Of a stretch of 64,000 nt of DNA, positions 1 through 64,000 are shown in pieces. The stretch covers positions 1 through 64,000 of the forward strand of contig NZ_WUEH01000011.1 of NCBI RefSeq assembly GCF_010468615.1. Reading direction: 5' to 3'. The translations under genes and the position numbers were made by a program. Positions within the stretch are counted from its first letter, which is position 1; each line of letters opens with the position of its first letter. The DNA comes from Pseudodesulfovibrio sp. JC047. Its GTDB lineage: Bacteria; Desulfobacterota; Desulfovibrionia; Desulfovibrionales; Desulfovibrionaceae. The notes below the pieces were generated by a model. The model was not told the DNA's origin, ran no database searches, and saw nothing but the letters and a program-made list of their open reading frames with translations.

Positions 1-123
1 ATGATATTTTAATCCTAGCCATGTCGGCCTCCTTTGAGCTTCACTTTTACTGGTACTGTTACCAGATTAAGCCTTGGAGTGCCGACATGGTATTTTTGTG
101 GCGTTATTATTCAGTCGAGCGTG

Positions 124-151
124 TTGACTGTTGTTTTCACTTTGCTAAATT
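124..151 (+). promoter_or_regulatory. Possible sigma-70 promoter, leaderless-type
   Basis: TTGACT (124-129) and TAAATT (146-151) are separated by 16 bases. The predicted transcription start falls about on the ATG at 158, so the message would have almost no leader. No clear Shine-Dalgarno sequence precedes that ATG. This is inferred from sequence match only. I see nothing else in bases 1-123. Confidence 0.3.
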
Positions 152-157
152 AAGAGT

Positions 158-988
158 ATGGCACATGAGATATCCATTCATAAATTGTACAAATCACGTT
201 TTTGCTGGCTCCTGGCCGTGCTCGTTTTCGGGGGCGTGCTGTGGGGGAGGACGGCCCTGGCGAATTCGCCGAAGTTGCATATTGATTATCCTGAATATTG
301 GCCGTTTTTCACGCACAAGACCGGTGGTGGGGTCGAAGGCATTTTTGGTGATATCATTACCGAGGCTCTGTCGCGGATGGGGATTGGCACAATCTGGCAT
401 GAATATCCGTGGGGGCGTTGCCAGATGAATGTGAAATGCGGTCAGGCAACGGCCATGGTTTCAGTGCCGACAGAGGAACGAATGACGTACACTGTCACCC
501 ACAAGCATCCATTTTATGTAAAAGAGCTGACGGTTTTTACCTATGCAGATCATCCGAAGATGGCTGAGATCGAGGCCATTACCTCACTGGACGATATTTT
601 AAAAAATGATTTGTCGGTCGTGACATATGTCGGCAATGGCTGGAGTGATGTTTACTTCGAGTCGCAAGGGATAACGACCCACCAAACGCCCCAGTTGAAA
701 AATGTCTGGCGGATGCTGGCCAATAAACGTGCTGACATTGCTGTGGAATGGCCAGGGGCGGCATGGGCGCACATCATTGACGGCAAGGTGAGTGGTTCAA
801 TCGTGCAGACTAAAGTCGTACTGACGTCAATGCCATTTCATCTCCTGCTTCGTAAAGGATGTGTGTATTGCGACCGGCTGGATGAATTTGACGCGGTGAT
901 CCAACAGATGAAGCAGGAAGGGGTGATTGATAAAATCGTCCGAAGGTATGCGCAATTGGCACCGGAGACGTGCATTCTTGATGAATGA
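158..988 (+). CDS. Periplasmic solute-binding protein, family 3 (amino-acid-type)
   Basis: A 276-residue protein with the length and build of ABC-type family 3 solute-binding proteins (SBP_bac_3), which bind small polar solutes in the periplasm. Residues 1-36 have a basic start, a hydrophobic core (LLAVLVFGGVLWG) and an Ala-Leu-Ala-Asn end that fits a signal peptidase I site. The mature part begins with the usual beta strand and a GIFGDIITEAL segment, which in this family follows the ligand-gating loop. No permease or ATPase lies beside it, so it may be an orphan sensor-like binding protein of the kind common in Desulfovibrio. The ligand cannot be read from sequence. The ATG is the only plausible start, although its ribosome site is weak. 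A terminator follows directly. Confidence 0.8.
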   Translation: MAHEISIHKLYKSRFCWLLAVLVFGGVLWGRTALANSPKLHIDYPEYWPFFTHKTGGGVEGIFGDIITEALSRMGIGTIWHEYPWGRCQMNVKCGQATAMVSVPTEERMTYTVTHKHPFYVKELTVFTYADHPKMAEIEAITSLDDILKNDLSVVTYVGNGWSDVYFESQGITTHQTPQLKNVWRMLANKRADIAVEWPGAAWAHIIDGKVSGSIVQTKVVLTSMPFHLLLRKGCVYCDRLDEFDAVIQQMKQEGVIDKIVRRYAQLAPETCILDE

Positions 989-989
989 A

Positions 990-1026
990 AGGCCGCCCGA
1001 CAGAGTGTCAGGCGGTCTTTTTTATC
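990..1026 (+). terminator. Rho-independent terminator after the solute-binding protein
   Basis: GGCCGCCCGACA pairs with TGTCAGGCGGTC around the loop GAGTG, followed by six Ts. It lies between the convergent solute-binding protein gene and polA and could also stop the polA transcript weakly. Confidence 0.85.
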
Positions 1027-1045
1027 TCATGGGTTGCGAGTGCGT

Positions 1046-3709
1046 CTAATGCGCTTCGGCCCAGTTTTTTCCAATTCCCATATCGACCTTGAGCGGGACA
1101 TCCAGTTGTGCGATGTCCTGCATGATTTGTGTGAGACGCTGCCCCGCGGCTTCAATGGTTTCCTTCGGGGCCTCGATGATAAGTTCATCATGCACCTGAA
1201 GAATGAGCTTGGCTCCGAGTTCTTGTAGTTCCTTGTCCGTCTGGGCCGCGAGCATGGCCATTTTGATGATGTCGGCGGCTGATCCCTGAATGACCGTGTT
1301 CACGGCCTGGCGTTTGGCCTGGGACGCGAGTTGGTTGTTTCGGGAATGCAGTTCCGGCAACAGACGGCGCCGTCCGGCAAGCGTGGTGACGAAGCCGTGT
1401 TTTTGGGCGTCTTCAACGATGGTGTCGTAGTACGTCTTGAGTGTGGCCATTTTTTCGAAATACTTTTCCGTGAATTCCTTGGCCTCGGTCTGTTTGATCT
1501 TGAGTTCTCGGGCCAGTTTCTGAACACCCATACCGTAGATCAGACCGAAGTTGATGGTTTTTGCGCCACGCCGTTCTTCTGATGTGACATCCTCAACGGT
1601 TTTGTCGTTGAGCAGGGCTGCGGTCCGTGAGTGAATGTCCTCATCATGACGGAACGCGACGATCAAAGCCGGATCTTTGGAAAAATGTGCCAGAACTCTC
1701 AGCTCGATTTGTGAGTAATCAGCAGCAGCCAACAGATTGCCCGGGGCCGCGTTGAAACAGGCGCGCATCCGAGGTCCATGCACCCCGCGAATGGGGATGT
1801 TTTGCAGGTTGGGCTGCGAACTGGAGAGTCGGCCTGTGGCGGTGGACAATTGATTGAAATGGGTGTGCAACCGGGAGGTTGAATCCACCAGTTTCGGCAA
1901 TGGTTCCAGATAGGTGGAACGCAGTTTTTCCAGCATGCGATATTCGAGCACCGCTTCCACGATGGGGTGTTGATCCCGAATCTTTTCCAGGACCTGGTTG
2001 GCGGTGGATCGGAGTCCGGTGCTGGTTTTCGAACCAGCTTTGATCCCGAGGGTGTCGAACAGCACCACGGCCAGTTGTTGGCTGGAGCGGATGTTGAATT
2101 CCTCTCCGGCGTGGCCGATAATGGTTCGGGTCAGCTCGGCCAGTTGCGCACTGACATCATCGAGAAATCCTTTGAATGCGTCAAGGTCAACCGAGATCCC
2201 GTTTTTTTCCATGGCAACCAGAACCGGGATGAGCGGTATTTCCAGCGTGTGCATGAGTGGACCGAGTTCAGCGGTTTCCACCTGTCCTTGAACGCCTTGC
2301 ATGTAGGCCAGTGCGGCCAATCCCTGGGATTGCGAATGCAGTCCCTTGGCTGATTGGACAAATTCCGGTCGTCTATCCTGATACATGGATTGTTTGAGTC
2401 GGGTCCAGGTGTAGTTTCGGGATTCCGGGTCGAGAAGATAGGCCGCCAGACTGAGGTCAAACCATTGGCTTGCCAGAATGTATTCCCATGCCGAATCCGC
2501 CCGCAGTAAATCCTGCACTGAGGGGGTGGCGATCACTGAAGCGTCCGCAAGTGCGCGAACCAGATCGGCGACATCGCCGGTATAGCGATATTCTGTTCCT
2601 TCCATGCCGATGAAGAAGCCGTTTTTTGTGAAAACGAGGCCCACGTCTTCGCCTGCCAGATTTGGTAGTTCAGCGATGGATGGTGCTTCATTCACGGCCA
2701 GAGGTTCTTCGACCTGCGGTGTGGCTGGAGTTTCGCCGAACAAGGATAACATGCCGTCGCCCTGTGCCTGTGCAGGTTGCGCGGATTGCGCAGTGACTTG
2801 CGGTGTGCTTGCTTCTTTTTGGGTTGCCATCTTTTTGGGCAAGTCCCGTTGCAAACCGCGCAGTTCGTACTCTTCGAGAAAGGCGTTGAGTGCGTCCACG
2901 TCCATGTCCTGCACCAGAAAATCGTCAATGGGATTGTCACAACAATCCGTTTTCATGCGGGTCAAGTCGCGGAACATGAAGACTTTTTCGAGTTCCGGTT
3001 CAACCTTGGCGCGGAGTTTTTCCGGGAGTTTGTCGATATTGTCACGCATTTCTTCCAGCGTGGGACCGGTCGCTGCAAAAATTTTGCGCGCTGTAACTGG
3101 TCCGACTTTGTGGATGCCGGGGATATTGTCCGCCGAGTCGCCGATGACAGCCTGGAAATCCGGCCATGTCGTGGGTTCCATGCCTTCTTTTTCCCGAAAA
3201 CTCTCGAGTGTGTAGAAGGTTTGCTTGCGTCCGTGCTGGCTGACCATGGCCACGTTGGTATCAAGGCACTGTTTGATGTCCTTGTCTGAGGCCAGAATGA
3301 TGACGGGACGATCCTTTTTATAGCGATTCGCCAGAGCGCAGATGCAGTCGTCAGCCTCGACGCCGTGGGAGACAAGAAGCTTGAGACCCAGCAATTGAAC
3401 ACCTTGCTGGACCGGCTCGATCTGATCGGCCAATGCTTCGGGCATGGGCGGTCTGTTTGCCTTGTATTGGTCATACAAGTCATTGCGGAACGTCTTGCCT
3501 CGACCGTCCATCATGAATGCGACGTGTTTCGGCTTTTCGTCCTTGAGCAGGTTCATGAGCACCCTGAGCACCGTGTTGATCGCGTTGGTGGGAAAACCAT
3601 CCGAGCGAGACAGGTCGGCGCGGGCATAAAAGGCCCGATAGAGCAGGGCGGTTCCGTCGATAAGGTAAATGGGGTCCGTATCGAAATTGAGGTGTTCTTT
3701 GAGCGACAT
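1046..3709 (-). CDS. polA: DNA polymerase I
   Basis: An 887-residue family A DNA polymerase that fills gaps in repair and replaces RNA primers. The N-terminal 5' nuclease domain (about 1-290) has the metal-binding acidic motifs (YLIDGTALLYRAF, GVEADDCICAL, ASDKDIKQ, GDSADNIPGI). The C-terminal polymerase domain carries motif A (DYSQIELRVLAHF), motif B (RRGAKTINFGLIYGM) and motif C (QVHDELIIE). The middle domain (about 350-480) aligns in position with the 3'-5' proofreading exonuclease but lacks the DxE motif that holds the catalytic metals, so proofreading is probably absent, as in several other bacterial Pol I enzymes. A Gln/Ala/Pro-rich linker (about 295-345) joins the first two domains. 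It is the last gene of a minus-strand run with cbiR, cobU and a DHH gene. No good Shine-Dalgarno precedes the ATG. Confidence 0.97.
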   Translation of the reverse strand: MSLKEHLNFDTDPIYLIDGTALLYRAFYARADLSRSDGFPTNAINTVLRVLMNLLKDEKPKHVAFMMDGRGKTFRNDLYDQYKANRPPMPEALADQIEPVQQGVQLLGLKLLVSHGVEADDCICALANRYKKDRPVIILASDKDIKQCLDTNVAMVSQHGRKQTFYTLESFREKEGMEPTTWPDFQAVIGDSADNIPGIHKVGPVTARKIFAATGPTLEEMRDNIDKLPEKLRAKVEPELEKVFMFRDLTRMKTDCCDNPIDDFLVQDMDVDALNAFLEEYELRGLQRDLPKKMATQKEASTPQVTAQSAQPAQAQGDGMLSLFGETPATPQVEEPLAVNEAPSIAELPNLAGEDVGLVFTKNGFFIGMEGTEYRYTGDVADLVRALADASVIATPSVQDLLRADSAWEYILASQWFDLSLAAYLLDPESRNYTWTRLKQSMYQDRRPEFVQSAKGLHSQSQGLAALAYMQGVQGQVETAELGPLMHTLEIPLIPVLVAMEKNGISVDLDAFKGFLDDVSAQLAELTRTIIGHAGEEFNIRSSQQLAVVLFDTLGIKAGSKTSTGLRSTANQVLEKIRDQHPIVEAVLEYRMLEKLRSTYLEPLPKLVDSTSRLHTHFNQLSTATGRLSSSQPNLQNIPIRGVHGPRMRACFNAAPGNLLAAADYSQIELRVLAHFSKDPALIVAFRHDEDIHSRTAALLNDKTVEDVTSEERRGAKTINFGLIYGMGVQKLARELKIKQTEAKEFTEKYFEKMATLKTYYDTIVEDAQKHGFVTTLAGRRRLLPELHSRNNQLASQAKRQAVNTVIQGSAADIIKMAMLAAQTDKELQELGAKLILQVHDELIIEAPKETIEAAGQRLTQIMQDIAQLDVPLKVDMGIGKNWAEAH

Positions 3710-3729
3710 ATATATGGTGTGAGTAAGAG

Positions 3730-4725
3730 TTATACTTTACGAATCGTGGCCTTGCGACCTTGTCCGATTCGTTTGAGCATGAATATTTCCGGGTCCACGC
3801 CGTCCAGTTCCTCGATGGGGACTTCGGCGCGGGCGGCCTGTTTGTGACCTCCGGCAGATCCGAGACCATTCATGAGTTTTTGGGCCATGGTCCCCATATC
3901 GCGGCGTTGGCCGTCTCCGCGAAGGATGCAGACGAGTTTGTCTTCCGATGTTCCGGACACGACCACCCAGGGAACATCGTGAACCCGGGTGAAGAAGTCG
4001 GCGACAATGACCAGAATATCTGGGTTTTCCACATTACCGCAATAGGAGAACAAGCCTTTTCCCACCCGGCGCAGGTTGTAGAACGCGCGGGAAATGTAGC
4101 GCATCCAGTCCAGATGGAATTCACTGCGGCTGATGCGGTTCATCAATTTGGAATCAGCGAATTTTGACAAGAATTTGAAGGCCGCCATGTCTGCGTCGAT
4201 GAACTTGCGTTCAAAGGTTTTGGTGTCGCAGCGGATACCGTACATCAGGGCCGTGGCCAGGAGTTTGGCCGGGCGGATTTTCATATTGTACAGGTATTCG
4301 GTCATCATGGTGCAGACAGAGCCGTATTTGGGCCGGATATCCACATATTCGGCCTCGACCAGATTGTCTTCGGCAATGGGGTGATGATCGATCACCACAG
4401 AAAAATCGAATTGCTTGAATTCGGGATTGTGGTGGGGCTGCGAGTCTACCAGCGCGAATTTGTCGAACTGGACCGCCAGTGTCGGCGTCAATTTTTGCGT
4501 GGGTATGCGGCAATAACGGATCATCGACAGGTTGTCCGGTCGTTTGATCTCGTTGATTTGTGCAATGGCGGTTCGATTGACTCGACGCGCCATGATGCGC
4601 CTCAACGCCAGGGCCGATCCCAGTGCGTCCGGGTCGGCATTGATGACGATAAGCCAGTTATCGTCTTTGGTGAAGAGTTCGAGCAAGTGCTCGACCTGTT
4701 CATCCAATTGTCGAAAGAGTGCCAA
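3730..4725 (-). CDS. DHH-family phosphoesterase (NrnA/RecJ-like)
   Basis: A 331-residue protein with both halves of the DHH-DHHA1 fold. Near residue 30 is NADPDALGSALAL (the DxD metal motif), near residue 130 the signature VIDHH, and near residue 300 the GSAGGHKQAA substrate-binding motif of DHHA1. Family members cleave nanoRNA, short DNA or cyclic dinucleotides, and the exact substrate cannot be told from this sequence. The length fits NrnA-type exonucleases rather than full RecJ. The start codon is TTG just past the cobU stop, with GGGGA eight bases upstream, so translation may be coupled to cobU. It lies 20 bases upstream of polA, which suggests a nucleic-acid turnover role. Confidence 0.85.
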   Translation of the reverse strand: MALFRQLDEQVEHLLELFTKDDNWLIVINADPDALGSALALRRIMARRVNRTAIAQINEIKRPDNLSMIRYCRIPTQKLTPTLAVQFDKFALVDSQPHHNPEFKQFDFSVVIDHHPIAEDNLVEAEYVDIRPKYGSVCTMMTEYLYNMKIRPAKLLATALMYGIRCDTKTFERKFIDADMAAFKFLSKFADSKLMNRISRSEFHLDWMRYISRAFYNLRRVGKGLFSYCGNVENPDILVIVADFFTRVHDVPWVVVSGTSEDKLVCILRGDGQRRDMGTMAQKLMNGLGSAGGHKQAARAEVPIEELDGVDPEIFMLKRIGQGRKATIRKV

Positions 4726-4730
4726 AAAAG

Positions 4731-5240
4731 CTATCCCCGTTTCAGGGTTAACGGAAGCCCGGCAGCGACCAGAAATGCCTGGTCGGCCTGTTCGGCGATG
4801 CTTTTGTTGAGCGCGCCGAGGCTCCGAACAAATGCTCGGACTTCACCGGAAGCCGGTAAAACTCCGAGTCCGGTTTCACAGGAAACCAGTATCAGATTCG
4901 TGGAGTCCCAATCCGTGAGAACATCCATGAGTTCCTGTGTTTTTTCGTCTGCACATCCAGCTTCTCGACAGGCGAAAATCCAGTAGTCGAGACTGTCCAC
5001 AAGCACAGACGGAAAGTGCAATTTAGCCTGTCTCAGCGCTTGAGGCAAGTCCTCGGAAACTTCAATAACTTCAAGGGTTGCGGAACGTTCTCTCCGGTGC
5101 TTGGCGATCTGTTCACGAAACGCGAAGTCCTTGGCTTTGCCTGTGGCGATGAAAACGCCCGGTTGTTCAGCCTTGGACAGCACGTCGAGTGCAAAGTCGG
5201 ATTTCCCGGATTTGTTGCCGCCAAGTATCAGCGTTATCAT
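4731..5240 (-). CDS. cobU: Adenosylcobinamide kinase / guanylyltransferase
   Basis: A 169-residue protein of CobU length. It phosphorylates adenosylcobinamide and then transfers GMP to it, a late step in loading the lower ligand of cobalamin. The P-loop GGNKSGKS is at residues 7-14. The HRRER segment near residue 48 corresponds to the family motif with the guanylylated histidine. SCETGLGVLPASGEVR near 120 matches the conserved SNEVG-type loop in position, though it is divergent. The start overlaps the end of cbiR by four bases (ATGA), so the two are translationally coupled, which supports a joint role in cobamide salvage. GGAG lies nine bases before the ATG. Confidence 0.9.
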   Translation of the reverse strand: MITLILGGNKSGKSDFALDVLSKAEQPGVFIATGKAKDFAFREQIAKHRRERSATLEVIEVSEDLPQALRQAKLHFPSVLVDSLDYWIFACREAGCADEKTQELMDVLTDWDSTNLILVSCETGLGVLPASGEVRAFVRSLGALNKSIAEQADQAFLVAAGLPLTLKRG

Positions 5241-6061
5241 GATTCGTTACTCCAGCAGGATGTCCACTGACCCAAAAGGTCAAGGGAATGAAACAGGCCC
5301 TGCTCATTGAACAGTTCCAGTGTGACTGTCGGTCCGGTAAAATTGTTGAGCAGAGTGCGTAACAGGTCGCGTCCACTCTTGTCCATGTTCGAGAGGGGCT
5401 GGTGCCGCTGGCGGGTTTCCATGCCGTAGACATGGAGCATCTGTACATGTCGCCACAGGTCGGGCAAATCGAGAATCTTCTCTTGTTCGTAGGCCAGCAG
5501 ATGACCGATATCGAGACACGCGGAATAGCCGGCTTCCCGGATTTCATCCCAGATGGGTATCAGGCTATATCCCTGGATGTTTTCGATGAGAAAATTCGCA
5601 GGATCGACCCCTTTGTCCCGTAACCGTGCGGCTAGCGGGATGAGCATATCCAGTTCGGTGGGGGGATGCAGAACATAGGCATGCGGAGACAGGAAGGCTG
5701 CTTTGTCAATCAGTCTGTCCAAGGTGTGCCAGATGGTGTCCAGCCCGGTTGACCAATCGAGATCCAGGGGCAAGTGAACATGCCACGACACCGGCAGTTC
5801 AGCCAGGGATGGGGGCAGATCAACGTCCGTATAGGCGAGACAGGCTTCGGCTTCGAAAAAAAGCAGGTCGATTTCCGGGAATCGTCCGGCGAGATACACC
5901 GCGTTTTCAGCAGCCCCCGCAGGGATGACAAACGACGGTGCGGCAACGGAATACGGAAATTTCACAGCCCATTTTCGTTCAGCCTCGCTGACGGAATCAG
6001 GCCATTGGCGTGCAGGTTTTTCCCCGTTGTCACGGCGATTTTTTTTGAAACTGTCGGGCAT
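5237..6061 (-). CDS. cbiR: CbiR-like cobamide remodelling protein (TIM barrel)
   Basis: A 274-residue protein that looks like an AP-endonuclease-2/xylose-isomerase-type TIM barrel. Features are FPEIDLLFFE, HVHLPLDLDW, a FLIENIQGYS segment, a CLDIGHLLAYEQ segment and a late VTLELFN strand, which give the acidic and His residues expected to bind metal. This architecture next to cobU fits CbiR, which hydrolyses cobamides to remove the lower ligand so the corrinoid can be rebuilt. That identity is inferred from fold and context. I start at the ATG at 6061, which has AAGAGAG just upstream. An open frame continues 37 codons further to a TTG without a ribosome site. A general sugar-phosphate isomerase is the alternative. 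Confidence 0.7.
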   Translation of the reverse strand: MPDSFKKNRRDNGEKPARQWPDSVSEAERKWAVKFPYSVAAPSFVIPAGAAENAVYLAGRFPEIDLLFFEAEACLAYTDVDLPPSLAELPVSWHVHLPLDLDWSTGLDTIWHTLDRLIDKAAFLSPHAYVLHPPTELDMLIPLAARLRDKGVDPANFLIENIQGYSLIPIWDEIREAGYSACLDIGHLLAYEQEKILDLPDLWRHVQMLHVYGMETRQRHQPLSNMDKSGRDLLRTLLNNFTGPTVTLELFNEQGLFHSLDLLGQWTSCWSNES

Positions 6062-6134
6062 TGTTGCTCTCTTGATATCGGGCACAGACCTTGCAAAAAT
6101 ACGGACAAACGCACGAATTGCCGAGGTCAGAGCC

Positions 6135-6278
6135 ATGATACGACTCAAAAACTTCTGCCAGCATATTTTCAACCCGCTGCATCTTTTTTGCCGTCTGCGT
6201 CAGGCGGGGCTATCCGTCTTTACCGCACGGCATCTGTGCCGGGTGTATGAACGCGGTTTGTATCGATTCTTTTTTTAA
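6135..6278 (+). CDS. Small basic conserved-looking protein (47 aa)
   Basis: A 47-residue open frame with a strong ribosome site (GAGGT eight bases before the ATG) in the gap between cbiR and the endonuclease Q-helicase gene. It is divergent from cbiR, and its stop overlaps the 3' end of the helicase gene by four bases. The product is rich in Arg, Leu, Phe and Cys, with the segments FNPLHLFCRLR and RVYERGLYRFFF, and looks like a short amphipathic membrane-edge peptide. I do not know its function. The ribosome site and tight packing argue for a real gene; the size argues for caution. Confidence 0.55.
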   Translation: MIRLKNFCQHIFNPLHLFCRLRQAGLSVFTARHLCRVYERGLYRFFF

Positions 6279-9200
6279 TCGAGTAAACCGAGTTGTTTCT
6301 CTTTGGTCACCCGTTTGGCGGCCAGAGTGGACTTCGTCAACAGATTGTGTGGCAATTCTCGAAGGTAGCGGGATGCGGGCAAATTCAGCTTCTTGCCGTA
6401 CAGTTGTCGTTTGTCGGAACGGCTGATGTACAGATGCCGTTTGGCACGGGTCATGCCCACGAACATCAGGCGGCGTTCTTCGTGGAATCGTTGCCCCCGG
6501 CCCGGAGTGAGTGTCACCTTGGCCGTCAGCAGATTCATTCCGGCAAAGGGAAGGATACCTTCTTCGCACGCAGGCATGAAGACGGCATCGAATTCCAATC
6601 CCTTGGATGCATGAAGGGTCATGATTTGCACTTTTTCCGCTGATTTTCTGACCAGTTCCAGCTCTGTCTGGAGGCTGACCCAGTTGACCAATCCTTGCCA
6701 CCCACCACGTTGATTGAATTCCTTTTTCAGTTCCTTGAACTGTCTGCTTTCCCAGAAGAATTGATCGAATGGCGGTGTTTCGTTCAAAAAGGCGGCCAGT
6801 GCGACCGGGCCTTTGGCCAGAATATGATCCGGGACATCGAGCACATCTTCCGAATCAGATAGTGTCATGCCCAGAAATTGTTGGGCGGCCTTGAGAATGC
6901 TGGCGACTCGTGGTTCCTGCCAGAATCCTTCCAGTTCCGGGGTGGAGACGGGAATACCCGCGCGTTTCAGGATCTTTTCAAGAATGGGAATAAGGGCCTT
7001 GAACCGGACAAGGACTGCGATATCTCCCGGAGCGAGTGTGCCGCATTCTCCATGATCCGCGATGGAATGACTGGTCGCGCCGATGAGTGCCTTGATGCGG
7101 TCACTGATCCACGAGGCTTCCCGTATTCCATCCGGTCCTTCAAAAAGGTGAATCGTTGCGGCAATATCTTGATTGGCGTGCAACTTGGGTGCATCCGGGA
7201 ACAGGGATGCCGCAGTGTCAAGAATGGCCTGTCCGGATCGGTAGTTTTCCAACAGGGTGATGGACTCCATCTTGGGCCACAATTCAGTGAGTCGTTTTTC
7301 CACATCCTGTGTGGCTCCCCGGAATCCGTAGATGGATTGATTGGGGTCGCCGATGCAGAAGACGCCTTCACCGGATGGACCGGCAACGCCTTTGATGACA
7401 GCGAGTTGCAGCGGAGTGAGGTCCTGGACTTCGTCCACCAAAACATGGGTATACGGCATTTTGAACGTCGGTGCGCCGGATTGTTCCAGCATGAATTCGA
7501 GCAGATCGGTATAATCGACCAAATCCCAATGATTTTTCTGGTTGCCGTAATTAATATGTGCTTCGGCCAGATCCTCGGGTAGTTCTTCCAGTCGTTCGCG
7601 GGCCAAGGTGTACTTGTTCCAGTAGTGGTCGAGATTTTTACCGGCGAATTCCGGGTTGACTTCGGCGAACAGTTTTTTGGCCGCAGCTTCCGGAACCACG
7701 ATTGGTGTGTCGGAATAGGCATGTCGCCAATAGTCGAAGCACAAGGAGTGCAGGGTGCCGGCCTGGGGCGTGTCCGTGCTGTCTCCTCGCAGATGTTTCA
7801 TGCGGTCCCGCAGCTCTTGTGCGGCCCGGCGCGTGAAGGTCAGGGCGAGTATGCGTTTCGGGGGAACCCCGTCGGCAATGAGTCGATCAATGCGGCCCAT
7901 CAGCGTCTGCGTCTTGCCGGTGCCGGGACCGGCCATGACCAGGACGGCTTCCGGACCTGCGTCAATGGCGACCTGTTGTTCTTTGTTATATTTCATCTGA
8001 GGGACGGAGGTCTTTTTGCGGAGTACAACCTTGGTCGGTTTGGCCCGTTCGCCCACATCCTGATGTGTGTCCTGCACGGCCATGGACACCAGGGTCCCGC
8101 CGTTTTTGATTTCATCGCGTTCTTTTTCGGAAAAGACGGTAATGGTGCCGTATTCGCCGTCAAATCCAGCTTTGCGGATGACAAGTCCTTCCCGCATACG
8201 GGATAGTCCTTCGCCCAGATGCGGAGCAAATTTGTTGAGGTCTTCTGCCGGAGCGCGTTGGAGGATATCCAGCTCGTTGCCAAAGGCCTTGAGCAGTTTC
8301 ATGTAGAGCAGGTTGACTTTTTTTGACTTCGGTCCGACTCCCACGACTTCGGAGAGGATTTCCTTGAGCGGAATCATGGATACGAAATTCGCTGCACCAG
8401 CGGGTTTGACCGGCTCTTCACGGTCAGCCAGAGAAAGGATGCGGTTATACACGCCTACGGTAACGGGCTTGCCGCAGACCGGGCAGATGCCATCGCGGGC
8501 AATGGTCTCGTGCGGGTCCATGGACACGCCGCATTTACGGTGCCCGTCCATGTGATATTTCCCTTCTTCCGGGAAAAATTCCACCGTACCGAGAAATTTG
8601 TGGCCCAGACCTTCGCTTCGCAGTGCGCGATAAATGCCTTCATAGGAGATTTCACCACGGAACAGATTGGCTTCGCGTCCCAATTTTTCGCCGGAATGGG
8701 CATCCGAGTTGGAAATGAGTTTGATGCGGTCGAGTTCCGACCAGGTCCAGTTCATTTCCGGGTCAGAAGACAACCCGGTTTCCATGGCGAAGATTTCATC
8801 GGCATAGTCGCCGAAACATTCGCGGATGGAATCAAACCCGGACCGAGACCCGAAGAGTGAGAACCATGGGGTCCAGATATGCGCCGGGACCAGAAAGGCC
8901 ATGGGATGGGTTTCCAATACCATGTCAATGAGGTCGCGGCTATCAAGGCCAAGAATGGGACGGCCATCGGATGCGAGGTTGCCGACTTCGCCCAGCTTTT
9001 CGTTGAACCGTTTCACGGATTCAATGTCCGGCATGTACACGAGATTGTGGACCTTGCGGACTTTGCCGCCGCGTTTGTAAATGGAACTGATCTCGGTCTG
9101 GAGCATGAAGCGGACACGGCCGGGAATTTCTCCTCCAAAAGTCGGAATTTCCGATTCAAGCCCATCGGATTCCTTGAGGGTGAAGAGTCCCTTTCCATTG

Positions 9201-9376
9201 TCCTGGAGCTGATCTTCGATTTCGGCCAGCCATTCGGGGTGCGTGAAATCTCCGGTACCCAGGACGGTCAGTCCTTTGAGGCGCCCCCAAGCTGCCAGGC
9301 TCCGGATGGTCAAGTTCTTGCTCGTAGCGCGAGAAAAACGGGAGTGGATGTGCAAGTCTGCGGTGAATCTTTCCAT
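6275..9376 (-). CDS. Endonuclease Q-like PHP nuclease fused to UvrD/Rep helicase
   Basis: A 1033-residue two-part protein. Residues 1 to about 430 resemble endonuclease Q: a PHP metallo-phosphoesterase start (DLHIHSRFSRATS), the NSDAHSGE metal motif near 230, and a zinc-binding Cys cluster (KCGVS, then CPVCG near 310-320) characteristic of that family. Endonuclease Q cuts 5' of deaminated bases such as uracil and hypoxanthine. From about 460 on is a superfamily 1A helicase: Walker A AGPGTGKT (about 480), Walker B LVDEVQDL (about 645), GDPNQSIYGFRGA, LHASKGLEFDAVF and EERRLMFVGMTRAKRHL. The fusion suggests that nicking at damage and unwinding of the cut strand are done by one polypeptide. It is transcribed alone, divergently from the MarR gene. 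Confidence 0.9.
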   Translation of the reverse strand: MERFTADLHIHSRFSRATSKNLTIRSLAAWGRLKGLTVLGTGDFTHPEWLAEIEDQLQDNGKGLFTLKESDGLESEIPTFGGEIPGRVRFMLQTEISSIYKRGGKVRKVHNLVYMPDIESVKRFNEKLGEVGNLASDGRPILGLDSRDLIDMVLETHPMAFLVPAHIWTPWFSLFGSRSGFDSIRECFGDYADEIFAMETGLSSDPEMNWTWSELDRIKLISNSDAHSGEKLGREANLFRGEISYEGIYRALRSEGLGHKFLGTVEFFPEEGKYHMDGHRKCGVSMDPHETIARDGICPVCGKPVTVGVYNRILSLADREEPVKPAGAANFVSMIPLKEILSEVVGVGPKSKKVNLLYMKLLKAFGNELDILQRAPAEDLNKFAPHLGEGLSRMREGLVIRKAGFDGEYGTITVFSEKERDEIKNGGTLVSMAVQDTHQDVGERAKPTKVVLRKKTSVPQMKYNKEQQVAIDAGPEAVLVMAGPGTGKTQTLMGRIDRLIADGVPPKRILALTFTRRAAQELRDRMKHLRGDSTDTPQAGTLHSLCFDYWRHAYSDTPIVVPEAAAKKLFAEVNPEFAGKNLDHYWNKYTLARERLEELPEDLAEAHINYGNQKNHWDLVDYTDLLEFMLEQSGAPTFKMPYTHVLVDEVQDLTPLQLAVIKGVAGPSGEGVFCIGDPNQSIYGFRGATQDVEKRLTELWPKMESITLLENYRSGQAILDTAASLFPDAPKLHANQDIAATIHLFEGPDGIREASWISDRIKALIGATSHSIADHGECGTLAPGDIAVLVRFKALIPILEKILKRAGIPVSTPELEGFWQEPRVASILKAAQQFLGMTLSDSEDVLDVPDHILAKGPVALAAFLNETPPFDQFFWESRQFKELKKEFNQRGGWQGLVNWVSLQTELELVRKSAEKVQIMTLHASKGLEFDAVFMPACEEGILPFAGMNLLTAKVTLTPGRGQRFHEERRLMFVGMTRAKRHLYISRSDKRQLYGKKLNLPASRYLRELPHNLLTKSTLAAKRVTKEKQLGLLD

Positions 9377-9435
9377 GGACGGAACAGTATAACCATACGA
9401 TCTTTATTGCAACAGAAGTCAGTGGGAAAAATGGG

Positions 9436-9464
9436 TTGACCCTGTATTTTGTTGCAGTTACAAC
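9436..9464 (+). promoter_or_regulatory. Promoter and probable MarR operator
   Basis: TTGACC (9436-9441) and TACAAC (9459-9464) are spaced 17 bases apart. The inverted repeat GTTGcagttaCAAC (9451-9464) covers the -10 box, so a bound MarR dimer would block transcription of its own gene and probably of the pump genes behind it. The predicted start is near the ATG at 9471, which lacks a Shine-Dalgarno sequence, so the message may be leaderless. Confidence 0.5.
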
Positions 9465-9470
9465 TTTCAA

Positions 9471-9950
9471 ATGCCTTTACACGAATTAAACCCGCAGGGG
9501 TCTCTTGGTTTTTTGACATGGAAGGTTTCGAGAATCGTGACAAATGATTTGTCTGCCAGATTCGCCGAAGCCGGGCTTGATATCACTGTCGAACAATGGC
9601 GTGCTTTGATTCCTGCATACAAACGGGACGGCTTGACTCAAGGCGAATTGTGCGAAGTCATGTCTCAGGAAAAAACTGGTGTCAGCCGGTTGGTGTCTGC
9701 GCTGGAAAAACGTGGTTTGTTGCGTCGGGAATCGAGCAAGGCTGATCGTCGGGTTAAGTTCCTGTACATCACCGAAGCCGGTCGGACTTTGATCGAATCT
9801 TCATTTGAGCCGGTGGTGCATGTCCTTGCGCAGACCGTGAAAGATGTGGATCCCGCCGAGCTTGCCATTTGCCAGAAGGTCTTGTGGCAGATCATTACAT
9901 CTCCAGAACGAGAGGAGAAGCTGTTGCAAAATGTTGAATGTAGTTCTTGA
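9471..9950 (+). CDS. MarR-family transcriptional regulator
   Basis: A 159-residue winged-helix protein of MarR length. Helices for dimerisation flank the central DNA-binding core (GLTQGELCEVMSQEKTGVSR for the helix-turn-helix, KADRRVKFLYITEAG for the wing, where the DxR of the wing is conserved). MarR proteins bind palindromes as dimers and let go when they bind small hydrophobic or phenolic compounds. It sits directly upstream of an RND efflux pump in the same direction, the usual place for a local repressor of that pump. No in-frame alternative ATG exists near the start. Confidence 0.93.
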   Translation: MPLHELNPQGSLGFLTWKVSRIVTNDLSARFAEAGLDITVEQWRALIPAYKRDGLTQGELCEVMSQEKTGVSRLVSALEKRGLLRRESSKADRRVKFLYITEAGRTLIESSFEPVVHVLAQTVKDVDPAELAICQKVLWQIITSPEREEKLLQNVECSS

Positions 9951-10016
9951 CGACTGCGTGTTGTCGAGGTTTCCCATAGGTGTTTGTAAAAATATAGTAT
10001 GATGAATGGGGTATTC

Positions 10017-11087
10017 ATGAAAAAGATATTTTTATTTCTTATTTGTTGTGGACTTGCCGTGTTGCTTGCCACGCCGGTTCTGGCCCAGAAATCAGGAGAA
10101 AGGCCTCCTTCTCCTGTCGTAATCGACAAGGTGACAACAGGAGATATGGCGCCGCAAACCGAATATATCGGGACCGTCTTTTTTACGGAAATTTCCAATG
10201 TGGCCGCCGAAGTTGACGGCAAGCTGGTTGGGTTGAAGGTTCGGGAAGGGCAGCGGATCAAGAAGAATGATCCGCTTGTGGTTTTGTCTTCCGAGATTCT
10301 GAGCCGTACCATTGCCAATGGAAATGCATTGATGGAGCAGGCAAAGGCCGAGTATGAGCTGGCCAAACGGGAAAATGTTCGGACAACCAAGTTGTACGAA
10401 AGCGCGACCGTTGCCGAGGGTGAATACGATACCAAGCGGCTGACTGCCGTGTCCGCCGAAAAGAAGATGATCGCGGCAAAAGCGATTTTGAATCGACTGT
10501 ATACCGAGCGGGATAAAAAGACGATTCGTGCGCCATATGATGGAATTGTCCTTGAACGAAAAGCGTTTCGGGGAGAATGGGTCTCCAAAGGTTCGGTCGT
10601 GGCCGTGGTGGCGCGTGACGATGAATTCGATGTGGTCGTCAATGCCCCGCGTGAAGCATTCGGTGTTGTCAGCCCAGGTCTTAAGGTCATTGTCCACACT
10701 GCGGGTAAGGAACTGACGGGCACGGTGTTCGCCACCATTCCAAAAGGAGATATCACCACCCGGACGTTCCCGGTCAAGATTCGGGTCAAAAATGATGGCT
10801 CGCTGGCCGAGGGCATGGAAGCTCGTGTGACACTGCCTAAAGGCGTTGGCGGCAAGACGTTGATCGTGCCACGCGATGCAATTATTTCCGCTCGTGGGCA
10901 GTTGGTCGTCTGGTGCGTCATTGACAGCAAGGCTGTGCCCATGCCTGTTTACGTGGTCGGGTACCGCGGTTTGAGTGCTGGCGTGAAATCCAAGACACTC
11001 AAGGAAGGCATGGATGTCGTGGTCAAGGGCAATGAGCGGCTTCAACCGCAGCAGCCTGTCGCCGCTCAACCCATGAAGCAGCAATAG
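10017..11087 (+). CDS. RND efflux periplasmic adaptor (membrane fusion protein)
   Basis: A 356-residue adaptor that links an inner-membrane RND pump to an outer-membrane channel. Residues 1-24 form a signal peptide (MKKIFLFLICCGLAVLLATP, then Ala-Gln). Next come a biotinyl-lipoyl half (EVDGKLVGLKVREGQRIKKNDPLV), a short alpha-helical hairpin (about 75-150), the second lipoyl half (IRAPYDGIVLERKAFRGEWV), and beta-barrel and membrane-proximal domains. I use the ATG at 10017, which gives a standard signal peptide; the frame also opens six codons upstream at 9999. It is followed after nine bases by the permease. No outer-membrane TolC partner is in the window. Confidence 0.93.
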   Translation: MKKIFLFLICCGLAVLLATPVLAQKSGERPPSPVVIDKVTTGDMAPQTEYIGTVFFTEISNVAAEVDGKLVGLKVREGQRIKKNDPLVVLSSEILSRTIANGNALMEQAKAEYELAKRENVRTTKLYESATVAEGEYDTKRLTAVSAEKKMIAAKAILNRLYTERDKKTIRAPYDGIVLERKAFRGEWVSKGSVVAVVARDDEFDVVVNAPREAFGVVSPGLKVIVHTAGKELTGTVFATIPKGDITTRTFPVKIRVKNDGSLAEGMEARVTLPKGVGGKTLIVPRDAIISARGQLVVWCVIDSKAVPMPVYVVGYRGLSAGVKSKTLKEGMDVVVKGNERLQPQQPVAAQPMKQQ

Positions 11088-11095
11088 GGGGCGTT

Positions 11096-14000
11096 ATGGA
11101 TATTGTCGGAACCGCCATACGAAAACCCGTTGCTGTCCTGGTTGGTGTCATTCTGGTGACCATGTTCGGCGTGGTCGCATTGTTAAGCCTGCCGTATCAA
11201 TTGTCGCCGGACGTCACCGAACCCGTCATCACCGTGACGACCTCCTGGACCGGAGCTACGCCCTATGAAATGGAGCGTGATGTCATTGAAGAGCAGGAAA
11301 AGGTGCTCAAAGGCATTCCTGGTCTGACCAAGATGGAGAGTTCCAACTATAACTCCTTGTCTGAATTGACGCTCAAATTCGAGATCGGGACCGAAATCGA
11401 TCGTGCGCTTTTGCGTGTGTCCAACAAACTCGATGAAGTTCCGGATTATCCTGATGACGTTGATCGACCGATTATTTCTGCCACGGGTGCGTCCACCTCG
11501 CCCGTGATCTGGATGTTGCTCAAGGGATTGCCCGGCAACGATGCGGACGTCACGACATACATGACATTTTTTGAGAATGAGATTCGGCAGTATATCGAAC
11601 GTGTGCCCGGTGTGGCTGATCTGTTCATGGGCGGTGGTCGTGAAGACGAAATGCATATCGTCGTGGACCCGACCAAGTTGGCTTCGTATAACTTGACGGT
11701 CACGGAACTCATGACTGTGTTGCAGAAGGAAAATGTGTCTGTGGCCGCCGGAACACTCGGGGTCGGACGGCGCGATTTCCGTATCCGCACACCAGCCGAA
11801 TTCAAATCCATTGATGATATCAAATCCGTTGTCATTACTTCTTCCGGGCAGTTTCGTGTGACGCTCGGAGACGTTGCCACGGTGTCCCGAGGCAATGAAA
11901 AGCCGGTCACGGTCATGTTGCAACGGCATGCTTCCGGTATTGCCGTTGGCGTCAAGCCCGAACCCGGAACGAATATTCTGGACATGACCAATGCGGTGGA
12001 AGCAGTTGTTCAGGACTTGAACGCGAACGTGTTGGCCGAAAAAGATATTGTTCTCGATTGGGTCTATGACCAGCGGCCATACATTGAAGGTGCCATTGAT
12101 CTGGTGCAGCGGAATATTCTCATCGGATCTGCGATGGCCATTCTGGTCTTGTTCATTTACCTGCAATCGTTCAGTTCCACGATTATCGTGGCTGTGTCCA
12201 TTCCCGTGTCCATCATTGGTGCATTCATCATGTTTGCTGCGGCGGGACGTAGTCTGAATATTGTCTCCATGGCCGGAATCTCTTTTGCCGTCGGGATGCT
12301 CGTGGACAACGCCATTGTTGTTCTTGAAAATATCGACCGACACCGACATATGGGCAAAACAGCTTTCAGGGCGGCCTATGATGGTGCCAGTGAAGTCTGG
12401 GGCGCGGTTTTGGCCTCGACATTGACCACGGTTGCTGTCTTCCTTCCCGTTGTTTTCATGGAGCAGGAAGCCGGACAGTTGTTCAAGGATATCGCCATTG
12501 CCGTGACCTGCGCCATCGTGCTGTCACTCTTTGTCTCTGTGTTGGTCATTCCCATGTTGGCCAATCGGTTTTATGCCATTGCCGAAAAGAAGAAGGCCAA
12601 AAACAGTGGCGGGCCGCGAAAGCCTGCTGGCCTATCCATTGCCAAGCGTGTGCTTGCTCCGTTGACCAAGTTTGGAAGTCTGGGGGCGGGTTTCATCACC
12701 ATGCTGTTGCGCTTGTCCCTCAAAAATTGGGTCAGTCGGCTTGTAACAGTCGTTGGTTTGACCATGGTCTCAGTGCTGATCGTGTGGACCATGTTCCCGA
12801 AGATGGAATATCTGCCGCAGGGCAACCGGAACTTTATCTTGTCCATTTTGATTCCACCGCCAGGTCTTTCCTATGAGGAACGAGCCGAGATTGGTTCCTA
12901 CATCTTTGAAGAGGTGGAGCCGCATTTCGACAAACGTATCGGGGATGTCCCGGGTATCGAAAGTCTGTTCTTCGTGTCGCATCCCACGATCCACCTTTTT
13001 GGAGCCATTTCTAACGAGGAGCAGAATGCCGCCCAATTGATCCCGTATTTCATGCGGTTGATCAACTCGATTCCCGGCATGTTCGGGGTTGCCCTGCAAG
13101 CTTCGATCTTCGAGCAGGGGCTTGGTGAAGGACGGGTTATCAATGTCGATTTCTCCGGTGACGATCTGGAACAGCTTGTGGCCGCTGCCGGGACTATGTT
13201 TGGCATGACTTCCAAAGCCATTCAAGGTGCCCAGATTCGACCGATTCCTTCGTTGGAATTGCTCTATCCCGAGGTTCGTTTTCATCCGTATCGGGATCGG
13301 GTGCGTGCCGCTGGCCTGACCGCCTCTGATCTGGGCATGGCTGTGGACGTGATTCTCGATGGACGAAAAATTGGTGATTACAAGGAAGAGGGCAAAAAAA
13401 AGATTGATCTGATTCTCAAAGCGGCCAGTAAAGATGTCAGGACACCCGAAGAACTCTATTCCCAATTGGTGGCGACACCAAAGGGCTGGGCGGTCCCGCT
13501 TTCATCACTCGCATCCATGGAAAATACCTATGGTGTAAACCAGATTCGACATCTCGAACGACGGCGGACCATCACCCTCCAGGTGACGCCGCCGCCGGAT
13601 ATGCCGTTGCAGTCGGCCATGGAACTTATTCAGGAAAAGCTTCTTCCTGCCGTTGAAAAGACCGGTGTCATGCACGGCGTGCAGGCCAAGTTATCCGGTG
13701 CGGCCGATAAGCTCACCGTGACCCGTGATGCCTTGCAGTGGAACTTCATTCTCGCAATCATCATCACGTATCTGCTCATGGCTGCCTTGTTCGAGAACTT
13801 TATTTATCCGTTTATCATCCTGTTTACGGTGCCGCTTGCCGGGGCCGGCGGATTCCTCGGATTGTGGTTGGAGAACATTCTCATCGGTCCACAGGCCCTT
13901 GATATTCTGACCATGCTCGGATTTGTCATTCTCATTGGTGTTGTTGTCAACAACGCCATTCTCATCGTGCACCAGTCGCTTAACAATATTCGTGAGCACG

Positions 14001-14260
14001 GTATGGAGCACAAAGAAGCTGTCATCGAAGCCACGCGAACTCGATTGCGGCCAATCTACATGTCCGCGACAACCTCGATTTTTGGTATGCTTCCGCTTGC
14101 CGTGGCCCCCGGGCCTGGTTCGGAGCTTTATCGAGGACTTGGGTCCGTCGTACTCGGCGGATTGGCTTTGTCCACGGTCTTTACCGTGTTCGTCATTCCC
14201 GCATTGCTCATGTTTGTGATCGGAATGGAAGAAGTCGGCAGCAGAAAAGGAATGGAATAA
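11096..14260 (+). CDS. RND-family efflux permease (AcrB/HAE1-like)
   Basis: A 1054-residue inner-membrane transporter with the duplicated RND plan: an N-terminal membrane helix (VAVLVGVILVTMFGVVALL), a large periplasmic porter loop, helices 2-6, a second loop, and a C-terminal helix bundle. The proton-relay helix reads GMLVDNAIVVLENI, so the second Asp of the AcrB pair is Asn here, as in many HAE1 relatives. The periplasmic start (YQLSPDVTEPVITVTTSW) is typical of drug/organic exporters rather than metal exporters. It exports substrates taken from the periplasm or outer leaflet, driven by protons. It forms an operon with the adaptor and probably the MarR gene. A repeat with hairpins begins about 10 bases after its stop. 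Confidence 0.95.
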   Translation: MDIVGTAIRKPVAVLVGVILVTMFGVVALLSLPYQLSPDVTEPVITVTTSWTGATPYEMERDVIEEQEKVLKGIPGLTKMESSNYNSLSELTLKFEIGTEIDRALLRVSNKLDEVPDYPDDVDRPIISATGASTSPVIWMLLKGLPGNDADVTTYMTFFENEIRQYIERVPGVADLFMGGGREDEMHIVVDPTKLASYNLTVTELMTVLQKENVSVAAGTLGVGRRDFRIRTPAEFKSIDDIKSVVITSSGQFRVTLGDVATVSRGNEKPVTVMLQRHASGIAVGVKPEPGTNILDMTNAVEAVVQDLNANVLAEKDIVLDWVYDQRPYIEGAIDLVQRNILIGSAMAILVLFIYLQSFSSTIIVAVSIPVSIIGAFIMFAAAGRSLNIVSMAGISFAVGMLVDNAIVVLENIDRHRHMGKTAFRAAYDGASEVWGAVLASTLTTVAVFLPVVFMEQEAGQLFKDIAIAVTCAIVLSLFVSVLVIPMLANRFYAIAEKKKAKNSGGPRKPAGLSIAKRVLAPLTKFGSLGAGFITMLLRLSLKNWVSRLVTVVGLTMVSVLIVWTMFPKMEYLPQGNRNFILSILIPPPGLSYEERAEIGSYIFEEVEPHFDKRIGDVPGIESLFFVSHPTIHLFGAISNEEQNAAQLIPYFMRLINSIPGMFGVALQASIFEQGLGEGRVINVDFSGDDLEQLVAAAGTMFGMTSKAIQGAQIRPIPSLELLYPEVRFHPYRDRVRAAGLTASDLGMAVDVILDGRKIGDYKEEGKKKIDLILKAASKDVRTPEELYSQLVATPKGWAVPLSSLASMENTYGVNQIRHLERRRTITLQVTPPPDMPLQSAMELIQEKLLPAVEKTGVMHGVQAKLSGAADKLTVTRDALQWNFILAIIITYLLMAALFENFIYPFIILFTVPLAGAGGFLGLWLENILIGPQALDILTMLGFVILIGVVVNNAILIVHQSLNNIREHGMEHKEAVIEATRTRLRPIYMSATTSIFGMLPLAVAPGPGSELYRGLGSVVLGGLALSTVFTVFVIPALLMFVIGMEEVGSRKGME

Positions 14261-14270
14261 TCAGGTGCCT

Positions 14271-14546
14271 TCGGCAGGACCCTTCGGGGATTTTGCCGGA
14301 GGTCCATTTCATGGAGACCAGGACGCCGTCCTGGACCTGCCAAAGGCCGAGGGCCTTTGGAATCCCATGTCGCCTGTCGGCGAGGGGTGCACGAATGCGT
14401 GAGGCTGGGCCATGGAATGGCCGCGACAAAAAAGCGCGGGAGACTTTCTTTGATCGGAAAGTTCTCCCGCGCTTTTTTGCCGCGGCCGGTTGCCGACGTT
14501 GCCTGTTTTGGAAGTCGAACGCACAGGAAATGATGGCAGCGTGTTG
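14271..14546. repeat. Intergenic repeat module A, copy 1
   Basis: A 276-base unit nearly identical to 14652-14927 and clearly related to 30729-30957. It contains a chain of hairpins: CCAGGACgccGTCCTGG (14318-14334), CCAAAGGCCgagGGCCTTTGG as two arms at 14340-14348 and 14352-14360, GGCCATggaATGGCC, and then a palindrome of about 64 bases (14421-14484) with A- and T-runs inside both arms, so it can act as a terminator in either direction. A last stem pairs CGTTGCC with GGCAGCG. Short frames cross it on both strands, but nothing supports them as genes. It lies directly 3' of the RND permease gene. Confidence 0.9.
14421..14484. terminator. Bidirectional terminator-like palindrome in module A copy 1
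   Basis: Two arms of about 30 bases around the loop TTTGATC. The inner arms are GCGCGGGAGACTTTC and GGAAAGTTCTCCCGCGC, with one bulged base. A six-base A-run lies before the stem and a six-base T-run after it, which makes U-tracts in both reading directions. It is positioned to end RND permease transcription. Confidence 0.75.
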
Positions 14547-14651
14547 AGAGATGAATTCATGAAGAGTTCTTTTTAATGGTCCCGTCCTTTTTCGCAAAGT
14601 ATATATGAAAAGTTTGGAGGCAATGTAGAAAGTACTTATCGGTGGTCTTTT

Positions 14652-14927
14652 TCGGCAGGACCCTTCGGGGAATGCTGCCAAAGGCCTATTTCATGGAGAT
14701 CAGGACGCCGTCCTGGACCTGCCAAAGGCCGAGGGCCTTTGGAATCCCATGTCGCCTGTCGGCGAGGGGTGCACGAATGCGTGAGGTTGGGCCATGGAAT
14801 GGCCGCGACAAAAAAGCGCGGGAGACTTTCTTTGATCGGAAAGTTCTCCCGCGCTTTTTTGTCGCGGCCGGTTGCCGACGCTGCCTGTTTTGGAAGTCGA
14901 GCGCACAGGAAATGATGGCAGCGTGTT
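14652..14927. repeat. Intergenic repeat module A, copy 2
   Basis: The same length as copy 1 with only scattered substitutions. It starts with TCGGCAGGACCCTTCGGGGA and ends in the CGCTGCC/GGCAGCG stem (14879-14885 with 14917-14923). The central palindrome (14801-14868) is closer to perfect than in copy 1, with GGCCGCGACAAAAAAGCGCG at the left edge mirrored at the right. About 16 bases later module B begins, so copy 2 plus B forms a composite of about 440 bases. The 105 bases between copies 1 and 2 look like a degraded start of module B (AAGAG then a T-rich run). Confidence 0.9.
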
Positions 14928-14943
14928 GGGGAATTCATTCAAG

Positions 14944-15088
14944 AAGAGCCTCTTTATTGACTATCCCTTGCGCGAAGCGCACCCAAAAAGTTTAGGAAAA
15001 GAGAGGGATTGGGGGTCTGGGGGAAAGGGGGAGAAAGAACCCTTTTCAAAGGGTTTTTCTCCCCCTTTCCCCCAGCCGCCGGAGGCAT
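14944..15088. repeat. Intergenic repeat module B, copy 1
   Basis: A 145-base unit repeated at 30976-31120. It begins AAGAGCCTCTTTATTGAC, holds a small TGCGCGAAGCGCA hairpin, and then a long stem (15017-15075) in which CTGGGGGAAAGGGGGAG pairs with CTCCCCCTTTCCCCCAG around an inner AACCC/GGGTT hairpin. It ends in AGCCGCCGGAGGCAT. It lies between the convergent RND permease and ComFB-like genes. Confidence 0.9.
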
Positions 15089-15114
15089 CTTCCCTTCCTG
15101 TCCCTCCCTTTCCC

Positions 15115-15411
15115 CTAGCGACTTGCTCGGGTGGGGTTTTCGAGGACTCTTTCGACGGCGATACGGATTTTCGAATTGATTTCGAAATCGGATAATCGGT
15201 TGGAGAGAACAATGGAACCTGACTGAGCGTATCCGGCGGGAATGAGATTGAGCGTGAGCGCGTAGATATCCTGGATATCGAGATCTTCGAAAATGAAATC
15301 CTGATAATAGTCATTGAGCAGTTGCGGAATGAGTTCAGCGACGCGTTTTTCGTTCCGATTGACGATTTTCGAAACATCGACATTGTGTATGTATACTGGT
15401 TCTTGCTGCAT
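15115..15411 (-). CDS. ComFB-family protein
   Basis: A 98-residue protein that fits the late-competence ComFB family, small alpha-helical proteins of which some bind cyclic dinucleotides. The conserved core is VAELIPQLLNDYY, then DIQDIYALTLNLIPAGYAQSG, then a long C-terminal helix (DFEINSKIRIAVERVLENP), the usual order in this family. Most relatives have extra Cys residues in the centre that are not seen here. I start at the ATG at 15411, preceded by AGGA; the frame runs open for 70 more codons upstream without a good start or family similarity. It stands alone on the minus strand, downstream of the aminotransferase terminator. Its cellular role in this organism is unknown. Confidence 0.75.
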   Translation of the reverse strand: MQQEPVYIHNVDVSKIVNRNEKRVAELIPQLLNDYYQDFIFEDLDIQDIYALTLNLIPAGYAQSGSIVLSNRLSDFEINSKIRIAVERVLENPTRASR

Positions 15412-15595
15412 GATCGATCCTATGGACAAAAGTGAAATACCTGTTTGGGATGAGCATACCCATGTTTTTGGGGTGGTGCAATCGTGAGCTGAGAGAGCGG
15501 CCAGTCGTTGATTTGTGCAGCGAAAAGAGGTGGGGGGGGGCGATGGAGCGGAGAGGAAAGTGGAAAGAGGGTGAGTCGGGAGTAGCTGCGGGGTA

Positions 15596-15630
15596 AATAA
15601 AAGATCGGGACATGGTGGCATGTCCCGATC
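15596..15630 (-). terminator. Terminator after the aminotransferase gene
   Basis: A perfect 12-base stem, GATCGGGACATG with CATGTCCCGATC, around a four-base loop (15603-15630), followed on the minus strand by TTTTAT. It lies 33 bases past the stop codon of the aminotransferase. Confidence 0.9.
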
Positions 15631-15662
15631 GAGGATTGAGCGTGTGGTGATGCGGAGATGAA

Positions 15663-16838
15663 CTATTCGAACTCTTTCAGATAGCGTTCGAGCCGATTCA
15701 TGGCTTCCTTGATGTTGTCCATCGAGGTCGCATAGGAGAACCGGATGTACCCTTCCGCTCCTTCGCCGAAATCGATTCCGGGTGTGACGCCGATTTTCGC
15801 TTTTTCGAGAATGTCGTAGGCGAGTTTGAGGGAACTGCCGCCGAATTTTGCGGCCAGATGGCGCATGTTGACCAGGACGTAGAACGCGCCGGTGGGGATG
15901 TTCTTGATGGTGAATCCCATGGCGGTGAGTCGGTCGAGAATGTACAGACGGCGTTTGTCGTAGGTCGCTTTCATGCGTTCGACATCGTCACCGGCTTCCT
16001 TGAGCGCGGCTAGACCTCCCCATTGCGCCATGCTGTTGGCGGAGATGAAGAAGTTTTGACAGGCGGTTTGCAGCGTGCGCATGAACTGGGGCGGGGCGAT
16101 GAGATATCCCAGTCGCCAGCCGGTCATGGCATAGAGCTTTGAAAATCCGTTCAGGACAAACGCTCGGTCGGAGAATTCGAGAATTGAATGCCCGGTTTCT
16201 CCGTAGACCAGCCCTTGGTAAATTTCGTCGGACACGATCCAGAGTCCGTATTCTTCGGCCAACGCCGCAATGGCCTGCATCCGCTCCTTTGAAAGGAGGG
16301 TGCCTGTGGGATTCGCGGGTGAATTGATGAGGATCGCTTTGATGTTGTCGTTGGCCTCAAGCGCCTTGCGAATGGCGGACACGCGGTATTGGAAACCGTC
16401 GTCTTCGGAGACCGTGATCTTGATTTGTTCGGCACCGGCAAAGGTGATGAAATTGTCGTAACACGCGTAGCATGGATCGCTGGTGATGATCTGGTCTCCG
16501 GGTTCGAGCAGGGTGGAGAACAGGGTCAGCATCGCCGGGCTGGTGCCCTGCGTCACGATGATGTTCGCGGGATCGATGGTGACATTGTAGTGTTTCGCGT
16601 GATCTTCGCAGATGGCCTCTCGGAGTTCGAGGAGACCGAGTGAGTGGGTGTAGTGCGTCTGGCTGTTTTCGAGAGCCTTGCAGGAAGCGCGTTTGACACA
16701 GTCGGGTGTGTCAAAATCGGGTTCGCCCACTTCCATGTGAATGATGGATTCGCCATTGCGCTCCATGGCCTGGGCAGCCTCAAGGATTTCCATGACCAGA
16801 AAAGGGGTCAGGTCGCAACAGCGTTTTGAAATGCTCAT
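15663..16838 (-). CDS. PLP-dependent aminotransferase, class I/II (aspartate aminotransferase-like)
   Basis: A 391-residue fold-type I aminotransferase. The PLP-binding lysine lies in NGFSKLYAMTGWRLGYL, the Asp that holds the pyridine ring in LWIVSDEIYQGLVYG, and the substrate-carboxylate Arg in EGYIRFSYATSMDNI. GEPDFDTPD and the SPANPTGT turn are also typical. Family members move amino groups between aspartate, aromatic amino acids or alanine and 2-oxo acids. The exact donor cannot be fixed from sequence. The ATG lies 88 bases downstream of the FKBP gene stop with a terminator between them, so it probably has its own promoter. Confidence 0.9.
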   Translation of the reverse strand: MSISKRCCDLTPFLVMEILEAAQAMERNGESIIHMEVGEPDFDTPDCVKRASCKALENSQTHYTHSLGLLELREAICEDHAKHYNVTIDPANIIVTQGTSPAMLTLFSTLLEPGDQIITSDPCYACYDNFITFAGAEQIKITVSEDDGFQYRVSAIRKALEANDNIKAILINSPANPTGTLLSKERMQAIAALAEEYGLWIVSDEIYQGLVYGETGHSILEFSDRAFVLNGFSKLYAMTGWRLGYLIAPPQFMRTLQTACQNFFISANSMAQWGGLAALKEAGDDVERMKATYDKRRLYILDRLTAMGFTIKNIPTGAFYVLVNMRHLAAKFGGSSLKLAYDILEKAKIGVTPGIDFGEGAEGYIRFSYATSMDNIKEAMNRLERYLKEFE

Positions 16839-16857
16839 GTGATTTTTCCGCCTGTTA

Positions 16858-16900
16858 AAAGGAAACCCCCGCCCCTGCCGTATTCAGCAAGAAGCGGGGG
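16858..16900 (-). terminator. Terminator after the FKBP gene
   Basis: On the minus strand, GCCCCCGCTTC pairs with the GGGCGGGGG region (ends at 16866-16900), followed by TTTCCTTTT. It lies 27 bases past the FKBP stop. Confidence 0.75.
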
Positions 16901-16926
16901 CAATTATTTAATGAATGTGTCGTTCT

Positions 16927-17355
16927 TTACGCAACGTCCACAAGCTCAATGTCGAATATGAGTGTTTGTCCCGCCAAGGGGTGGTTGCCGTCCAATGTGA
17001 CGAGTTCCTCGTCAAACGAGGTGACGCGAACATACGCTGGCTGATCGTCTTCGGTGCGAATTTCCAGCATGATGCCTTCTTCCAACTCGACGTTGGGGGG
17101 CATTTGGTCCTTGCGGACCTGGAAGACCAGCTCCTCATTGGGATTGCCGTAGCCTTCTTCCGGGGGAATCTCCACGGTCATGGTGTCACCGACGTTTTTG
17201 CCAATGACGGCTTTTTCGAAACCGGCGATGACCATGCCCTCGCCGAGTTTGAACTCAAGAGGCTCGCGGCCTTCACTGGAATCAAATTGGCTTCCATCAG
17301 CTTTGAGTGTGCCGGTGTAGTGGACTTTGATAGTGCTGCCTTTTTGGGCTGCCAT
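16927..17355 (-). CDS. FKBP-type peptidyl-prolyl isomerase (SlyD-like)
   Basis: A 142-residue cytoplasmic FKBP. The start KGSTIKVHYTGTLKADGSQFDSS and the GEGMVIAGFEKAVIGKNVGD segment are the FKBP core. The insert VFQVRKDQMP to YVRVTSFDEELVTLDGNHPLAGQ is the insert-in-flap domain of SlyD-type enzymes, which gives chaperone activity. The His-rich nickel-binding tail of E. coli SlyD is missing. Such proteins speed proline isomerisation and hold unfolded chains. GGAG lies a few bases before the ATG. It follows trpS in the same direction after 66 bases. Confidence 0.93.
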   Translation of the reverse strand: MAAQKGSTIKVHYTGTLKADGSQFDSSEGREPLEFKLGEGMVIAGFEKAVIGKNVGDTMTVEIPPEEGYGNPNEELVFQVRKDQMPPNVELEEGIMLEIRTEDDQPAYVRVTSFDEELVTLDGNHPLAGQTLIFDIELVDVA

Positions 17356-17421
17356 AGTGTCTCCTGCGTGTTGTGTGGTCCCGAAAGAGTACGGGATTTT
17401 TTTTCTATATAATGTTTTTGT

Positions 17422-18411
17422 CTAGAAGTCGAAATTCATGACTTGACGAACTTCTGCCATGGTTTGCTGTGCGTAGGCGCGGGCTTTTTCGTTGCCGGCG
17501 TACAAAATTTCCTGAACCATCGCGTCAGTACAGGCTGCGCGGCGTTCGTGCAAGGGCGTCAGAAATTCTTCCATGGATTTCATGAGCAGTTTCTTGCAGT
17601 CCACACATCCCCATGAGGCGTTTCGGCAGCCTTCCTGAATCTCGGGCAGCTTGGCCGGGTCGGTCATGAGTTCGTGGTACGGGTACAGGTTGCAGATATT
17701 CGGATCGCCCGGATCGGACTTGCGAAGCCGGTTCTCATCGGTCTTCATGCCGCGCAGTTTTGGCATGATTTCGTCAATCGGCTCTGAGAGCATGATCGAG
17801 TTGCCGTAACTTTTGGACATCTTGCGACCATCGAGACCGGGCAATTTGCATTCCTTGGTGAGCATGTCCGCCGGTTCCGGGAAAAGGTCAGTCTTGTTCA
17901 AATGATTGAAACGACGGGCGATTTCGCGGGTCAGCTCCAGGTGTGGCAACTGATCCTTGCCCACGGGCACGGCGCACGGCTTGTACATGAGAATGTCTGC
18001 GGTCATGAGCACGGGGTAGCCGAGAAAACCGAAGGTGTTCAATTCCTTTTGGGCCAATTCGGTTTTCTGTTCTTTGTATGTGGGACACCGTTCCAGCCAG
18101 CCAAGCGGGGTGGTCATGCCCAGAAGCAGGTTGAGTTCCGCGTGTTCCTTGACCATGGACTGCTGGAAAATACTACATTTTTCCGGGTCCAGGCCTGCGG
18201 CGACCCAGTCTTTGACCAGGCCGGGAACAAAACCTTTGGTTCTGGTGGGATCGGCGTATTCGCTGGTCAGGGCGTGCCAGTCAGCGACAAAGTAATAACA
18301 GTCATATTCTTCCTGGAGTTTGACCCAGTTGGCGATAACGCCGAAATAGTGACCAAGATGAAGGGGACCGGTGGGTCTCATGCCGGAAACGATGCGTTTT
18401 CTTTCGCTCAT
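17422..18411 (-). CDS. trpS: Tryptophanyl-tRNA synthetase
   Basis: A 329-residue class Ic aminoacyl-tRNA synthetase of standard bacterial length, which charges tRNA-Trp with tryptophan. The HIGH-type motif is HLGHYFG near residues 18-24 and the KMSKS loop is KMSKSYGN near residue 197. GMRPTGPLHLG and YFVADWHALTS are typical of TrpRS. CVDCKKLL near 275, with two more Cys nearby (GCRNASWGC), forms a possible metal knuckle that not all TrpRS have. It starts 25 bases after the stop of the site-2-protease homologue, so the two probably share a transcript. Confidence 0.96.
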   Translation of the reverse strand: MSERKRIVSGMRPTGPLHLGHYFGVIANWVKLQEEYDCYYFVADWHALTSEYADPTRTKGFVPGLVKDWVAAGLDPEKCSIFQQSMVKEHAELNLLLGMTTPLGWLERCPTYKEQKTELAQKELNTFGFLGYPVLMTADILMYKPCAVPVGKDQLPHLELTREIARRFNHLNKTDLFPEPADMLTKECKLPGLDGRKMSKSYGNSIMLSEPIDEIMPKLRGMKTDENRLRKSDPGDPNICNLYPYHELMTDPAKLPEIQEGCRNASWGCVDCKKLLMKSMEEFLTPLHERRAACTDAMVQEILYAGNEKARAYAQQTMAEVRQVMNFDF

Positions 18412-18436
18412 GATGAATTTGCTAGTGTCTAAAGGG

Positions 18437-19078
18437 TTACATGGGGATGCCGAGCAGGCTGGCCATGAAATGAACCACGGGCAGGATCAGCTCGCCAACC
18501 AGTGAAAAACCGGTGAAGCGCCCCAACAGGATGATGCCAATGAGGATGACGAAGCCATAGCGGCTCAGCGACATGAACGTATAGGCTGCTTTCGGAGGGA
18601 GAAAGTACGCGACAACGTTGCTGCCGTCCAGCGGCGGAATGGGCAGCAGGTTGAAAACGCCGAGAATGAGATTGACGAAGACGCCGTAGTACGCCACGGC
18701 ATAGAATGCGCTCCGTCCATCAAGGTTGAAGGCAACCATGATATGAAATGCTAGGGCAAAGAGCGCGGCCAGCAGAAAATTGACGCCGGGTCCGGCCATG
18801 GCCGTGAGCATCATGCCTTGCCGGGGTTTGGCGAAATATCCGGCATTGACGGGAACGGGACGCGCCCACCCGAATTGGACAAAGAAAAAGGCCAGTGTTC
18901 CAATGGGGTCCAGATGCTTGAGCGGATTGAGTGTCAAACGCCCTTGGGATTTGGCCGTGGGATCACCGAGCAAATACGCCACGAATCCATGGGCTACCTC
19001 ATGGCAAACCAATGCGATAAGCAGGCCCGGAGCCATGATGAGATAGAGCTGGATGTCTTGTGCGGTAATATCAAACAT
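18437..19078 (-). CDS. Site-2 protease family (M50) membrane metalloprotease
   Basis: A 213-residue membrane protein of the short rhomboid-like M50 group. The zinc motif HEVAH is at residues 26-30 within the first helix, and the third zinc ligand is the Asp in NLLPIPPLDGSNV near residue 150. About five hydrophobic segments can be seen. These enzymes cut other proteins inside the membrane; the substrates of this cytoplasm-facing short form are generally unknown. It lies between the response regulator gene and trpS on the minus strand, after a terminator, with a 149-base upstream gap that could hold its promoter. Confidence 0.9.
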   Translation of the reverse strand: MFDITAQDIQLYLIMAPGLLIALVCHEVAHGFVAYLLGDPTAKSQGRLTLNPLKHLDPIGTLAFFFVQFGWARPVPVNAGYFAKPRQGMMLTAMAGPGVNFLLAALFALAFHIMVAFNLDGRSAFYAVAYYGVFVNLILGVFNLLPIPPLDGSNVVAYFLPPKAAYTFMSLSRYGFVILIGIILLGRFTGFSLVGELILPVVHFMASLLGIPM

Positions 19079-19160
19079 GCGATGCGGCTACCATGTATGG
19101 GGGCATAACGGCAAGAGGAATGTCTCGTCACGGGACCAGAATTCAGGGGTGTTGTCCAGA

Positions 19161-19197
19161 GAAAGCACCCACCGTCAAATTTCGGGAGGGTGCTTTC
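19161..19197 (-). terminator. Stem-loop after the response regulator gene
   Basis: A perfect ten-base stem, GAAAGCACCC with GGGTGCTTTC, lies 31 bases past the stop of the response regulator. The U-tract is short on either strand, so termination is likely but not certain. Confidence 0.65.
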
Positions 19198-19227
19198 ATT
19201 GGAGAAAGGCTGGTCATACGATTCGCG

Positions 19228-19599
19228 TTACATGCCGGACTTGTTCAGGGCCATGCGGACCTTGTCCTTGAGTTCTGAGAGGTCAACAGATTTGACGACA
19301 TAATAATCGGCTGCAATGGATTTGAGGTCATGCTGGAAAGAATCGTATGCCGTTGAAAGAATGACTGGAATTTGCAGATCCTTGGTTCTGATTTCCTGCA
19401 AAAGATCAAGCCCGGAACGGCTGACACCGAGTTTGATATCCAGAATGACGATGGTCGGGTTTTCTCGTGTCATGACATCGAGGATATCCTCTTCACCATC
19501 TGAGGTGGCGACCGTATATCCTTCTGCTTCGAGTTCCTCCCGATAGAGCATACGGATATGTTTTTCATCATCGACAACGAGAATCTTCGGTTGGCTCAT
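19228..19599 (-). CDS. Single-domain response regulator (CheY-like)
   Basis: A 123-residue receiver domain without an output domain. The acidic pocket is D10-D11, the phosphorylated Asp is D54 (IVILDIKLG), the switch Ser/Thr is in ILSTAY, and the conserved Lys is in VVKSVD. It takes phosphate from a histidine kinase and passes the signal by protein contact. No kinase gene lies nearby, so the partner is unknown. An AGGA-containing ribosome site precedes the ATG. It is transcribed away from the MoaD-like gene; 238 bases separate them. Confidence 0.93.
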   Translation of the reverse strand: MSQPKILVVDDEKHIRMLYREELEAEGYTVATSDGEEDILDVMTRENPTIVILDIKLGVSRSGLDLLQEIRTKDLQIPVILSTAYDSFQHDLKSIAADYYVVKSVDLSELKDKVRMALNKSGM

Positions 19600-19756
19600 G
19601 AAATCCTCCTTGGGATCATTCCCTTATGGGTAATATACGCGAATCTTCGCTTTTGGGTCAACAAAGGTTTCGTGTTTTCATCCAGATTCTAACATATCGT
19701 CGCGTTTTGTCGATGGTGGTGAATATTTCCGTCTTTTTCCCACAGAGACACGAGGG

Positions 19757-19785
19757 TTGAACAGGATCTGCTTCCCCTGTAGTGT
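19757..19785 (+). promoter_or_regulatory. Possible promoter of the thiolation gene pair
   Basis: TTGAAC (19757-19762) and TAGTGT (19780-19785) with a 17-base spacer, about 45 bases upstream of the MoaD-like start. Match only; medium to low certainty. Confidence 0.35.
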
Positions 19786-19837
19786 CCGGACACGCCGCTG
19801 GCCATCAAAGCGACTGGCGGAAAAAAAGGAGAAGTTG

Positions 19838-20035
19838 ATGATTACAGTGAATCTTGAACCGGACGGAGAGCAGATCGAGATGCACAATACGCGCTCGGTC
19901 ATTGCTGTGCTGAATACATTGAAGCTCCGTTCAACCATGGTCATCGTCGTGCGCGACGGTGAATTGCTCACAGCGGATCGGATGTTGAAAAATGGCGATA
20001 CGCTGATGGTTCGTAAAGTAACGTCCGCAGGATAA
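19838..20035 (+). CDS. MoaD/ThiS-like sulfur carrier protein with Ala-Gly end
   Basis: A 65-residue beta-grasp protein of the MoaD/ThiS/TtuB type. The pattern ITVNLEPDGE, VIAVLNTLKL, VIVVRDGELLTADRMLKNGD, TLMVRKV is characteristic of small sulfur carriers. These are normally activated at a C-terminal Gly-Gly; this one ends Ser-Ala-Gly, so the usual next-to-last glycine is Ala. It lies 13 bases before a TtuA-like tRNA thiolase, which suggests it is the sulfur donor of that enzyme (TtuB role), not of thiamine or molybdopterin synthesis. GGAG precedes the ATG by seven bases. Confidence 0.75.
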   Translation: MITVNLEPDGEQIEMHNTRSVIAVLNTLKLRSTMVIVVRDGELLTADRMLKNGDTLMVRKVTSAG

Positions 20036-20048
20036 GGGAGGATACACC

Positions 20049-20972
20049 ATGAAATGTATTCGTTGTAAAAAGACCGCCTGTGTCGCGTTGCCCAGTCACC
20101 ATTCCGGATTTTGCAAGGACTGTTTCCCGCTTTTTTTCACCAAACAGGTGGAAACAGCCATTCGTCGGGAAAAGATGTTTACCCATGACGAACGAATTCT
20201 TGTGGCCTTGTCCGGCGGCAAGGATTCGTTGGCCCTGATGCTCGAATTGAAATTGCAAGGCTATGATGTCACGGGGTTGCATATCGATCTTGGCATTCCA
20301 AAATCTTCGGAAAAGGCCCGGAAGAAAGTCGAGGATTTTTGCTCGTTGCATGATTTGAATCTGCGCGTGTTTGAAATGGAAAAATGGGGATTGCCCATTC
20401 CGGATATCAAGCAATACGTCAAACGGCCCGTGTGCTCGGTGTGCGGCAAGATGAAACGGCATCATTTCAATCGTATTGCTGTTGAAGAGGGCTTTGATGT
20501 CCTGGCCACCGGCCACAATCTGGATGATGAAGTGGCTCGTCTTTTTGCCAATACCTTGCGGTGGGATACCGCGTATCTGTCCGATCAGGGACCGGTGTTG
20601 CCCGCCAGCGATGGTTTTGTGCGCAAGGTCAAGCCGTTGTTCCGATTGAGTGAATTCGAGACCGCCAATTACGCTTTTCTCAAGGGGATCGAAATTCATT
20701 CCGATCCGTGTCCGTATGCGTCGGGTGCGAGTTTTACCAATCATAAGGAAATGTGGGGAGAACTGGAATATCGAAGCCCAGGCCAGAAATTCCAGTTCTA
20801 TCAATCCTTTCTCAAGAAAGGAAAGCCCGCTTTTGCCAATCTGGAAAAAGAGGTCGGCGTGGAATTGCATCCCTGTGAGGAATGTGGGTCGCCCACCAGT
20901 GCCGGAGTGTGTTCGGTCTGTCGCATTCGTGCGGCGGTTCAGGCGAGCAAGGTGGAAGCAGGCGTCGCATAA
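20049..20972 (+). CDS. TtuA/Ncs6-like tRNA 2-thiolation PP-loop ATPase
   Basis: A 307-residue protein of the TtuA/CTU1 (TIGR00269-like) group, which adenylates a tRNA uridine and replaces oxygen with sulfur. An N-terminal zinc finger (CIRC and CKDC, residues 3-25) and a C-terminal one (CEECG and CSVC near 280-297) flank the catalytic core. The PP-loop SGGKDS is at 54-59. CSVCGKMKRHHFN near 137 and the Cys in DPCPYASG are placed like the ligands of the iron-sulfur cluster in TtuA. GHNLDDEVA completes the ATP site. Its neighbour is the MoaD-like carrier. Whether the target is U34 or U54 cannot be told here. Confidence 0.85.
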   Translation: MKCIRCKKTACVALPSHHSGFCKDCFPLFFTKQVETAIRREKMFTHDERILVALSGGKDSLALMLELKLQGYDVTGLHIDLGIPKSSEKARKKVEDFCSLHDLNLRVFEMEKWGLPIPDIKQYVKRPVCSVCGKMKRHHFNRIAVEEGFDVLATGHNLDDEVARLFANTLRWDTAYLSDQGPVLPASDGFVRKVKPLFRLSEFETANYAFLKGIEIHSDPCPYASGASFTNHKEMWGELEYRSPGQKFQFYQSFLKKGKPAFANLEKEVGVELHPCEECGSPTSAGVCSVCRIRAAVQASKVEAGVA

Positions 20973-20974
20973 TC

Positions 20975-21994
20975 ATGTCCATCCCAGCGATATCCGTCAC
21001 CATGCCCTGCTACAATTGCGGGGAGACCGTGAGCACGGCTCTTGAGAGCCTGCTGCGGCAGACCATGACGGATTTCGAAGTGGTGACCGTGGATGACGGC
21101 AGTACTGATTCAACAGCGGGAATCCTGGCGGACTATGCGCGTCGGGATTCCCGTATTCGGATTGTGACCATTCCCCATGGTGGGGTGATTGCTGCGGCCA
21201 ATGCGGGTATTGAGGCGGCTCGTGGTCGATATATCGCTCGGATGGATGCGGATGATGAATCCTTGCCGGATCGATTGGCTGCCCAGTCTCGATTTCTCGA
21301 TGCGAACCCGGATGTCGGGCTGGTCGGGTGTCGAATCCAGTTTGGCGGGTGTCGGGAAACGTGTGCCGGGTACGCGCACTATGTGGATTGGACCAATACC
21401 GTGCTTTCGCATGACGCGATCAGTGTGCATCGATTCGTCGAATTTCCGGTACCCAACCCATCCATCATGTACCGGCGGGAGTGTATTGCTCGACACGGCA
21501 TGTACCGCGAGGGTGATTTCCCGGAAGATTATGAGTTGTTTCTTCGGTGGCTGGAAGCGGGCGTTCGCATGGCGAAGGTGGATGCGGAGTTGCTGGTTTG
21601 GAATGATCCTCCGACTCGATTGTCCCGGACCCATCCTCGATATGATGTGGATGCGTTTTATCGGATCAAGACAACGTATTTGGCCCGGTGGCTGGCTCGA
21701 AACAATCCTTTGCATCCGGTGGTGCATATCTTGGGGTCCGGGCGTGTGACGCGCAAACGGGCCGATCTGTTGCTCAATCATGGTATGGAATTCGCGGCGT
21801 ATTATGATATTGATCCCCGCAAGATTGGGCATGTGGTGAACGGGGTGCCGGTGATCGATCGGCATGATGTCCCGGAAGCGGGCACCGCTTTTTGTCTGTC
21901 CTATGTAGGCAGTCGCGGGGCGCGTGAGGATATCGCCGATTTTCTGCAAGGGCGGGGGTATGTCTTGGGACGGGATTTCATACCTGTGGCTTAA
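20975..21994 (+). CDS. Glycosyltransferase family 2 protein
   Basis: A 339-residue GT-A glycosyltransferase. The start is ISVTMPCYNCGETVSTALES, the nucleotide-binding acidic motif is VTVDDGSTDST, and the metal-binding motif is MDADDES near residue 90; FPEDYELFLRWLEAG supplies the probable catalytic Asp. After about residue 245 is an extra C-terminal region (ILGSGRVTRKRADLL, YYDIDPRKIG, CLSYVGSRGAREDI) that reads like a small Rossmann-type domain rather than part of the transferase. The acceptor is unknown; it may be lipopolysaccharide or a flagellar or other glycan. The ATG lies two bases past the thiolase stop, so the genes are probably co-transcribed. Confidence 0.88.
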   Translation: MSIPAISVTMPCYNCGETVSTALESLLRQTMTDFEVVTVDDGSTDSTAGILADYARRDSRIRIVTIPHGGVIAAANAGIEAARGRYIARMDADDESLPDRLAAQSRFLDANPDVGLVGCRIQFGGCRETCAGYAHYVDWTNTVLSHDAISVHRFVEFPVPNPSIMYRRECIARHGMYREGDFPEDYELFLRWLEAGVRMAKVDAELLVWNDPPTRLSRTHPRYDVDAFYRIKTTYLARWLARNNPLHPVVHILGSGRVTRKRADLLLNHGMEFAAYYDIDPRKIGHVVNGVPVIDRHDVPEAGTAFCLSYVGSRGAREDIADFLQGRGYVLGRDFIPVA

Positions 21995-22031
21995 TGTTTT
22001 CTTCTCTTGATGAATCTGGCATGGTTCCTCC

Positions 22032-22880
22032 ATGACTGATACGAATATTCTCCAAAGTGTGTCTGATTTTAAGCCGAGAAGGCCGTGGCTGGCTGGACTA
22101 TCGTCATTTATCGTGACGGGTCTTGGTCAGGTCTATAATGGACAGTGGAAAAAAGGGATTGGTTTTCTGCTGGCCGAGTTGGTTTTTTCTTTGGGCATGA
22201 TGTGGTTCATGGCCGATTTCGTGTCCATGCTGCTCTGTCTTGCTATTGTCCTCGGGTATAAATTTTTTGTGGCTGGTGAAGCCTATGTTTCTGCACAATC
22301 CATGCAGGAATATACACCGGGTAAGGGCAATCGGTGGTGGGTCTATGGTCTGTTCATGGTGGTGAACATTGTCTTGGGAATTTTATTGCAACTGTGCCTT
22401 TCCCAACCGTACAAGACATATACCGCTGCATCCGGTTCAATGATTCCGGCCTTGTATGAAGGGGATTATTTCATGGCAGAGAATCTGGAGGAGGGCGATG
22501 CGCTACGACGGGGGGATGTCGTCATCTTTTCGTATCCAAAAGATGAAAATATCACGTTTATCAAGCGCGTCATCGGGCTTCCGGGGGAGACGCTGGACAT
22601 TCGGCGGCAACAGGTTTTTATCGACGGGCAACGGCTGGAAGAATCGTATGCGCGTCATACCAAGGACAGTCGGTTGCCGCAGCGGGATGTGTTGCAGCCT
22701 GTCACGCTTGGAGCGGATGAGTATTTCGTCATGGGTGACAACCGTGAAGAAAGTTATGACTCTCGGTGGTGGGGAGCGGTCAAACGGGACAAGATTCTCG
22801 CCCGGGCCAGATATGTCTATCTCCCGAGTGATAAGGCACCTGAGTCATGGATTGACCGGCTCGGTTTGGACGTTCGTTAG
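22032..22880 (+). CDS. lepB: Signal peptidase I with extra N-terminal membrane region
   Basis: A 282-residue signal peptidase I, which removes signal peptides from exported proteins on the outer face of the inner membrane. The catalytic Ser136 lies in ASGSMIPAL, the catalytic Lys178 in FIKRVIGLPGE, and VMGDNREESYDSRWWG is the family's C-terminal box. Before the catalytic domain is an added region of about 110 residues with a GLGQVYNGQWKKGIGF motif and about three to four hydrophobic segments, like the TM2-type membrane modules fused to some LepB proteins. It lies 37 bases after the glycosyltransferase and converges with the Ppx-like gene with a one-base gap. Confidence 0.92.
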   Translation: MTDTNILQSVSDFKPRRPWLAGLSSFIVTGLGQVYNGQWKKGIGFLLAELVFSLGMMWFMADFVSMLLCLAIVLGYKFFVAGEAYVSAQSMQEYTPGKGNRWWVYGLFMVVNIVLGILLQLCLSQPYKTYTAASGSMIPALYEGDYFMAENLEEGDALRRGDVVIFSYPKDENITFIKRVIGLPGETLDIRRQQVFIDGQRLEESYARHTKDSRLPQRDVLQPVTLGADEYFVMGDNREESYDSRWWGAVKRDKILARARYVYLPSDKAPESWIDRLGLDVR

Positions 22881-22881
22881 C

Positions 22882-23910
22882 CTACCAGAATTCCGGGGCG
22901 GCGAGCAGTCCGTCGGATTGATTGATGATGAGCGGATGGACTTCGTCGATGCCCAAGGCGTCCATATATCCTAAAACAAGAATCAGATTGGTCAATCGGG
23001 TGTCGGCAAAGTCGCTGTCGAACGCCGCGTCCTGTTTGTTGGTCCAATGGGTGAGGGCTGTGGCAACATCGTCTCTGGTAAAGACGGTGTCGCGTTTGCC
23101 GATGAGTTCGGGAATGCCGTAATAGTGGACACCGCCAATACCCGCTACCAACATGTTTGAATGTCGCAATCGAGATATGATAAGCGGTGGAACGGATGTG
23201 GTCGCGTGGGTCTTGATGTGTGCGAGGGCCAATTGGACCTCTTTGGCATTGACCGGATTGGGCGTTGAGACCATGGAAATATCTTTACCCTGAATGGTGC
23301 CGATGACGACATTCTTGAAAGATACTGAGGCCATGGGGTCCAGATAGAAAAGCAGTTCGCCTCTCAGGTGGCGGGTCGTCATTTGCATACTGCCACCGCC
23401 GATATCCCAGACCAGCAGTCCTTGTGCAGATGATCCTAGAACCTGTTGGACCGCGTGATAGCTCAACATGGCCGCCTGTTGTTCGGAGACGATGCGACAG
23501 GGAATGCCGGTTTCTTGTTTGATACGGACAAAGTAGGCCCGCCCATTGTTGGCCGATCGAAAAATGGCACCGCCAGCCGCCGAATAGTCCTGGACATCCA
23601 GATCCGCAGCCACGCGTTTGATTGTTTTCAGTGCCGCGATTCCTTCATCCATGATCTCTTGACTGAGGTTGCCGTCGTAGGACCGGGCCATGTCTTCTGC
23701 AAAATCCACTTTTTGTGTGACGGTTTCGATAATTTCCACAATGTCGCCCGTGGAGGAATCCACGTCGGCAATGGTACATTTGATGACGGCGGAACCGATG
23801 TCGAATGCGGCGCGGCGTTGTACAGACGTGCGATCAGTATGGCCGGGGGTGACCCAGATCAGACCACAAAGGACGCTTGTCAACACGGCAAAACGCAGTG
23901 AAAATCGCAT
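22882..23910 (-). CDS. Exported Ppx/GppA-fold protein lacking the catalytic Glu
   Basis: A 342-residue protein with the actin-like fold of exopolyphosphatase/ppGpp phosphohydrolase (Ppx/GppA). Phosphate loop 1 is AAFDIGSAVIKC and loop 2 is VWDIGGGSMQMTT. Residues 1-26 form a clear signal peptide (basic MRFSLR, then a hydrophobic core), so the protein should be in the periplasm, where nucleotide and polyphosphate substrates are scarce. In E. coli Ppx the catalytic Glu lies in an EEARL segment before loop 2; here the aligned stretch reads SEQQAAMLS, so both glutamates are changed. It may be a binding or sensing pseudoenzyme. I start at the ATG at 23910 with GGGAG just before it; an upstream ATG at 23928 has no ribosome site. 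Confidence 0.75.
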   Translation of the reverse strand: MRFSLRFAVLTSVLCGLIWVTPGHTDRTSVQRRAAFDIGSAVIKCTIADVDSSTGDIVEIIETVTQKVDFAEDMARSYDGNLSQEIMDEGIAALKTIKRVAADLDVQDYSAAGGAIFRSANNGRAYFVRIKQETGIPCRIVSEQQAAMLSYHAVQQVLGSSAQGLLVWDIGGGSMQMTTRHLRGELLFYLDPMASVSFKNVVIGTIQGKDISMVSTPNPVNAKEVQLALAHIKTHATTSVPPLIISRLRHSNMLVAGIGGVHYYGIPELIGKRDTVFTRDDVATALTHWTNKQDAAFDSDFADTRLTNLILVLGYMDALGIDEVHPLIINQSDGLLAAPEFW

Positions 23911-23997
23911 ATATCTCCCATTCGACATTTTTTCAATTCATGACAACATAGCGGAAAATGGATGTATTCGCAATTTTCGACACGGATCATCCGATTC

Positions 23998-25062
23998 CTA
24001 TTCCTGTGTTGATCGATAGGTTTTCTTGTCCCGTTGGAGTTGATATTTCCTGACCGCTGCATTGTGTTCCGACAGGGTCTTGCTGAAGTGGTGCGACCCG
24101 TTCCCTTTGGCCACGAAGTAGAGATAGTCATGGTCTTCAGGTTGCGTCGCGGCCAAAAGTGCGTCGAGTCCCGGGGAACAGATCGGTCCCGGAGGAAGTC
24201 CGCGGATGACGTAGGTGTTGTACGGATTGGTCCTGTCCCGAATGTGGCTTCGCCGGATATTGCCGTCAAAGTCGGGTCCCAGGCCGTAGATGATGGTCGG
24301 GTCCGCCTGGATGAGCATCCGCTTTTTGAGACGGTTATGGAAAACTCCGGAAATTCGCCGCCGTTCCGAGATGTTGCCTGTTTCCTTTTCGATCAGTGAT
24401 GCAAGGGTGACGATGGTGTTCATCTCCGCGAATTTTGGCAGCCCGTCAGGCCAGACCTTGGCCGCATTCCTGAAGAATTCCTTGAGCATGATTTCAACCA
24501 TGTATCGAGACTGATCGCCCTTTGGCGGCGTGAGCAGATAGGTCTCGGGGAAAAGATACCCCTCGGCATTGGGAGCCTGAATGCCGTATTTGCGCAGCAG
24601 GTCGGGATCGGCCACGGCCTTGGCGAAGTTGTCCACCGTGCCGAGTTTGGCCGCTTCGATCTTTTCGGCAGTCTGCCACCATGTCAGGCCTTCCCGGATG
24701 GATGCCTTTTTCATGATTCCGGCAGAGGTGCTGAGTTCATGGAGAATCCGTTCCGGGGTCCAGCCCGTGGACAGCTTGAATTTTCCCGCCCGAAGCGAGG
24801 CGGTCTTTCCGTTTCTGCGGGCCAATTCGAGAAAACGGCGGGTATCGGTAATCAGCCCTTTTTCTTTGAGATTGGCGGAAATTGTCGTGAAAATCTGGCC
24901 GGGTTCGACGCGAAACAGGATGTCGCGTCCCGGGGATTCCGGTGGGACGGTCAGGAATTGGTTTTCCTGCCACGCCGAGTGTCCAAAGTACCTCCCAGCA
25001 CCAAGCACTGCCAGGATGAGGACGCACAGGAGCGTTGTTATGATTGTCCGCTTTCGAACCAT
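23998..25062 (-). CDS. mltG: Endolytic murein transglycosylase MltG
   Basis: A 354-residue inner-membrane enzyme that cuts new glycan strands and so limits their length. One N-terminal membrane helix (TIITTLLCVLILAVLGAGRYF) is followed by a LysM-like periplasmic part (ILFRVEPGQIFTTISANLKEKG) and the YceG catalytic domain: EGYLFPETYLLTPP, the catalytic Glu in ASLIEKETG, and RSHIRDRTNPYNTYVIRGLPPGPI. Its start overlaps the end of ruvX by 25 bases, so the pair is coupled. In many bacteria mltG clusters with other housekeeping genes; pairing with ruvX is not rare. Confidence 0.95.
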   Translation of the reverse strand: MVRKRTIITTLLCVLILAVLGAGRYFGHSAWQENQFLTVPPESPGRDILFRVEPGQIFTTISANLKEKGLITDTRRFLELARRNGKTASLRAGKFKLSTGWTPERILHELSTSAGIMKKASIREGLTWWQTAEKIEAAKLGTVDNFAKAVADPDLLRKYGIQAPNAEGYLFPETYLLTPPKGDQSRYMVEIMLKEFFRNAAKVWPDGLPKFAEMNTIVTLASLIEKETGNISERRRISGVFHNRLKKRMLIQADPTIIYGLGPDFDGNIRRSHIRDRTNPYNTYVIRGLPPGPICSPGLDALLAATQPEDHDYLYFVAKGNGSHHFSKTLSEHNAAVRKYQLQRDKKTYRSTQE

Positions 25063-25451
25063 GAGCGTAGTATGATGACGGCTGCCTGGCTATCCAGGGC
25101 CATCTTTCGTTTTTTGCCGCGCAGGCCTGCGGCGTTGAGTTCTTCTTCTGCTTCCGCCGAGCTCAGCCGTTCATCCATCAGATGAATGGGCTGTTCAATC
25201 CGTCGTCCAAGGCTTGCGGCAAAATTTCTGGCCTGGCGCGTTGTCAGGGTGTCCTCGCCGTTTAATGCCAGCGGTAGGCCGACCACAACAACGTCAATTG
25301 CTTCATTTTGTATGATTTCGAGCAGTTCGTCAAAAAGGGCATTGCGCGACGTGCGGACAATGGTTTTCAAAGGCGAGACCAGTGTGCCGGTTCTGTCGGA
25401 CACAGACAGTCCCACCCGTTTCAGACCGAAATCGATGCCGAGCGCGCGCAT
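25038..25451 (-). CDS. ruvX: RuvX/YqgF-type RNase H-fold nuclease (16S rRNA processing)
   Basis: A 137-residue protein of exactly the YqgF/RuvX length, with the family's start GIDFGLKRVGLSVSDRTG, the VVVGLPLALNGEDT segment, and the DERLSSAEAEE and LDSQAAVIILRSWF acidic motifs that build the RNase H-like site. It acts as a resolvase-like nuclease in maturation of the 16S rRNA 5' end. The frame is open for 100 codons upstream, but family length and the ATG at 25451 fix the start. Its own ribosome site is weak, and a 21-codon leader frame ends one base before it. Confidence 0.92.
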   Translation of the reverse strand: MRALGIDFGLKRVGLSVSDRTGTLVSPLKTIVRTSRNALFDELLEIIQNEAIDVVVVGLPLALNGEDTLTTRQARNFAASLGRRIEQPIHLMDERLSSAEAEEELNAAGLRGKKRKMALDSQAAVIILRSWFESGQS

Positions 25452-25452
25452 G

Positions 25453-25518
25453 TCAGTCTGCCTGTTTTGTTTGTGAAAGGATGGTATGAATGTCAGTGCC
25501 TCGTGTGTCCGTTTGCAT
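25453..25518 (-). CDS. Possible leader peptide of ruvX (21 aa)
   Basis: An ATG with GGAG five bases upstream opens a 21-codon frame (starting MQTDTRGTDI) that stops at TGA, one base before the ruvX ATG. Ribosomes ending there could restart on ruvX, which has a poor site of its own. It could also be chance. There is no similarity I can name. Confidence 0.3.
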   Translation of the reverse strand: MQTDTRGTDIHTILSQTKQAD

Positions 25519-25650
25519 GGTTTCTCCGTTGAAAAGTCCGCCTCAACAAAGCATTTGAGCGGATTCTGGTCAATTGAAAATTTCGGGAATTTTTGGCTGT
25601 CCCCGTGCGAAAGGTGCGAGAACGAGACGGTATTATGCCAAGGACAGCGA

Positions 25651-25690
25651 TGAAAAAGGCCCCGAAACAGCGTGGTTTCGGAGCCTTTTG
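25651..25690 (-). terminator. Terminator after the FAD/Fe-S oxidase gene
   Basis: On the minus strand, AAAGGCTCCGAAAC pairs with GTTTCGGGGCCTTTTT around a six-base loop and ends in five Ts. It begins 36 bases past the stop codon. Confidence 0.85.
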
Positions 25691-25725
25691 AAGTCGTATT
25701 GTTGCTATCGCGACGTCGGCGGCGT

Positions 25726-28700
25726 TTAGTTTTGCGCGCCTTTGCGTTCAACTTTTTCGAGCAATTCGTCGAGTTCCTTTTTCCATCGTTTGCCTCCCAC
25801 GGCTTCGGCCAGATACTCCACGGCGTGGAGAACTCGGTTAGGCCGTTTCATCTGGAGCATGGAGCGTTTTATGCCGATCTTGCATGAGGGGCAGCCGACC
25901 ACGATGGGTTTGTTACGGTCATGGCCAAGGTCGTTGGTGAGCTGATCCTGTTTGCGTTCCCGCAGCCGGTTGTAGATGCCGGGGGAGGTCAGGGCACCAA
26001 GACCCGATTCACCACAGCAGCCCGGAGAGAGTGTCACATCCGCGCCGGTCAAGTCGCCCAGAGCCTTCCGGTACATGTCCGGGGCCTTGATCTTGGGTGT
26101 ATCGACCCATTCGGCGTGACAGGCTGCGTGGTAGACGATGGATTCGGACTGACGGATGGACGGCAGCCGTTCCATGAGAAACTGGACCACATCCATCTGT
26201 TTGAGCGGTTCTTCCATCTCGCCGGTGAAATCGTATCCTTCCAGAGATTCGCGACAGGTGCCACATGCCGTGAGCAGGGTCGTGGCCTTGAGACCCGCCT
26301 TGCCGGTCTTGACGAACAAGTCGAGGAATTCCTGGATGTTTCGATGTCGGTTGGTCTTGTATGCCTCTTCGCATCCCGAAGCGAGCAGCGGATAGCCGCA
26401 ACACATGTGATGATCGGGCAGGACCACGTTTACCCCGGATTTGAGGAGCAAATAGACCGACGCCATGCCGATGGAATGGGAAAAGAGCGATCCGCCGCAT
26501 CCCGGGAAATACAGGACGGTGTTGTCACTCTCGGCTCTGGGATTTTTGAGAACCGAGCCTTTGTCCAGTTCCAATGTTTCGGACAGGTTTTTGAAATCGA
26601 TATGCGGACTGCGGCTCGTGATGATCGGTGATTCGATCCGGGAGAGCCAGCGTCCGGGGATCATTCCAAGGGTCTTGTCCTGCACGGACTGGCCGATGGA
26701 CAGGAATTTGGCCACGACCGGCAGGTTGGCCGCCGGGTTTTTGGCCACGTTCCGCAGGACGATCTGTTTGAACTGATGGCCGGATTTGCCCTTTGAATCA
26801 AGGAAGGACCGCATAGACAAAGCCGCGCCAGCCGAGTCGATCTTGACGGGACAGGCTGCCTGGCATTTGCCGCAGGCCGTGCAGTGATCCATGAGATTGC
26901 GTAGTTCGGCCATGAGTGTGGGAGCTGGTTCGCCGGTCTGGACCTGCGAATAGTAAATGCCCTCGATGAGCGCGCCGAGGCTGATATTCTTGTTGCGCGG
27001 GTGGAACAGCAGTCCCTTGGCCGGGAGATACATGGGACAGACCTGTTTGCATTTGCCGCAGCGGGTACAGGTCTGGATGTTTTTCAACAATCCCATCAAG
27101 GCTTCCTTGTCCTTGAGTGCCGTGGCGTCTAGGTCCTTGATCAGCCGGTTGAATGAGAAGGTGAACGGCACACTCGGCAGTTCCCGCGCAGTGAGTTTGC
27201 CGGGATTGAGAATGGCGTTCGGGTCCACATCTTTTTTGTAGTCGGCCAGTGCCGTGATCTTTTCCTGACTCAGGAAAGCGATCTTGGTGATGCCGATACC
27301 GTGTTCGCCAGAGACCTGACCGCCCATCTCCAAAACCTTGCTCATGACCGTGTTTGCGGCTTCGTGGGCCGAGGCGAGCATTTCCGGGTCATTGGAGTTG
27401 ACCGGCAGGTTGACGTGACAGTTGCCATCACCCGCGTGCATGTGGTTGGCGATGACGATGCGCCGGAGCTGCATGTCTTGCCACATGGCCTTGATTTCAC
27501 GATCCAGCCGGGGGTAGGAGTCCCGCAATTTGAGGAACAGATACCGGCATTGGGCTTCCTGCTCGGTGTCGGAGAAATCATTGGACGTCACCGTGCCGCT
27601 CAGGATGTCGTCGATGCGCCCAAAGGCTTCCCGGATATCCGGGTCGTCGTCATTCACGCCATTCATGGCCCGCACTTTTTCCAGTGTCGTGCGATAGATT
27701 TTTGCCAGATAGATGAGGTTGAGGTCTTCCAGAAATTCGGAAAAGTCGGGAATGACATCCGTTGGAATAACGATGTCCTCATTGATTTTGAATCCGGACG
27801 TGCGTTTGGAAATGGCCGACAATTTGTGCCGGTCTTCCCAGAACAGTTCGGCTTCCTTGTCGTCACGGGCCGCAAAAATATCCACGCCGTCAAAGGGCTG
27901 GACAATGGCCAACACGTTTTGACAGGCAGTATCCAGTGCTTCCTTGTCATCGGAATCGAGCTGAAGGATGAGCACGGAAATGGGGTTGCCTTCATACTGG
28001 GTGGATTTGGTTTGGTAGTCGATGGCCTGGACATACTTGGGACCAAATTCTTCCAGCGCGGATATTTTGACCAGATCGCCTTCTTCTCGAATGGAGTTGC
28101 GCAGGGCGACCACATCCTTGATGACGAGCATGGCGTTGCGCATGGAGCGACCGAAAAACTCCAGACAGAGCACCCGCGAATGTTTCAGCACCGGGTAACA
28201 GACAAACTGGGCCACGGTGATGATACCGTCCGTGCCTTCCTTCTGCACGCCGGGCAGGCCGCCCAAGTACTTGTTGGAGACATCTTTGCCCAGTCCCTTG
28301 CCGCGAATTTCGCTGCTGTCGAGCGTCACGGTATCGATCTGGTGTCCGCTGTCGTCGAAAATTTCGAATGTCGCGGTTTCACCTTCATAAATCTTGTGCC
28401 GGGGATGGTCCTTGCGGCGAACTTCGATCAGCGAGCCGTCGGGTCTGACGATGCGATAGCTGAGGATGTTGTCGATGGTGGTGCCGTATTCAAAGGCAAA
28501 CGGGCCACCCGCGTTTTCAGCAACGTTGCCGCCCAGGGATGAACCGGCCTTGGACGCCGGGTCCACGGTGAACAGCAAGTCCTTGTCCGCAGCGGCCTTG
28601 ATGGCGTTCAGGGTGATGACGCCGGATTCGACCTTCATGGTCTGGTTGTCCGTGTCGATGTCCAGAATCTTCTTGAATCGGGACAGGGACAGAATCACGC

Positions 28701-29253
28701 AGCGGGCTTCGGCGGGAATGGCTCCGCCGGTCAGGCCAGTGCCGCCACCACGCGGGATGATGCCAAACTGCATTTCATTGGCGAGTCTGACGATACCCTG
28801 AATCTGTTCCTCGGTTTCCGGGAACAGAACGAGCATGGGCAGTTCCATCCGAAGGTCGGTGGCATCGGTCGCTGATTCCACGCGGGAATGGGCGTTGCTC
28901 CCGATCGTCTCTTCGGGCATGAACTGTTTCAGGCGTTTGATGATTTGATTGCGGAACGCGATTTCCCGGTCATACCGTTCCCAGAAAAGTTCGATTCCTT
29001 TTGCCAGAATCGTACTGAATTCTTTATCCAGAGACGGTTTGGACATATTCAATCGGCGGATGACCGATTTTTTGACCAATGCCGCGTCAATGAACGGGTT
29101 GTAGCGTACCAAAAATAATTCAGCGGCCAGGTTGGCGGCGAGTTTCTTAACATCCTCGGGCCAGTGCGCGTATTGCTCCATTTCTATGACGCCAAGGGCG
29201 CGCGAGATGAGCTGGTCGTCTGAAATCGAAATATGTGGTCCAAGCTGAGCCAT
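25726..29253 (-). CDS. FAD-linked oxidase / Fe-S protein (D-lactate or glycolate dehydrogenase type)
   Basis: An 1175-residue fusion of the two parts of a 2-hydroxyacid dehydrogenase. After about 130 extra N-terminal residues is a PCMH-type FAD domain (about 135-365, with IIPRGGGTGLTGGAIP and GSSLGGNVAENAGG), followed by the FAD-oxidase C-terminal domain with the HMHAGDGNCHVN metal motif. Two [4Fe-4S] motifs follow: CTRCGKCKQVCP (about 727) and CTACGKCQAACP (about 785). Two CCG-type domains end the protein (CCGYPLLASGC about 950, GCCGESGLGAL about 1080). Such enzymes pass electrons from lactate or similar acids to the membrane quinone pool, which is central to Desulfovibrio energy metabolism. 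The substrate is inferred, not shown. It is transcribed alone. Confidence 0.88.
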   Translation of the reverse strand: MAQLGPHISISDDQLISRALGVIEMEQYAHWPEDVKKLAANLAAELFLVRYNPFIDAALVKKSVIRRLNMSKPSLDKEFSTILAKGIELFWERYDREIAFRNQIIKRLKQFMPEETIGSNAHSRVESATDATDLRMELPMLVLFPETEEQIQGIVRLANEMQFGIIPRGGGTGLTGGAIPAEARCVILSLSRFKKILDIDTDNQTMKVESGVITLNAIKAAADKDLLFTVDPASKAGSSLGGNVAENAGGPFAFEYGTTIDNILSYRIVRPDGSLIEVRRKDHPRHKIYEGETATFEIFDDSGHQIDTVTLDSSEIRGKGLGKDVSNKYLGGLPGVQKEGTDGIITVAQFVCYPVLKHSRVLCLEFFGRSMRNAMLVIKDVVALRNSIREEGDLVKISALEEFGPKYVQAIDYQTKSTQYEGNPISVLILQLDSDDKEALDTACQNVLAIVQPFDGVDIFAARDDKEAELFWEDRHKLSAISKRTSGFKINEDIVIPTDVIPDFSEFLEDLNLIYLAKIYRTTLEKVRAMNGVNDDDPDIREAFGRIDDILSGTVTSNDFSDTEQEAQCRYLFLKLRDSYPRLDREIKAMWQDMQLRRIVIANHMHAGDGNCHVNLPVNSNDPEMLASAHEAANTVMSKVLEMGGQVSGEHGIGITKIAFLSQEKITALADYKKDVDPNAILNPGKLTARELPSVPFTFSFNRLIKDLDATALKDKEALMGLLKNIQTCTRCGKCKQVCPMYLPAKGLLFHPRNKNISLGALIEGIYYSQVQTGEPAPTLMAELRNLMDHCTACGKCQAACPVKIDSAGAALSMRSFLDSKGKSGHQFKQIVLRNVAKNPAANLPVVAKFLSIGQSVQDKTLGMIPGRWLSRIESPIITSRSPHIDFKNLSETLELDKGSVLKNPRAESDNTVLYFPGCGGSLFSHSIGMASVYLLLKSGVNVVLPDHHMCCGYPLLASGCEEAYKTNRHRNIQEFLDLFVKTGKAGLKATTLLTACGTCRESLEGYDFTGEMEEPLKQMDVVQFLMERLPSIRQSESIVYHAACHAEWVDTPKIKAPDMYRKALGDLTGADVTLSPGCCGESGLGALTSPGIYNRLRERKQDQLTNDLGHDRNKPIVVGCPSCKIGIKRSMLQMKRPNRVLHAVEYLAEAVGGKRWKKELDELLEKVERKGAQN

Positions 29254-29454
29254 GTCTTATTACTCCATAGAAATTGGTGAAGAGAGAGTAAATAAGCGGT
29301 TTTTTCTTGAATGGCAAGCTGCGAAACTGCGGGAGAATGCGAAAAAACCGCCATGTGCCGTGGTGCGGTTTCTGGACATTGTCCCGGCTCCGGTATACTG
29401 AACGACGACATTTTTTCATCTTTTTTTTCTACAGCTACCGTGTGAGGATACGCC

Positions 29455-30594
29455 ATGAGCCTGTCAAAATTCGCATCACTCAAATTGTTCATTACCGGCC
29501 CGACCTATATTCGGGATGAAGTCAAAGCCGCAGCCGCATTGCCGGAATTCGGGCATCGCGATGCCGAAAACGAATTGCGCTTTGGCCCCATCCGTCGCCA
29601 TCTGCGTACATTGGCCGGCTGTGGTGATGACTACGAGCCAATTCTCGTGCTTGGTTCAGGATCCTCGGCCATGGAAACGTCCATACGTTCTCTGGTTGCT
29701 GACGATGAAATCCTGCTCAACGTTTCCGTGGGGGCCTTTGGCGATCATTATCACGCCATCGCTCTCGCCAACGGCAAGCAATCCACCAATCTCAAGTTCG
29801 AATATGGACGGCCCATTGATCTGGTCGTTTTGGAGCACAAGCTCAAGGAGCTTCGGCCCGACGTGGTCTCTTTCACCCACAACGAGACATCCACCGGGGT
29901 GACCAACGACATGAAGGCCGTCTGTGCGCTGATTCGACAGTACGATGCCATGCCATTGGTTGACGGTGTGTCCATTTTCGGTGGGGCTGACATCGATCTC
30001 TCTCATTCCGGGGCCGCCATGTATGTGACAGCCACCCAGAAATCTCTCGCCCTGCCTGCCGGGTTCGGCATCGGATTCGTTTCTCGCGAAGCCGAAGACA
30101 AGGCCGCGACACTGACCAACAAGGGCCATGCCCACGACATCACGCGGCAGCTTGTCTGTGCCCGCAAGAATCAGACGTTGACCACTCCCAACGGGGCGCT
30201 TGCCAATCAGATGGCCGTTCAGCTTGACTCCATCGTCAACACCGAAGGCATTGAAAACCGGTTTGCCCGGCACATCACAATGCGTGGCATGGTCGAAGAG
30301 TGGGTTGCTACGCTCGATGGATTCGAGATGTTTGCACCAAAAGGATTTCGATCCGTTACCATGTCGTCCGTGGTCTGTCCCGAAGGCGTCACCCAGGCAC
30401 AGCTCAAGGGAACGGTCAAGGAGGCCTTGCGCAGCAAAGGTTATCTCATGGATCCCGGATACAGCAAGCTCAATGCCCAACTCGAAAAACAGGGAATGCG
30501 ACAGATTATTCGTATCGGGCACATGGGTGATATCACCCCGGACATGCTCGCCGAGTATCTCGTCGATCTCGAAGTGGAATTGAAAAAACTCTGA
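29455..30594 (+). CDS. Class V aminotransferase (alanine-glyoxylate/serine-pyruvate type)
   Basis: A 379-residue fold-type I enzyme. The start FITGPTYIRDEV corresponds to the GPGP entry loop of this family, LGSGSSAMETSIRSL binds the phosphate of PLP, DGVSIFGGADIDL holds the ring-binding Asp, and the Schiff-base lysine is in ATQKSLALPAGFG. The IIRIGHMGDITPDMLAEYL end is typical. It moves amino groups among alanine, serine, glyoxylate and pyruvate; which pair is used is not clear. AGGA lies six bases before the ATG. It stands alone, with a terminator and repeat modules downstream. Confidence 0.9.
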   Translation: MSLSKFASLKLFITGPTYIRDEVKAAAALPEFGHRDAENELRFGPIRRHLRTLAGCGDDYEPILVLGSGSSAMETSIRSLVADDEILLNVSVGAFGDHYHAIALANGKQSTNLKFEYGRPIDLVVLEHKLKELRPDVVSFTHNETSTGVTNDMKAVCALIRQYDAMPLVDGVSIFGGADIDLSHSGAAMYVTATQKSLALPAGFGIGFVSREAEDKAATLTNKGHAHDITRQLVCARKNQTLTTPNGALANQMAVQLDSIVNTEGIENRFARHITMRGMVEEWVATLDGFEMFAPKGFRSVTMSSVVCPEGVTQAQLKGTVKEALRSKGYLMDPGYSKLNAQLEKQGMRQIIRIGHMGDITPDMLAEYLVDLEVELKKL

Positions 30595-30616
30595 TTCTGT
30601 TTGCGTTGTTTTCAGC

Positions 30617-30663
30617 CATCCAAAAACGTCCCGATCGCTTTTGCGTTCGGGGCGTTTTCTTGT
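30617..30663 (+). terminator. Terminator after the class V aminotransferase
   Basis: AAAACGTCCCGA pairs with TTCGGGGCGTTTT around GCTTTTGCG, ending in TTTTCTTG. It begins 23 bases past the stop. Confidence 0.8.
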
Positions 30664-30728
30664 TGTTTGTGACGGTTATTTGTCGAGGGGGAGATGTCTC
30701 CGACGGGCCTACCGGCGGTCTCCTTCGG

Positions 30729-30957
30729 AGAGACCAGGACGCTGTCCTGGACCTGCCAAAGGCCGAGGGCCTTTGGAATCCCATGTCGCCTGTCGGCGAG
30801 GGGTGCTCGAATGCGTGCGGTCGGGCCATGGAATGTCCGCGACAAAAAAGCGGGATAGCTTTCTTTTATTGGGAAGCTATCCCGCTTTTTTGTCGCGGAC
30901 GGTTGCCGACGCTGCCTGTCTGGGTGGGCGAGCGCACTGGGAATGATGGCAGCGTGG
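30729..30957. repeat. Intergenic repeat module A, copy 3 (diverged)
   Basis: It matches copies 1 and 2 from GAGACCAGGACG onward, including CCAGGACgctGTCCTGG, the CCAAAGGCC/GGCCTTTGG hairpin and the final CGCTGCC/GGCAGCG stem. The front 40 bases differ. The large palindrome (30836-30900) has changed sequence but stayed paired: the stem is GCGGGATAGCTTTC with GGAAGCTATCCCGC, and the base of the stem is GTCC/GGAC instead of GGCC/GGCC. A-runs and T-runs are kept. Module B follows after about 18 bases, as behind copy 2. Confidence 0.9.
30836..30900. terminator. Bidirectional terminator-like palindrome in module A copy 3
   Basis: Arms of 29 bases with 27 matching, around a short T-rich loop. Six As before and six Ts after the GC-rich core give U-tracts in both directions. 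It lies between the convergent aminotransferase and Pmp3-like genes. Confidence 0.75.
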
Positions 30958-30975
30958 TCTTTGTGTTTTGTTTGT

Positions 30976-31120
30976 AAGAGCCTCTTTGTTGACCACCCCT
31001 TGCGCGAAGCGCACCCAAAAAGTTTAGGAAAAGAGGAGGATAGGGGGTCTGGGGGAAAGGGAGAGAAAGAACCCTTTTCAAAGGGTTTGTCTCTCCCTTT
31101 CCCCCAGTCGCCGAAGGCAT
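30976..31120. repeat. Intergenic repeat module B, copy 2
   Basis: The same 145-base layout as 14944-15088: AAGAGCCTCTTTGTTGAC, the TGCGCGAAGCGCA hairpin, a long stem, and an end of AGTCGCCGAAGGCAT. In the long stem GGGAGAG pairs with CTCTCCC where the other copy has GGGGGAG with CTCCCCC, so a pair changed on both sides. The unit ends four bases before the stop of the Pmp3-like gene on the opposite strand. Confidence 0.9.
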
Positions 31121-31124
31121 TCCC

Positions 31125-31283
31125 TTATTTTCTGGAAAGCAACCAGATAACGTGAACCAGTCCCGGGAAGTAGCCGAGGATGGTCAGCAGGAGGTTGACC
31201 CAGAATTGGAGTCCGAGGCCAACTTTGAGGAAGGCACCGATGGGTGGAATAAGGACCGAGATGATAATACGGATGATTTCCAT
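31125..31283 (-). CDS. Pmp3/YqaE-family small membrane proteolipid
   Basis: A 52-residue membrane peptide that matches the YqaE/Pmp3 family from end to end: the first helix runs ISVLIPPIGAFLKVGLG, and the second QFWVNLLLTILGYFPGLVHVIWL carries the FWVN, LGYFPG and H signature residues. Such proteins are linked to membrane potential and stress from salt or cold, mostly from work in yeast and plants; the bacterial role is little known. GGGAG lies six bases before the ATG. It is downstream of the DUF3298 gene on the same strand. It is too short for many ORF finders. Confidence 0.88.
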   Translation of the reverse strand: MEIIRIIISVLIPPIGAFLKVGLGLQFWVNLLLTILGYFPGLVHVIWLLSRK

Positions 31284-31358
31284 GAGAACTCCCGTGAGAA
31301 AAAAGGTGATGCGATTCTCTCTGTATTAGCTGTTTTTGTGCCTTGGAGCAATCTTTTG

Positions 31359-32099
31359 TCACACAGTCGGGCTGTCTTCGGACAGAGAAGAGTCGAGTTC
31401 AAGCTGTTGGAGAAGCGAGGGAGCGAGGTCTTCGGTGAGCAGGGAATAGGGGATGGTGACGATCTGTTCGCCGTCGGCAAAGGACGCGACTTGATAGGGC
31501 GGGAAGAAAAAGACCAGTCCCTCGGGAGTCAGGATGAAGTGCTTGTAGTTTTCGGGCTTGGGAGCGGTTCCGGCAAGAATGGTCGGCTGATTTTCCGGGC
31601 CGAGTGAGCTGATGAGCGTGGCCTGACAGAGCTTCGCGATATTGGGCAGCGCGGATTCGGGATCGGTGAAAAGATCGTTCAATGTGAGCTGATGGCCGTC
31701 CACCAGATCGAAAATCCAGGTTTTTGGCCAATGGTTGGCGTGGGCACCGCCGGTGTACACACTGATATCGAGCTTGACCGAGGTGAATCGACGTGAGGCG
31801 GCGGGCCAGACACTGGAGTCCATGGCGAGTTCATATTTGTGGGGAAAGATGGACAGATCGTGCCCCGGATCGATCTTTTTGAAATCGAAAAGACGGTTTG
31901 CCACCCAGTCGCGAATGACGGCGTTGGCGTTGGGAGCGCAGAGCACGGGATAGGTGGCATCAACGACAAAACCGGCAGTTTCTTCGGCAATGTGAATTTT
32001 AGAGAGAACCTGCGGAGCGCATGGGGATTCGGCACAAAGTTGTGCCGGCCAGAAGAGCAGAAGGGCGACCGTGATTGAGACGAGCCGGATGGCGTTCAT
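31359..32099 (-). CDS. Exported DUF3298/RsiV-like domain protein
   Basis: A 246-residue protein with a signal peptide (residues 1-23, MNAIRLVSITVALLLFWPAQ then Cys-Ala-Glu) and a DUF4163/DUF3298 pair like that of RsiV and PdaC. The typical TGGAHANHW motif and the FFPPYQVASFADGEQIVTIPYS end can be seen. Cys at the end of the signal core (LCAES) could allow lipidation, but the lipobox is poor. RsiV-type domains bind lysozyme in Firmicutes; no such role can be assumed here, and the domain also occurs in plain periplasmic proteins. AAGGAG precedes the ATG closely, and hypF ends ten bases upstream, so they are likely co-transcribed. Confidence 0.8.
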   Translation of the reverse strand: MNAIRLVSITVALLLFWPAQLCAESPCAPQVLSKIHIAEETAGFVVDATYPVLCAPNANAVIRDWVANRLFDFKKIDPGHDLSIFPHKYELAMDSSVWPAASRRFTSVKLDISVYTGGAHANHWPKTWIFDLVDGHQLTLNDLFTDPESALPNIAKLCQATLISSLGPENQPTILAGTAPKPENYKHFILTPEGLVFFFPPYQVASFADGEQIVTIPYSLLTEDLAPSLLQQLELDSSLSEDSPTV

Positions 32100-32109
32100 G
32101 GTATCTCCT

Positions 32110-34434
32110 TTATGCTTTGAGGCACAGTCTCCTTTGGCCCCAGACAGCCTGGCCCAGAGAGATGCACCCGTCGTTTGGCGGAAGCTGGCGGTGGACCAAT
32201 GGAATCAATCCGGCGGCATCAAGGGCCTGTGGCAGTTCCGTGGCGAGAGTCAGGTTTTGCATGACCCCACCGGACAGCGCGACATGGTGGATATTTAATA
32301 CCGAGGCAAAGGAGAACGCCATTTTGGTCAACCCGTTGATGAGTCCCCGATGGAACCGACGGGCGATGGTCGGAACGGGGGTGCCCTTTTCCAGATCCTC
32401 CACCACACACCGTACCAGAGAAAGCGTGTTCAGGGAAATGGGGGCATCAGATTGGAGGGGACAGGGATAGATACCTGTTTCGGTCATGTCCTGAACCTTT
32501 TCGAGGAGAATGGCAGCCTGTCCTTCATAATTGATGGTTTCGATCAGTCCGCAGAGCGCGGCCACTCCGTCAAAAAGGCGGCCACAACTGGAGGTCTTTG
32601 GCGTGTTGATGCCTTTTTTGAGAATTTGGGGGAGGAATCGGCTTTGGGCGGCAAAATTGGTGAGCCACGGCCATTGATATTTTCCTGGCTCCTTGATGCC
32701 AAGCTCCCAGAGAGCGGCCTGGGCGATGCGCCACGGTTCCCTGACCGCAGCTTCCCCGCCGGGTAACGCGATGTGAGAGAAGTGGGCCAGTCGTTGGTGA
32801 TCCATTTCTTCTGGGACGACCATGAGACATTCACCGCCCCAGATTGTGCCGTCTTCACCATACCCCGTACCGTCCAGAGCCAGACCAATGGCCGGACCGG
32901 TGTGCTTGTTTTCGGCCAGATTGGCATAGATGTGGGCATAGTGGTGTTGGAGCGTCATGACCGGGATGTCCAGGGCCTTGCCAATGTCTTCGGCTAGTGT
33001 GGACGTCATGTAATCCGGGTGCAGGTCGCGAACAATGAGTTCCGGTTTGACTTGAAGGATATCCTGGAGGTGTGCCAGAATTTCGGTGTGAAATTCCAGT
33101 GTCTCCAGATTGGACATGTTCCCGATGTGCTGACTGGTGAAAGCCTGATCGTCTTTGGTCAGGGTCAGGGTGCATTTCAATTCGGGACCCACGCCGAGAA
33201 CGGTTGGTCCTTTTTTCGGAATGAATACCGGGGCGGGAACAAAGCCTCGGGCACGGCGCATGAAAATCGGGTCCTGCGTGACGGGATTGACGCGGACCAC
33301 GGAATCGTCTGTTCGGATGAGGATATCCCGGTTGTGAAAGAGAAAAACGTCTGCAATGTCGCCGAGTCGTTCGAGTGCTTCTTCGTTGTCCAGACAGATC
33401 GGCTCGGAACTCATGTTGCCCGAGGTCATGACCAGTGCAGGAATTTCGTGCAGGGTCACGGCGGCAAAATCGTGAAGCAGGATGTGGTGCAGCGGCGTGT
33501 AGGGAAGCATGATTCCCACGAAATTTGTGTCCGGGGCAACCTGTTTTGCCAAGGGGAAGGGATGGTGTTTGGCTGCAAGGACAATGGGCCTGTGACGGCC
33601 TGTCAGCCATTCCTGGTCCGCAGGCAGCATGTCGGCCAGATGTCGGGCGTGGTCCAATGTCGGCACCATGACAGCCAATGGCTTGTCTGGGCGATGCTTG
33701 CGTTCTCGCAGCGTGGTCACTGCGGTGTCGGACATGGCGTTGCAGACCAGATGAAATCCGCCGAGCCCTTTGACCGCAGCGATTTTCCCGTCGCTTAATG
33801 CCGTGGCAAGCTGCTTGAGCGCGTCGTCGTTTTTGGCGAGCGTGGTGCCTGAGCCATCCGTGAGCCAGACTGAAGGGCCGCAGTCCGCACAGGCGTTGGG
33901 TTGGGCGTGAAACCGGCGGTCCAGCGGATTTTCATATTCCTGCTGACAGTCTGGGCAGAGCGGGAAACAGGCCATGGATGTCTGTGGGCGGTCATAGGGA
34001 ATGGACCGGGTGATGGTGTAGCGTGGGCCGCAATTGGTGCAGTTGGTGAAAGGGTATCGATAGCGGCGGTTGGTCGGGTCGAGAATGTCGTCGAGACAGT
34101 CCTGACAGGTGGCGACATCCGGGCTGATGAGCACGGAATGCCCGACTCCGCCCGTGGATTTGAGGATGATGAAGTCCTCTTCACCGAGGACTACAGGGAT
34201 GGTTTCCTGCTTGAAAGTGACGATTTTTGCCAATGGTGGCAGCGTATTTTGGAGCGCATGGGAAAAGGCGGTCATCTGTTCGGGGAATCCCTGCACTTCG
34301 ATGAGCACACCGGCAGAGGAATTGTTGACCGTGCCGGACACAGCCGTGTCTCGTGCTATTCGGTAGACGAACGGGCGAAATCCAACGCCCTGGACCTGTC
34401 CGGTAATGGTGAATTTCTGCCGTATGGGAGTCAT
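32110..34434 (-). CDS. hypF: Carbamoyltransferase HypF ([NiFe]-hydrogenase maturation)
   Basis: A 774-residue HypF with all four parts in order: acylphosphatase (about 5-92, GQVQGVGFRPFVYRIA), paired zinc fingers (CQDCLDDI, CTNCGPRY, CPDCQQEY, CADCGPS, about 105-180), a YrdC-like domain (about 200-380), and a Kae1-like carbamoyl-transfer domain (DLHPDYMTS, QHHYAHIYANLAE, LDGTGYGEDGTIWGGE, LSGGVMQN). It turns carbamoyl phosphate into the cyanide ligands of the nickel-iron hydrogenase centre, delivered through HypE. The other hyp genes are not in the window. The start at 34434 (MTPIRQKFTITG) fits the family; the frame also opens five codons upstream with a TTG. Confidence 0.96.
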   Translation of the reverse strand: MTPIRQKFTITGQVQGVGFRPFVYRIARDTAVSGTVNNSSAGVLIEVQGFPEQMTAFSHALQNTLPPLAKIVTFKQETIPVVLGEEDFIILKSTGGVGHSVLISPDVATCQDCLDDILDPTNRRYRYPFTNCTNCGPRYTITRSIPYDRPQTSMACFPLCPDCQQEYENPLDRRFHAQPNACADCGPSVWLTDGSGTTLAKNDDALKQLATALSDGKIAAVKGLGGFHLVCNAMSDTAVTTLRERKHRPDKPLAVMVPTLDHARHLADMLPADQEWLTGRHRPIVLAAKHHPFPLAKQVAPDTNFVGIMLPYTPLHHILLHDFAAVTLHEIPALVMTSGNMSSEPICLDNEEALERLGDIADVFLFHNRDILIRTDDSVVRVNPVTQDPIFMRRARGFVPAPVFIPKKGPTVLGVGPELKCTLTLTKDDQAFTSQHIGNMSNLETLEFHTEILAHLQDILQVKPELIVRDLHPDYMTSTLAEDIGKALDIPVMTLQHHYAHIYANLAENKHTGPAIGLALDGTGYGEDGTIWGGECLMVVPEEMDHQRLAHFSHIALPGGEAAVREPWRIAQAALWELGIKEPGKYQWPWLTNFAAQSRFLPQILKKGINTPKTSSCGRLFDGVAALCGLIETINYEGQAAILLEKVQDMTETGIYPCPLQSDAPISLNTLSLVRCVVEDLEKGTPVPTIARRFHRGLINGLTKMAFSFASVLNIHHVALSGGVMQNLTLATELPQALDAAGLIPLVHRQLPPNDGCISLGQAVWGQRRLCLKA

Positions 34435-34474
34435 GGGAAGTGCATACAATCCCTCGGCGTCGAGTGCAAGGGAA

Positions 34475-35398
34475 TCACTGTTTTTTGAGATACTTCAATA
34501 AACTTCGGATTCTCCCGCTGATGATTCTGGAGGGTGCAAAGGAGAGTTCCCGGTCCGGGGCCATGGTGAATCCGGTGGGGTCAAAGTCCGAAGGATGGGC
34601 CAGCGGAAAATGGAGGGCTTCCAGATGTGCGCCAGGTTTGTTGCGGGAGATGGCTTCGGTCCAGAGCGGGACTTGATCCGGGGTGAGGCCGAGGAGCGAG
34701 TAGATGGCGGTGTCCACGGCAATGTCGTCAGGACAGGCAGCAAGGAGGTTGAGCGGGAACAGCTCGCCGTCAATGGGACCATTTTTGTGCATGGCGTGAA
34801 TTCCATCCACAAGATGGTGGCATTGAGGCAGTGCGGTAGAGACGTCCATGAGCATGGCTTGGAACAAGGCCCGGTCGTGTCCCAATCGATTGTGGGCCAG
34901 TGCCTTGCGAAACCCGACCACACAGCCGAAGAGATTCTTGACTGCACAGGACATGACCATTTGGCCATGAACCTTGAGTTTCGGGATGTTGAGGATGCGA
35001 TCGGCTTCCAGCGCGTTTTGGGATATGCCAATGTGTCCGCCCTGTGTCAGGGGCAGCGGGACCGCCTTTTTCAGTCCGACGACAGAGAGTCCGAGCGGGG
35101 CGAGAGCCTGTGCCAGCCCTGAGTTGCGAGCGACGTAGGACGCGGGACCGATGGCCGGGGAATCGGCCACGGTGATATGAGCACCGTGGTCCAGAAGCCA
35201 GCCGCAGACGGTCTTGACCACGGCGGGATTGGACGTGCTGTGTCGGGCATTGCGGCCATTGACAAGATTTGGTTTGACCAGAACGCGCTGGCCCGGAGTG
35301 ACGTGCAGTGCGGACGCTGCAAAGACGTGGTCCACGGCGGTTTCGAGCGTGGCGTGGGCGTATTCCGGGACATGAAGCATGGCAACAGGAAAATTCAT
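34475..35398 (-). CDS. DUF362 domain protein
   Basis: A 307-residue protein of the DUF362 family. It opens with FPVAMLHVPEYAHATLETAV, then VLVKPNLVNGR, ITVADSPAIGPAS, a conserved LNIPKLKVHGQMVMSCAVKNLFGCVVG and DIAVDTAIYSLLGL, the typical order. Many DUF362 proteins carry ferredoxin domains; this one does not. The biochemical role is unknown. I start at the ATG at 35398 because it matches family N-termini; the frame opens 29 codons earlier, overlapping the divergent ABC gene. No clear ribosome site is seen at either start. It lies 40 bases upstream of hypF on the same strand. Confidence 0.82.
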   Translation of the reverse strand: MNFPVAMLHVPEYAHATLETAVDHVFAASALHVTPGQRVLVKPNLVNGRNARHSTSNPAVVKTVCGWLLDHGAHITVADSPAIGPASYVARNSGLAQALAPLGLSVVGLKKAVPLPLTQGGHIGISQNALEADRILNIPKLKVHGQMVMSCAVKNLFGCVVGFRKALAHNRLGHDRALFQAMLMDVSTALPQCHHLVDGIHAMHKNGPIDGELFPLNLLAACPDDIAVDTAIYSLLGLTPDQVPLWTEAISRNKPGAHLEALHFPLAHPSDFDPTGFTMAPDRELSFAPSRIISGRIRSLLKYLKKQ

Positions 35399-35479
35399 GG
35401 TGCGAAGTATAGGTGGGGGATCGGGTGTTGACAAGAGAAAGCGGTTGCATCCGAAGCCGGGAAAGGCGAGAATGTTTGA

Positions 35480-36964
35480 ATGCATACATTGATTTCATTG
35501 ACGGATGTCACCGTCACTCGGGGAGGTCGGACGTTGCTTGGTCCGCTGTCGTGGACGCTCAAGCGGGGAGACCATGTGGCCGTGACCGGGGCCAATGGGG
35601 CTGGAAAAACCACTTTTCTCACAGTGGTTCGAGGCGATATTTTGCCTGATTCCGGCGGGAAACGGGTTTATGATTTTGGACAGGGCGCGCAGACGTCTGT
35701 TCTGGGCATTCGCCAGCGAATAGCCATGGTCTCGGCGGATATGCAGGATTTTTATGATCTGCATACACCGCATGTGACTGGGCGGAATGTGATTTTGGCC
35801 GGATTTTTTGACACTCCTATATTATATGATGAGCCGACATCGGAACAGGAAGACGCTGCGGCCCGGATCGTCGAGGTCTTGGCTCTTCATGAACTGGCGG
35901 ACAGTCAGGTCGGGACCATGTCCACCGGGCAGTTACGAAAAATTCTTGTGGCACGGGGGCTGGTTTCGCACCCGGATGTCCTCTTGCTGGACGAGTGCCT
36001 GGACGGACTGGATGCTCCGTCGAGAAATGAGGTGCTGCGGTTGCTGAATCGTGCGGGAGAGTGGACCACGTTGATTTGTGTGGCGCATCGGGCCGGGGAT
36101 GTGCCCGAGTGTATCAATCACGCCATGACACTGGATCACGGGCATCTCGTCGCGCAGGGGCGTAGAGAGGATGTGTTGTCGGCATTACAATCTCAGGCCC
36201 CGGCTCTTGTTGCTTGTGACATGCCTGCGCCGGTGATTGATTTAAATATGGAGTATCTTTTGCGCATGGAGCATGTGTCTGTGGTTCGGGATGGGATTCG
36301 GCAACTTCATTCCATCGATTGGGAGATCCTGCCCGGTGAACAGTGGATGGTGGTCGGCGCAAACGGTGCCGGGAAATCCACGTTGCTCAAGGTGATATTG
36401 AGTGAAGTTCCGCCCTATGCCGACGATGAAGAGGGCGTGGGTCACATTCATCGTTTGGGTGGGCTGACTATGGATGAGGCTCGTCCGCTGATTGGGGTGG
36501 TCTCACCGGACTTTCAGGCACGATATGCCCGGGAGCTTGGTTGGGAGGTGACGGCTGAAGAAACGGTCATGTCCGGTTATCGTGGAAGCGTCGGCATGTT
36601 GGATGAACCCACGAGCCGGGAAAAGCTCGGTGCGGCGCAGTGGCTTGAGATGGTCGGGCTGGCCGGACTGGGGGACCAGCGACTTCGTCATATGTCCTAT
36701 GGGCAACAGCGAAGGGTCTTTTTGGCTCGGGCCATGGCGCCGGGACCACGGCTGTTGCTGCTGGATGAACCGTTGTCCGGACTGGACAGCGTGTCTCGTG
36801 CGTTCATGCGGGAAAGAATCCAGGAAGTGGCGGCATCGGGAACCCCACTTGTTTTGGTGACGCATCATGCCGATGATCGGGTCCCGTGTATCAATAGGAT
36901 TTTGGAATTGGATAAAGGTCGCGTCAAATTTTGTGGATTGGCTCATAAATATGTAATGGGATAA
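35480..36964 (+). CDS. Double ABC ATPase protein (ModF-like)
   Basis: A 494-residue soluble protein with two ABC ATPase domains in one chain and no membrane part. Domain 1 has Walker A GANGAGKTT (about 37), signature MSTGQLRK and LLLDECLDGLD; domain 2 has GANGAGKST (about 294), signature MSYGQQRR and LLLDEPLSGLD. Length and layout match E. coli ModF (PhrA), a molybdate-locus protein of unclear role. The first domain has Cys at the position after the catalytic-base acidic pair (DECLDG), so it may be the weaker ATPase. It is divergent from the DUF362 gene and transcribed alone. The MoeA-like gene 1.2 kb further on makes a link to molybdenum possible but not shown. Confidence 0.83.
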   Translation: MHTLISLTDVTVTRGGRTLLGPLSWTLKRGDHVAVTGANGAGKTTFLTVVRGDILPDSGGKRVYDFGQGAQTSVLGIRQRIAMVSADMQDFYDLHTPHVTGRNVILAGFFDTPILYDEPTSEQEDAAARIVEVLALHELADSQVGTMSTGQLRKILVARGLVSHPDVLLLDECLDGLDAPSRNEVLRLLNRAGEWTTLICVAHRAGDVPECINHAMTLDHGHLVAQGRREDVLSALQSQAPALVACDMPAPVIDLNMEYLLRMEHVSVVRDGIRQLHSIDWEILPGEQWMVVGANGAGKSTLLKVILSEVPPYADDEEGVGHIHRLGGLTMDEARPLIGVVSPDFQARYARELGWEVTAEETVMSGYRGSVGMLDEPTSREKLGAAQWLEMVGLAGLGDQRLRHMSYGQQRRVFLARAMAPGPRLLLLDEPLSGLDSVSRAFMRERIQEVAASGTPLVLVTHHADDRVPCINRILELDKGRVKFCGLAHKYVMG

Positions 36965-37014
36965 TTGAAGAAGTCAGTTTTTTGGGGTGAAATGCAATAA
37001 AAAATAAAAAAAGC

Positions 37015-37020
37015 TTGACA
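37015..37020 (+). promoter_or_regulatory. Consensus -35 box upstream of the RRM gene
   Basis: A perfect TTGACA after an A-rich stretch. The -10 region 17 bases later (TGAAAG) is poor, so this may need an activator. A transcript from here would begin near 37045 and run into the terminator at 37127-37164. Confidence 0.35.
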
Positions 37021-37044
37021 ACTTCTGTTTTTTTACATGAAAGT

Positions 37045-37164
37045 CTTCGTGAATGTACCAGCGGAGCCCATGGGGGCGCGGTCTAAATGTTGGCCCGTGC
37101 TGGTTGGAAATAGAACAGGTATATCGAGAAGCAGTGTGCGCATCGTGTACACTGCTTCTTTTTA
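37045..37164 (+). ncRNA. Candidate small RNA or attenuated leader before the RRM gene
   Basis: The stretch between the TTGACA box and a strong terminator has no credible coding frame but can fold: CCAGC (about 37058) pairs with GCTGG (about 37099-37103), with smaller GCCC/GGGC pairing inside. It ends in an 11-base perfect stem AGAAGCAGTGT/ACACTGCTTCT followed by five Ts. This could be a free RNA or a leader that stops most transcripts before the RRM gene, as in cold-inducible RNA-binding genes. Inference from structure only. Confidence 0.35.
37127..37164 (+). terminator. Terminator 47 bases upstream of the RRM start
   Basis: AGAAGCAGTGT and ACACTGCTTCT pair perfectly around an 11-base loop and run into TTTTTAT. 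It is followed at 37171-37184 by the perfect palindrome GATGCACGTGCATC, which could be a protein-binding site. Confidence 0.8.
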
Positions 37165-37210
37165 TGTATCGATGCACGTGCATCATATCACTTTTTTTCA
37201 GGAGTTTATT

Positions 37211-37477
37211 ATGTCCAAGAATATCTACGTCGGCAACTTGCCCTGGTCCTCCACCGAAGACGAAGTCCGTGCAGCTTTCGAAGCTTACGGCCAGGTCTCT
37301 TCCGTCAAATTGATCGAAGATCGTGAAACCGGCCGTCCTCGTGGCTTCGGTTTTGTCGAGATGGATGACGATTCCAGCGCTCTCGAAGCTATCGAAGCTC
37401 TGGACGGCAAGGACTTCGGCGGCCGTAACGTCAAGGTCAACGAAGCCAAGCCCCGCGTGGAGCGTCCTCGCTGGTAG
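37211..37477 (+). CDS. RRM-type RNA-binding protein
   Basis: An 88-residue protein that is a single RNA-recognition motif. RNP2 is IYVGNL (residues 5-10) and RNP1 is RGFGFVEM (about residues 44-51). The Gly-rich tail of the cyanobacterial Rbp proteins is absent; it ends in a short basic piece (PRVERPRW). Such proteins bind single-stranded RNA and are often cold-induced. The ATG has AGGAG just upstream, and the 250-base leader contains a terminator and a palindrome. A terminator follows, then a Lys-rich protein and a cold-shock protein, so three RNA-related genes lie together. Confidence 0.95.
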   Translation: MSKNIYVGNLPWSSTEDEVRAAFEAYGQVSSVKLIEDRETGRPRGFGFVEMDDDSSALEAIEALDGKDFGGRNVKVNEAKPRVERPRW

Positions 37478-37508
37478 TTTTTAGCTACTCAGCGTAAGAT
37501 GGCTATGA

Positions 37509-37548
37509 AAGCCCGTCTCTCTTTCGGGAGGGACGGGTTCTTTTTTCC
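37509..37548 (+). terminator. Terminator after the RRM gene
   Basis: CCCGTCTCTC pairs with GAGGGACGGG (one wobble) around a short loop and ends in TTCTTTTTT. It begins about 33 bases past the RRM stop. Confidence 0.85.
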
Positions 37549-37591
37549 GATTCTTTCAGGAATCGGGTGTATTTTTAACTCGGAGGTTGCC

Positions 37592-37798
37592 TTGGCAAAA
37601 CCCAATTACAAGTTCGCAAAGCGTCAGAAAGAATTGGCGAAGAAAAAGAAGAAAGAAGAGAAGCGACAACGCAAATTGGCCAAGGCACAAGGACTCGGTC
37701 AATCGACTGAATATGACGAGACCGATGAAGCGGTGGACAGCGATTCTGACAATGCCGTGACCGGTGAAGTCGAAGCTGACAAGGATACCGCGTCCTAG
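37592..37798 (+). CDS. Small Lys-rich protein with acidic tail (68 aa)
   Basis: A 68-residue protein started by TTG with GGAGG five bases upstream. Residues 2-32 are almost wholly basic (KFAKRQKELAKKKKKEEKRQ), likely a single helix; residues 40-68 are acidic (DETDEAVDSDSD). No known domain. The charge layout and its place between the RRM and cold-shock genes suggest an RNA-binding or ribosome-linked role, but this is inference. The frame continues upstream to an ATG at 37499, but that crosses the RRM terminator and is unlikely to be used. Confidence 0.7.
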   Translation: MAKPNYKFAKRQKELAKKKKKEEKRQRKLAKAQGLGQSTEYDETDEAVDSDSDNAVTGEVEADKDTAS

Positions 37799-37888
37799 CT
37801 GAATGAAGACCTCTGGGGAAAAGAGTCATTCGGATTGCCAATAGCCCGATCTATGGGTATCTTTCAGTCTCAACTCATGGAGGCTGTC

Positions 37889-38119
37889 GTGCGATGTGAA
37901 GGCAAGGTGACATGGTTTAACGAGCAGAAAGGGTTTGGATTCATTGTTGATGAAAACGGACAGGATTTTTTTGTTCATTATACCGAAATCATGCGTGAAG
38001 GGTTTCAAACCCTGGAGCCTGGTGAACGGGTGACCTTTGGTTGTATCGACGAGGAAAACGGTCCCAAGGCGGTTGAAGTCCGTCTGAAAAACGACATTTC
38101 CCCGTCGATGTTTTTATAA
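37889..38119 (+). CDS. Cold-shock (CspA-like) protein
   Basis: A 76-residue single cold-shock domain, the normal size. RNP1 is KGFGFI (in FNEQKGFGFI) and RNP2 is FFVHYTEI; the GERVTFG and GPKAVEVRL strands follow. It binds single-stranded RNA/DNA and prevents RNA secondary structure. I choose the GTG start at 37889 because GGAGG lies five bases before it and the length then fits; ATG codons at 37853 and 37877 would add unlikely N-terminal residues. The gene converges with the MoeA fusion gene, with only one base between their ends. A GAATGA/TCATTC hairpin lies upstream (37802-37834). Confidence 0.92.
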   Translation: MRCEGKVTWFNEQKGFGFIVDENGQDFFVHYTEIMREGFQTLEPGERVTFGCIDEENGPKAVEVRLKNDISPSMFL

Positions 38120-38120
38120 T

Positions 38121-40079
38121 TTATCCCAATCCCATGCCCGGTTTCATTTCGAGACCGGTCAAATCCGTTTCATAACCGCCGAGGTCCTTGATCTTGGCCT
38201 TGACGTCGTCTCTGCGAATCGTGGCGATGAGTGTCTGTATGCGTTCATCTTCAATATATTCTGTTGGAATGACGAGGTCGTAGCGTTCATGTGCCAGCGG
38301 GGCAAAGTCGAGGTCCAGTGCCTTGGCTGCGGCAAAGATGCCCAGCCCGCAGGACGCTGCGCCGGTCAGGACGTTGACTGCGACCGCCATGTGCGTGAAT
38401 TCTTCATTATCATAGCCTTGGACGTCTCGGGGAGCGATTCCCGCCTTTTTCAGATGATGATCCAACAATATTCGGGTTCCAGCCCCGCGTTGACGGTTGA
38501 TGAAGGTGACGTCTTCACGCATCAGGTCAGTCACGCCCGTGATATCGAGCGGGTTGCCTTTGGCGACGATGAGTCCCTGATGCCGGATGGCGAGATTTAT
38601 CAGCGTCACATCCAGATCGGGCAGGTATCGATCAATGAACGGAAAGTTGAAGTCGTTTGTTTCAGGATCAAACAGATGTGAGCCGGCAAACAGTGCCGAA
38701 CCGGCCTTGAGCGCGGTCAGACCGCCCATGGACCCTGCGTGACTCGAAACCAGACGCATGGGCACGGTGGTCAGCCCCATGAGCTCATTGGCCAGTAGAT
38801 CAAGTGTATTGTCATGACTGCCCACATGGACCAGCACCCGATCGAGGTCTGCCTGTGGAACCAGCAGCTCCGCGTTCAGGGATTCTCCCTGTTCAATGCC
38901 TTCCTTTTCTTCTGGTATATAGGCCACGGCCTGAGCCTTGGTCATGGTGGTTATCATGCCTGCGCCGCGAGCGAGTGGGGCGGCGACAACGGTTTCGCCG
39001 ATACGACCGGCTGCCAGGCGGATGGCTTCACGCATTCCGGGTTTGGATGGTGTTTTTCGGGCCAGGGTGATGTCGGCCATATGCCGTTCCGGCACGGCCT
39101 TGCCCATGAGCCAATGAAGGATCGGGGCCAGAATCTTTTCATGACAGACAATGGCGGAGACCGGATATCCCGGTGCGCCCACCAGCAGTCGTCCCGGATA
39201 CCCACTTCGTTCGTCGGTCATGGCGAGGAGCGTGGGCTTGCCCGGCATGACTGAAATGCCGTGGACAAGCACCGAACCGATGGATTCGAAAACCCGTTTT
39301 GAATAGTCCTTGCTGCCCGCACTGGACCCTGCGCCCACGATCACCACATGACAGCCGCTTTTCAGTCTGTCCAGGACTGCGGAGCGGAGGGTGTCCTCAT
39401 TGTCCGGGACCGGTGCGGACCATGTGGCGTCCAATCCCCATGCGTCGGCATAGGCCTTGAAAACCTGCGAGTTCGACTCGATGACCTGTCCGGCCTGCGG
39501 TTCGGGTTTGTCGAGAAAATTCAAGACCTCATCGCCAGTCGGCAGGAAGACCGCCTTGACCTTTTCCCTGACCTCGATTTCATAGATGCCTGCGGAAAGA
39601 AGTGCGCCGATATCAGACGGCGTCAGCTCCCGGTTTTGCGGAATCAGTAATTCCGTGGCGACAATGTCTTCACCGATGCGGCGGACGTGCTGCCAGGGAA
39701 AGGCCGGGGTGTCGATCAGGACAGTTTCTTCGTCTTTTTGGACCACGTTTTCGATCATGATAACCGCGTTGGTCCCGGCAGGCATGGGGTTGCCGGTGTT
39801 GACGAATTGGAATTGGTCCGGGTGCTGCAAGGCCACGGGAGCGTCTTCCCGGGCTGCGAAGGTGGCGTCCGCCTGGATGGCGATGCCGTCCATGGCGGCA
39901 GCATGAAAAGTCGGGGACGAGCATTTGGCAAAGATGGGGGCCGTTGTGACCCGCCCAGCCGCTTTATGGGTGGCGAGCCTTTCTGTGCCCATGAGTTGTG
40001 TTCGATTGAGAGATTCTTTGGCCAGAGCGACAGCCTGTTCCGGCGCGATGGTCTCCAGATAAATATTCCGTTTCGTCAT
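38121..40079 (-). CDS. MoeA-like molybdopterin molybdenumtransferase fused to a periplasmic-binding-type domain
   Basis: A 652-residue fusion. Residues 1 to about 410 are MoeA: the start with HAAAMDGIAI, VNTGNPMPAGTNAV, ELTPSDIGALLSAGI, VFLPTGDEV, and the substrate loop GAGSSAGSKDY (the GGxSxG position). MoeA inserts molybdate or tungstate into molybdopterin. From about 430 is a type 2 periplasmic-binding-like domain (VGSHDNTLDLLANEL, SSHAGSMGGL, INRQRGAGTRILLDHHL), as in ModA/LysR effector domains, but with no signal peptide, so it works in the cytoplasm, probably as an oxyanion sensor or metal-delivery part. Desulfovibrio needs Mo/W cofactors for formate dehydrogenase. The upstream leader holds two hairpins. 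Confidence 0.9.
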   Translation of the reverse strand: MTKRNIYLETIAPEQAVALAKESLNRTQLMGTERLATHKAAGRVTTAPIFAKCSSPTFHAAAMDGIAIQADATFAAREDAPVALQHPDQFQFVNTGNPMPAGTNAVIMIENVVQKDEETVLIDTPAFPWQHVRRIGEDIVATELLIPQNRELTPSDIGALLSAGIYEIEVREKVKAVFLPTGDEVLNFLDKPEPQAGQVIESNSQVFKAYADAWGLDATWSAPVPDNEDTLRSAVLDRLKSGCHVVIVGAGSSAGSKDYSKRVFESIGSVLVHGISVMPGKPTLLAMTDERSGYPGRLLVGAPGYPVSAIVCHEKILAPILHWLMGKAVPERHMADITLARKTPSKPGMREAIRLAAGRIGETVVAAPLARGAGMITTMTKAQAVAYIPEEKEGIEQGESLNAELLVPQADLDRVLVHVGSHDNTLDLLANELMGLTTVPMRLVSSHAGSMGGLTALKAGSALFAGSHLFDPETNDFNFPFIDRYLPDLDVTLINLAIRHQGLIVAKGNPLDITGVTDLMREDVTFINRQRGAGTRILLDHHLKKAGIAPRDVQGYDNEEFTHMAVAVNVLTGAASCGLGIFAAAKALDLDFAPLAHERYDLVIPTEYIEDERIQTLIATIRRDDVKAKIKDLGGYETDLTGLEMKPGMGLG

Positions 40080-40153
40080 TCTGATAACTCCTTAGCTTTC
40101 GCATGAGATGGGGGTTTCCATCCCGAAAAACCGTGAGAAACCGCGTTGAACCC

Positions 40154-40183
40154 GTGCGTTTCGGTGACATGTCCGAAACGCAC
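40154..40183 (-). promoter_or_regulatory. Perfect stem-loop in the MoeA-fusion leader
   Basis: On the minus strand, GTGCGTTTCGG and CCGAAACGCAC form a perfect 11-base stem around an eight-base loop, about 75 bases before the ATG. There is no U-tract. With a second hairpin (AGGGCCG/CGGCCCT, 40217-40242) it could form a regulatory leader, or the second could mark the end of the aminopeptidase transcript. The sequence does not match the known molybdenum-cofactor riboswitch in any way I can recognise. Confidence 0.4.
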
Positions 40184-40260
40184 ATGGAACAACCGGCGGG
40201 GTGGAAATTGTCATAGAGGGCCGTTTTGTCGAGTCCGGCCCTGCGTGAAAGAGCGCGGTG

Positions 40261-41463
40261 CTAATCGTGCTGGAACTCGCCATTTCGATAGATGACCAGT
40301 TCTTCGCCGCCTTTCAAGGTGGCCGTGACGGTTTTTTCTTCGGTATTGACCAAATCCCAGTGCAGGGCGGAGTCGTTGAACCCGAGTTCGGATTTTTTGG
40401 CCGCGTCGAGCGTGGATTGATCGCCGGCATAGGTGTCCGCGTATGATGCGCCGACAGCCACATGGCAGTTGCCGTGTTCTCCGCCAAAGTTCTCATCAAA
40501 GAGAGTATTGGCCATGAACGCGTTGATTTTTGAGAATCGACGGTCAGTCAGGGAGAATTCGCCAAGTCGGTTGGCTCCTTCATCGAGCGTGAGCTGTTTG
40601 GCAACGAAGTCACCGCCGGTTTTGGCCTCGGTTTTGACTGCCACACCGTTTTCAAAGGTAAGTTTGACGCCTTCGACAAAGTTGCCAGATCGGAAAGATG
40701 GCTGGTCTGCGTAGTAGACGCCTTCAGTTCCGCGCCAGTCAGGGGAAAGGAAAATTTCAAATGACGGGATGTTGTGTCCTGAAACGCCGAGCCATTGGCG
40801 ATCCTTTCCAGGCACGACCGTGAGATCGGTGTTGGTTGTTTTGACATTGAGATGTTCGATATCCAGGTTGTTGAGCCATCCTTTGACTTTTTCGGCCTGT
40901 TCGAAAATCTCGGCCCATTTGGCCGGTGGGTTTTCCGTGTCCAGAAAACAGGCTTTGAGTACCTGCCTCTTGAATTCGTTCATGGATAAATCTGCGGCTT
41001 CGGCAAGGGCCTTGGTCGGATAAATGCACAAGGTCCAGCCGAATTCGCCGGTCTGTTCCCGTTTTTCCATGATATCGCGCATGAATTTTCGCGCCACGGC
41101 CGCCTGGCCGATCCGTTTTGGGTCCACGGCCTGAAGGTGGGTCAGGGACGCGGGGGCGATCAGTGAAATCAATCCGTTCAAGTTGCCGATGAATTCGGTG
41201 TCGCCAGCCGGGATGGCCGTGAGTTGATTTTCGGTGCCCTTTCCATAAAAAGACACTTCCATGGAAGATGTCATATTTTGGCGCGGGATCGGGTTGATTC
41301 CTTTTTCAAGAAGCAGTTCGAACATGACTTCGGCAAGAGGCAGGGCGTCCGCATCGAATCGGAGCAGTACGAAATCACCGGGCTTGTACGGTTTTGTGCG
41401 GGCGGTGGACAATCCCCACCACATGGTTTCAGCATATTTTCTCAGCTCTTTTTCTGTAAACAT
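40261..41463 (-). CDS. M29-family aminopeptidase
   Basis: A 400-residue zinc or cobalt aminopeptidase of the AmpS/AmpT (M29) family, which removes N-terminal residues from peptides in the cytoplasm. The metal and catalytic region is seen in FEIFLSPDWRGTEG, RLGEFSLTDRR, FGGEHGNCHVAVGASYADT and the HWDLV pair near the end. The YAETMWWGLSTARTKPYKPGDFVLLRF start is typical of the group. I use the ATG at 41463, which has GAGGA five bases upstream; the frame runs open 23 codons further. It lies upstream of the MoeA fusion on the same strand after a 180-base leader. Confidence 0.9.
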   Translation of the reverse strand: MFTEKELRKYAETMWWGLSTARTKPYKPGDFVLLRFDADALPLAEVMFELLLEKGINPIPRQNMTSSMEVSFYGKGTENQLTAIPAGDTEFIGNLNGLISLIAPASLTHLQAVDPKRIGQAAVARKFMRDIMEKREQTGEFGWTLCIYPTKALAEAADLSMNEFKRQVLKACFLDTENPPAKWAEIFEQAEKVKGWLNNLDIEHLNVKTTNTDLTVVPGKDRQWLGVSGHNIPSFEIFLSPDWRGTEGVYYADQPSFRSGNFVEGVKLTFENGVAVKTEAKTGGDFVAKQLTLDEGANRLGEFSLTDRRFSKINAFMANTLFDENFGGEHGNCHVAVGASYADTYAGDQSTLDAAKKSELGFNDSALHWDLVNTEEKTVTATLKGGEELVIYRNGEFQHD

Positions 41464-41587
41464 GTATATCCTCGTTCGTTTTTTGAGGGGTGTTTTTGGG
41501 AGGGCAGGATAAACAAGTATGGAGCGTATCACAACCTTCTTGAGCCTTGTGCCGAATTGTGCGTTATTTGAAAAGCGGTTTCATGTC

Positions 41588-41616
41588 TTGACACAGGACC
41601 TCCTTGGTTATATCAG
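41588..41616 (+). promoter_or_regulatory. Possible promoter of the ferredoxin gene
   Basis: TTGACA (41588-41593) and TATCAG (41611-41616) are 17 bases apart, about 130 bases before the ferredoxin ATG. An overlapping TTATAT box has too short a spacing. Confidence 0.4.
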
Positions 41617-41744
41617 CAATTCGTGTCTGGCTTTTTTGGCCGGATTAATTACGAATGAGTGTGCTGATGATTCTTAATATGATTGGCTACACACAAGAAC
41701 TGGCCCGCACCATGGGCGTCCCAAATTATTTTCTGGAGGAAAAA

Positions 41745-41933
41745 ATGGGCTACACTATCACTATCGACACAGACAAGTGCACCGGCGACGGCGAATGCGT
41801 AGACGTTTGCCCCGTTGAAGTTTACGAACTTCAGGACGGCAAAGCCGTTGCAGTCAACGAAGACGAATGTCTTGGCTGTGAGTCCTGCGTTGAGGTTTGC
41901 GAATCCGACGCTATCACTGTCGAAGAGAACTAG
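41745..41933 (+). CDS. Ferredoxin with Asp-containing first cluster motif
   Basis: A 62-residue two-cluster ferredoxin. The first motif is C12-x2-D15-x2-C18-x3-C22-P, where Asp replaces the second Cys; the second is C42-x2-C45-x2-C48-x3-C52, complete. The Asp is known in Desulfovibrio ferredoxins and archaeal ones, where that cluster can switch between [3Fe-4S] and [4Fe-4S] or take other metals. It carries low-potential electrons, for example for pyruvate:ferredoxin oxidoreductase and hydrogenases. The very acidic composition is typical. GGAGG lies before the ATG at 41745; the 30 open codons upstream are not used. A terminator follows. Confidence 0.95.
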   Translation: MGYTITIDTDKCTGDGECVDVCPVEVYELQDGKAVAVNEDECLGCESCVEVCESDAITVEEN

Positions 41934-41958
41934 TCTTTATTGTATCGAATATGGTTTA

Positions 41959-41990
41959 GGGAGCAGCCATTATGGTGCTGCTCCCTTCCA
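41959..41990 (+). terminator. Terminator after the ferredoxin gene
   Basis: A perfect nine-base stem GGGAGCAGC/GCTGCTCCC around a loop of nine bases, followed by a weak T-rich stretch (TTCCATTT). It begins 26 bases past the stop. Confidence 0.7.
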
Positions 41991-42175
41991 TTTCCTGCTT
42001 GTGGCGTGTGCCGCCTTTCATCGCCTCCGGGCGTCTTTTTTTATCTATACAGTGCGTTTGTCGTTTTTCTTGCTGTGAAACGGTTGACGCCTGTCTTTCA
42101 CGACTTAATTTAACGTGACACCATATCATTCCAACGACGCACCTATGGGTGCGAATTTGACGAGGAGCATCTAGA

Positions 42176-42997
42176 ATGGCGCTTGATTTTACAGAGTATT
42201 TTGAAAAGTACGAAGCCATCGTGGCTGAGGTCGATGCCGTTTTCAAGACGTTTGAAAATGAAATGGGCGATCTGGTCAAGTGCGGCAAGGGATGTAGCGA
42301 CTGTTGTTACGCCCTGTTTGACGTGACATTGGTCGAAGCCATGTATATCAACGCCAAATTCAATGAGAAATTTTCTGGCCTTGAACGATCGCAGATCATG
42401 ACCCGGGCCGACAAGGCAGATCGGCAGATCCACAAACTCAAGCGGAAGATATACAAGGCGAGCCAGGCAGGACAGGCAACCAACGAAATTTTGCTGGAAG
42501 TAGCCAAGGCCCGCGTGCGGTGTCCTTTGCTGAATGATGAAGGGCTGTGTTCGATCTATGAGAACAGGCCCATTACATGTCGTTTATACGGTGTGCCTAC
42601 CTCCATCGGCGGCCAGGCACATACGTGCAGCATGTCCGGATTCAAGGGTGGCGAGAAATATCCCACCGTGAACATGGATATCATCTTGGACAGACTTCTT
42701 TCCATCGGCAAGGAATTGCAGGAAGGCATTGGAAGCCGTTTCGATGAATTGAGTGAAATGCTGCTGCCTTTGTCCATGGCGTTGGTTACCGACTACGATG
42801 AGCAGTATCTCGGAGTGGGTGAGGCCGTGAATTTGACCGTTCCCAAAAAACAGGTCGATATTCTGGAACAGACGCCGCCCAAGAAAGTTGTCGAACCCGA
42901 CGCCCCCAAGCCTGAAGCCTGTGCGACTTGCACGCAATCCGGGGCGGCCTGCGAGTCGTGTGGTGAGATGATCGTGCTTGGTGGAGAGGAAAAGTGA
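42176..42997 (+). CDS. YkgJ-family cysteine cluster protein
   Basis: A 273-residue protein with the YkgJ (CxxxCxxCC) zinc/iron-cluster motif at the front: CGKGCSDCCYALFDVTLVEA, then CPLLNDEGLCSIYENRPITCRLYG. These Cys residues probably bind one Fe-S cluster or zinc. The C-terminal tail adds a second Cys set (CATC, then CESCGEM). Family members are of unknown role; some relate to protein modification. GAGGAG lies before the ATG. The next gene starts inside its stop codon (TGATG), so it forms an operon with the two following genes. Confidence 0.85.
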   Translation: MALDFTEYFEKYEAIVAEVDAVFKTFENEMGDLVKCGKGCSDCCYALFDVTLVEAMYINAKFNEKFSGLERSQIMTRADKADRQIHKLKRKIYKASQAGQATNEILLEVAKARVRCPLLNDEGLCSIYENRPITCRLYGVPTSIGGQAHTCSMSGFKGGEKYPTVNMDIILDRLLSIGKELQEGIGSRFDELSEMLLPLSMALVTDYDEQYLGVGEAVNLTVPKKQVDILEQTPPKKVVEPDAPKPEACATCTQSGAACESCGEMIVLGGEEK

Positions 42998-43362
42998 TGT
43001 CCACGCCAAATCGCTATGAGGACATGTCCGATCAAGACATCGAAGATCGTAAACAGTACATGTACGAAAAGATGTCCAAGCGGCGTCGCAAATTCGTTGA
43101 TCGCATGGGATATGAAAAATGGGACCCGTTCGCAGCTCCATTCGATCCCATTGATATCCGTCAGGACAAGACCGGCTATACTTCGGCTGAACTTTCCCAG
43201 TTGTTCATTCGGGAATCGGGCAAGCACGACAATCAGGAATATATCGACCAGGTGAATGAGTTTAACGTCATGATGGTTATGAATTTTGAAAAAGTTCGTC
43301 CTATTTATGATTTTTGTCTCTGGTATGCAGAACATTGCAAAAAACACGGTATGGAACCGTAA
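42997..43362 (+). CDS. Conserved hypothetical protein (121 aa)
   Basis: A 121-residue soluble protein, basic and Met-rich (DRKQYMYEKMSKRRRKFVDR near residues 17-36), with no domain I recognise. The WDPFAAPFDPIDIR segment and the FIRESGKHDNQEYIDQVNEF helix look structured. Its ATG overlaps the YkgJ stop, and the TPR gene follows after 15 bases, so it belongs to the same unit. Translational coupling suggests it works with the YkgJ protein. No function is proposed. Confidence 0.7.
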   Translation: MSTPNRYEDMSDQDIEDRKQYMYEKMSKRRRKFVDRMGYEKWDPFAAPFDPIDIRQDKTGYTSAELSQLFIRESGKHDNQEYIDQVNEFNVMMVMNFEKVRPIYDFCLWYAEHCKKHGMEP

Positions 43363-43377
43363 GAAGGATACAACGCC

Positions 43378-44001
43378 ATGGAACATTTCGACAATCTTGA
43401 TGATTATATTGCCGATCTCAAAGCCCAGCTGGAAGCTAATCCTTCCTGCGGCAACACTCATTACAATCTTGGCGTGGCGTATTTGTCGCGTCGGGATTTC
43501 ATGGAAGCGGAACGCGAATTTCTTGACGCGGTCGCTCACTCCCCTCGTCTGGCCGAAGGTTATGTGCAGCTGGGCGGTATCGCCTTGCAACGCAATGACC
43601 TGGAGTCCTGCCTGAACTATAACATTCAGGCCACCCAGCAGCGGCCGTTTTTCGCTGTGCCCTGGGGCAACATCGGATTCATCCTCATGCAGCAGGGTGA
43701 CTACGACAAGGCGCATAAGGCCCTGAAAAAGGCCCTCAAGTACGATCACAATTTTGCACAGGCCCAAGCCACCATGTCTTCGCTTCATATCGCCATGGGC
43801 GATTACGAAGAGGCTGACAAGTTGTTGCGGAAGATTCTGGAAAAGGAACTTCATTTCGGTCCAGCCTGGAACAACAAGGCCATCGTTGACGCCCATTTCG
43901 GTAACTGGGAAGACGCAGCCAAGTGTATTGTCAAAGCCGAAGAGTCCGGTTTTGAAGTCCCCGAGGATTTCAAGAAAGAAGTGGAAGAAAATAATAAATA
44001 G
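43378..44001 (+). CDS. TPR-repeat protein
   Basis: A 207-residue protein built of about four to five tetratricopeptide repeats. Typical units are NTHYNLGVAYLSRRDFMEAE, AVPWGNIGFILMQQGDYDKA and ATMSSLHIAMGDYEEADKLL, with the small-large-Gly-Tyr spacing of TPRs. No signal peptide, so it acts in the cytoplasm as a protein-binding scaffold. AAGGA precedes the ATG. It is the third gene of the YkgJ cluster; a terminator then separates it from the HEAT-like gene, which has no room for a promoter of its own. Confidence 0.88.
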   Translation: MEHFDNLDDYIADLKAQLEANPSCGNTHYNLGVAYLSRRDFMEAEREFLDAVAHSPRLAEGYVQLGGIALQRNDLESCLNYNIQATQQRPFFAVPWGNIGFILMQQGDYDKAHKALKKALKYDHNFAQAQATMSSLHIAMGDYEEADKLLRKILEKELHFGPAWNNKAIVDAHFGNWEDAAKCIVKAEESGFEVPEDFKKEVEENNK

Positions 44002-44043
44002 GAATTATTCCTATTGCTTTCACTGGAAAGGTGATTATATTCA

Positions 44044-44080
44044 GGGGGTCGTCGATTGGACGATCCCCTTTTTTTCTTTC
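44044..44080 (+). terminator. Terminator / attenuator before the HEAT-like gene
   Basis: GGGGGTCGTC pairs with GACGATCCCC around GATTG, followed by seven Ts. The Shine-Dalgarno sequence of the next gene starts at the end of the T-tract, so that gene probably depends on read-through. Confidence 0.85.
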
Positions 44081-44090
44081 AGGAGGGCAT

Positions 44091-44780
44091 ATGGCAAAGT
44101 TTCGCAGCACCAAGAAGGCTGTTCGGGAAATACTCATACAGGATGATTGGCAGACTCGATTGGTTGAACTGGATGTGTTTCGTCCCGGTGATCTGATGTC
44201 GCCGTTGTTGAATCTGCGACTTGATCGGGATGAAGCGGTTCGATGGCGGACCGTCCCGGCCTTTGGTCGAGCGATTGCTCGTCTGTCTGAGGAGTCCATG
44301 GAAAAGACGCGGACGCTGATGCGGACACTCATGTGGTATATGAATGAAGAGTCCGGCAACCTCGGATGGGGGATTCCGCATTTCATGGCTGAAGCCATGG
44401 TCCAGAATGAACGAATCGCCACCGAGTTTCACAAGATCCTCGTGTCATATATCTATTGTGATGAAGCGTGTGATGGTAATTTTCTCGATCACCCTGAATT
44501 GCGGCGTGATGTGTACTGGGGGTTGGCCCGGTTGGCCGAAGTTCGTCCTGAGCTGGTTGTCCATGGCGAGCGGTTCCTGATTATCGGCCTGGATGATCCT
44601 GATACCTATAATAGGGCCTATGCCGCTTGGGTGCTTGGTTTGATCCGGGCGCAGGATGCGCGACCCCGATTGGAGGCCCTTTCAAGCGATACGTCGGAGA
44701 TTCGGACATTCATGGATGGACAGTTGGTGGAGACGACTGTCGGCCACATGGCGGACGAAGCCGTGAACAGACTGGATTGA
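44091..44780 (+). CDS. HEAT-like repeat protein (DVU0298-type)
   Basis: A 229-residue all-helical protein that I believe matches the family named after D. vulgaris DVU0298. It has HEAT-like helical pairs (LMSPLLNLRLDRDEAVRWRT, YWGLARLAEVRPELV, NRAYAAWVLGLIRAQDARPR) and conserved Gly-Trp-Gly near LGWGIPHFMAEAM. It probably serves as a docking scaffold and is common in sulfate reducers; no catalytic residues stand out. The ATG has AGGAGG four bases upstream. The 20 upstream codons in frame cover the terminator and are not translated. Confidence 0.75.
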   Translation: MAKFRSTKKAVREILIQDDWQTRLVELDVFRPGDLMSPLLNLRLDRDEAVRWRTVPAFGRAIARLSEESMEKTRTLMRTLMWYMNEESGNLGWGIPHFMAEAMVQNERIATEFHKILVSYIYCDEACDGNFLDHPELRRDVYWGLARLAEVRPELVVHGERFLIIGLDDPDTYNRAYAAWVLGLIRAQDARPRLEALSSDTSEIRTFMDGQLVETTVGHMADEAVNRLD

Positions 44781-44785
44781 ACAGG

Positions 44786-44826
44786 AAGGCCCGGACTGTG
44801 TGAACTGCCCGGGTCGTATTTTTTCG
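44786..44826 (+). terminator. Terminator after the HEAT-like gene
   Basis: CCCGG pairs with CCGGG around a 14-base loop, followed by TCGTATTTTTT. The next 215 bases (44827-45041) up to the tRNA promoter hold no gene I can support. Confidence 0.6.
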
Positions 44827-45041
44827 GGTTGCTGAGCAACATGCTGTGTGAAAAATCAGAGGCGGATTTCAGTAATTTCGTCATGTTGTGATGCTTTGGG
44901 CCATGAATGAACCGGCAAAGGCGATGATGGCAAAAGCAGCCTGATTGGCGAGAAATGGCGGGAGAAAGCCATTGTTCGTTTCATGGGTGATTGAGTGAAG
45001 TGTTTTTTTTGAAAAAAAAGTGAAAAAAAATAATTTCGTGC

Positions 45042-45070
45042 TTGACAACAACCGACCTCGCAGATAGCTT
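45042..45070 (+). promoter_or_regulatory. Promoter of tRNA-Val and probably of thrS
   Basis: TTGACA (45042-45047) and TAGCTT (45065-45070) are spaced by 17 bases, and the tRNA starts 20 bases after the -10 box. The upstream region is A/T-rich with A-runs, as in strong stable-RNA promoters. Confidence 0.75.
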
Positions 45071-45089
45071 GCATCTCGCTTCAACGAGA

Positions 45090-45164
45090 AGGCGCGTAGC
45101 TCAGGGGGAGAGCATTTGCTTGACGTGCAAAGGGTCGTGGGTTCAAATCCCTCCGCGCCTACCA
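45090..45164 (+). tRNA. tRNA-Val (anticodon GAC)
   Basis: A 75-base tRNA with CCA encoded. The acceptor stem AGGCGCG/CGCGCCT is perfect. The D stem is GCTC/GAGC. The anticodon stem TTTGC/GCAAA closes the loop TTGACGT, giving anticodon GAC, which reads GUC and GUU. The T loop is TTCAAAT; its stem has one U-U mismatch (position 50-64). A terminator follows at 45175-45203, then thrS. Confidence 0.97.
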
Positions 45165-45174
45165 GAATATCCCC

Positions 45175-45203
45175 AAAGGGAGGCTGTCTAGCCTCCCTTT
45201 TTT
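45175..45203 (+). terminator. Terminator between tRNA-Val and thrS
   Basis: GGGAGGCT and AGCCTCCC pair perfectly around the loop GTCT, flanked by AAA and TTTTTT. It ends the tRNA transcript; since no other promoter is visible before thrS, partial read-through may feed the operon. Confidence 0.85.
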
Positions 45204-45213
45204 CGTTAACAGG

Positions 45214-45233
45214 GTCCGGCAATGTTTCCGGAC
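45214..45233 (+). promoter_or_regulatory. Hairpin touching the thrS ribosome site
   Basis: GTCCGG and CCGGAC form a perfect stem around an eight-base loop. It ends at the base before AAGGAG, the thrS Shine-Dalgarno sequence. Its place suggests translational control of thrS, as known by other structures in E. coli; no tRNA mimicry can be shown here. Confidence 0.4.
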
Positions 45234-45247
45234 AAGGAGAAGACGTA

Positions 45248-47185
45248 GTGCAGATCGAAGTCACTGGTAAACCGGTTGAATTGGCTGACGGCGCAACATG
45301 TGCCGATGCCCTGGAACAGGGCCTGTCCAAAAAACAATTCAAGAAAGTCGTTGCCGCCAAGTGCGGTGAGGCACTTTTGGATATGTCAACTACCGTGCCG
45401 ACGACCTGTTCGACCATCGAGCCCGTCTTTGCCGAGAGCGAAGAGGGGCTTGCCATTATCCGTCACTCCGCAGCCCACCTCATGGCCGAGGCCGTCAAAA
45501 AGCTGTTTCCTTCAGCCAAGGTGACCATTGGTCCGGCTATTCAAGACGGATTCTATTATGACTTCGACTATGAGCGTCCGTTCACTCCGGAAGATCTGGA
45601 GGCGATCGAAAAGGAAATGCTCAGTTCTGTCGGAGCCAACAAGCCATTTGTTCGGTCCACCATGTCAAAGGATGAGGCGAAAAAGTTCTTTTCCGAAAAG
45701 GGCGAGGACTACAAGCCTGAAATCATGGACGACTTGGGTGTCGATGAATTTTCCATCTACACGCAGGGCGAGTTCACGGACTTGTGCCGTGGACCTCACG
45801 TTGCCCGGACCGGCATGATCAAGGCGTTCAAGCTGTTGTCCGTGGCCGGTGCTTACTGGCGTGGTGACGAGAAGAACAAGCAGCTTCAGCGGATTTACGG
45901 TACTGCCTGGCAGGATCCCAAGGCGTTGAAGAAACATCTGTTCCGGCTGGAAGAAGCCAAGAAACGTGATCACCGCAAACTTGGCAAGCAGCTCGATCTT
46001 TTTTCATTCAACGATGAAGTTGGTCCCGGTATGCCTCTGTGGCATCCAAAAGGCATGTTGCTGCGGACCATCCTTGAAGATTTCGAGCGCAAGGAACATT
46101 TGAAGCGCGGCTATGATCTGGTGCAGGGACCGCTCATTCTCAAACGCGAGATGTGGGAAAAGTCCGGTCACTATGAAAATTACCGCGAAAATATGTATTT
46201 TACGGAGATCGACGATCAGGCGTATGGCATCAAGCCCATGAACTGCCTGGCACACATGATGATCTACAAACGGAAAATCATGAGTTATCGCGATCTGCCC
46301 CAAAGGTATTTTGAATTGGGCGTTGTCCACCGCCATGAGAAATCCGGCGTGCTGCACGGACTGATGCGAGTCCGGACATTCACGCAGGACGATGCTCACC
46401 TGATTTGTCGGCCTGATCAAATCTCCTCAGAAATTTTGGATCTTATCAAATTTTATCAGGACATTTATTCCCTGTTCAACTATGAGTTTGACGTGGAACT
46501 GTCCACCCGTCCTGAAAAATCCATCGGGTCCGATGAGGACTGGGACGTTTCGACCGAAGCCTTGCGAGAGGCCTTGAACGAATCGGGTATGGAATACGCC
46601 ATCAACGAAGGTGACGGCGCATTTTATGGTCCCAAAATTGACTTCCACCTGCGGGACTCCATTGGACGTTCTTGGCAGTGTGGAACAATTCAGGTGGATT
46701 TCACCTTGCCAGAGCGCTTTGACATAGTATATGTCGGCGAGGACGGTGAACGACATCGACCGGTCATGATCCATCGAGCCATGCTTGGCTCCATTGAACG
46801 GTTCATTGGTGTCTTGACGGAACACTGCGCAGGAGCTTATCCTGTGTGGCTGGCACCGGAACAAGCGCGTCTTTTGAACGTAACAGATGCGCAATTAGAT
46901 TTTGTGAATAAAGCAAAGGCTTTGTTTGCGGCGAAAGGGATTCGAATTGAATCCGACACCCGCAACGAGAAGCTTGGCTACAAGATTCGGGAAGCTCAAG
47001 TTGAGAAAATCCCGTATATGTTGGTAATCGGTGATAAAGAGGTTGAGGCCGGGTGTGTCAATATTCGTTCACGAGACGGAGAAGACCCCGGGATGGTTCC
47101 ATTGGAGGAGGCTGCGCAGATGATTCTTGATGCTGCGAAAGCGCCTTTCGAAACAGGAGGAATGAGCTATAGCTTTTCGGGGTAA
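45248..47185 (+). CDS. thrS: Threonyl-tRNA synthetase
   Basis: A 645-residue class IIa synthetase that charges tRNA-Thr. Domain order is the usual one: TGS (1-60, IEVTGKPVELADGATCADAL), the editing domain (about 60-230) with the HSAAHLMAEA and zinc-type Cys/His residues, the catalytic core (PGMPLWHPKGM, MNCLAHMMIYK with the zinc Cys, ELGVVHRHEKSGVLHGLMRVRTFTQDDAH), and the anticodon domain from about 540. The start is GTG at 45248 with AAGGAG eight bases before; the frame is open further upstream through the tRNA, which rules out longer versions. It heads the thrS-infC-rpmI-rplT-pheST operon. Confidence 0.97.
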   Translation: MQIEVTGKPVELADGATCADALEQGLSKKQFKKVVAAKCGEALLDMSTTVPTTCSTIEPVFAESEEGLAIIRHSAAHLMAEAVKKLFPSAKVTIGPAIQDGFYYDFDYERPFTPEDLEAIEKEMLSSVGANKPFVRSTMSKDEAKKFFSEKGEDYKPEIMDDLGVDEFSIYTQGEFTDLCRGPHVARTGMIKAFKLLSVAGAYWRGDEKNKQLQRIYGTAWQDPKALKKHLFRLEEAKKRDHRKLGKQLDLFSFNDEVGPGMPLWHPKGMLLRTILEDFERKEHLKRGYDLVQGPLILKREMWEKSGHYENYRENMYFTEIDDQAYGIKPMNCLAHMMIYKRKIMSYRDLPQRYFELGVVHRHEKSGVLHGLMRVRTFTQDDAHLICRPDQISSEILDLIKFYQDIYSLFNYEFDVELSTRPEKSIGSDEDWDVSTEALREALNESGMEYAINEGDGAFYGPKIDFHLRDSIGRSWQCGTIQVDFTLPERFDIVYVGEDGERHRPVMIHRAMLGSIERFIGVLTEHCAGAYPVWLAPEQARLLNVTDAQLDFVNKAKALFAAKGIRIESDTRNEKLGYKIREAQVEKIPYMLVIGDKEVEAGCVNIRSRDGEDPGMVPLEEAAQMILDAAKAPFETGGMSYSFSG

Positions 47186-47714
47186 CTACCGCCGCGACCA
47201 GCGGAAAGACGAGGTCCGGCGAAACGACAGAATTCGTATCCCTAAGGTACGAGTTGTGGATGAAGACGGTGAGCAGTTGGGCGTACTGGCAACTCGCGAC
47301 GCTTTAGAACGCGCTCGTGAAAAAGGGCTTGATCTGGTGGAGGTCGCGCCGAACGCCGATCCGCCTGTCTGCAAGATCATGGATTATGGTAAATTCAAGT
47401 ACCAGCAACAGAAAAAGTTGCAGGAAGCGAAGAAGAAACAGACCGTAATCAAGATCAAGGAAGTCAAGTTCCGGCCCAAAACCGATGAGCACGATTACCA
47501 GACCAAGCTCAAAAAAATTGTTAAATTCCTTGCTGCAGGTGATCGCTGTAAAGTGACCATTTTCTTCCGGGGACGGGAGATCGTCCACAAGGACCGCGGG
47601 CTGATGATGCTTGACCGGGTTGTGGAGGATACGCAGGATATCGCTAAAGTCGAGAGCAAGCCCATGTCAGAAGGACGGACCATGACAATGATGCTTGCTC
47701 CCGTGAAAAAATAG
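47169..47714 (+). CDS. infC: Translation initiation factor IF-3 (AUA start)
   Basis: IF-3 of 181 residues when started at ATA (47169-47171), which lies eight bases after a perfect AGGAGG (47155-47160). No ATG, GTG or TTG start gives a full-length N-domain: the first in-frame GTG is 29 codons downstream and would remove the conserved VRRNDRIRIPKVRVVDEDGEQLG region. Rare start codons are a known feature of infC, because IF-3 rejects them and so limits its own synthesis. The N-domain is followed by the linker (YGKFKYQQQKKLQEAKKKQ) and the C-domain. The gene overlaps the end of thrS by 17 bases. Confidence 0.92.
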   Translation: MAFRGNYRRDQRKDEVRRNDRIRIPKVRVVDEDGEQLGVLATRDALERAREKGLDLVEVAPNADPPVCKIMDYGKFKYQQQKKLQEAKKKQTVIKIKEVKFRPKTDEHDYQTKLKKIVKFLAAGDRCKVTIFFRGREIVHKDRGLMMLDRVVEDTQDIAKVESKPMSEGRTMTMMLAPVKK

Positions 47715-47755
47715 AGACTCATAGGGGACTTGTTCCCTTTTAGGAGGATACACCT

Positions 47756-47953
47756 ATGCCTAAGATCAAAACTCGCCGCGCAGCTGCGAAGCGGTTTTCC
47801 AAGACCGCTACTGGCAAGTTCAAGCGTCGTCGCAAAAACCTCAGGCACATTCTGACCAAGAAGAATGCCAAGAGGAAGCGTCGTTTGGGCCAGTCCACTA
47901 CTGTGGACACCGCCAACATGAAGGCTGTACGTCGTCAGTTGCCCAACGGCTAG
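47756..47953 (+). CDS. rpmI: 50S ribosomal protein L35
   Basis: A 65-residue, very basic L35 of standard length, with [20 protein letters not shown] at the front and the [20 protein letters not shown] core. It belongs to the large ribosomal subunit. AGGAGG precedes the ATG. It follows infC after 41 bases, as in most bacteria. Confidence 0.98.
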
Positions 47954-48135
47954 CAATCCGCCTGATGCGCCTGCTGGCCGCGTTCAAAGAGAGTCGGGGA
48001 ATGGCCCCGATTCACACGTAGCGTCAGTTCGGCTCAGTCGAGATGCCCGTTGATTGTCCGAAACATTTAAAGCAATCCGCCTCGTCGGGGGAGTCCGTCC
48101 GGCCCGGGAGGTAAGTAAGCGATGGAGGTTTTACC

Positions 48136-48489
48136 ATGAGAGTAAAGCGCGGAGTGGCCGCCAAGAGGCGTCACAAAAAATATCTGAAGATGGCCAAGGG
48201 CTATCGTGGAGCAGGCAGCCGCCTGTACCGTACCGCTCGTGAGCGTGTCGAAAAAGCTCTGAGCAACGCATACCGCGACCGTAAACGCAAGAAACGCGAA
48301 TTCCGCAAATTGTGGATCATTCGCATCAATGCCGCCGCCCGTCTCAACGGCCTGTCTTACAGCCGTTTGATGAATGGTCTCAAGCTGGCCGGCATCGAGC
48401 TGAACCGTAAGGTTCTGGCTGATATGGCAGTGCGCGATCCTGAAGTGTTCGCCAAAATCGCAGAGGCAGCAAAAGCCAAAGTGAGCTAA
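48136..48489 (+). CDS. rplT: 50S ribosomal protein L20
   Basis: A 117-residue L20, needed early in assembly of the large subunit. It has the basic N-terminal arm ([20 protein letters not shown]) and the globular end ([19 protein letters not shown]). GGAGG precedes the ATG. The 182-base gap after rpmI has no gene; it has GC-rich self-complementary pieces, and L20 is known in several bacteria to bind its own leader, so this gap is a candidate control site. Confidence 0.98.
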
Positions 48490-48492
48490 ATT

Positions 48493-49545
48493 GTGAGTAA
48501 TGATTTGAAGTCCTTCCTGGAAGGACTCGACAGCCTGGCCCAGGATTGCGAATCTCGCAAGGGCCAGGCTTGTTCGTTAAAGGAACTGGAGGAACTCCGC
48601 ATTGAGTTCCTGGGCCGCAAGGGCAAGCTCGCTCAAATCATGGGCCAGCTTGGCAAGCTTGACAATTCGGAAAAACCTCAAGCCGGGCAGAAGGCCAACA
48701 CGGTCAAACAAGCCATTACCGCTTTGTTTGATGCATGGGAAGCCGACCTTCATTCTGCTGAAGCCTCTGATGTGTTGTCGAAATTTGACCCCTCCATGCC
48801 GGGACGCAAGCCGTGGGCAGGATCACTGCATCCGGTGACACTGGTTATGGATGAAGTGTGTTCCGTCCTGACAGGATTGGGCTTTGAACATGCCGCCGGG
48901 CCGGAAGTCGAGAATGATTGGCACAATTTCGAGGCACTTAACATGCCTCCCGAGCATCCGGCTCGTGACATGCAGGACACCCTGTATGTTTCGGACAAAA
49001 TCGTGCTGCGCACGCATACCTCCGGGATGCAGATTCGCTCCATGCTCAAGCAGGAGCCGCCGGTGGCTGTGATCGCTCCGGGCAAGGTCTATCGTCGCGA
49101 TTCCGACCTCACCCACACACCGATGTTTCATCAGATCGAAGGATTGCTGGTTGACAAGAATGTGTCCATGGCGGATTTGCGTGGCACCTTGACTGTCTTT
49201 GTTCGACAGCTTTTCGGGTCACAGACCGATGTCCGTTTTCGTCCGAGCTTTTTCCCCTTTACCGAACCCTCTGCCGAGGTTGATATCTCGTGCGTCATGT
49301 GTGGTGGAAAAGGTGAAAAAGACGGCGCTCCCTGCCGGGTGTGCAAAGGCACCGGCTGGGTCGAGATTCTGGGCTGTGGCATGGTTGATCCCAATGTTTT
49401 CAAGTCTGTGGGCTATGATCCCGAGATATTTACCGGTTTCGCTTTTGGCGTGGGCATTGAGCGTATCGCCATGTTGAAATACGGTATCGGTGACCTGCGC
49501 ATGTTCTTTGAAAACGATGTCCGTTTTCTGGAACAATTCGCGTAG
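48493..49545 (+). CDS. pheS: Phenylalanyl-tRNA synthetase alpha subunit
   Basis: A 350-residue class II subunit with an N-terminal coiled coil (about 1-95) and the catalytic core: [78 protein letters not shown] and [14 protein letters not shown]. The [20 protein letters not shown] segment is a Cys-rich insert seen in many bacterial PheS. The start is GTG just three bases past rplT. It pairs with pheT to charge tRNA-Phe. A terminator and a repeat remnant separate the two genes. Confidence 0.97.
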
Positions 49546-49566
49546 ATATTTGGAGTGGCGACACGG

Positions 49567-49594
49567 GGCACAGGCCCTGTGCCGTCCTTTTTTG
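49567..49594 (+). terminator. Terminator between pheS and pheT
   Basis: GGCACAGG and CCTGTGCC pair perfectly around one base, followed by GTCCTTTTTT. It would lower pheT expression relative to pheS unless pheT has its own promoter in the next 160 bases, where I see no clear one. Confidence 0.75.
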
Positions 49595-49682
49595 ACATAC
49601 TGAATCCATGGATTCATTACGATAAACAGACCACTGTCCCAATCTGTTGCCAGTCTTCGCGAGCAATGGAGTGATGGGCTGA

Positions 49683-49755
49683 GGTCTGGGAGAAAGAGCG
49701 ATGACGTGCTGCTTGCGGTGCCTTTTTTCCTCTTTTCCCCAGCCGCCGGAGGCAT
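49683..49755 (+). repeat. Remnant of repeat module B forming the pheT ribosome site
   Basis: It starts GGTCTGGG and ends CCCCAGCCGCCGGAGGCAT (49737-49755), the latter identical to the right end of module B at 15070-15088. The inside is different and shorter, but the outer CTGGG/CCCAG pairing is kept. The GGAGG in the end sequence is six bases before the pheT ATG and serves as its Shine-Dalgarno site. Confidence 0.75.
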
Positions 49756-49758
49756 TCA

Positions 49759-52158
49759 ATGTTAGTCAGTCTTAATTGGTTGCGTGAGTTCGTCCCCTAT
49801 GAGGGCGACATTCAGGTTCTGGGTGACAAGCTCACCATGTTGGGCCTTGAACTGGAAGGGATCACTGATCCATTCGAGAATATCAAGGATATCGTGGTCG
49901 GGCATGTCGTGGAGTGTGAAAAGCACCCCGAGGCCGAGAAACTGTCGGTTTGCACTGTGGATGTCGGTGGTCCCGAGACACTGACCATCGTGTGCGGCGC
50001 GCCCAACGTCGGCAAGGGGCAGAAAGTCCCTGTTGCCACTGTCGGCACGGTGATGCCTGAGGGAATGAAAATCAAGAAAGCCAAGTTGCGGGGCATCAAG
50101 TCGTTTGGCATGATTTGTTCCGAGCGGGAACTTGGATTTTCCGACGACCATGATGGTATCTGGATGTTGGACGATTCCCTGACCGTGGGTGATCACTTGG
50201 TGGATGCGCTGAATTTGGAACGGGTTGTCTTTGATTTCGACATCACGCCGAACCGGGCCGATTGTTTGTCCATTCTCGGATTTGCCCGTGAAACCGCACT
50301 GGCTTTTGACCTGCCGTTGACCATGCCGGAGTTGAATTTGGTTGAGGCGGGAGGCAACGCCGCTGATGCCGTGAAAATTTTGATCGACGATCCCGCGTTG
50401 TGCCCGGCGTATCATGCCCGGATCATTCGTGGTGTCGAGACGCGCAAATCTCCGGACTGGATGCGGTTCAAGCTGCTCGCTTTGGGCCAGCGTCCCATTT
50501 CCAATATCGTTGACGTGACCAATTACATCATGTTGGAGCTGGGGCAGCCGCTGCACGCGTTTGATCTGGACACGATCGAAGACGCGACGATTCGCGTCGC
50601 TTCGGCAGAAGACGGGATGAAGTTCACCACGCTTGACGAGGTGGAACGGACCTTGACCGCAAATGACCTGTTGATCTGGGATGGCAAGAAGCCTGTTGCC
50701 CTGGCCGGTGTCATGGGCGGGATCAATTCCGAGATGCAACCGACTTCCACCAATGTTTTGTTGGAATCCGCTGTCTTCCGTCCCGGAACAGTTCGCAAGA
50801 CCGCTCGTCGTTTGGCATTGCCGTCTGATGCTTCCTACCGTTTTGAACGGGGTGTGGATCAGCAGTTGACCCGATTCTGTCAGGATCGTGCGGCACAGCT
50901 TATGGCCGAGACATCGGGCGGAGCCGTCATGTCCGGCGTTGCGACCAACGAGCCGACCCCGTGGACCGATCGCCAGCATGGCTATCGTCATGCACGGTGC
51001 ATGTCCCTGCTCGGGTTGGACCTTGAACCGGAATTTGCCAAGAAGGTTTTTGAAGGCGAAGGATGTGTGGTTGACGATTCCAATCCTGAAAACTGGACGG
51101 TTTCTTCGCCTTCCTGTCGTCTTGACCTTGAGCGTGAAGTTGACTTGTACGAGGAAGTGGGCCGTGTTTTTGGTCTGGATCAGATTCCCGCAGTACTGCC
51201 TCGTGTGGCAAAATCCCTTGAGACTGTTTCCGGTGGGACCGAGTATGCCTTTATCAAGACCATCAAGACGTGGGGTTCCGGCATTGGATTGAATGAAGCC
51301 GTGAACTACAGTTTTGTCGGGTCTGATGACCTGGATCGACTTAACCTGCCTGAAGAAGGCCGGGTATTTATCGCCAATCCGCTCAGTGAAGATCAGAATG
51401 TCATGCGGACCGATCTGGCTCCCGGGTTGTTGAACACATTGAAAAACAACTTGGCGCAGGGCAACAATCACATTCGTCTTTTTGAAGTGGCCAAAAAATT
51501 TGTGACTGACAGCGAATCCGAGACCGAGACGTCGGAACACACCCGTTTGGGCGTGTTGTTGTACGGCCCTCGTCATGCCAATGAATGGCCTTGGGGCGAT
51601 GCGAACGCAGATTATCTCGATATCAAGGGGCACATGGAGCATCTGGTGGTCAACCACTTGAAATTGGAAGCTCCACAGTTTTCTGTTGTCGAAAACCATG
51701 CCTATCTGGAACCGTGTGTGCAAGTGACGGTCAATGATTTGCCGATTGGCCTGATTGGTCGGGTCAAGGAAGATATCGCCGATTACTATCATGCCCGGAA
51801 GGAAGTCTGGCTGGCAGACTTTGATCTGGATGAACTGCGGGAGATGACGGAAGCTCAGGCGATTCAGTTTGTACCGCTGCCGGTTTTCCCGCCGAGTCGT
51901 CGTGATGTGACGGTTATCGGACCGATGTCGTTGGGTGCCGATGCTATTCAGTCGGTCATTGAAGACGCCGGTGTCAAACTCATGGAGTCGGTCGAACTGG
52001 TTGCTGAATATGTGCCGGATGGGCAGGAAGAGGAACGAAATTTGTCTTTCCGTCTGACATACCGTTCGCCGACCAAGACCTTGAAAGACAAGCAGGTGGA
52101 CAAAGAGCACAAGAAAGTGCTCGCTGCCTTGGAAAAGAGCTTGCCGATTCATTTCTAA
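49759..52158 (+). CDS. pheT: Phenylalanyl-tRNA synthetase beta subunit
   Basis: A 799-residue subunit of standard length. The order is an OB-type tRNA-binding domain (about 40-150, VVGHVVECEKHPEAEKLSVC), the B3/B4 editing domain (about 210-370), two B5 domains (about 400-475), the core-like domain with NPLSEDQNVMRTDLAPGLL, and the anticodon-binding FDX-ACB domain at the end (FPPSRRDVTVIG, LTYRSPTKTLKDKQVDKEH). It is paired with PheS in a heterotetramer. A long open frame on the opposite strand is a coding shadow. Confidence 0.98.
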   Translation: MLVSLNWLREFVPYEGDIQVLGDKLTMLGLELEGITDPFENIKDIVVGHVVECEKHPEAEKLSVCTVDVGGPETLTIVCGAPNVGKGQKVPVATVGTVMPEGMKIKKAKLRGIKSFGMICSERELGFSDDHDGIWMLDDSLTVGDHLVDALNLERVVFDFDITPNRADCLSILGFARETALAFDLPLTMPELNLVEAGGNAADAVKILIDDPALCPAYHARIIRGVETRKSPDWMRFKLLALGQRPISNIVDVTNYIMLELGQPLHAFDLDTIEDATIRVASAEDGMKFTTLDEVERTLTANDLLIWDGKKPVALAGVMGGINSEMQPTSTNVLLESAVFRPGTVRKTARRLALPSDASYRFERGVDQQLTRFCQDRAAQLMAETSGGAVMSGVATNEPTPWTDRQHGYRHARCMSLLGLDLEPEFAKKVFEGEGCVVDDSNPENWTVSSPSCRLDLEREVDLYEEVGRVFGLDQIPAVLPRVAKSLETVSGGTEYAFIKTIKTWGSGIGLNEAVNYSFVGSDDLDRLNLPEEGRVFIANPLSEDQNVMRTDLAPGLLNTLKNNLAQGNNHIRLFEVAKKFVTDSESETETSEHTRLGVLLYGPRHANEWPWGDANADYLDIKGHMEHLVVNHLKLEAPQFSVVENHAYLEPCVQVTVNDLPIGLIGRVKEDIADYYHARKEVWLADFDLDELREMTEAQAIQFVPLPVFPPSRRDVTVIGPMSLGADAIQSVIEDAGVKLMESVELVAEYVPDGQEEERNLSFRLTYRSPTKTLKDKQVDKEHKKVLAALEKSLPIHF

Positions 52159-52169
52159 TTGAAGATTCT

Positions 52170-52212
52170 CGTGAAAGCCCTGTTCCATCTGTGGAGCAGG
52201 GCTTTTTTTACA
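52170..52212 (+). terminator. Terminator after pheT
   Basis: AAAGCCCTG pairs with CAGGGCTTT with an inner TCC/GGA pairing, followed by seven Ts. It ends the translation operon. Confidence 0.9.
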
Positions 52213-52326
52213 TTCTTCGGACGATACGTGATGCTGAGCATGGATGGTGGGTGCCTTTTTGGGCCTATTTTACCCCATGTTTCTAAACGTATTGATGCGA
52301 GCGGGTGGATTTGGTAGAAAAAAAGG

Positions 52327-52635
52327 ATGGAAGACTTGCAGGATTTCAAACGATACAGAATTGGCGAAGCGGCCCGGGAACTTGGCGTCAAGACGTATGT
52401 GTTGCGATTCTGGGAAAGTGAGTTCGATGAAATCACCCCCATCAGGACCGAAAGCGGCCAACGTCTGTATACGGAAGAGAATTTAGATGTTATCAGGGAA
52501 ATCAAACGGTTGCTTTATGATGAAGGGCTGACGATCGATGGGGCCAAACGCAAAATGCACAGCCTTGAACAGAGTGACATCCTGACGGAAATTCGGGATG
52601 AGCTTCTTGCCATCAAAAGGATTCTGAACACATAG
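52327..52635 (+). CDS. MerR-type transcriptional regulator (short)
   Basis: A 102-residue protein with a MerR winged helix-turn-helix at residues 9-78 (YRIGEAARELGVKTYVLRFW, then TESGQRLYTEENLDVIREIKRLLYDEGLTI). The C-terminal part is only a short coiled coil, with no room for a metal or drug domain, so it may act as a structural or growth-related regulator. The WESEF variant of this family is often found just after pheT in deltaproteobacteria, which fits. The ATG follows an A-rich run (GAAAAAAAGG) with a poor ribosome site. Confidence 0.85.
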   Translation: MEDLQDFKRYRIGEAARELGVKTYVLRFWESEFDEITPIRTESGQRLYTEENLDVIREIKRLLYDEGLTIDGAKRKMHSLEQSDILTEIRDELLAIKRILNT

Positions 52636-52661
52636 GCGGCAACGATCAGACTGGAGGCCAA

Positions 52662-54803
52662 ATGAATAAGGCTTTGAAATACAGTGTATTTTCAATTGGT
52701 TTGTGTGTCGCTTTATTCCTGATGGCTGCGGTCGTTTTCATTTCAGTTGTCGATCCCAATGACTATAAGGACCGCATTTCGCGGATCGTGTTGGACGAAA
52801 CCGGGCGCACCCTGACCTTTGAGGGTGATCTCAATCTTTTGGTGTTCCCGAATCTTGGCATCCGAATGACGGATGTGAGTTTGAGCAACACAGCGGATTT
52901 CGGTCCTGAACCCATGATCCGGGTCGCCTCAGCCTCAGTGTCTGTCCGAATTGCGCCATTGCTGATGGGCAAGGTCAAATTCGGTCAATTGGTCTTGGAC
53001 GAGTTGGTGTTGAATATGGGGCGGGCCGCTGATGGGACAACCAATTGGGAAGACCTCGTGGGACGGCAGGTTCCGACTGAATCCAGTGACACGGAAGAGC
53101 CGTTTTCGCTCGAGGTGGCCGGGCTTTCCGTGACCAATGGCAGTCTGGTGTGGGATGATCGATATACCGACACGCAGTTTGTGGTGCGCGGGTTGGATGT
53201 TTCCACCGGAAAAATCGCGCAAGGGGCGGTGTTTCCCGTTGATGTTTCGTTGAAATTTGCGTGTTCGCGGCCAGATGCACAGGGAACAGTGAAGATTTCC
53301 GGAAAATCTTCCATCGATTTCGTCAATCGTGAATACGGTCATCTGGATATGGGCGTACAACTCAGTGCGAAGGGGAAGGCCTTGCCTGGTGGGACACTTG
53401 ACGCGCGGGCCGAGTTCAATTTTTTGGCTCTTGATTTCAATCGGGAGCGCGCTCAGGTCACTGGGTTGAAAATATCAGCGTATGGCGCAACGGTCCGCGT
53501 TGACGGGACATTCGAGGGCATAACGCAGGATATGACCGCTGCGTCTGGCGTTGTGAAGGTCGATCCATTTGATGTGAAAAAGACGCTGGCCGCTCTTGGG
53601 AAAAAGCTTTTCCCGATCGTGGACAAAATCGCTTTGACCGATGTGGGCGGGATGGTTGACTTTGCATTTGTTCCTGGGCGTATTGATATCAAAACCCTGA
53701 AAGCAACGGTTGATGGCACTCGAATTGTCGGCAACGCACGGATTGAACGTGGCGCAGTGTGGCCAACGTGTTTTATGCGATTGGATGTGGGCACGCTGGA
53801 TTTGGATAAATATATGCCTGTTCAGGATGAGACGAAGTCTGCAACTGTCGATCTCTCTTCGTCGGGTCATGATGCCGTGATGATTCGACCAGCCCTTCTT
53901 CGAAAGCTTGATGTGGATATCGAAGCCAAGGTCGCAAAGTTGAAGCTAGCCGGGGTTTATTTTGAATCTGTGATCGCACATTTGAAAGGTAAGGATGGCG
54001 TGGTCCGGCTTTCACCCGCTTCGGCCCAGACATATGGCGGGTCGATCACCTTGGATGGGACGGTTTCGGTTGTCGAAAAAACGCCCAGTGCGGCAGTGAC
54101 TGTTGCGGTCGATTCCGTGGATATCGGCGCACTCAGTCGGGATGCGGATGAAGGTTCTCAACTAGCCGGTATCGCGGATTTCAATGCGGACCTGACATGG
54201 CGTGGTGAGCGGGTCACGGATATGCGACGGACGGTGAATGGGACCGTTGGATTTTTTTTGAAGGACGGGGTGTTTCCCGGAGTGAATATGGTGAGAATGG
54301 CCCGTGAAACCCATGATCGGAAGTCGCAGGGAGGGCGGGTTGAAGCCGCTGCAACCGATTCGACCCGATTCGGGACAATCAAGGGGACGGGCGTCTTGAC
54401 CAATGGTGTCTTGGTCAATGAAGATCTCGAAGTCGTGGCTCCCGGACTGCGTGCGAATGGGCACGGTGCGGTTTCGCTGGTGACGCATGAAATTGATTAT
54501 ATCGTCAAGGCAAAGCTGGTCCCCCAGGCCACGGGGCAGGGCGGGAAAGGTTCGGATGACCTTTTCGGTGTTCTTGTCCCCATCCATGTCACTGGAACGG
54601 TGGAGAATCCGCACTATTGGGTGTCGGTGACGGAATACGTCAAGGCCTTGGGCGGAACAGTTATCGGTGTGGTGGGCAGTGTGCTTGGCGGGGTGACCAG
54701 TGCCATCAAAGAGGTCGGATCTGCCTTGGATGAAACATGTTGTGAAGATGAGTCCACTTCGGAAAAATCTCCGCGTAGGAAAAAATTCTTGGGTATTTTT
54801 TAG
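52662..54803 (+). CDS. AsmA-family protein
   Basis: A 713-residue protein with one N-terminal membrane helix (SIGLCVALFLMAAVVFISVV) and the AsmA start (DPNDYKDRISRIVLDETGRTLTFEGDL). The rest is long repeating beta structure, as in AsmA/TamB-like bridges that carry phospholipids to the outer membrane. The AsmA C-terminal domain is seen around DFNADLTWRGERV to FGTIKGTGVLTNGVLVNEDL. A Cys pair and a basic tail (CCEDESTSEKSPRRKKF) end the protein. GGAGG precedes the ATG. It converges with fliI with no terminator I can see in the 44 bases between. Confidence 0.9.
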   Translation: MNKALKYSVFSIGLCVALFLMAAVVFISVVDPNDYKDRISRIVLDETGRTLTFEGDLNLLVFPNLGIRMTDVSLSNTADFGPEPMIRVASASVSVRIAPLLMGKVKFGQLVLDELVLNMGRAADGTTNWEDLVGRQVPTESSDTEEPFSLEVAGLSVTNGSLVWDDRYTDTQFVVRGLDVSTGKIAQGAVFPVDVSLKFACSRPDAQGTVKISGKSSIDFVNREYGHLDMGVQLSAKGKALPGGTLDARAEFNFLALDFNRERAQVTGLKISAYGATVRVDGTFEGITQDMTAASGVVKVDPFDVKKTLAALGKKLFPIVDKIALTDVGGMVDFAFVPGRIDIKTLKATVDGTRIVGNARIERGAVWPTCFMRLDVGTLDLDKYMPVQDETKSATVDLSSSGHDAVMIRPALLRKLDVDIEAKVAKLKLAGVYFESVIAHLKGKDGVVRLSPASAQTYGGSITLDGTVSVVEKTPSAAVTVAVDSVDIGALSRDADEGSQLAGIADFNADLTWRGERVTDMRRTVNGTVGFFLKDGVFPGVNMVRMARETHDRKSQGGRVEAAATDSTRFGTIKGTGVLTNGVLVNEDLEVVAPGLRANGHGAVSLVTHEIDYIVKAKLVPQATGQGGKGSDDLFGVLVPIHVTGTVENPHYWVSVTEYVKALGGTVIGVVGSVLGGVTSAIKEVGSALDETCCEDESTSEKSPRRKKFLGIF

Positions 54804-54847
54804 GCTGCATCTGTGCGTGTGAGAAAAAGAGTCAATCTATCAGGCGA

Positions 54848-56158
54848 TTAGTGATTGGTTCCGACCAGTTCGTGCATTCCCTTAAATGCGCCGTTCAGCG
54901 TTTCTTTTTCTGTGGTCTGTTGCCGGAGGAACTGATTGATGGGACCGATCATGGCGATGGCGGTATCCACTTCCGGGTTGGCCCCTTTTTGATACGCTCC
55001 GATATTGACCATATCTTCCACTTTCTTGAAGGTCGCCATGTGCCGCAGCAGGGTGCGACCATCTGTTTGTACTTCTTTTGAGGTGATGTCGCTTCGCAGA
55101 CGACTGACAGATTTGAGGACGTCGATGGCCGGGTAATGGCCAAGATCGGCCAGTTCCCGGGTCAACACGATGTGCCCGTCAAGGATGGATCGTGTGGAGT
55201 CGGCAATGGGTTCGGTGAAGTCGTCACCGTCAACGAGCACGGTGTAGATGCCGGTAATTGACCCTTTTCGATTTTTACCGGCTCGTTCCAGAAGTTGCGG
55301 TAATTGAGCGAAAACACTGGGAGTATATCCACCTCGGGTCGGCGGTTCTCCAGCGGCCAGTCCCACCTCGCGGGCAGCCATGGCGAAACGGGTCACCGAG
55401 TCCATCATGAGGAGGACATCATTTCCCTGATCTCGAAAATATTCTGCCACGGCAGTGGCTGCGTAGGCCGCTCGCATTCGGATCAGCGGGCTTTTGTCCG
55501 AGGTCGCCACGATCAGCACACTTCGGGCCATGCCTTCGGGACCGAGGTCGCGTTCCATGAATTCCACGACTTCCCTACCACGTTCGCCCACCAGCGCGAT
55601 GACATTGATATCCGCCTTTGTGGACCGTGCCATCATGCCGAGTGTAGTGGATTTACCCACGCCGGACCCTGCCATGATGCCGACACGCTGGCCTTTGCCC
55701 AGTGTCAGCAAGGCGTTGACAGAGCGGATGCCGACATCCAGCGGTTCATTGATTCGAGGGCGTTCCAACGGGTTCGGTGGTTCGTTGTGCAACGGGGCGT
55801 ATGTTTCCGCATCGATAATTCCAAGGCCGTCCATGGGGGTGCCAAAAGCGTCAATGGCTCGTCCGAGCAACGCAGTACCCACAGGAATATGGGGTGGTGT
55901 GGCCGCGTTCTGGATCAGGGAACCGGGACCGATGCCCCGCATGTCCGAGTAGGGCATGAACAGGCAGGCTCCATCGCGAAATCCCACAACTTCCGCCGGG
56001 ATAGGCCGACTTTCGGGCGGGAGAAGATAACAGACCGACCCAAGGGGGGCCTTGATTCCGTGCCCCTCAGCGATGAGACCCACAACCTTGGTCACCTTGC
56101 CGAATGTTTGACAGGGGTCGAGTTTTTCGAGCAATCCGAATCTGGAATGATTGGTCAT
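54848..56158 (-). CDS. fliI: Flagellum-specific ATPase FliI
   Basis: A 436-residue ATPase that drives export of flagellar subunits through the type III apparatus. It resembles the F1 beta subunit: Walker A AGSGVGKST (about 165), VGERGREVVEFMERDLG, the MMDSVTRFAMAAREVGLA Walker B region and GGYTPSVFAQLPQLLERAG. It is the last gene seen of the flgB-to-fliI operon; fliJ does not follow, since asmA converges right after it. The start is three bases past the fliH stop. Confidence 0.97.
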   Translation of the reverse strand: MTNHSRFGLLEKLDPCQTFGKVTKVVGLIAEGHGIKAPLGSVCYLLPPESRPIPAEVVGFRDGACLFMPYSDMRGIGPGSLIQNAATPPHIPVGTALLGRAIDAFGTPMDGLGIIDAETYAPLHNEPPNPLERPRINEPLDVGIRSVNALLTLGKGQRVGIMAGSGVGKSTTLGMMARSTKADINVIALVGERGREVVEFMERDLGPEGMARSVLIVATSDKSPLIRMRAAYAATAVAEYFRDQGNDVLLMMDSVTRFAMAAREVGLAAGEPPTRGGYTPSVFAQLPQLLERAGKNRKGSITGIYTVLVDGDDFTEPIADSTRSILDGHIVLTRELADLGHYPAIDVLKSVSRLRSDITSKEVQTDGRTLLRHMATFKKVEDMVNIGAYQKGANPEVDTAIAMIGPINQFLRQQTTEKETLNGAFKGMHELVGTNH

Positions 56159-56161
56159 GAA

Positions 56162-56917
56162 TCAGCCTTCGGTGTCGTTGGCCGTGACCTGTTCGGCCAA
56201 TTGGGCGAAAAGGGGTTCAACATTGGCCCAACGAGTATCGATGGTGTTGTCCACCTTTCCATTGGCACCTTCGACGACAACTCCTCCTGACTGGATGGAC
56301 GGATCTCCTTTGGTGGTCCAATATTTCAGGGCTGGATTGCGGTCCTGAATGGTCTTGAGATATTCGTCCAACCCTTCGATATCATCAGGATGACACCTGA
56401 CAGTAATTTGACGCTGAGAGTCAATGCGTTCCAACGCCTCACCCATTAATGCTTCCAGTGAAGCCTGTCGCTTCTGGTCCAGTTCGATTTTGAGCGTTTT
56501 TTCGACCGTCAGCGAAATGAGCTTGACGATGTCTTGACGGCGGTCTTCGAAAATTGTGGTACCTTGTGCGCCGAGTTGCGCAAGCAGGGCTTCTCCCTGC
56601 GTCGAGATGGCCTCAATGTGTCGAGCTACATCTTCCTGAGCCTGGGCAAGACCTTCGGCATACCCTTCATGTCGGGATGTCGCCCGGAGGGCTTCGGCTT
56701 CCAACTCTGCAAGCATCTTGATTTTTTTGGCCTCTTCCATGGCCTTTTTCTTGACGCGCTGCATGTACTCGATGTTGGTCGCTTCATCCCAGAGCAATTG
56801 CCGTTTGCCTTCCAGCTCCTGAATCGTTACTTCATTCGGCCCGGGAGTATCAATGCCGACAAGGACCTTGCCGGTCAAATTTGGCCTGTTGTGATTGGCG
56901 TTATTAGATAAAGACAT
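56162..56917 (-). CDS. fliH: Flagellar assembly protein FliH
   Basis: A 251-residue regulator that binds FliI as a dimer and docks it to the export gate. A long central helix (KKAMEEAKKIKMLAELEAEA and on) and a C-terminal FliH domain (KLISLTVEKTLKIEL, VRCHPDDIEGLDEYL, GGVVVEGANGKVDNTI) are typical. I start at the ATG at 56917 with GAGGTGG upstream; a GTG three codons earlier is possible. Its start overlaps the end of fliG by 14 bases. Confidence 0.92.
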   Translation of the reverse strand: MSLSNNANHNRPNLTGKVLVGIDTPGPNEVTIQELEGKRQLLWDEATNIEYMQRVKKKAMEEAKKIKMLAELEAEALRATSRHEGYAEGLAQAQEDVARHIEAISTQGEALLAQLGAQGTTIFEDRRQDIVKLISLTVEKTLKIELDQKRQASLEALMGEALERIDSQRQITVRCHPDDIEGLDEYLKTIQDRNPALKYWTTKGDPSIQSGGVVVEGANGKVDNTIDTRWANVEPLFAQLAEQVTANDTEG

Positions 56918-57902
56918 CACTTCCACCTCGACTGATGGCTATTTTGCCCTCGTCCTCCAAACGGCGGACGGTTTTGACGATTGATTGCTGGGCTGCTTCG
57001 ACTTCAGACAGCTTCTTGGGCGGCATGATTTCCAAGTCTTCCTTGATCATTGCCGAAGCACGTTCCGACAGATTCTTGAAGAACTTGTCGCGGAGATCTT
57101 GAGAAGCTCCCTTGAGAGCGACGGTGAGATCCTCGTTGGAAACCTCTTTGAGCAGCTCGCGAATGGCGATGTCGTCGATGCCCTTGACGTCCTCGAAAAC
57201 GAACATGAGATTGCGAATATCTTCGGCCATCTGTGTGGATTCTTCTTCGATTTCCGAGAGCACTTCCTCTTCGGTGTTGCGGTCCACGGCATTGAGAATT
57301 TCTGCCACGGAATTGACACCACCGACTTTCTTGCCTTCTTTGCCGCCCATGGCGATCAACTGGCTTTGCAGCACTTTGTCCACTTCCATGAGCATTTCTT
57401 CGGCCACGGCTTCGAGTTTTGCCAGACGCATGAGCACTTCGGCTCGAACGCCTGCCGGGAGATTCTGGATCAATTCCGCAGCCTGATCCGGGTGGAGATG
57501 GCCGAGAATGAGGGCCAATGTCTGCGGATGCTCGTTGCGTAAGATCTGGGCCAGAATGCGCGGACTGACATTTTCCAATTCCTGGAACGGTGTGGGACCG
57601 GTATCCAGATCCAGAGAATCCATGATATATTTGGCAGTTTCCGCATCGAGTGATTTTGTCAGTAATCGTTTGACCTGCTCAGGACCACCCACCAGCAGTT
57701 CGGCGCCGTAGGCCAATGCCTCGTTGTATTCCTTGAGGACGTCGAGCACTTCTTCCTTGGGAACGGAATCGGTTTCGAGCATGGCTTTGGAAACGGCTGC
57801 TATCTCATTCCGTTCCATTCGTTTGAAGACTTCCGCCGTGAATTTCTCGCCAAGAGCGAGCAGCACGATGGCCGTTTTCTGTGGTCCTGAAAAATCTGCC
57901 AT
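56904..57902 (-). CDS. fliG: Flagellar motor switch protein FliG
   Basis: A 332-residue switch-ring protein that converts ion flow through the stator into rotation. All three domains are seen: the N-domain (GPQKTAIVLLALGEKFTAEV), the middle (EHPQTLALILGHLHPDQAAEL with the EHPQ motif) and the C-domain with the charged torque helix (SNEDLTVALKGASQDLRDKFFKNLSERA). Length is normal. It lies four bases after fliF. Confidence 0.97.
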   Translation of the reverse strand: MADFSGPQKTAIVLLALGEKFTAEVFKRMERNEIAAVSKAMLETDSVPKEEVLDVLKEYNEALAYGAELLVGGPEQVKRLLTKSLDAETAKYIMDSLDLDTGPTPFQELENVSPRILAQILRNEHPQTLALILGHLHPDQAAELIQNLPAGVRAEVLMRLAKLEAVAEEMLMEVDKVLQSQLIAMGGKEGKKVGGVNSVAEILNAVDRNTEEEVLSEIEEESTQMAEDIRNLMFVFEDVKGIDDIAIRELLKEVSNEDLTVALKGASQDLRDKFFKNLSERASAMIKEDLEIMPPKKLSEVEAAQQSIVKTVRRLEDEGKIAISRGGSDVFI

Positions 57903-57906
57903 GGGT

Positions 57907-59502
57907 TTATGCCTCCTGGGTCAGCCAGGTTTTGAGCAGATGCACTGCCTGGTCAAGATTGTCGTCGGACAATTCGATAGCGTGATTCTTGGCATTTTCC
58001 AAGCGTCGAGTTGTATCCAGAGCTTCTTCGTCCACTTCTTCCTCTTCAAGGGCCAACCGTTCGGCACCGGGGAGTCCGGCCATTTCCTCGATTTCCTGCT
58101 CAGCCACACGGGGTCGAATCAGGGCCATGACGACCGGGCGGACAACCAAAATGAGGAAGAGGAAGATCAACAATCCGTTGAGAAATGGTTTGCCCAGACG
58201 CTGGGCATATTCCAGCATGGTCCGCATGAGTGAGTCGCCATCATAGAGTTCTGGTTCGCCAAAGGAGATGTTACTCACTTCGATGGTGTCGCCGCGAGCA
58301 CTGTCAAAACCGACGGCATTGGCGATCAGGGTTTGGATGCGGGCGAGTTCTTCAGCTGATCTGGGAGTATAGGTCGATTCGCCTGTTTCAGCATTGGTCA
58401 CCCAAGTGCCGTCCACGATAACCGCGACAGTCAGGCGTTTCAACTGCCCGACAGGCGTGATGATATTTTCTTCCTGTTTGTTGATTTCAAAGTTGGTTGT
58501 TTTGGTCTCTCGGGTGGAGTCCTGGGTGGTGCGGGTGCCGGAAAAACCGTCGCCCCGGAAGTTCGCATCGGGTTCGCCTCCGGCCAGAGATGCGGCACCG
58601 GCAGTGGATTCCTCACTGGTTGTCTCGGAACGAACCACTGCGCCATCCGGATCATAGACTTCCTTATGGACAGTGCGTTGACTGAAATCGAGGTCCGCAT
58701 TGACGCGGGCGATGACCTTGTCCGGTCCGACCGCCGGGCCGAGCAGTTCGATGATGCGGCGTTGCATCAGGGCTTCCACGTCGGCCTTATGCAGCATTTG
58801 CGCGCTGGACAGGGACAGGCCAGACGATTCGTCGCTCGGCGTGTACAGCGGACGGCCTTTCATGTCCGTAACCGTAATATATTTTGATTCCAAGCCTTCC
58901 ACAGCCATGGAGACCAGATTGACAATCCCCTGGACTTCATCTGATTCGAGTTGCCCGCTGTCTTTCAACTGGAGCACGATGGATGCGGACGGTGCGGTCT
59001 GATCCTCAATGAACAGCGACTTCTGGGGAATGACCAGATGGACGCGGGCTTTGAGCACCATGGGAAATTCTGTGATGGTTCGGGCCAACTCCCCTTGCAG
59101 GGCACGCTGGTAATTGATGTGCTGGACAAAGTCGGTTTGTCCAATCTGGACTTCATCGAAAATTTCGAAACCAATACCTTGACCATGCAGGTTGCCTTCT
59201 CCGGCGACCTTGAGTCTGAGCTCGTAGACTCGATCAACGGGGACCTTGATGGTCTTGCCGTTGTTTTCAAGGACGTAGTCTTCTTTGGCAGCCTGCAACA
59301 TGCCCACGACCCTGGATGCGTCCTCAGGGTAGAGATTGGTCATTAATATCCGGTAGTCAGGCTTGTTCATCCAGTAGATCATGAGCGCAAAGGCGATCAC
59401 CACTGAAGCGGCCAGACCACTGATGAGGATACGTTGGGACATGGAACGGTCATTCCAGAACCCGGAGGCTTTTGACCAATATTCGGCAACAAACGGAGGC
59501 AT
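57907..59502 (-). CDS. fliF: Flagellar M-ring protein FliF
   Basis: A 531-residue protein that forms the MS ring, the base on which the flagellum is built. Two membrane helices frame it (ILISGLAASVVIAFALMIYW near 25-45, FLNGLLIFLFLILVVRPVVM near 435-455). The periplasmic part holds the YscJ/FliF ring-building domains (LYPEDASRVVGMLQ, QRALQGELARTITEFPMVLKARVHLVIP). The cytoplasmic tail (about 460-531) ends in the FliG-binding helix (NAKNHAIELSDDNLDQAVHLLKTWL). Confidence 0.97.
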   Translation of the reverse strand: MPPFVAEYWSKASGFWNDRSMSQRILISGLAASVVIAFALMIYWMNKPDYRILMTNLYPEDASRVVGMLQAAKEDYVLENNGKTIKVPVDRVYELRLKVAGEGNLHGQGIGFEIFDEVQIGQTDFVQHINYQRALQGELARTITEFPMVLKARVHLVIPQKSLFIEDQTAPSASIVLQLKDSGQLESDEVQGIVNLVSMAVEGLESKYITVTDMKGRPLYTPSDESSGLSLSSAQMLHKADVEALMQRRIIELLGPAVGPDKVIARVNADLDFSQRTVHKEVYDPDGAVVRSETTSEESTAGAASLAGGEPDANFRGDGFSGTRTTQDSTRETKTTNFEINKQEENIITPVGQLKRLTVAVIVDGTWVTNAETGESTYTPRSAEELARIQTLIANAVGFDSARGDTIEVSNISFGEPELYDGDSLMRTMLEYAQRLGKPFLNGLLIFLFLILVVRPVVMALIRPRVAEQEIEEMAGLPGAERLALEEEEVDEEALDTTRRLENAKNHAIELSDDNLDQAVHLLKTWLTQEA

Positions 59503-59554
59503 TGTCTCTCTCCAATAGATTGAGCGTTTTCGTTATCTGACGAGTGATGTCCGC

Positions 59555-59884
59555 TTAGAAGGGCATCTGCATGATTTCTTTATAGGACTGCATGATCTTG
59601 TTTCGCACCGCGCCGGTCATCTGCATGGCCATGCTGGCTTTTTGCATGGAGATCATCAGCTCATGAACATTCTGGCTTTTGCCGGTTGCGAATTCTTCGA
59701 TCATCACTTTTTTATCTGTCTGGAGGTCATTGACCGTATTCAGAGATTCCTTGAGTGTGTCATTGAATGCCTTGGCTGGTTCCTGTGGTTTTTTCAGACT
59801 GTTGGTGACAGTGTTGTTGACCGTCTTGAGACGGGAACCCATGGCATTTTGATAGGCGTTGATCGCGACACTTTTGACAACCAT
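59555..59884 (-). CDS. fliE: Flagellar hook-basal body protein FliE
   Basis: A 109-residue adaptor between the MS ring and the rod, of normal length. The C-terminal two-thirds is the conserved helical part (FNDTLKESLNTVNDLQTDKK, NVHELMISMQKASMAMQMTGAVRNKIMQSYKEIMQMPF). It lies 52 bases upstream of fliF and 20 bases after flgC. Confidence 0.95.
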   Translation of the reverse strand: MVVKSVAINAYQNAMGSRLKTVNNTVTNSLKKPQEPAKAFNDTLKESLNTVNDLQTDKKVMIEEFATGKSQNVHELMISMQKASMAMQMTGAVRNKIMQSYKEIMQMPF

Positions 59885-59904
59885 AATTCAATACTCCTTC
59901 AGGC

Positions 59905-60345
59905 TTAACCCAAGCCGATTTGCAGGGCTTTCTGGAACATGCGTTTCGCAGCCTGAATGGACTGCACATTGGCTTCGTAGCCGCGCATGGTCTGCATCAT
60001 GTTGGTCATTTCTTCAACCACGTTGATATCTGGGTACGTCACATATCCCTGCTCATTCGCGTCAGGGTGATGCGGTTCGAAGACCTGCTTGAAAGGTCGT
60101 TGATCAGCAGTGACGCCAAGGACCTTGACGCCTTTCAGGTCACGATTGAGTTGATTGTGCATTTCCTGGGCAAATGGTGAGTAGACGGGAGAAGCCTCGA
60201 ACGACACGGATTTGCGTTGGTAGGGACCACCGTCTTCGGTCTTGGTGGTTCGAATATTCGCCATGTTCATTGAGATGACATTCAGCTGGGCACGCTGGGC
60301 CTTGAGGCCGGATGCGCTGATGTCCATTGCTGTCATTAAATCCAT
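59905..60345 (-). CDS. flgC: Flagellar rod protein FlgC
   Basis: A 146-residue proximal-rod protein with the flagellar rod signature at both ends: MDISASGLKAQRAQLNVISMNMANI at the N-terminus and VVEEMTNMMQTMRGYEANVQSIQAAKRMFQKALQIG at the C-terminus, which form the coiled coil. The YVTYPDINVVEEM region is typical. The start is one base past the flgB stop. Confidence 0.96.
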   Translation of the reverse strand: MDLMTAMDISASGLKAQRAQLNVISMNMANIRTTKTEDGGPYQRKSVSFEASPVYSPFAQEMHNQLNRDLKGVKVLGVTADQRPFKQVFEPHHPDANEQGYVTYPDINVVEEMTNMMQTMRGYEANVQSIQAAKRMFQKALQIGLG

Positions 60346-60346
60346 A

Positions 60347-60757
60347 TTACTTCGCTCCGTCCATTATGACTTTACCCATACCATTGAAATTCTTTTTGAT
60401 GACCATGGCCAAGGCGTTGTACCGCATGGTGTTTTTGGCGTTGGTGGCCATTTCCTTGTCCAGATCGACTGAATCCTGCCCGTAAATTTCACGAGCCTTG
60501 AAATCCTTCAAACCGTCGCCGACGAATCCGTCCGGGTTGAATGTCGCGGGAAGGTGTGCCTCCGAGGTGCGGGTCATTTTGCCGAGAGCGTCCTGATTGA
60601 GGGCCTTTTGCAATTTGTCCTCGAATTCGATGGACCGGGCTTTGTACCCCGGGGTGTTGAGGTTGGCGATGTTGCCGGTGACGAGATTTTGACGTTGCAG
60701 TTGAAGGTCCATGACCTTCCCTGTCAATTGAATATGTCGTTCAAAAAGCTGTCTCAT
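60347..60757 (-). CDS. flgB: Flagellar rod protein FlgB
   Basis: A 136-residue proximal-rod protein: MRQLFERHIQLTGKVMDLQL, then NLVTGNIANLNTPGYKARSI, the classic rod motif, and the end MRYNALAMVIKKNFNGMGKVI. The ATG at 60757 has AGGAGG six bases upstream; the frame goes 35 codons further but past the ribosome site. It is the first gene of the operon and lies about 67 bases from the predicted sigma-54 start. Confidence 0.95.
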   Translation of the reverse strand: MRQLFERHIQLTGKVMDLQLQRQNLVTGNIANLNTPGYKARSIEFEDKLQKALNQDALGKMTRTSEAHLPATFNPDGFVGDGLKDFKAREIYGQDSVDLDKEMATNAKNTMRYNALAMVIKKNFNGMGKVIMDGAK

Positions 60758-60835
60758 GCCTTGCTCCTCCTGCATTCCCTGTGATGTTCTATTTCCTGAC
60801 AGGCATGTTTTTCCGTCAGGTTCGCAAAGAGATAA

Positions 60836-60852
60836 GCAACTCTCGTTCCAAA
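60836..60852 (-). promoter_or_regulatory. Sigma-54 (RpoN) promoter of the flgB operon
   Basis: The minus strand reads TTGGAACGAGAGTTGCT, with GG and GC exactly ten bases apart, matching the TGGCAC-N5-TTGC consensus. The start would be about 67 bases before the flgB ATG. Confidence 0.8.
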
Positions 60853-61094
60853 CAAATAACATATTGAAATAAAAGAATATTTATTGTACACACACGTCGT
60901 AGAGGGTGGAGGGGGCCTTGTCGTTGGCTTGGGTGGTTCTTTTTTCGGTTGCTGTCGGGGCAGATTCTTCCGTCCGGGTGGGCGCGTCGAATGGGCGTTG
61001 AAAATGAAATAAGGGTGTTTAGTCTCTATAAAATCAGTATTTACAAAAGTTTATATTGTATTTATGTGATTTTGGAGCTTCTTGAAGACTGATT

Positions 61095-61111
61095 TTGGCA
61101 CAAGCATTGCT
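61095..61111 (+). promoter_or_regulatory. Sigma-54 (RpoN) promoter of the TPR gene
   Basis: TTGGCACAAGCATTGCT, an almost perfect match to TGGCAC-N5-TTGCA with GG and GC ten bases apart, about 80 bases before the TPR ATG. The 240 bases between this and the opposite sigma-54 promoter are A/T-rich in part and probably hold activator sites; I see no gene there. Confidence 0.88.
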
Positions 61112-61189
61112 AAATCAAATGCGGTCAGCTGTGACCGTGTATATTTTTTCACCCTGTTTGTCGGGTAAAGGAGAAATGGAGGGAACATT

Positions 61190-61747
61190 ATGAGTGGCCA
61201 TTTGGACTACGAAATAAATAAAGAGCTTGGTGAATGCTACCTATTCATGGGTGAGCTGGACAAAGCGGAAGAGTATTACAACAAAGCGGTGAGTTCCAAT
61301 GGGGTGCATCCTGATCCCTATCTTGGGCTGGCGACCGTTGCCGTTCAACGCGGACAACTCGAAGACGCCATGACCATGTACGAGAAGGCGCATTCCATCG
61401 AGCCGTCCGACAAGAGTCTTTCCGGCATCGGGCTTATCCGGCTTGAGAAGGGTGAAACTGAGGAAGCGTATTCCCTGTTCACTGAGGCCATAACCCGGAA
61501 TCCGGAAAATATGGTCGCCTTGTTTAGTCTTGTTCGGTTGGGACATGAATTGCAGCGTTTGGAAAAGATCGTGCCTTACCTGGAAGCGTATCTTGAAATC
61601 GATCCGGACAAATTTGAAGTGCGGTATTCTCTGGCGGGAAGCCTTGTGTGTCTCGATCGGAAAGATGCGGCCCGGGTTCAATTGGAGACGATCCTTGAAG
61701 CTGATCCGTCCCATGAGGCTGCCAAGGAAATGCTCGATCAGTTATAA
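61190..61747 (+). CDS. TPR protein under sigma-54 control (probably flagella-linked)
   Basis: A 185-residue protein made of about five TPR units (YEINKELGECYLFMGELDKA, PYLGLATVAVQRGQLEDA, SGIGLIRLEKGETEEAYSLF, YSLAGSLVCLDRKDAARVQL). No signal peptide or catalytic motif is seen. It is divergent from the flagellar operon, and both carry a sigma-54 promoter in the shared 432-base gap, so it is probably made with the flagellum, as a scaffold or chaperone. GGAGG lies seven bases before the ATG. It is not co-transcribed with purH, which lies 277 bases downstream. Confidence 0.85.
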   Translation: MSGHLDYEINKELGECYLFMGELDKAEEYYNKAVSSNGVHPDPYLGLATVAVQRGQLEDAMTMYEKAHSIEPSDKSLSGIGLIRLEKGETEEAYSLFTEAITRNPENMVALFSLVRLGHELQRLEKIVPYLEAYLEIDPDKFEVRYSLAGSLVCLDRKDAARVQLETILEADPSHEAAKEMLDQL

Positions 61748-62024
61748 GTCGAGTCGTGTTTTCCCTCCTTTTGGTTTTCCGTTCCGTCATGATTTGTGAT
61801 TGGTGGAGCGGAGAACCGGCCTAGAAGGACGGGTTGGAAAGGAGAGGATTACTTAACCCGCTGTTTCGATATCAGTTTGCCGGTCGTGCTTTTGGGCCTG
61901 CCCTGTCTTTCGAATAGGCGTTTTTTGGCGTTCTGTAGCCATTTTGTTCGATTTTTCACGTGCGTGAAAGCTTGCGTTTGTGGCTTGAATCTGGCACAGC
62001 CTCTCAAAACAAGAAGAGAGGTTT

Positions 62025-62624
62025 ATGATGAAAGTGTTACCTGTCAAACGAGCGATCTTATCTGTAACCGATAAGTCTGGACTCGCCGAATTCGGCCGAT
62101 TTTTGACGGACAATGACTGTGAACTGGTGTCCACCGGAGGCACCAAGAAAATGTTGAAAGAAGCCGGGTTGCCGGTAACGTCCGTGTCAGACGTGACCGA
62201 TTTTCCGGAAATTCTCGGTGGACGGGTGAAGACGCTGCATCCCCACATCCATGGTGGTATCCTGGCCGACAAGGACAACGAAGGACACATGGAAACATTG
62301 CGGGATTTCGGTATCGAACCGTTTGATCTCGTGTGCGTCAATCTCTATAATTTCGCTGATGCCGTGGCCAAAGGTCTGGATCTCAAAGCCGCTGTCGAGC
62401 AGATCGACATTGGCGGACCGACCATGTTGCGGGCCACTGCCAAGAATTTTCATTCCATCTGTGTGATTCCCGACCCCAAATATTACCCGGTAGTCCAAAA
62501 GGAAATCGAGGAAAACAACGGCATTTCGTTGGCGTTCCGTAAGGAAATGGCTGCATTGACCTTCAAGTTGGTCAGTGAGTACGATGCCATGATTACCAAG
62601 TACTTGAGCGAAAACGACGCGTAG
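62025..62624 (+). CDS. purH: IMP cyclohydrolase (PurH N-terminal domain only)
   Basis: A 199-residue protein equal to the first domain of bifunctional PurH: the MGS fold with ILSVTDKSGLAEFGRFL, VSTGGTKKMLKEAG, GRVKTLHPHIHGGIL, VNLYNFADAVA and IDIGGPTMLRATAKNF. It closes the ring of formyl-AICAR to give IMP. The AICAR transformylase domain that normally follows (about 320 residues) is absent, and its stop codon is clean, so the transformylase must be a separate gene elsewhere, as known for Desulfovibrio relatives. GAGG lies close to the two ATG codons (62025, 62028). Upstream 277 bases hold no gene. Confidence 0.92.
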   Translation: MMKVLPVKRAILSVTDKSGLAEFGRFLTDNDCELVSTGGTKKMLKEAGLPVTSVSDVTDFPEILGGRVKTLHPHIHGGILADKDNEGHMETLRDFGIEPFDLVCVNLYNFADAVAKGLDLKAAVEQIDIGGPTMLRATAKNFHSICVIPDPKYYPVVQKEIEENNGISLAFRKEMAALTFKLVSEYDAMITKYLSENDA

Positions 62625-62851
62625 AGTGTTTCGTGATGCGCCTTGCGAGAGCGGGCCATTTTCGTCATTGGACAGTCTGTGGCTGTCCGCCGATGAATCT
62701 GACCTTTTTCCCCAAACCTTACGGTTTTGAGGAAGAGAGAAAGTGAAAGGTTGCGGCCATTGTGGGAGACGGCCATGTCGTATTCCGCAGGTTTTCTTTC
62801 GATTTTGATCGGGTCAGAAAACGTGTCGAGTTTCGTTTGAAAATATTATAA

Positions 62852-62932
62852 ACTTCGCCGAGCAGAAACATGAATCGGCCCAAGGTGCAGTGCTCATTGG
62901 GTCGATTCTCGGTTTTGCTCGGCGTTCGAAGT
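62852..62932. other. Long imperfect stem-loop between purH and hflX
   Basis: An 81-base structure. ACTTC and GCCGAGC on the left pair with GCTCGGC and GAAGT on the right, and an inner 12-base stem pairs GAATCGGCCCAA with TTGGGTCGATTC (one G-U) around 13 bases. No T-tract follows within 15 bases on either strand, so it is not a plain terminator. It could be a structured RNA or an hflX leader. The rest of the 345-base gap has a GGACAG/CTGTCC hairpin (near 62681) and no gene I can support. Confidence 0.5.
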
Positions 62933-62969
62933 ATTTAGGCAATGCCGAAAATCCTTTTTGGCGGGGCCA

Positions 62970-64000
62970 TTGCGAAGAGATGCAAGGAGTATCACCATCG
63001 CTCAGAAACCAAAGGGCAACCTGCAAGGGTTGAAACCCAATCAGATAAAACGGCTTTCTCGACTCTATCAACGGCAATTTCCCACATCGTCCTGTTATAC
63101 CAACGAGCAGGCCCGGGAATTGGCGGAAATCAGTGCGGAGACAGGACGCCAATTGGGCGTGCTTATCGATCGCCAGGGCAAGGTCGGCATGGTGCTGGTC
63201 GGTGACAATCGATCAATTTACATTCCCGAACTTCCACGCAAGCGATTGTCTTCAGGCCGGCTTCGTGGTTTGCGGTTGTTGCATACCCATCTTTCCGATG
63301 AATCCCTGTCTCAGGAAGACCTGATGGATATGGTTTTTCTGCGGCTTGATTCCGTGGCTGCCTTGACTGTGAAGGAAGGTTTTCCCGAAGCAGTGCAGGC
63401 CGCGCATTTGCTGCCACCCAACCCTGATGAAAAGAGTTACGAACTCTATGCCCCCGCGCAATGGGATCGATTTGATCTCGATTTGGGGAATATTGTCGAG
63501 GCGTTGGAAGACGAATTTAGTCGGCAGTTGGCAGGACAAGGCACGGAATCTGACGAAAATCGGGTGTTGTTGGTCAGTGTGGACAAGACCCCGCGTCCGG
63601 TGCAGGAACTCTCCTTGGAAGAGTTGGCCGAACTCGCGGACACAGCGGGATTGATCGCTGCCGGGACCATGATTCAGCGCGTGCGGAAGCAGAATCCCAA
63701 GTTCATCATGGGCAAGGGCAAGCTCGCCGAGTTGGAAGTTCACGCGCTTCAGGCCAATGCGTCGATCATTATTTTCGATCAGGAATTGTCACCCACGCAG
63801 ATTCGGAATCTGGCCAAGGTCACGGAACGGAAGATTCTGGACCGGACTCAGCTTATTCTCGATATCTTTGCCCAGCACGCCACGAGTCGGTCTGGTAAAT
63901 TGCAAGTGGAGATGGCGCAGCTCAAATACACCTTGCCCCGACTGGTGGGAAAAAACCGGGCCATGTCTCGGTTGATGGGTGGAATCGGTGGACGCGGTCC
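62970..64000 (+). CDS. hflX: GTPase HflX, 5' part (runs off the window)
   Basis: The first about 340 residues of HflX, a ribosome-binding GTPase that splits stalled ribosomes. The N-domain is seen (RELAEISAETGRQLGVLIDRQGKVGMVLVGD, LRLLHTHLSDESLSQEDLMD) followed by the HflX-specific region (KFIMGKGKLAELE, IIIFDQELSPTQIRNLAKVTERKILDRTQLILDIFAQHA, SGKLQVEMAQLKYTLPRL) up to GGIGGRG, just before the G domain, which lies outside. The start is uncertain: I give the nearest legal start, TTG at 62970. A better ribosome site (AGGAG, 62985-62989) lies seven bases before an ATC codon at 62997, which fits the family start (AQKPKGNLQGLK). Confidence 0.92.
   Translation, partial: MRRDARSITIAQKPKGNLQGLKPNQIKRLSRLYQRQFPTSSCYTNEQARELAEISAETGRQLGVLIDRQGKVGMVLVGDNRSIYIPELPRKRLSSGRLRGLRLLHTHLSDESLSQEDLMDMVFLRLDSVAALTVKEGFPEAVQAAHLLPPNPDEKSYELYAPAQWDRFDLDLGNIVEALEDEFSRQLAGQGTESDENRVLLVSVDKTPRPVQELSLEELAELADTAGLIAAGTMIQRVRKQNPKFIMGKGKLAELEVHALQANASIIIFDQELSPTQIRNLAKVTERKILDRTQLILDIFAQHATSRSGKLQVEMAQLKYTLPRLVGKNRAMSRLMGGIGGRG

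Follow-up and report, generated by a model that had tools for sequence, protein, structure and literature searches.

A dispersed hairpin repeat of Desulfovibrionaceae, probably a non-autonomous mosaic element carrying a putative shared two-strand terminator

Among the closest described systems are the REP/BIME elements, dispersed hairpin repeats that form mosaic arrays and occupy mostly unidirectional and convergent gaps between genes (in the available portion of PMC3733652), and the uptake-sequence terminators, in which a dispersed repeat takes a terminator role and which are built on words of 9-11 nt present in at least 1000 copies (in the available portion of PMC1852404). Bidirectional Rho-independent terminators are of another kind, with a GC-rich stem, an A tract before it and a T tract after it, between convergent genes. 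The BOX elements of pneumococcus are, like the sequence reported here, modular dispersed intergenic repeats, the likeness being one of description. Our repeat shows dispersed copies, a right-end motif, empty sites in relatives, convergent location and paired evolution of its stems, and we consider it, with moderate confidence, to be a non-autonomous mosaic dispersed DNA repeat of the Desulfovibrionaceae, intermediate between BIMEs and MITEs, that carries a shared two-strand terminator, the palindrome P4.

The window, that is, the whole stretch of 64,000 nucleotides analysed from contig NZ_WUEH01000011.1 of Pseudodesulfovibrio sp. JC047, holds three copies of what a first-pass annotation had called module A, and BLAST locates all of them (14271-14560, 14652-14938 and 30712-30956) where two near copies after a pump gene and a diverged third at 30.7 kb had been described. 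Copies 1 and 2 are 94% identical, with a start-to-start spacing of 382, copy 3 being diverged; the first two are flanked by a convergent AcrB-type pump gene and ComFB-like gene, and the third by convergent class-V aminotransferase and Pmp3-like genes. The chain of hairpins seen in them is borne out by whole-copy folding, which covered copies 1 and 3 and found both far better than shuffles (-149.7 kcal/mol, z -7.6, and -150.6 kcal/mol, z -8.9, respectively; 0 of 200 shuffles equal in either case), with an extra hairpin preceding P1 in copy 1. P4 folded alone on the plus strand gave z-scores of -8.6, -10.0 and -14.0 for copies 1, 2 and 3, and of -9.5 on the minus strand of copy 1, and the big stem of copy 3 does differ in sequence with its pairing kept (GCGGGATAGC/GCTATCCCGC, and GTCC/GGAC). 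Module A is not a stand-alone unit: it is the left part only of an element that runs on into a reverse-strand block (Table 1), and the two blocks in the window are 92% identical. Matches were scored with R1, a covariance model of the 84-nt core built from 35 copies (alignment A1, taking in 35 of the 43 listed places, the others left out for a different P1 or a cut sequence, and one locus, L116, put back); its match to copy 1, at 14303-14386, scores 100.9 bits.

Table 1. Parts of the repeat and neighbouring features, by position in the window
Feature	Position	Strand	Remarks
P1, copy 1	14318-14334	+	CCAGGAC-GCC-GTCCTGG, sequence
P2, copy 1	14340-14360	+	CCAAAGGCC-GAG-GGCCTTTGG, then AATCCC
P3, copy 1	14370-14383	+	TCGCC-TGTC-GGCGA
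P4, copy 1	14419-14487	unstranded	long palindrome, A6/T6 tracts; putative bidirectional intrinsic terminator of AcrB-type pump gene and ComFB-like gene
P5, copy 1	14496-14542	+	ACGTTGCC ... GGCAGCGT, preceded by GGTTGCCG
Core P1-P3, copy 2 (tandem duplicate, unit 382 bp)	14685-14768	+	R1 98.1 bits
P4, copy 2	14801-14869	unstranded	palindrome, fold
Reverse-strand block after copy 2	14944-15088	-	other half of composite; right end CCGCCGGAGGCAT at 15076-15088
Resident simple terminator, aminotransferase gene	30622-30659	+	kept upstream of insert; ends read by eye
Insert at 30.7-kb locus	30694-31120	unstranded	from ATGTCTCCGACGG to TCGCCGAAGGCAT, exact left end uncertain
Core P1-P3, copy 3	30719-30802	+	R1 106.8 bits
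P4, copy 3	30835-30900	unstranded	covarying big stem, A6/T6 tracts
P5, copy 3	30909-30955	+	
Reverse-strand block, copy 3	30976-31120	-	ends in TCGCCGAAGGCAT

The order within the composite is an inverted end motif, one or more small hairpins, P1, P2, GAATCCC, P3, a spacer and P4, after which many copies continue with GGTTGCC[ACG]ACGCC and P5, the reverse-strand block and the other end. GAATCCC is invariant in all 35 aligned copies, the spacer between P3 and P4 is most often 30-50 nt long, and the sequence of P4 varies by lineage and by locus; the GGTTGCC[ACG]ACGCC/P5 motif was seen by eye at 23 of 27 listed places, the other four being chance matches. The sets compared were 40 of 47 rows in JC047 (4 duplicates and 3 weak rows dropped) and 77 of 98 in other genomes (8 duplicates, 12 weaker second hits and 1 own-genome row dropped). 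The whole mosaic measures about 250-840 nt, its right end being CCGCCGGAGGCAT or similar; where both end motifs are seen, the span has a median of 481 nt in JC047 (14 of 40 copies) and of 447 nt elsewhere (29 of 77), with a range of 252-844. The ends are imperfectly inverted, of the ATGCCTCCGGCGG type: the right-end motif accompanies 35 of 40 JC047 copies (1 of 40 shuffled regions) and 36 of 77 in other genomes (3 in shuffled), and the left-end motif 16 of 40 and 59 of 77, respectively. Tandem repetition of end modules was read by eye at L139 (G000:C3:74200-78300), where the right-end module stands five times within one gap, and at L022 and L035 of G000, where a left-end unit of about 30 bp, of the GACCAGCCCTACCGGG.GTC.C.TTC.G.G type, is repeated about three times before the core.

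Within 250 nt past the core, a palindrome scoring at least 15 is found in 52 of 76 other-genome copies and in 0 of 65 shuffled ones; 47 of the 52 start within 90 nt of the core, and the remaining five, further on, probably sit in the reverse-strand block. Their arms carry A4/T4 tracts in 29 cases and lack them in 23 (the GTCCCGAAG type, for example), so that P4-like palindromes would not always be intrinsic terminators. JC047 itself reaches this score in only 10 of 38 copies: in four the palindrome stands 32 nt past the core and is P4 (the window copies and that of C38), and in the other six it belongs to the reverse-strand block. The best palindrome in 14 other rows is of a small TGTAAAAAAT-ATTTTTTACA type (by eye). 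A second type of P4, GTCCCGAA...TTCGGGAC or close to it, without a T tract, is present at L078, L086, L209, L210, L222, L223 and L235; its inner stem is wholly different between L222 and L223, of one genome, and it is nearly absent in L110.

The covariance-model search that the first-pass annotation had suggested gives many matches in the genus, mostly at convergent gene ends. R1 hits occur in 36 of 36 genus genomes, 1-91 in each at E <= 0.01, counts that may be low with 127 candidates scored per genome. At E <= 0.001, and with 30 candidates scored in each, 41 of the 150 genomes drawn from the order have hits: 14 of the same genus, G000 included, 25 of other genera of the family, and two of another family with a single weak match each. 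The P1 palindrome recurs without mismatch in at least 38 places in JC047, among the matches listed, and beyond the window this genome carries one more full copy, the fourth, at C38:3676-3925, as well as two partial copies and one truncated by the end of a contig (C10:1-182). Contig C10 starts inside an element copy, and a partial core (102-176) lies near the start of C38; since contig ends thus fall within or near the element, the repeat probably breaks the assembly, and the copy number of JC047 is a lower bound.

No named family had been recognised by inspection, and in fact no Rfam model matches the element at its gathering score; on the window the search gave, above gathering, only a tRNA elsewhere. 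At E up to 1, five loci gave 82 rows, 78 of them of microRNA models and all below gathering, for which reason the hairpin models found at relaxed E-values were dropped as an identity. A tRNA scan of L099 found none, and a phage origin was set aside with 0 exact matches of the core pattern in viral contigs. A literature search, covering sources outside the subscription journals, found no description of the repeat, and the available portions of PMC2817692 and PMC2267715 contain no Desulfo- mention.

As regards gene context, none of the 117 copies shares more than 30 nt with a called gene, and the location at convergent gene ends that had been anticipated is that of 77 of the 97 copies with both neighbours called, 19 being codirectional and 1 divergent. 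In the window, 3 of the 30 gaps of at least 60 bp are convergent, two of which, by the gene list of an earlier caller, hold the element. Separately, at 37890-38119 a cold-shock-like protein can be read by eye in an apparent convergent gap left empty by a simple caller. Neighbours were taken from a third gene caller, trained with a codon-position rule, which places a same-strand gene upstream of 69 of 77 other-genome and 35 of 40 JC047 copies; two earlier callers gave 45 and 41 of 77, and 31 and 34 of 40, having been led astray by spurious and antisense ORFs, as was a further early one, which covered JC047 alone.

Such an arrangement brings to mind a structured 3′ UTR or small RNA acting in sense, either an mRNA stabiliser or a trans-acting ncRNA, which we judge improbable. 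It is true that, where an other-genome copy comes after a gene on its own strand (69 copies), the core lies a median of 32 nt past the stop codon, a terminator-like hairpin intervening in only 4 and none in 65. However, the sense orientation follows of itself wherever the gap is convergent, and of the copies in codirectional gaps 12 have the core in sense and 7 in antisense, so that orientation is no evidence for an RNA function, and its use as proof of one has been withdrawn.

A sign of insertion comes from the 30.7-kb locus, at whose orthologous site four relatives (G024, G034, G035 and G028) have the convergent pair about 60-80 nt apart with one simple terminator, where JC047 has a simple terminator plus some 427 bp (30694-31120) absent from those four; G025 has a different neighbour at this site, and G001 has two opposed cores at the aminotransferase locus. 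When JC047 was compared with 1.2 Mb of G025, 9 of 38 loci matched on both sides (the three window copies shared one name, and one of them was tested). At six of these nine the gap in G025 is 92-227 nt without the element (by eye), as against 526-1001 nt in JC047; the other three show a different neighbour or a changed region, one being the pump locus. The simple terminator beside the insert is kept in JC047 at L029, L139 and L030 and is gone at L023 and L132 (by eye). To explain the empty sites as deletions in the relatives would need several independent precise losses.

As to the means of movement, no consistent target-site duplication was seen in the few rows inspected by eye, and a Y1_Tnp search found no cognate transposase. 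Y1_Tnp is found in 17 of the 36 genus genomes and not detected in 19, with medians of 17 R1 hits with it and 20 without, which is no relation to copy number, and RAYT mobilisation is thus rejected. A weak terminator-arm match near a Y1 transposase on C3 falls within what appears by eye to be a phage-like gene, and was set aside as a chance match. At L097 (G000:C3:11060-13288), two Y1 transposase genes, one with an internal stop, flank an element that looks IS3-like by eye.

The empty sites, the right-end motif and the tandem end modules (by eye) would also suit a purely selfish BIME/MITE-like repeat, for which convergent gaps are where it does least harm, whose palindromes would serve the host in no way, and whose near-perfect pairing and paired changes would come from template switching at DNA hairpins; we hold this to be unlikely, for reasons that lie in the palindrome itself. 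In agreement with the bidirectional-terminator role suggested for the repeat, P4 is, to judge from its sequence, terminator-like on both strands: the window copies present a stable stem and then a U tract on either strand, and P4 looks like a bidirectional intrinsic terminator. A simple terminator scan of 14200-15200 gave no site, shuffles expecting 2.4, probably because the long P4 exceeds the limits of the scan. In JC047, 11 of 31 copies have a resident terminator-like hairpin before the core, and P4 would be redundant there.

The pump locus of the relatives allows the parts of the element to be compared as they decay. Seven genomes (G006, G028, G002, G021, G033, G007 and G017) have a short simple terminator only (by eye), and four (G024, G035, G025 and G034) an apparent decayed copy, which R1 matches at E 0.058 in G024 and G035 and not at all up to E 1 in G025 and G034. 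In P4, 19 of 22 Watson-Crick pairs are kept in G024 and 18 of 21 in G025, whereas in the core the figures fall to 8 of 19 in G024 (P1 3/6, P2 4/9, P3 1/4) and 5 of 15 in G025 (P1 2/7, P2 3/8, P3 none alignable), or 14 of 19 and 7 of 15 when G-U is counted; in G034 the aligned P4 has 8 of 19 paired, a GCGGGATA/TATCCCGC stem before a T-run being readable. This better keeping of P4 favours it as the part maintained on both strands. It speaks against the selfish repeat, since blind mending should treat neighbouring hairpins alike, as do the A/T tracts kept inside otherwise changing stems in the 29 of 52 palindromes mentioned above, and the loss of Watson-Crick pairing in the core at this one locus speaks against an RNA acting in sense. 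In favour of the latter, the leaders of the decayed copies fold better in sense (in G024, -79.1 as against -47.2 antisense), with G-U pairs in the core; this bias may be due to RNA selection or to a C-to-T mutational bias of the sense strand, between which three loci cannot decide.

The paired changes on which the first-pass annotation had rested its case are plentiful, and the structure is indeed kept through them, core and P4 stems being nearly always paired. In the core, both partners vary in 10 of 21 pairs, and the share of paired cells, 96.2%, is matched by 0 of 500 shuffles and is far above that of the slid controls; as many further pair types are seen in 49 of 500 shuffles. For P4, with pair counts made by anchoring at the stem ends, in sets from a detector favouring Watson-Crick pairs and among related copies whose changes are not independent events, group A (20 copies of the GCGAT type, several genomes) has 94.3% of cells paired and 59 double as against 3 single-sided changes, group B (10 paralogues of MC-06) 97.7% and 53 against 1, and group C (12 copies, own lineage and orthologues) 94.4% and 70 against 1, with 24, 5 and 12 unpaired cells, respectively. 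The outer 14 bp of group A have 40 double and 3 single-sided changes; as many doubly changed pairs occur there in 71 of 500 shuffles.

From such covariation, and from the invariant GAATCCC, selection on an RNA could be argued, and the paired changes as such had been so read. That inference finds no support: G-U pairs are rare in the aligned stems, and sense and antisense folding do not differ significantly over 117 copies, which leaves the mRNA-stabiliser and ncRNA roles with the better sense folding of decayed copies at one locus. In the aligned stems the paired changes seem seldom to pass through G-U. Such a pattern would follow from a requirement for pairing on both strands, or from the copying of one arm onto the other; selection acting on a single RNA strand would not by itself produce it. 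Of the further pair types, 9 of 20, 9 of 23 and 6 of 20 in the P4 groups and 3 of 11 in the core (27-45%) are of the AU-GC kind, as against 79% of switches in Bacillus cereus terminators (in the available portion of PMC5381666), a comparison of small numbers over unlike evolutionary distances. Template switching is reported to be able to generate stems, with a less clear part in the upkeep of short ones (in the available portion of PMC8794818), and this, with the low AU-GC share and the few single-sided changes in P4, also counts in favour of the selfish repeat. Whole folds, of the core with 30 nt on each side, contain 7-9% G-U pairs on either strand, above the aligned stems. A control detector that takes any short-loop hairpin before a T-run, which need not be P4, counted G-U in 23 of 300 pairs in codirectional terminators, 9 of 239 in convergent gaps without the element and 68 of 554 in those with it, and this last figure is hard to square with a simple depletion of G-U. 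The paired changes agree with two-strand selection or with template switching.

The near-perfect palindromes and few G-U pairs could, moreover, be taken for a DNA-level signal, whether a cruciform, a nucleoid or gyrase site or an uptake sequence, and the first two copies happen to have a ComFB-family gene as a neighbour. Nevertheless, the sequence of P4 is unconserved between lineages, which leaves no sequence-specific signal there, and 1-91 core hits per genome are far below the at least 1000 copies of uptake sequences (in the available portion of PMC1852404), so that we regard such a signal as very improbable.

Returning to the mosaic repeat with a shared terminator, we infer both its mobility and the terminator role, and the following steps could have taken place. 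A full copy has, between imperfect inverted ends, a one-strand hairpin core (P1-P2-GAATCCC-P3), then P4, then a block of hairpins on the reverse strand. It would spread by copying into intergenic DNA, surviving mainly between convergent genes because it would end transcription both ways and be harmful elsewhere. In the subtype of the window, the GC-rich stem of P4 with its A6/T6 flanks would provide the same hairpin and U tract on either strand and could thus serve as the shared terminator of the gene pair; at the pump locus no other is visible, and at 30.7 kb it would be additional to the resident one. This two-strand duty would disfavour G-U pairs, in such a way that the stems would change by whole-pair replacement, possibly aided by template switching between the arms. 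A bolder version, which we put forward tentatively, is that of a family-wide mobile repeat whose hypervariable two-strand terminator takes over the termination of convergent pairs after insertion, its stem changing by whole-pair replacement through arm-to-arm template switching and not by G-U steps. If true, it would supply many recent events, in nature, on which template switching and selection could be weighed against each other. In any case, a structured repeat present in all 36 genus genomes searched and without an Rfam entry is now accounted for, and it supplies an actual example of covariation from which selection on a single RNA strand does not necessarily follow; its dozens of paired changes, with the empty sites and decayed orthologues, are material on which two-strand, RNA and template-switching models predict differently.

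Compared with the known systems, the repeat has the extragenic location of REP/BIME, convergent or codirectional gaps holding 96 of the 97 copies, but its unit is an 84-nt three-hairpin core within a composite of about 250-840 nt, only 39 of 117 copies have a GTAG tag (CTAC on the core strand) immediately ahead of the core, and the association with RAYT (Y1_Tnp) is not found here, with 17 of 36 genomes having it. Like a MITE, it is short, has no gene called inside and shows insertion polymorphism with empty sites, and its inverted end motifs, both seen in 14 of 40 and 29 of 77 copies, may correspond to those of a MITE, though they are imperfect and modular; the Y1_Tnp search gave no cognate transposase, and the few rows inspected showed no clear target-site duplication. 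The stem of P4 departs from bidirectional Rho-independent terminators in running 9-14 pairs past the A/T tracts, with paired changes there too, and in being carried on a dispersed repeat. This last property it shares with the uptake-sequence terminators, whose short fixed words contrast with a P4 that has no fixed sequence.
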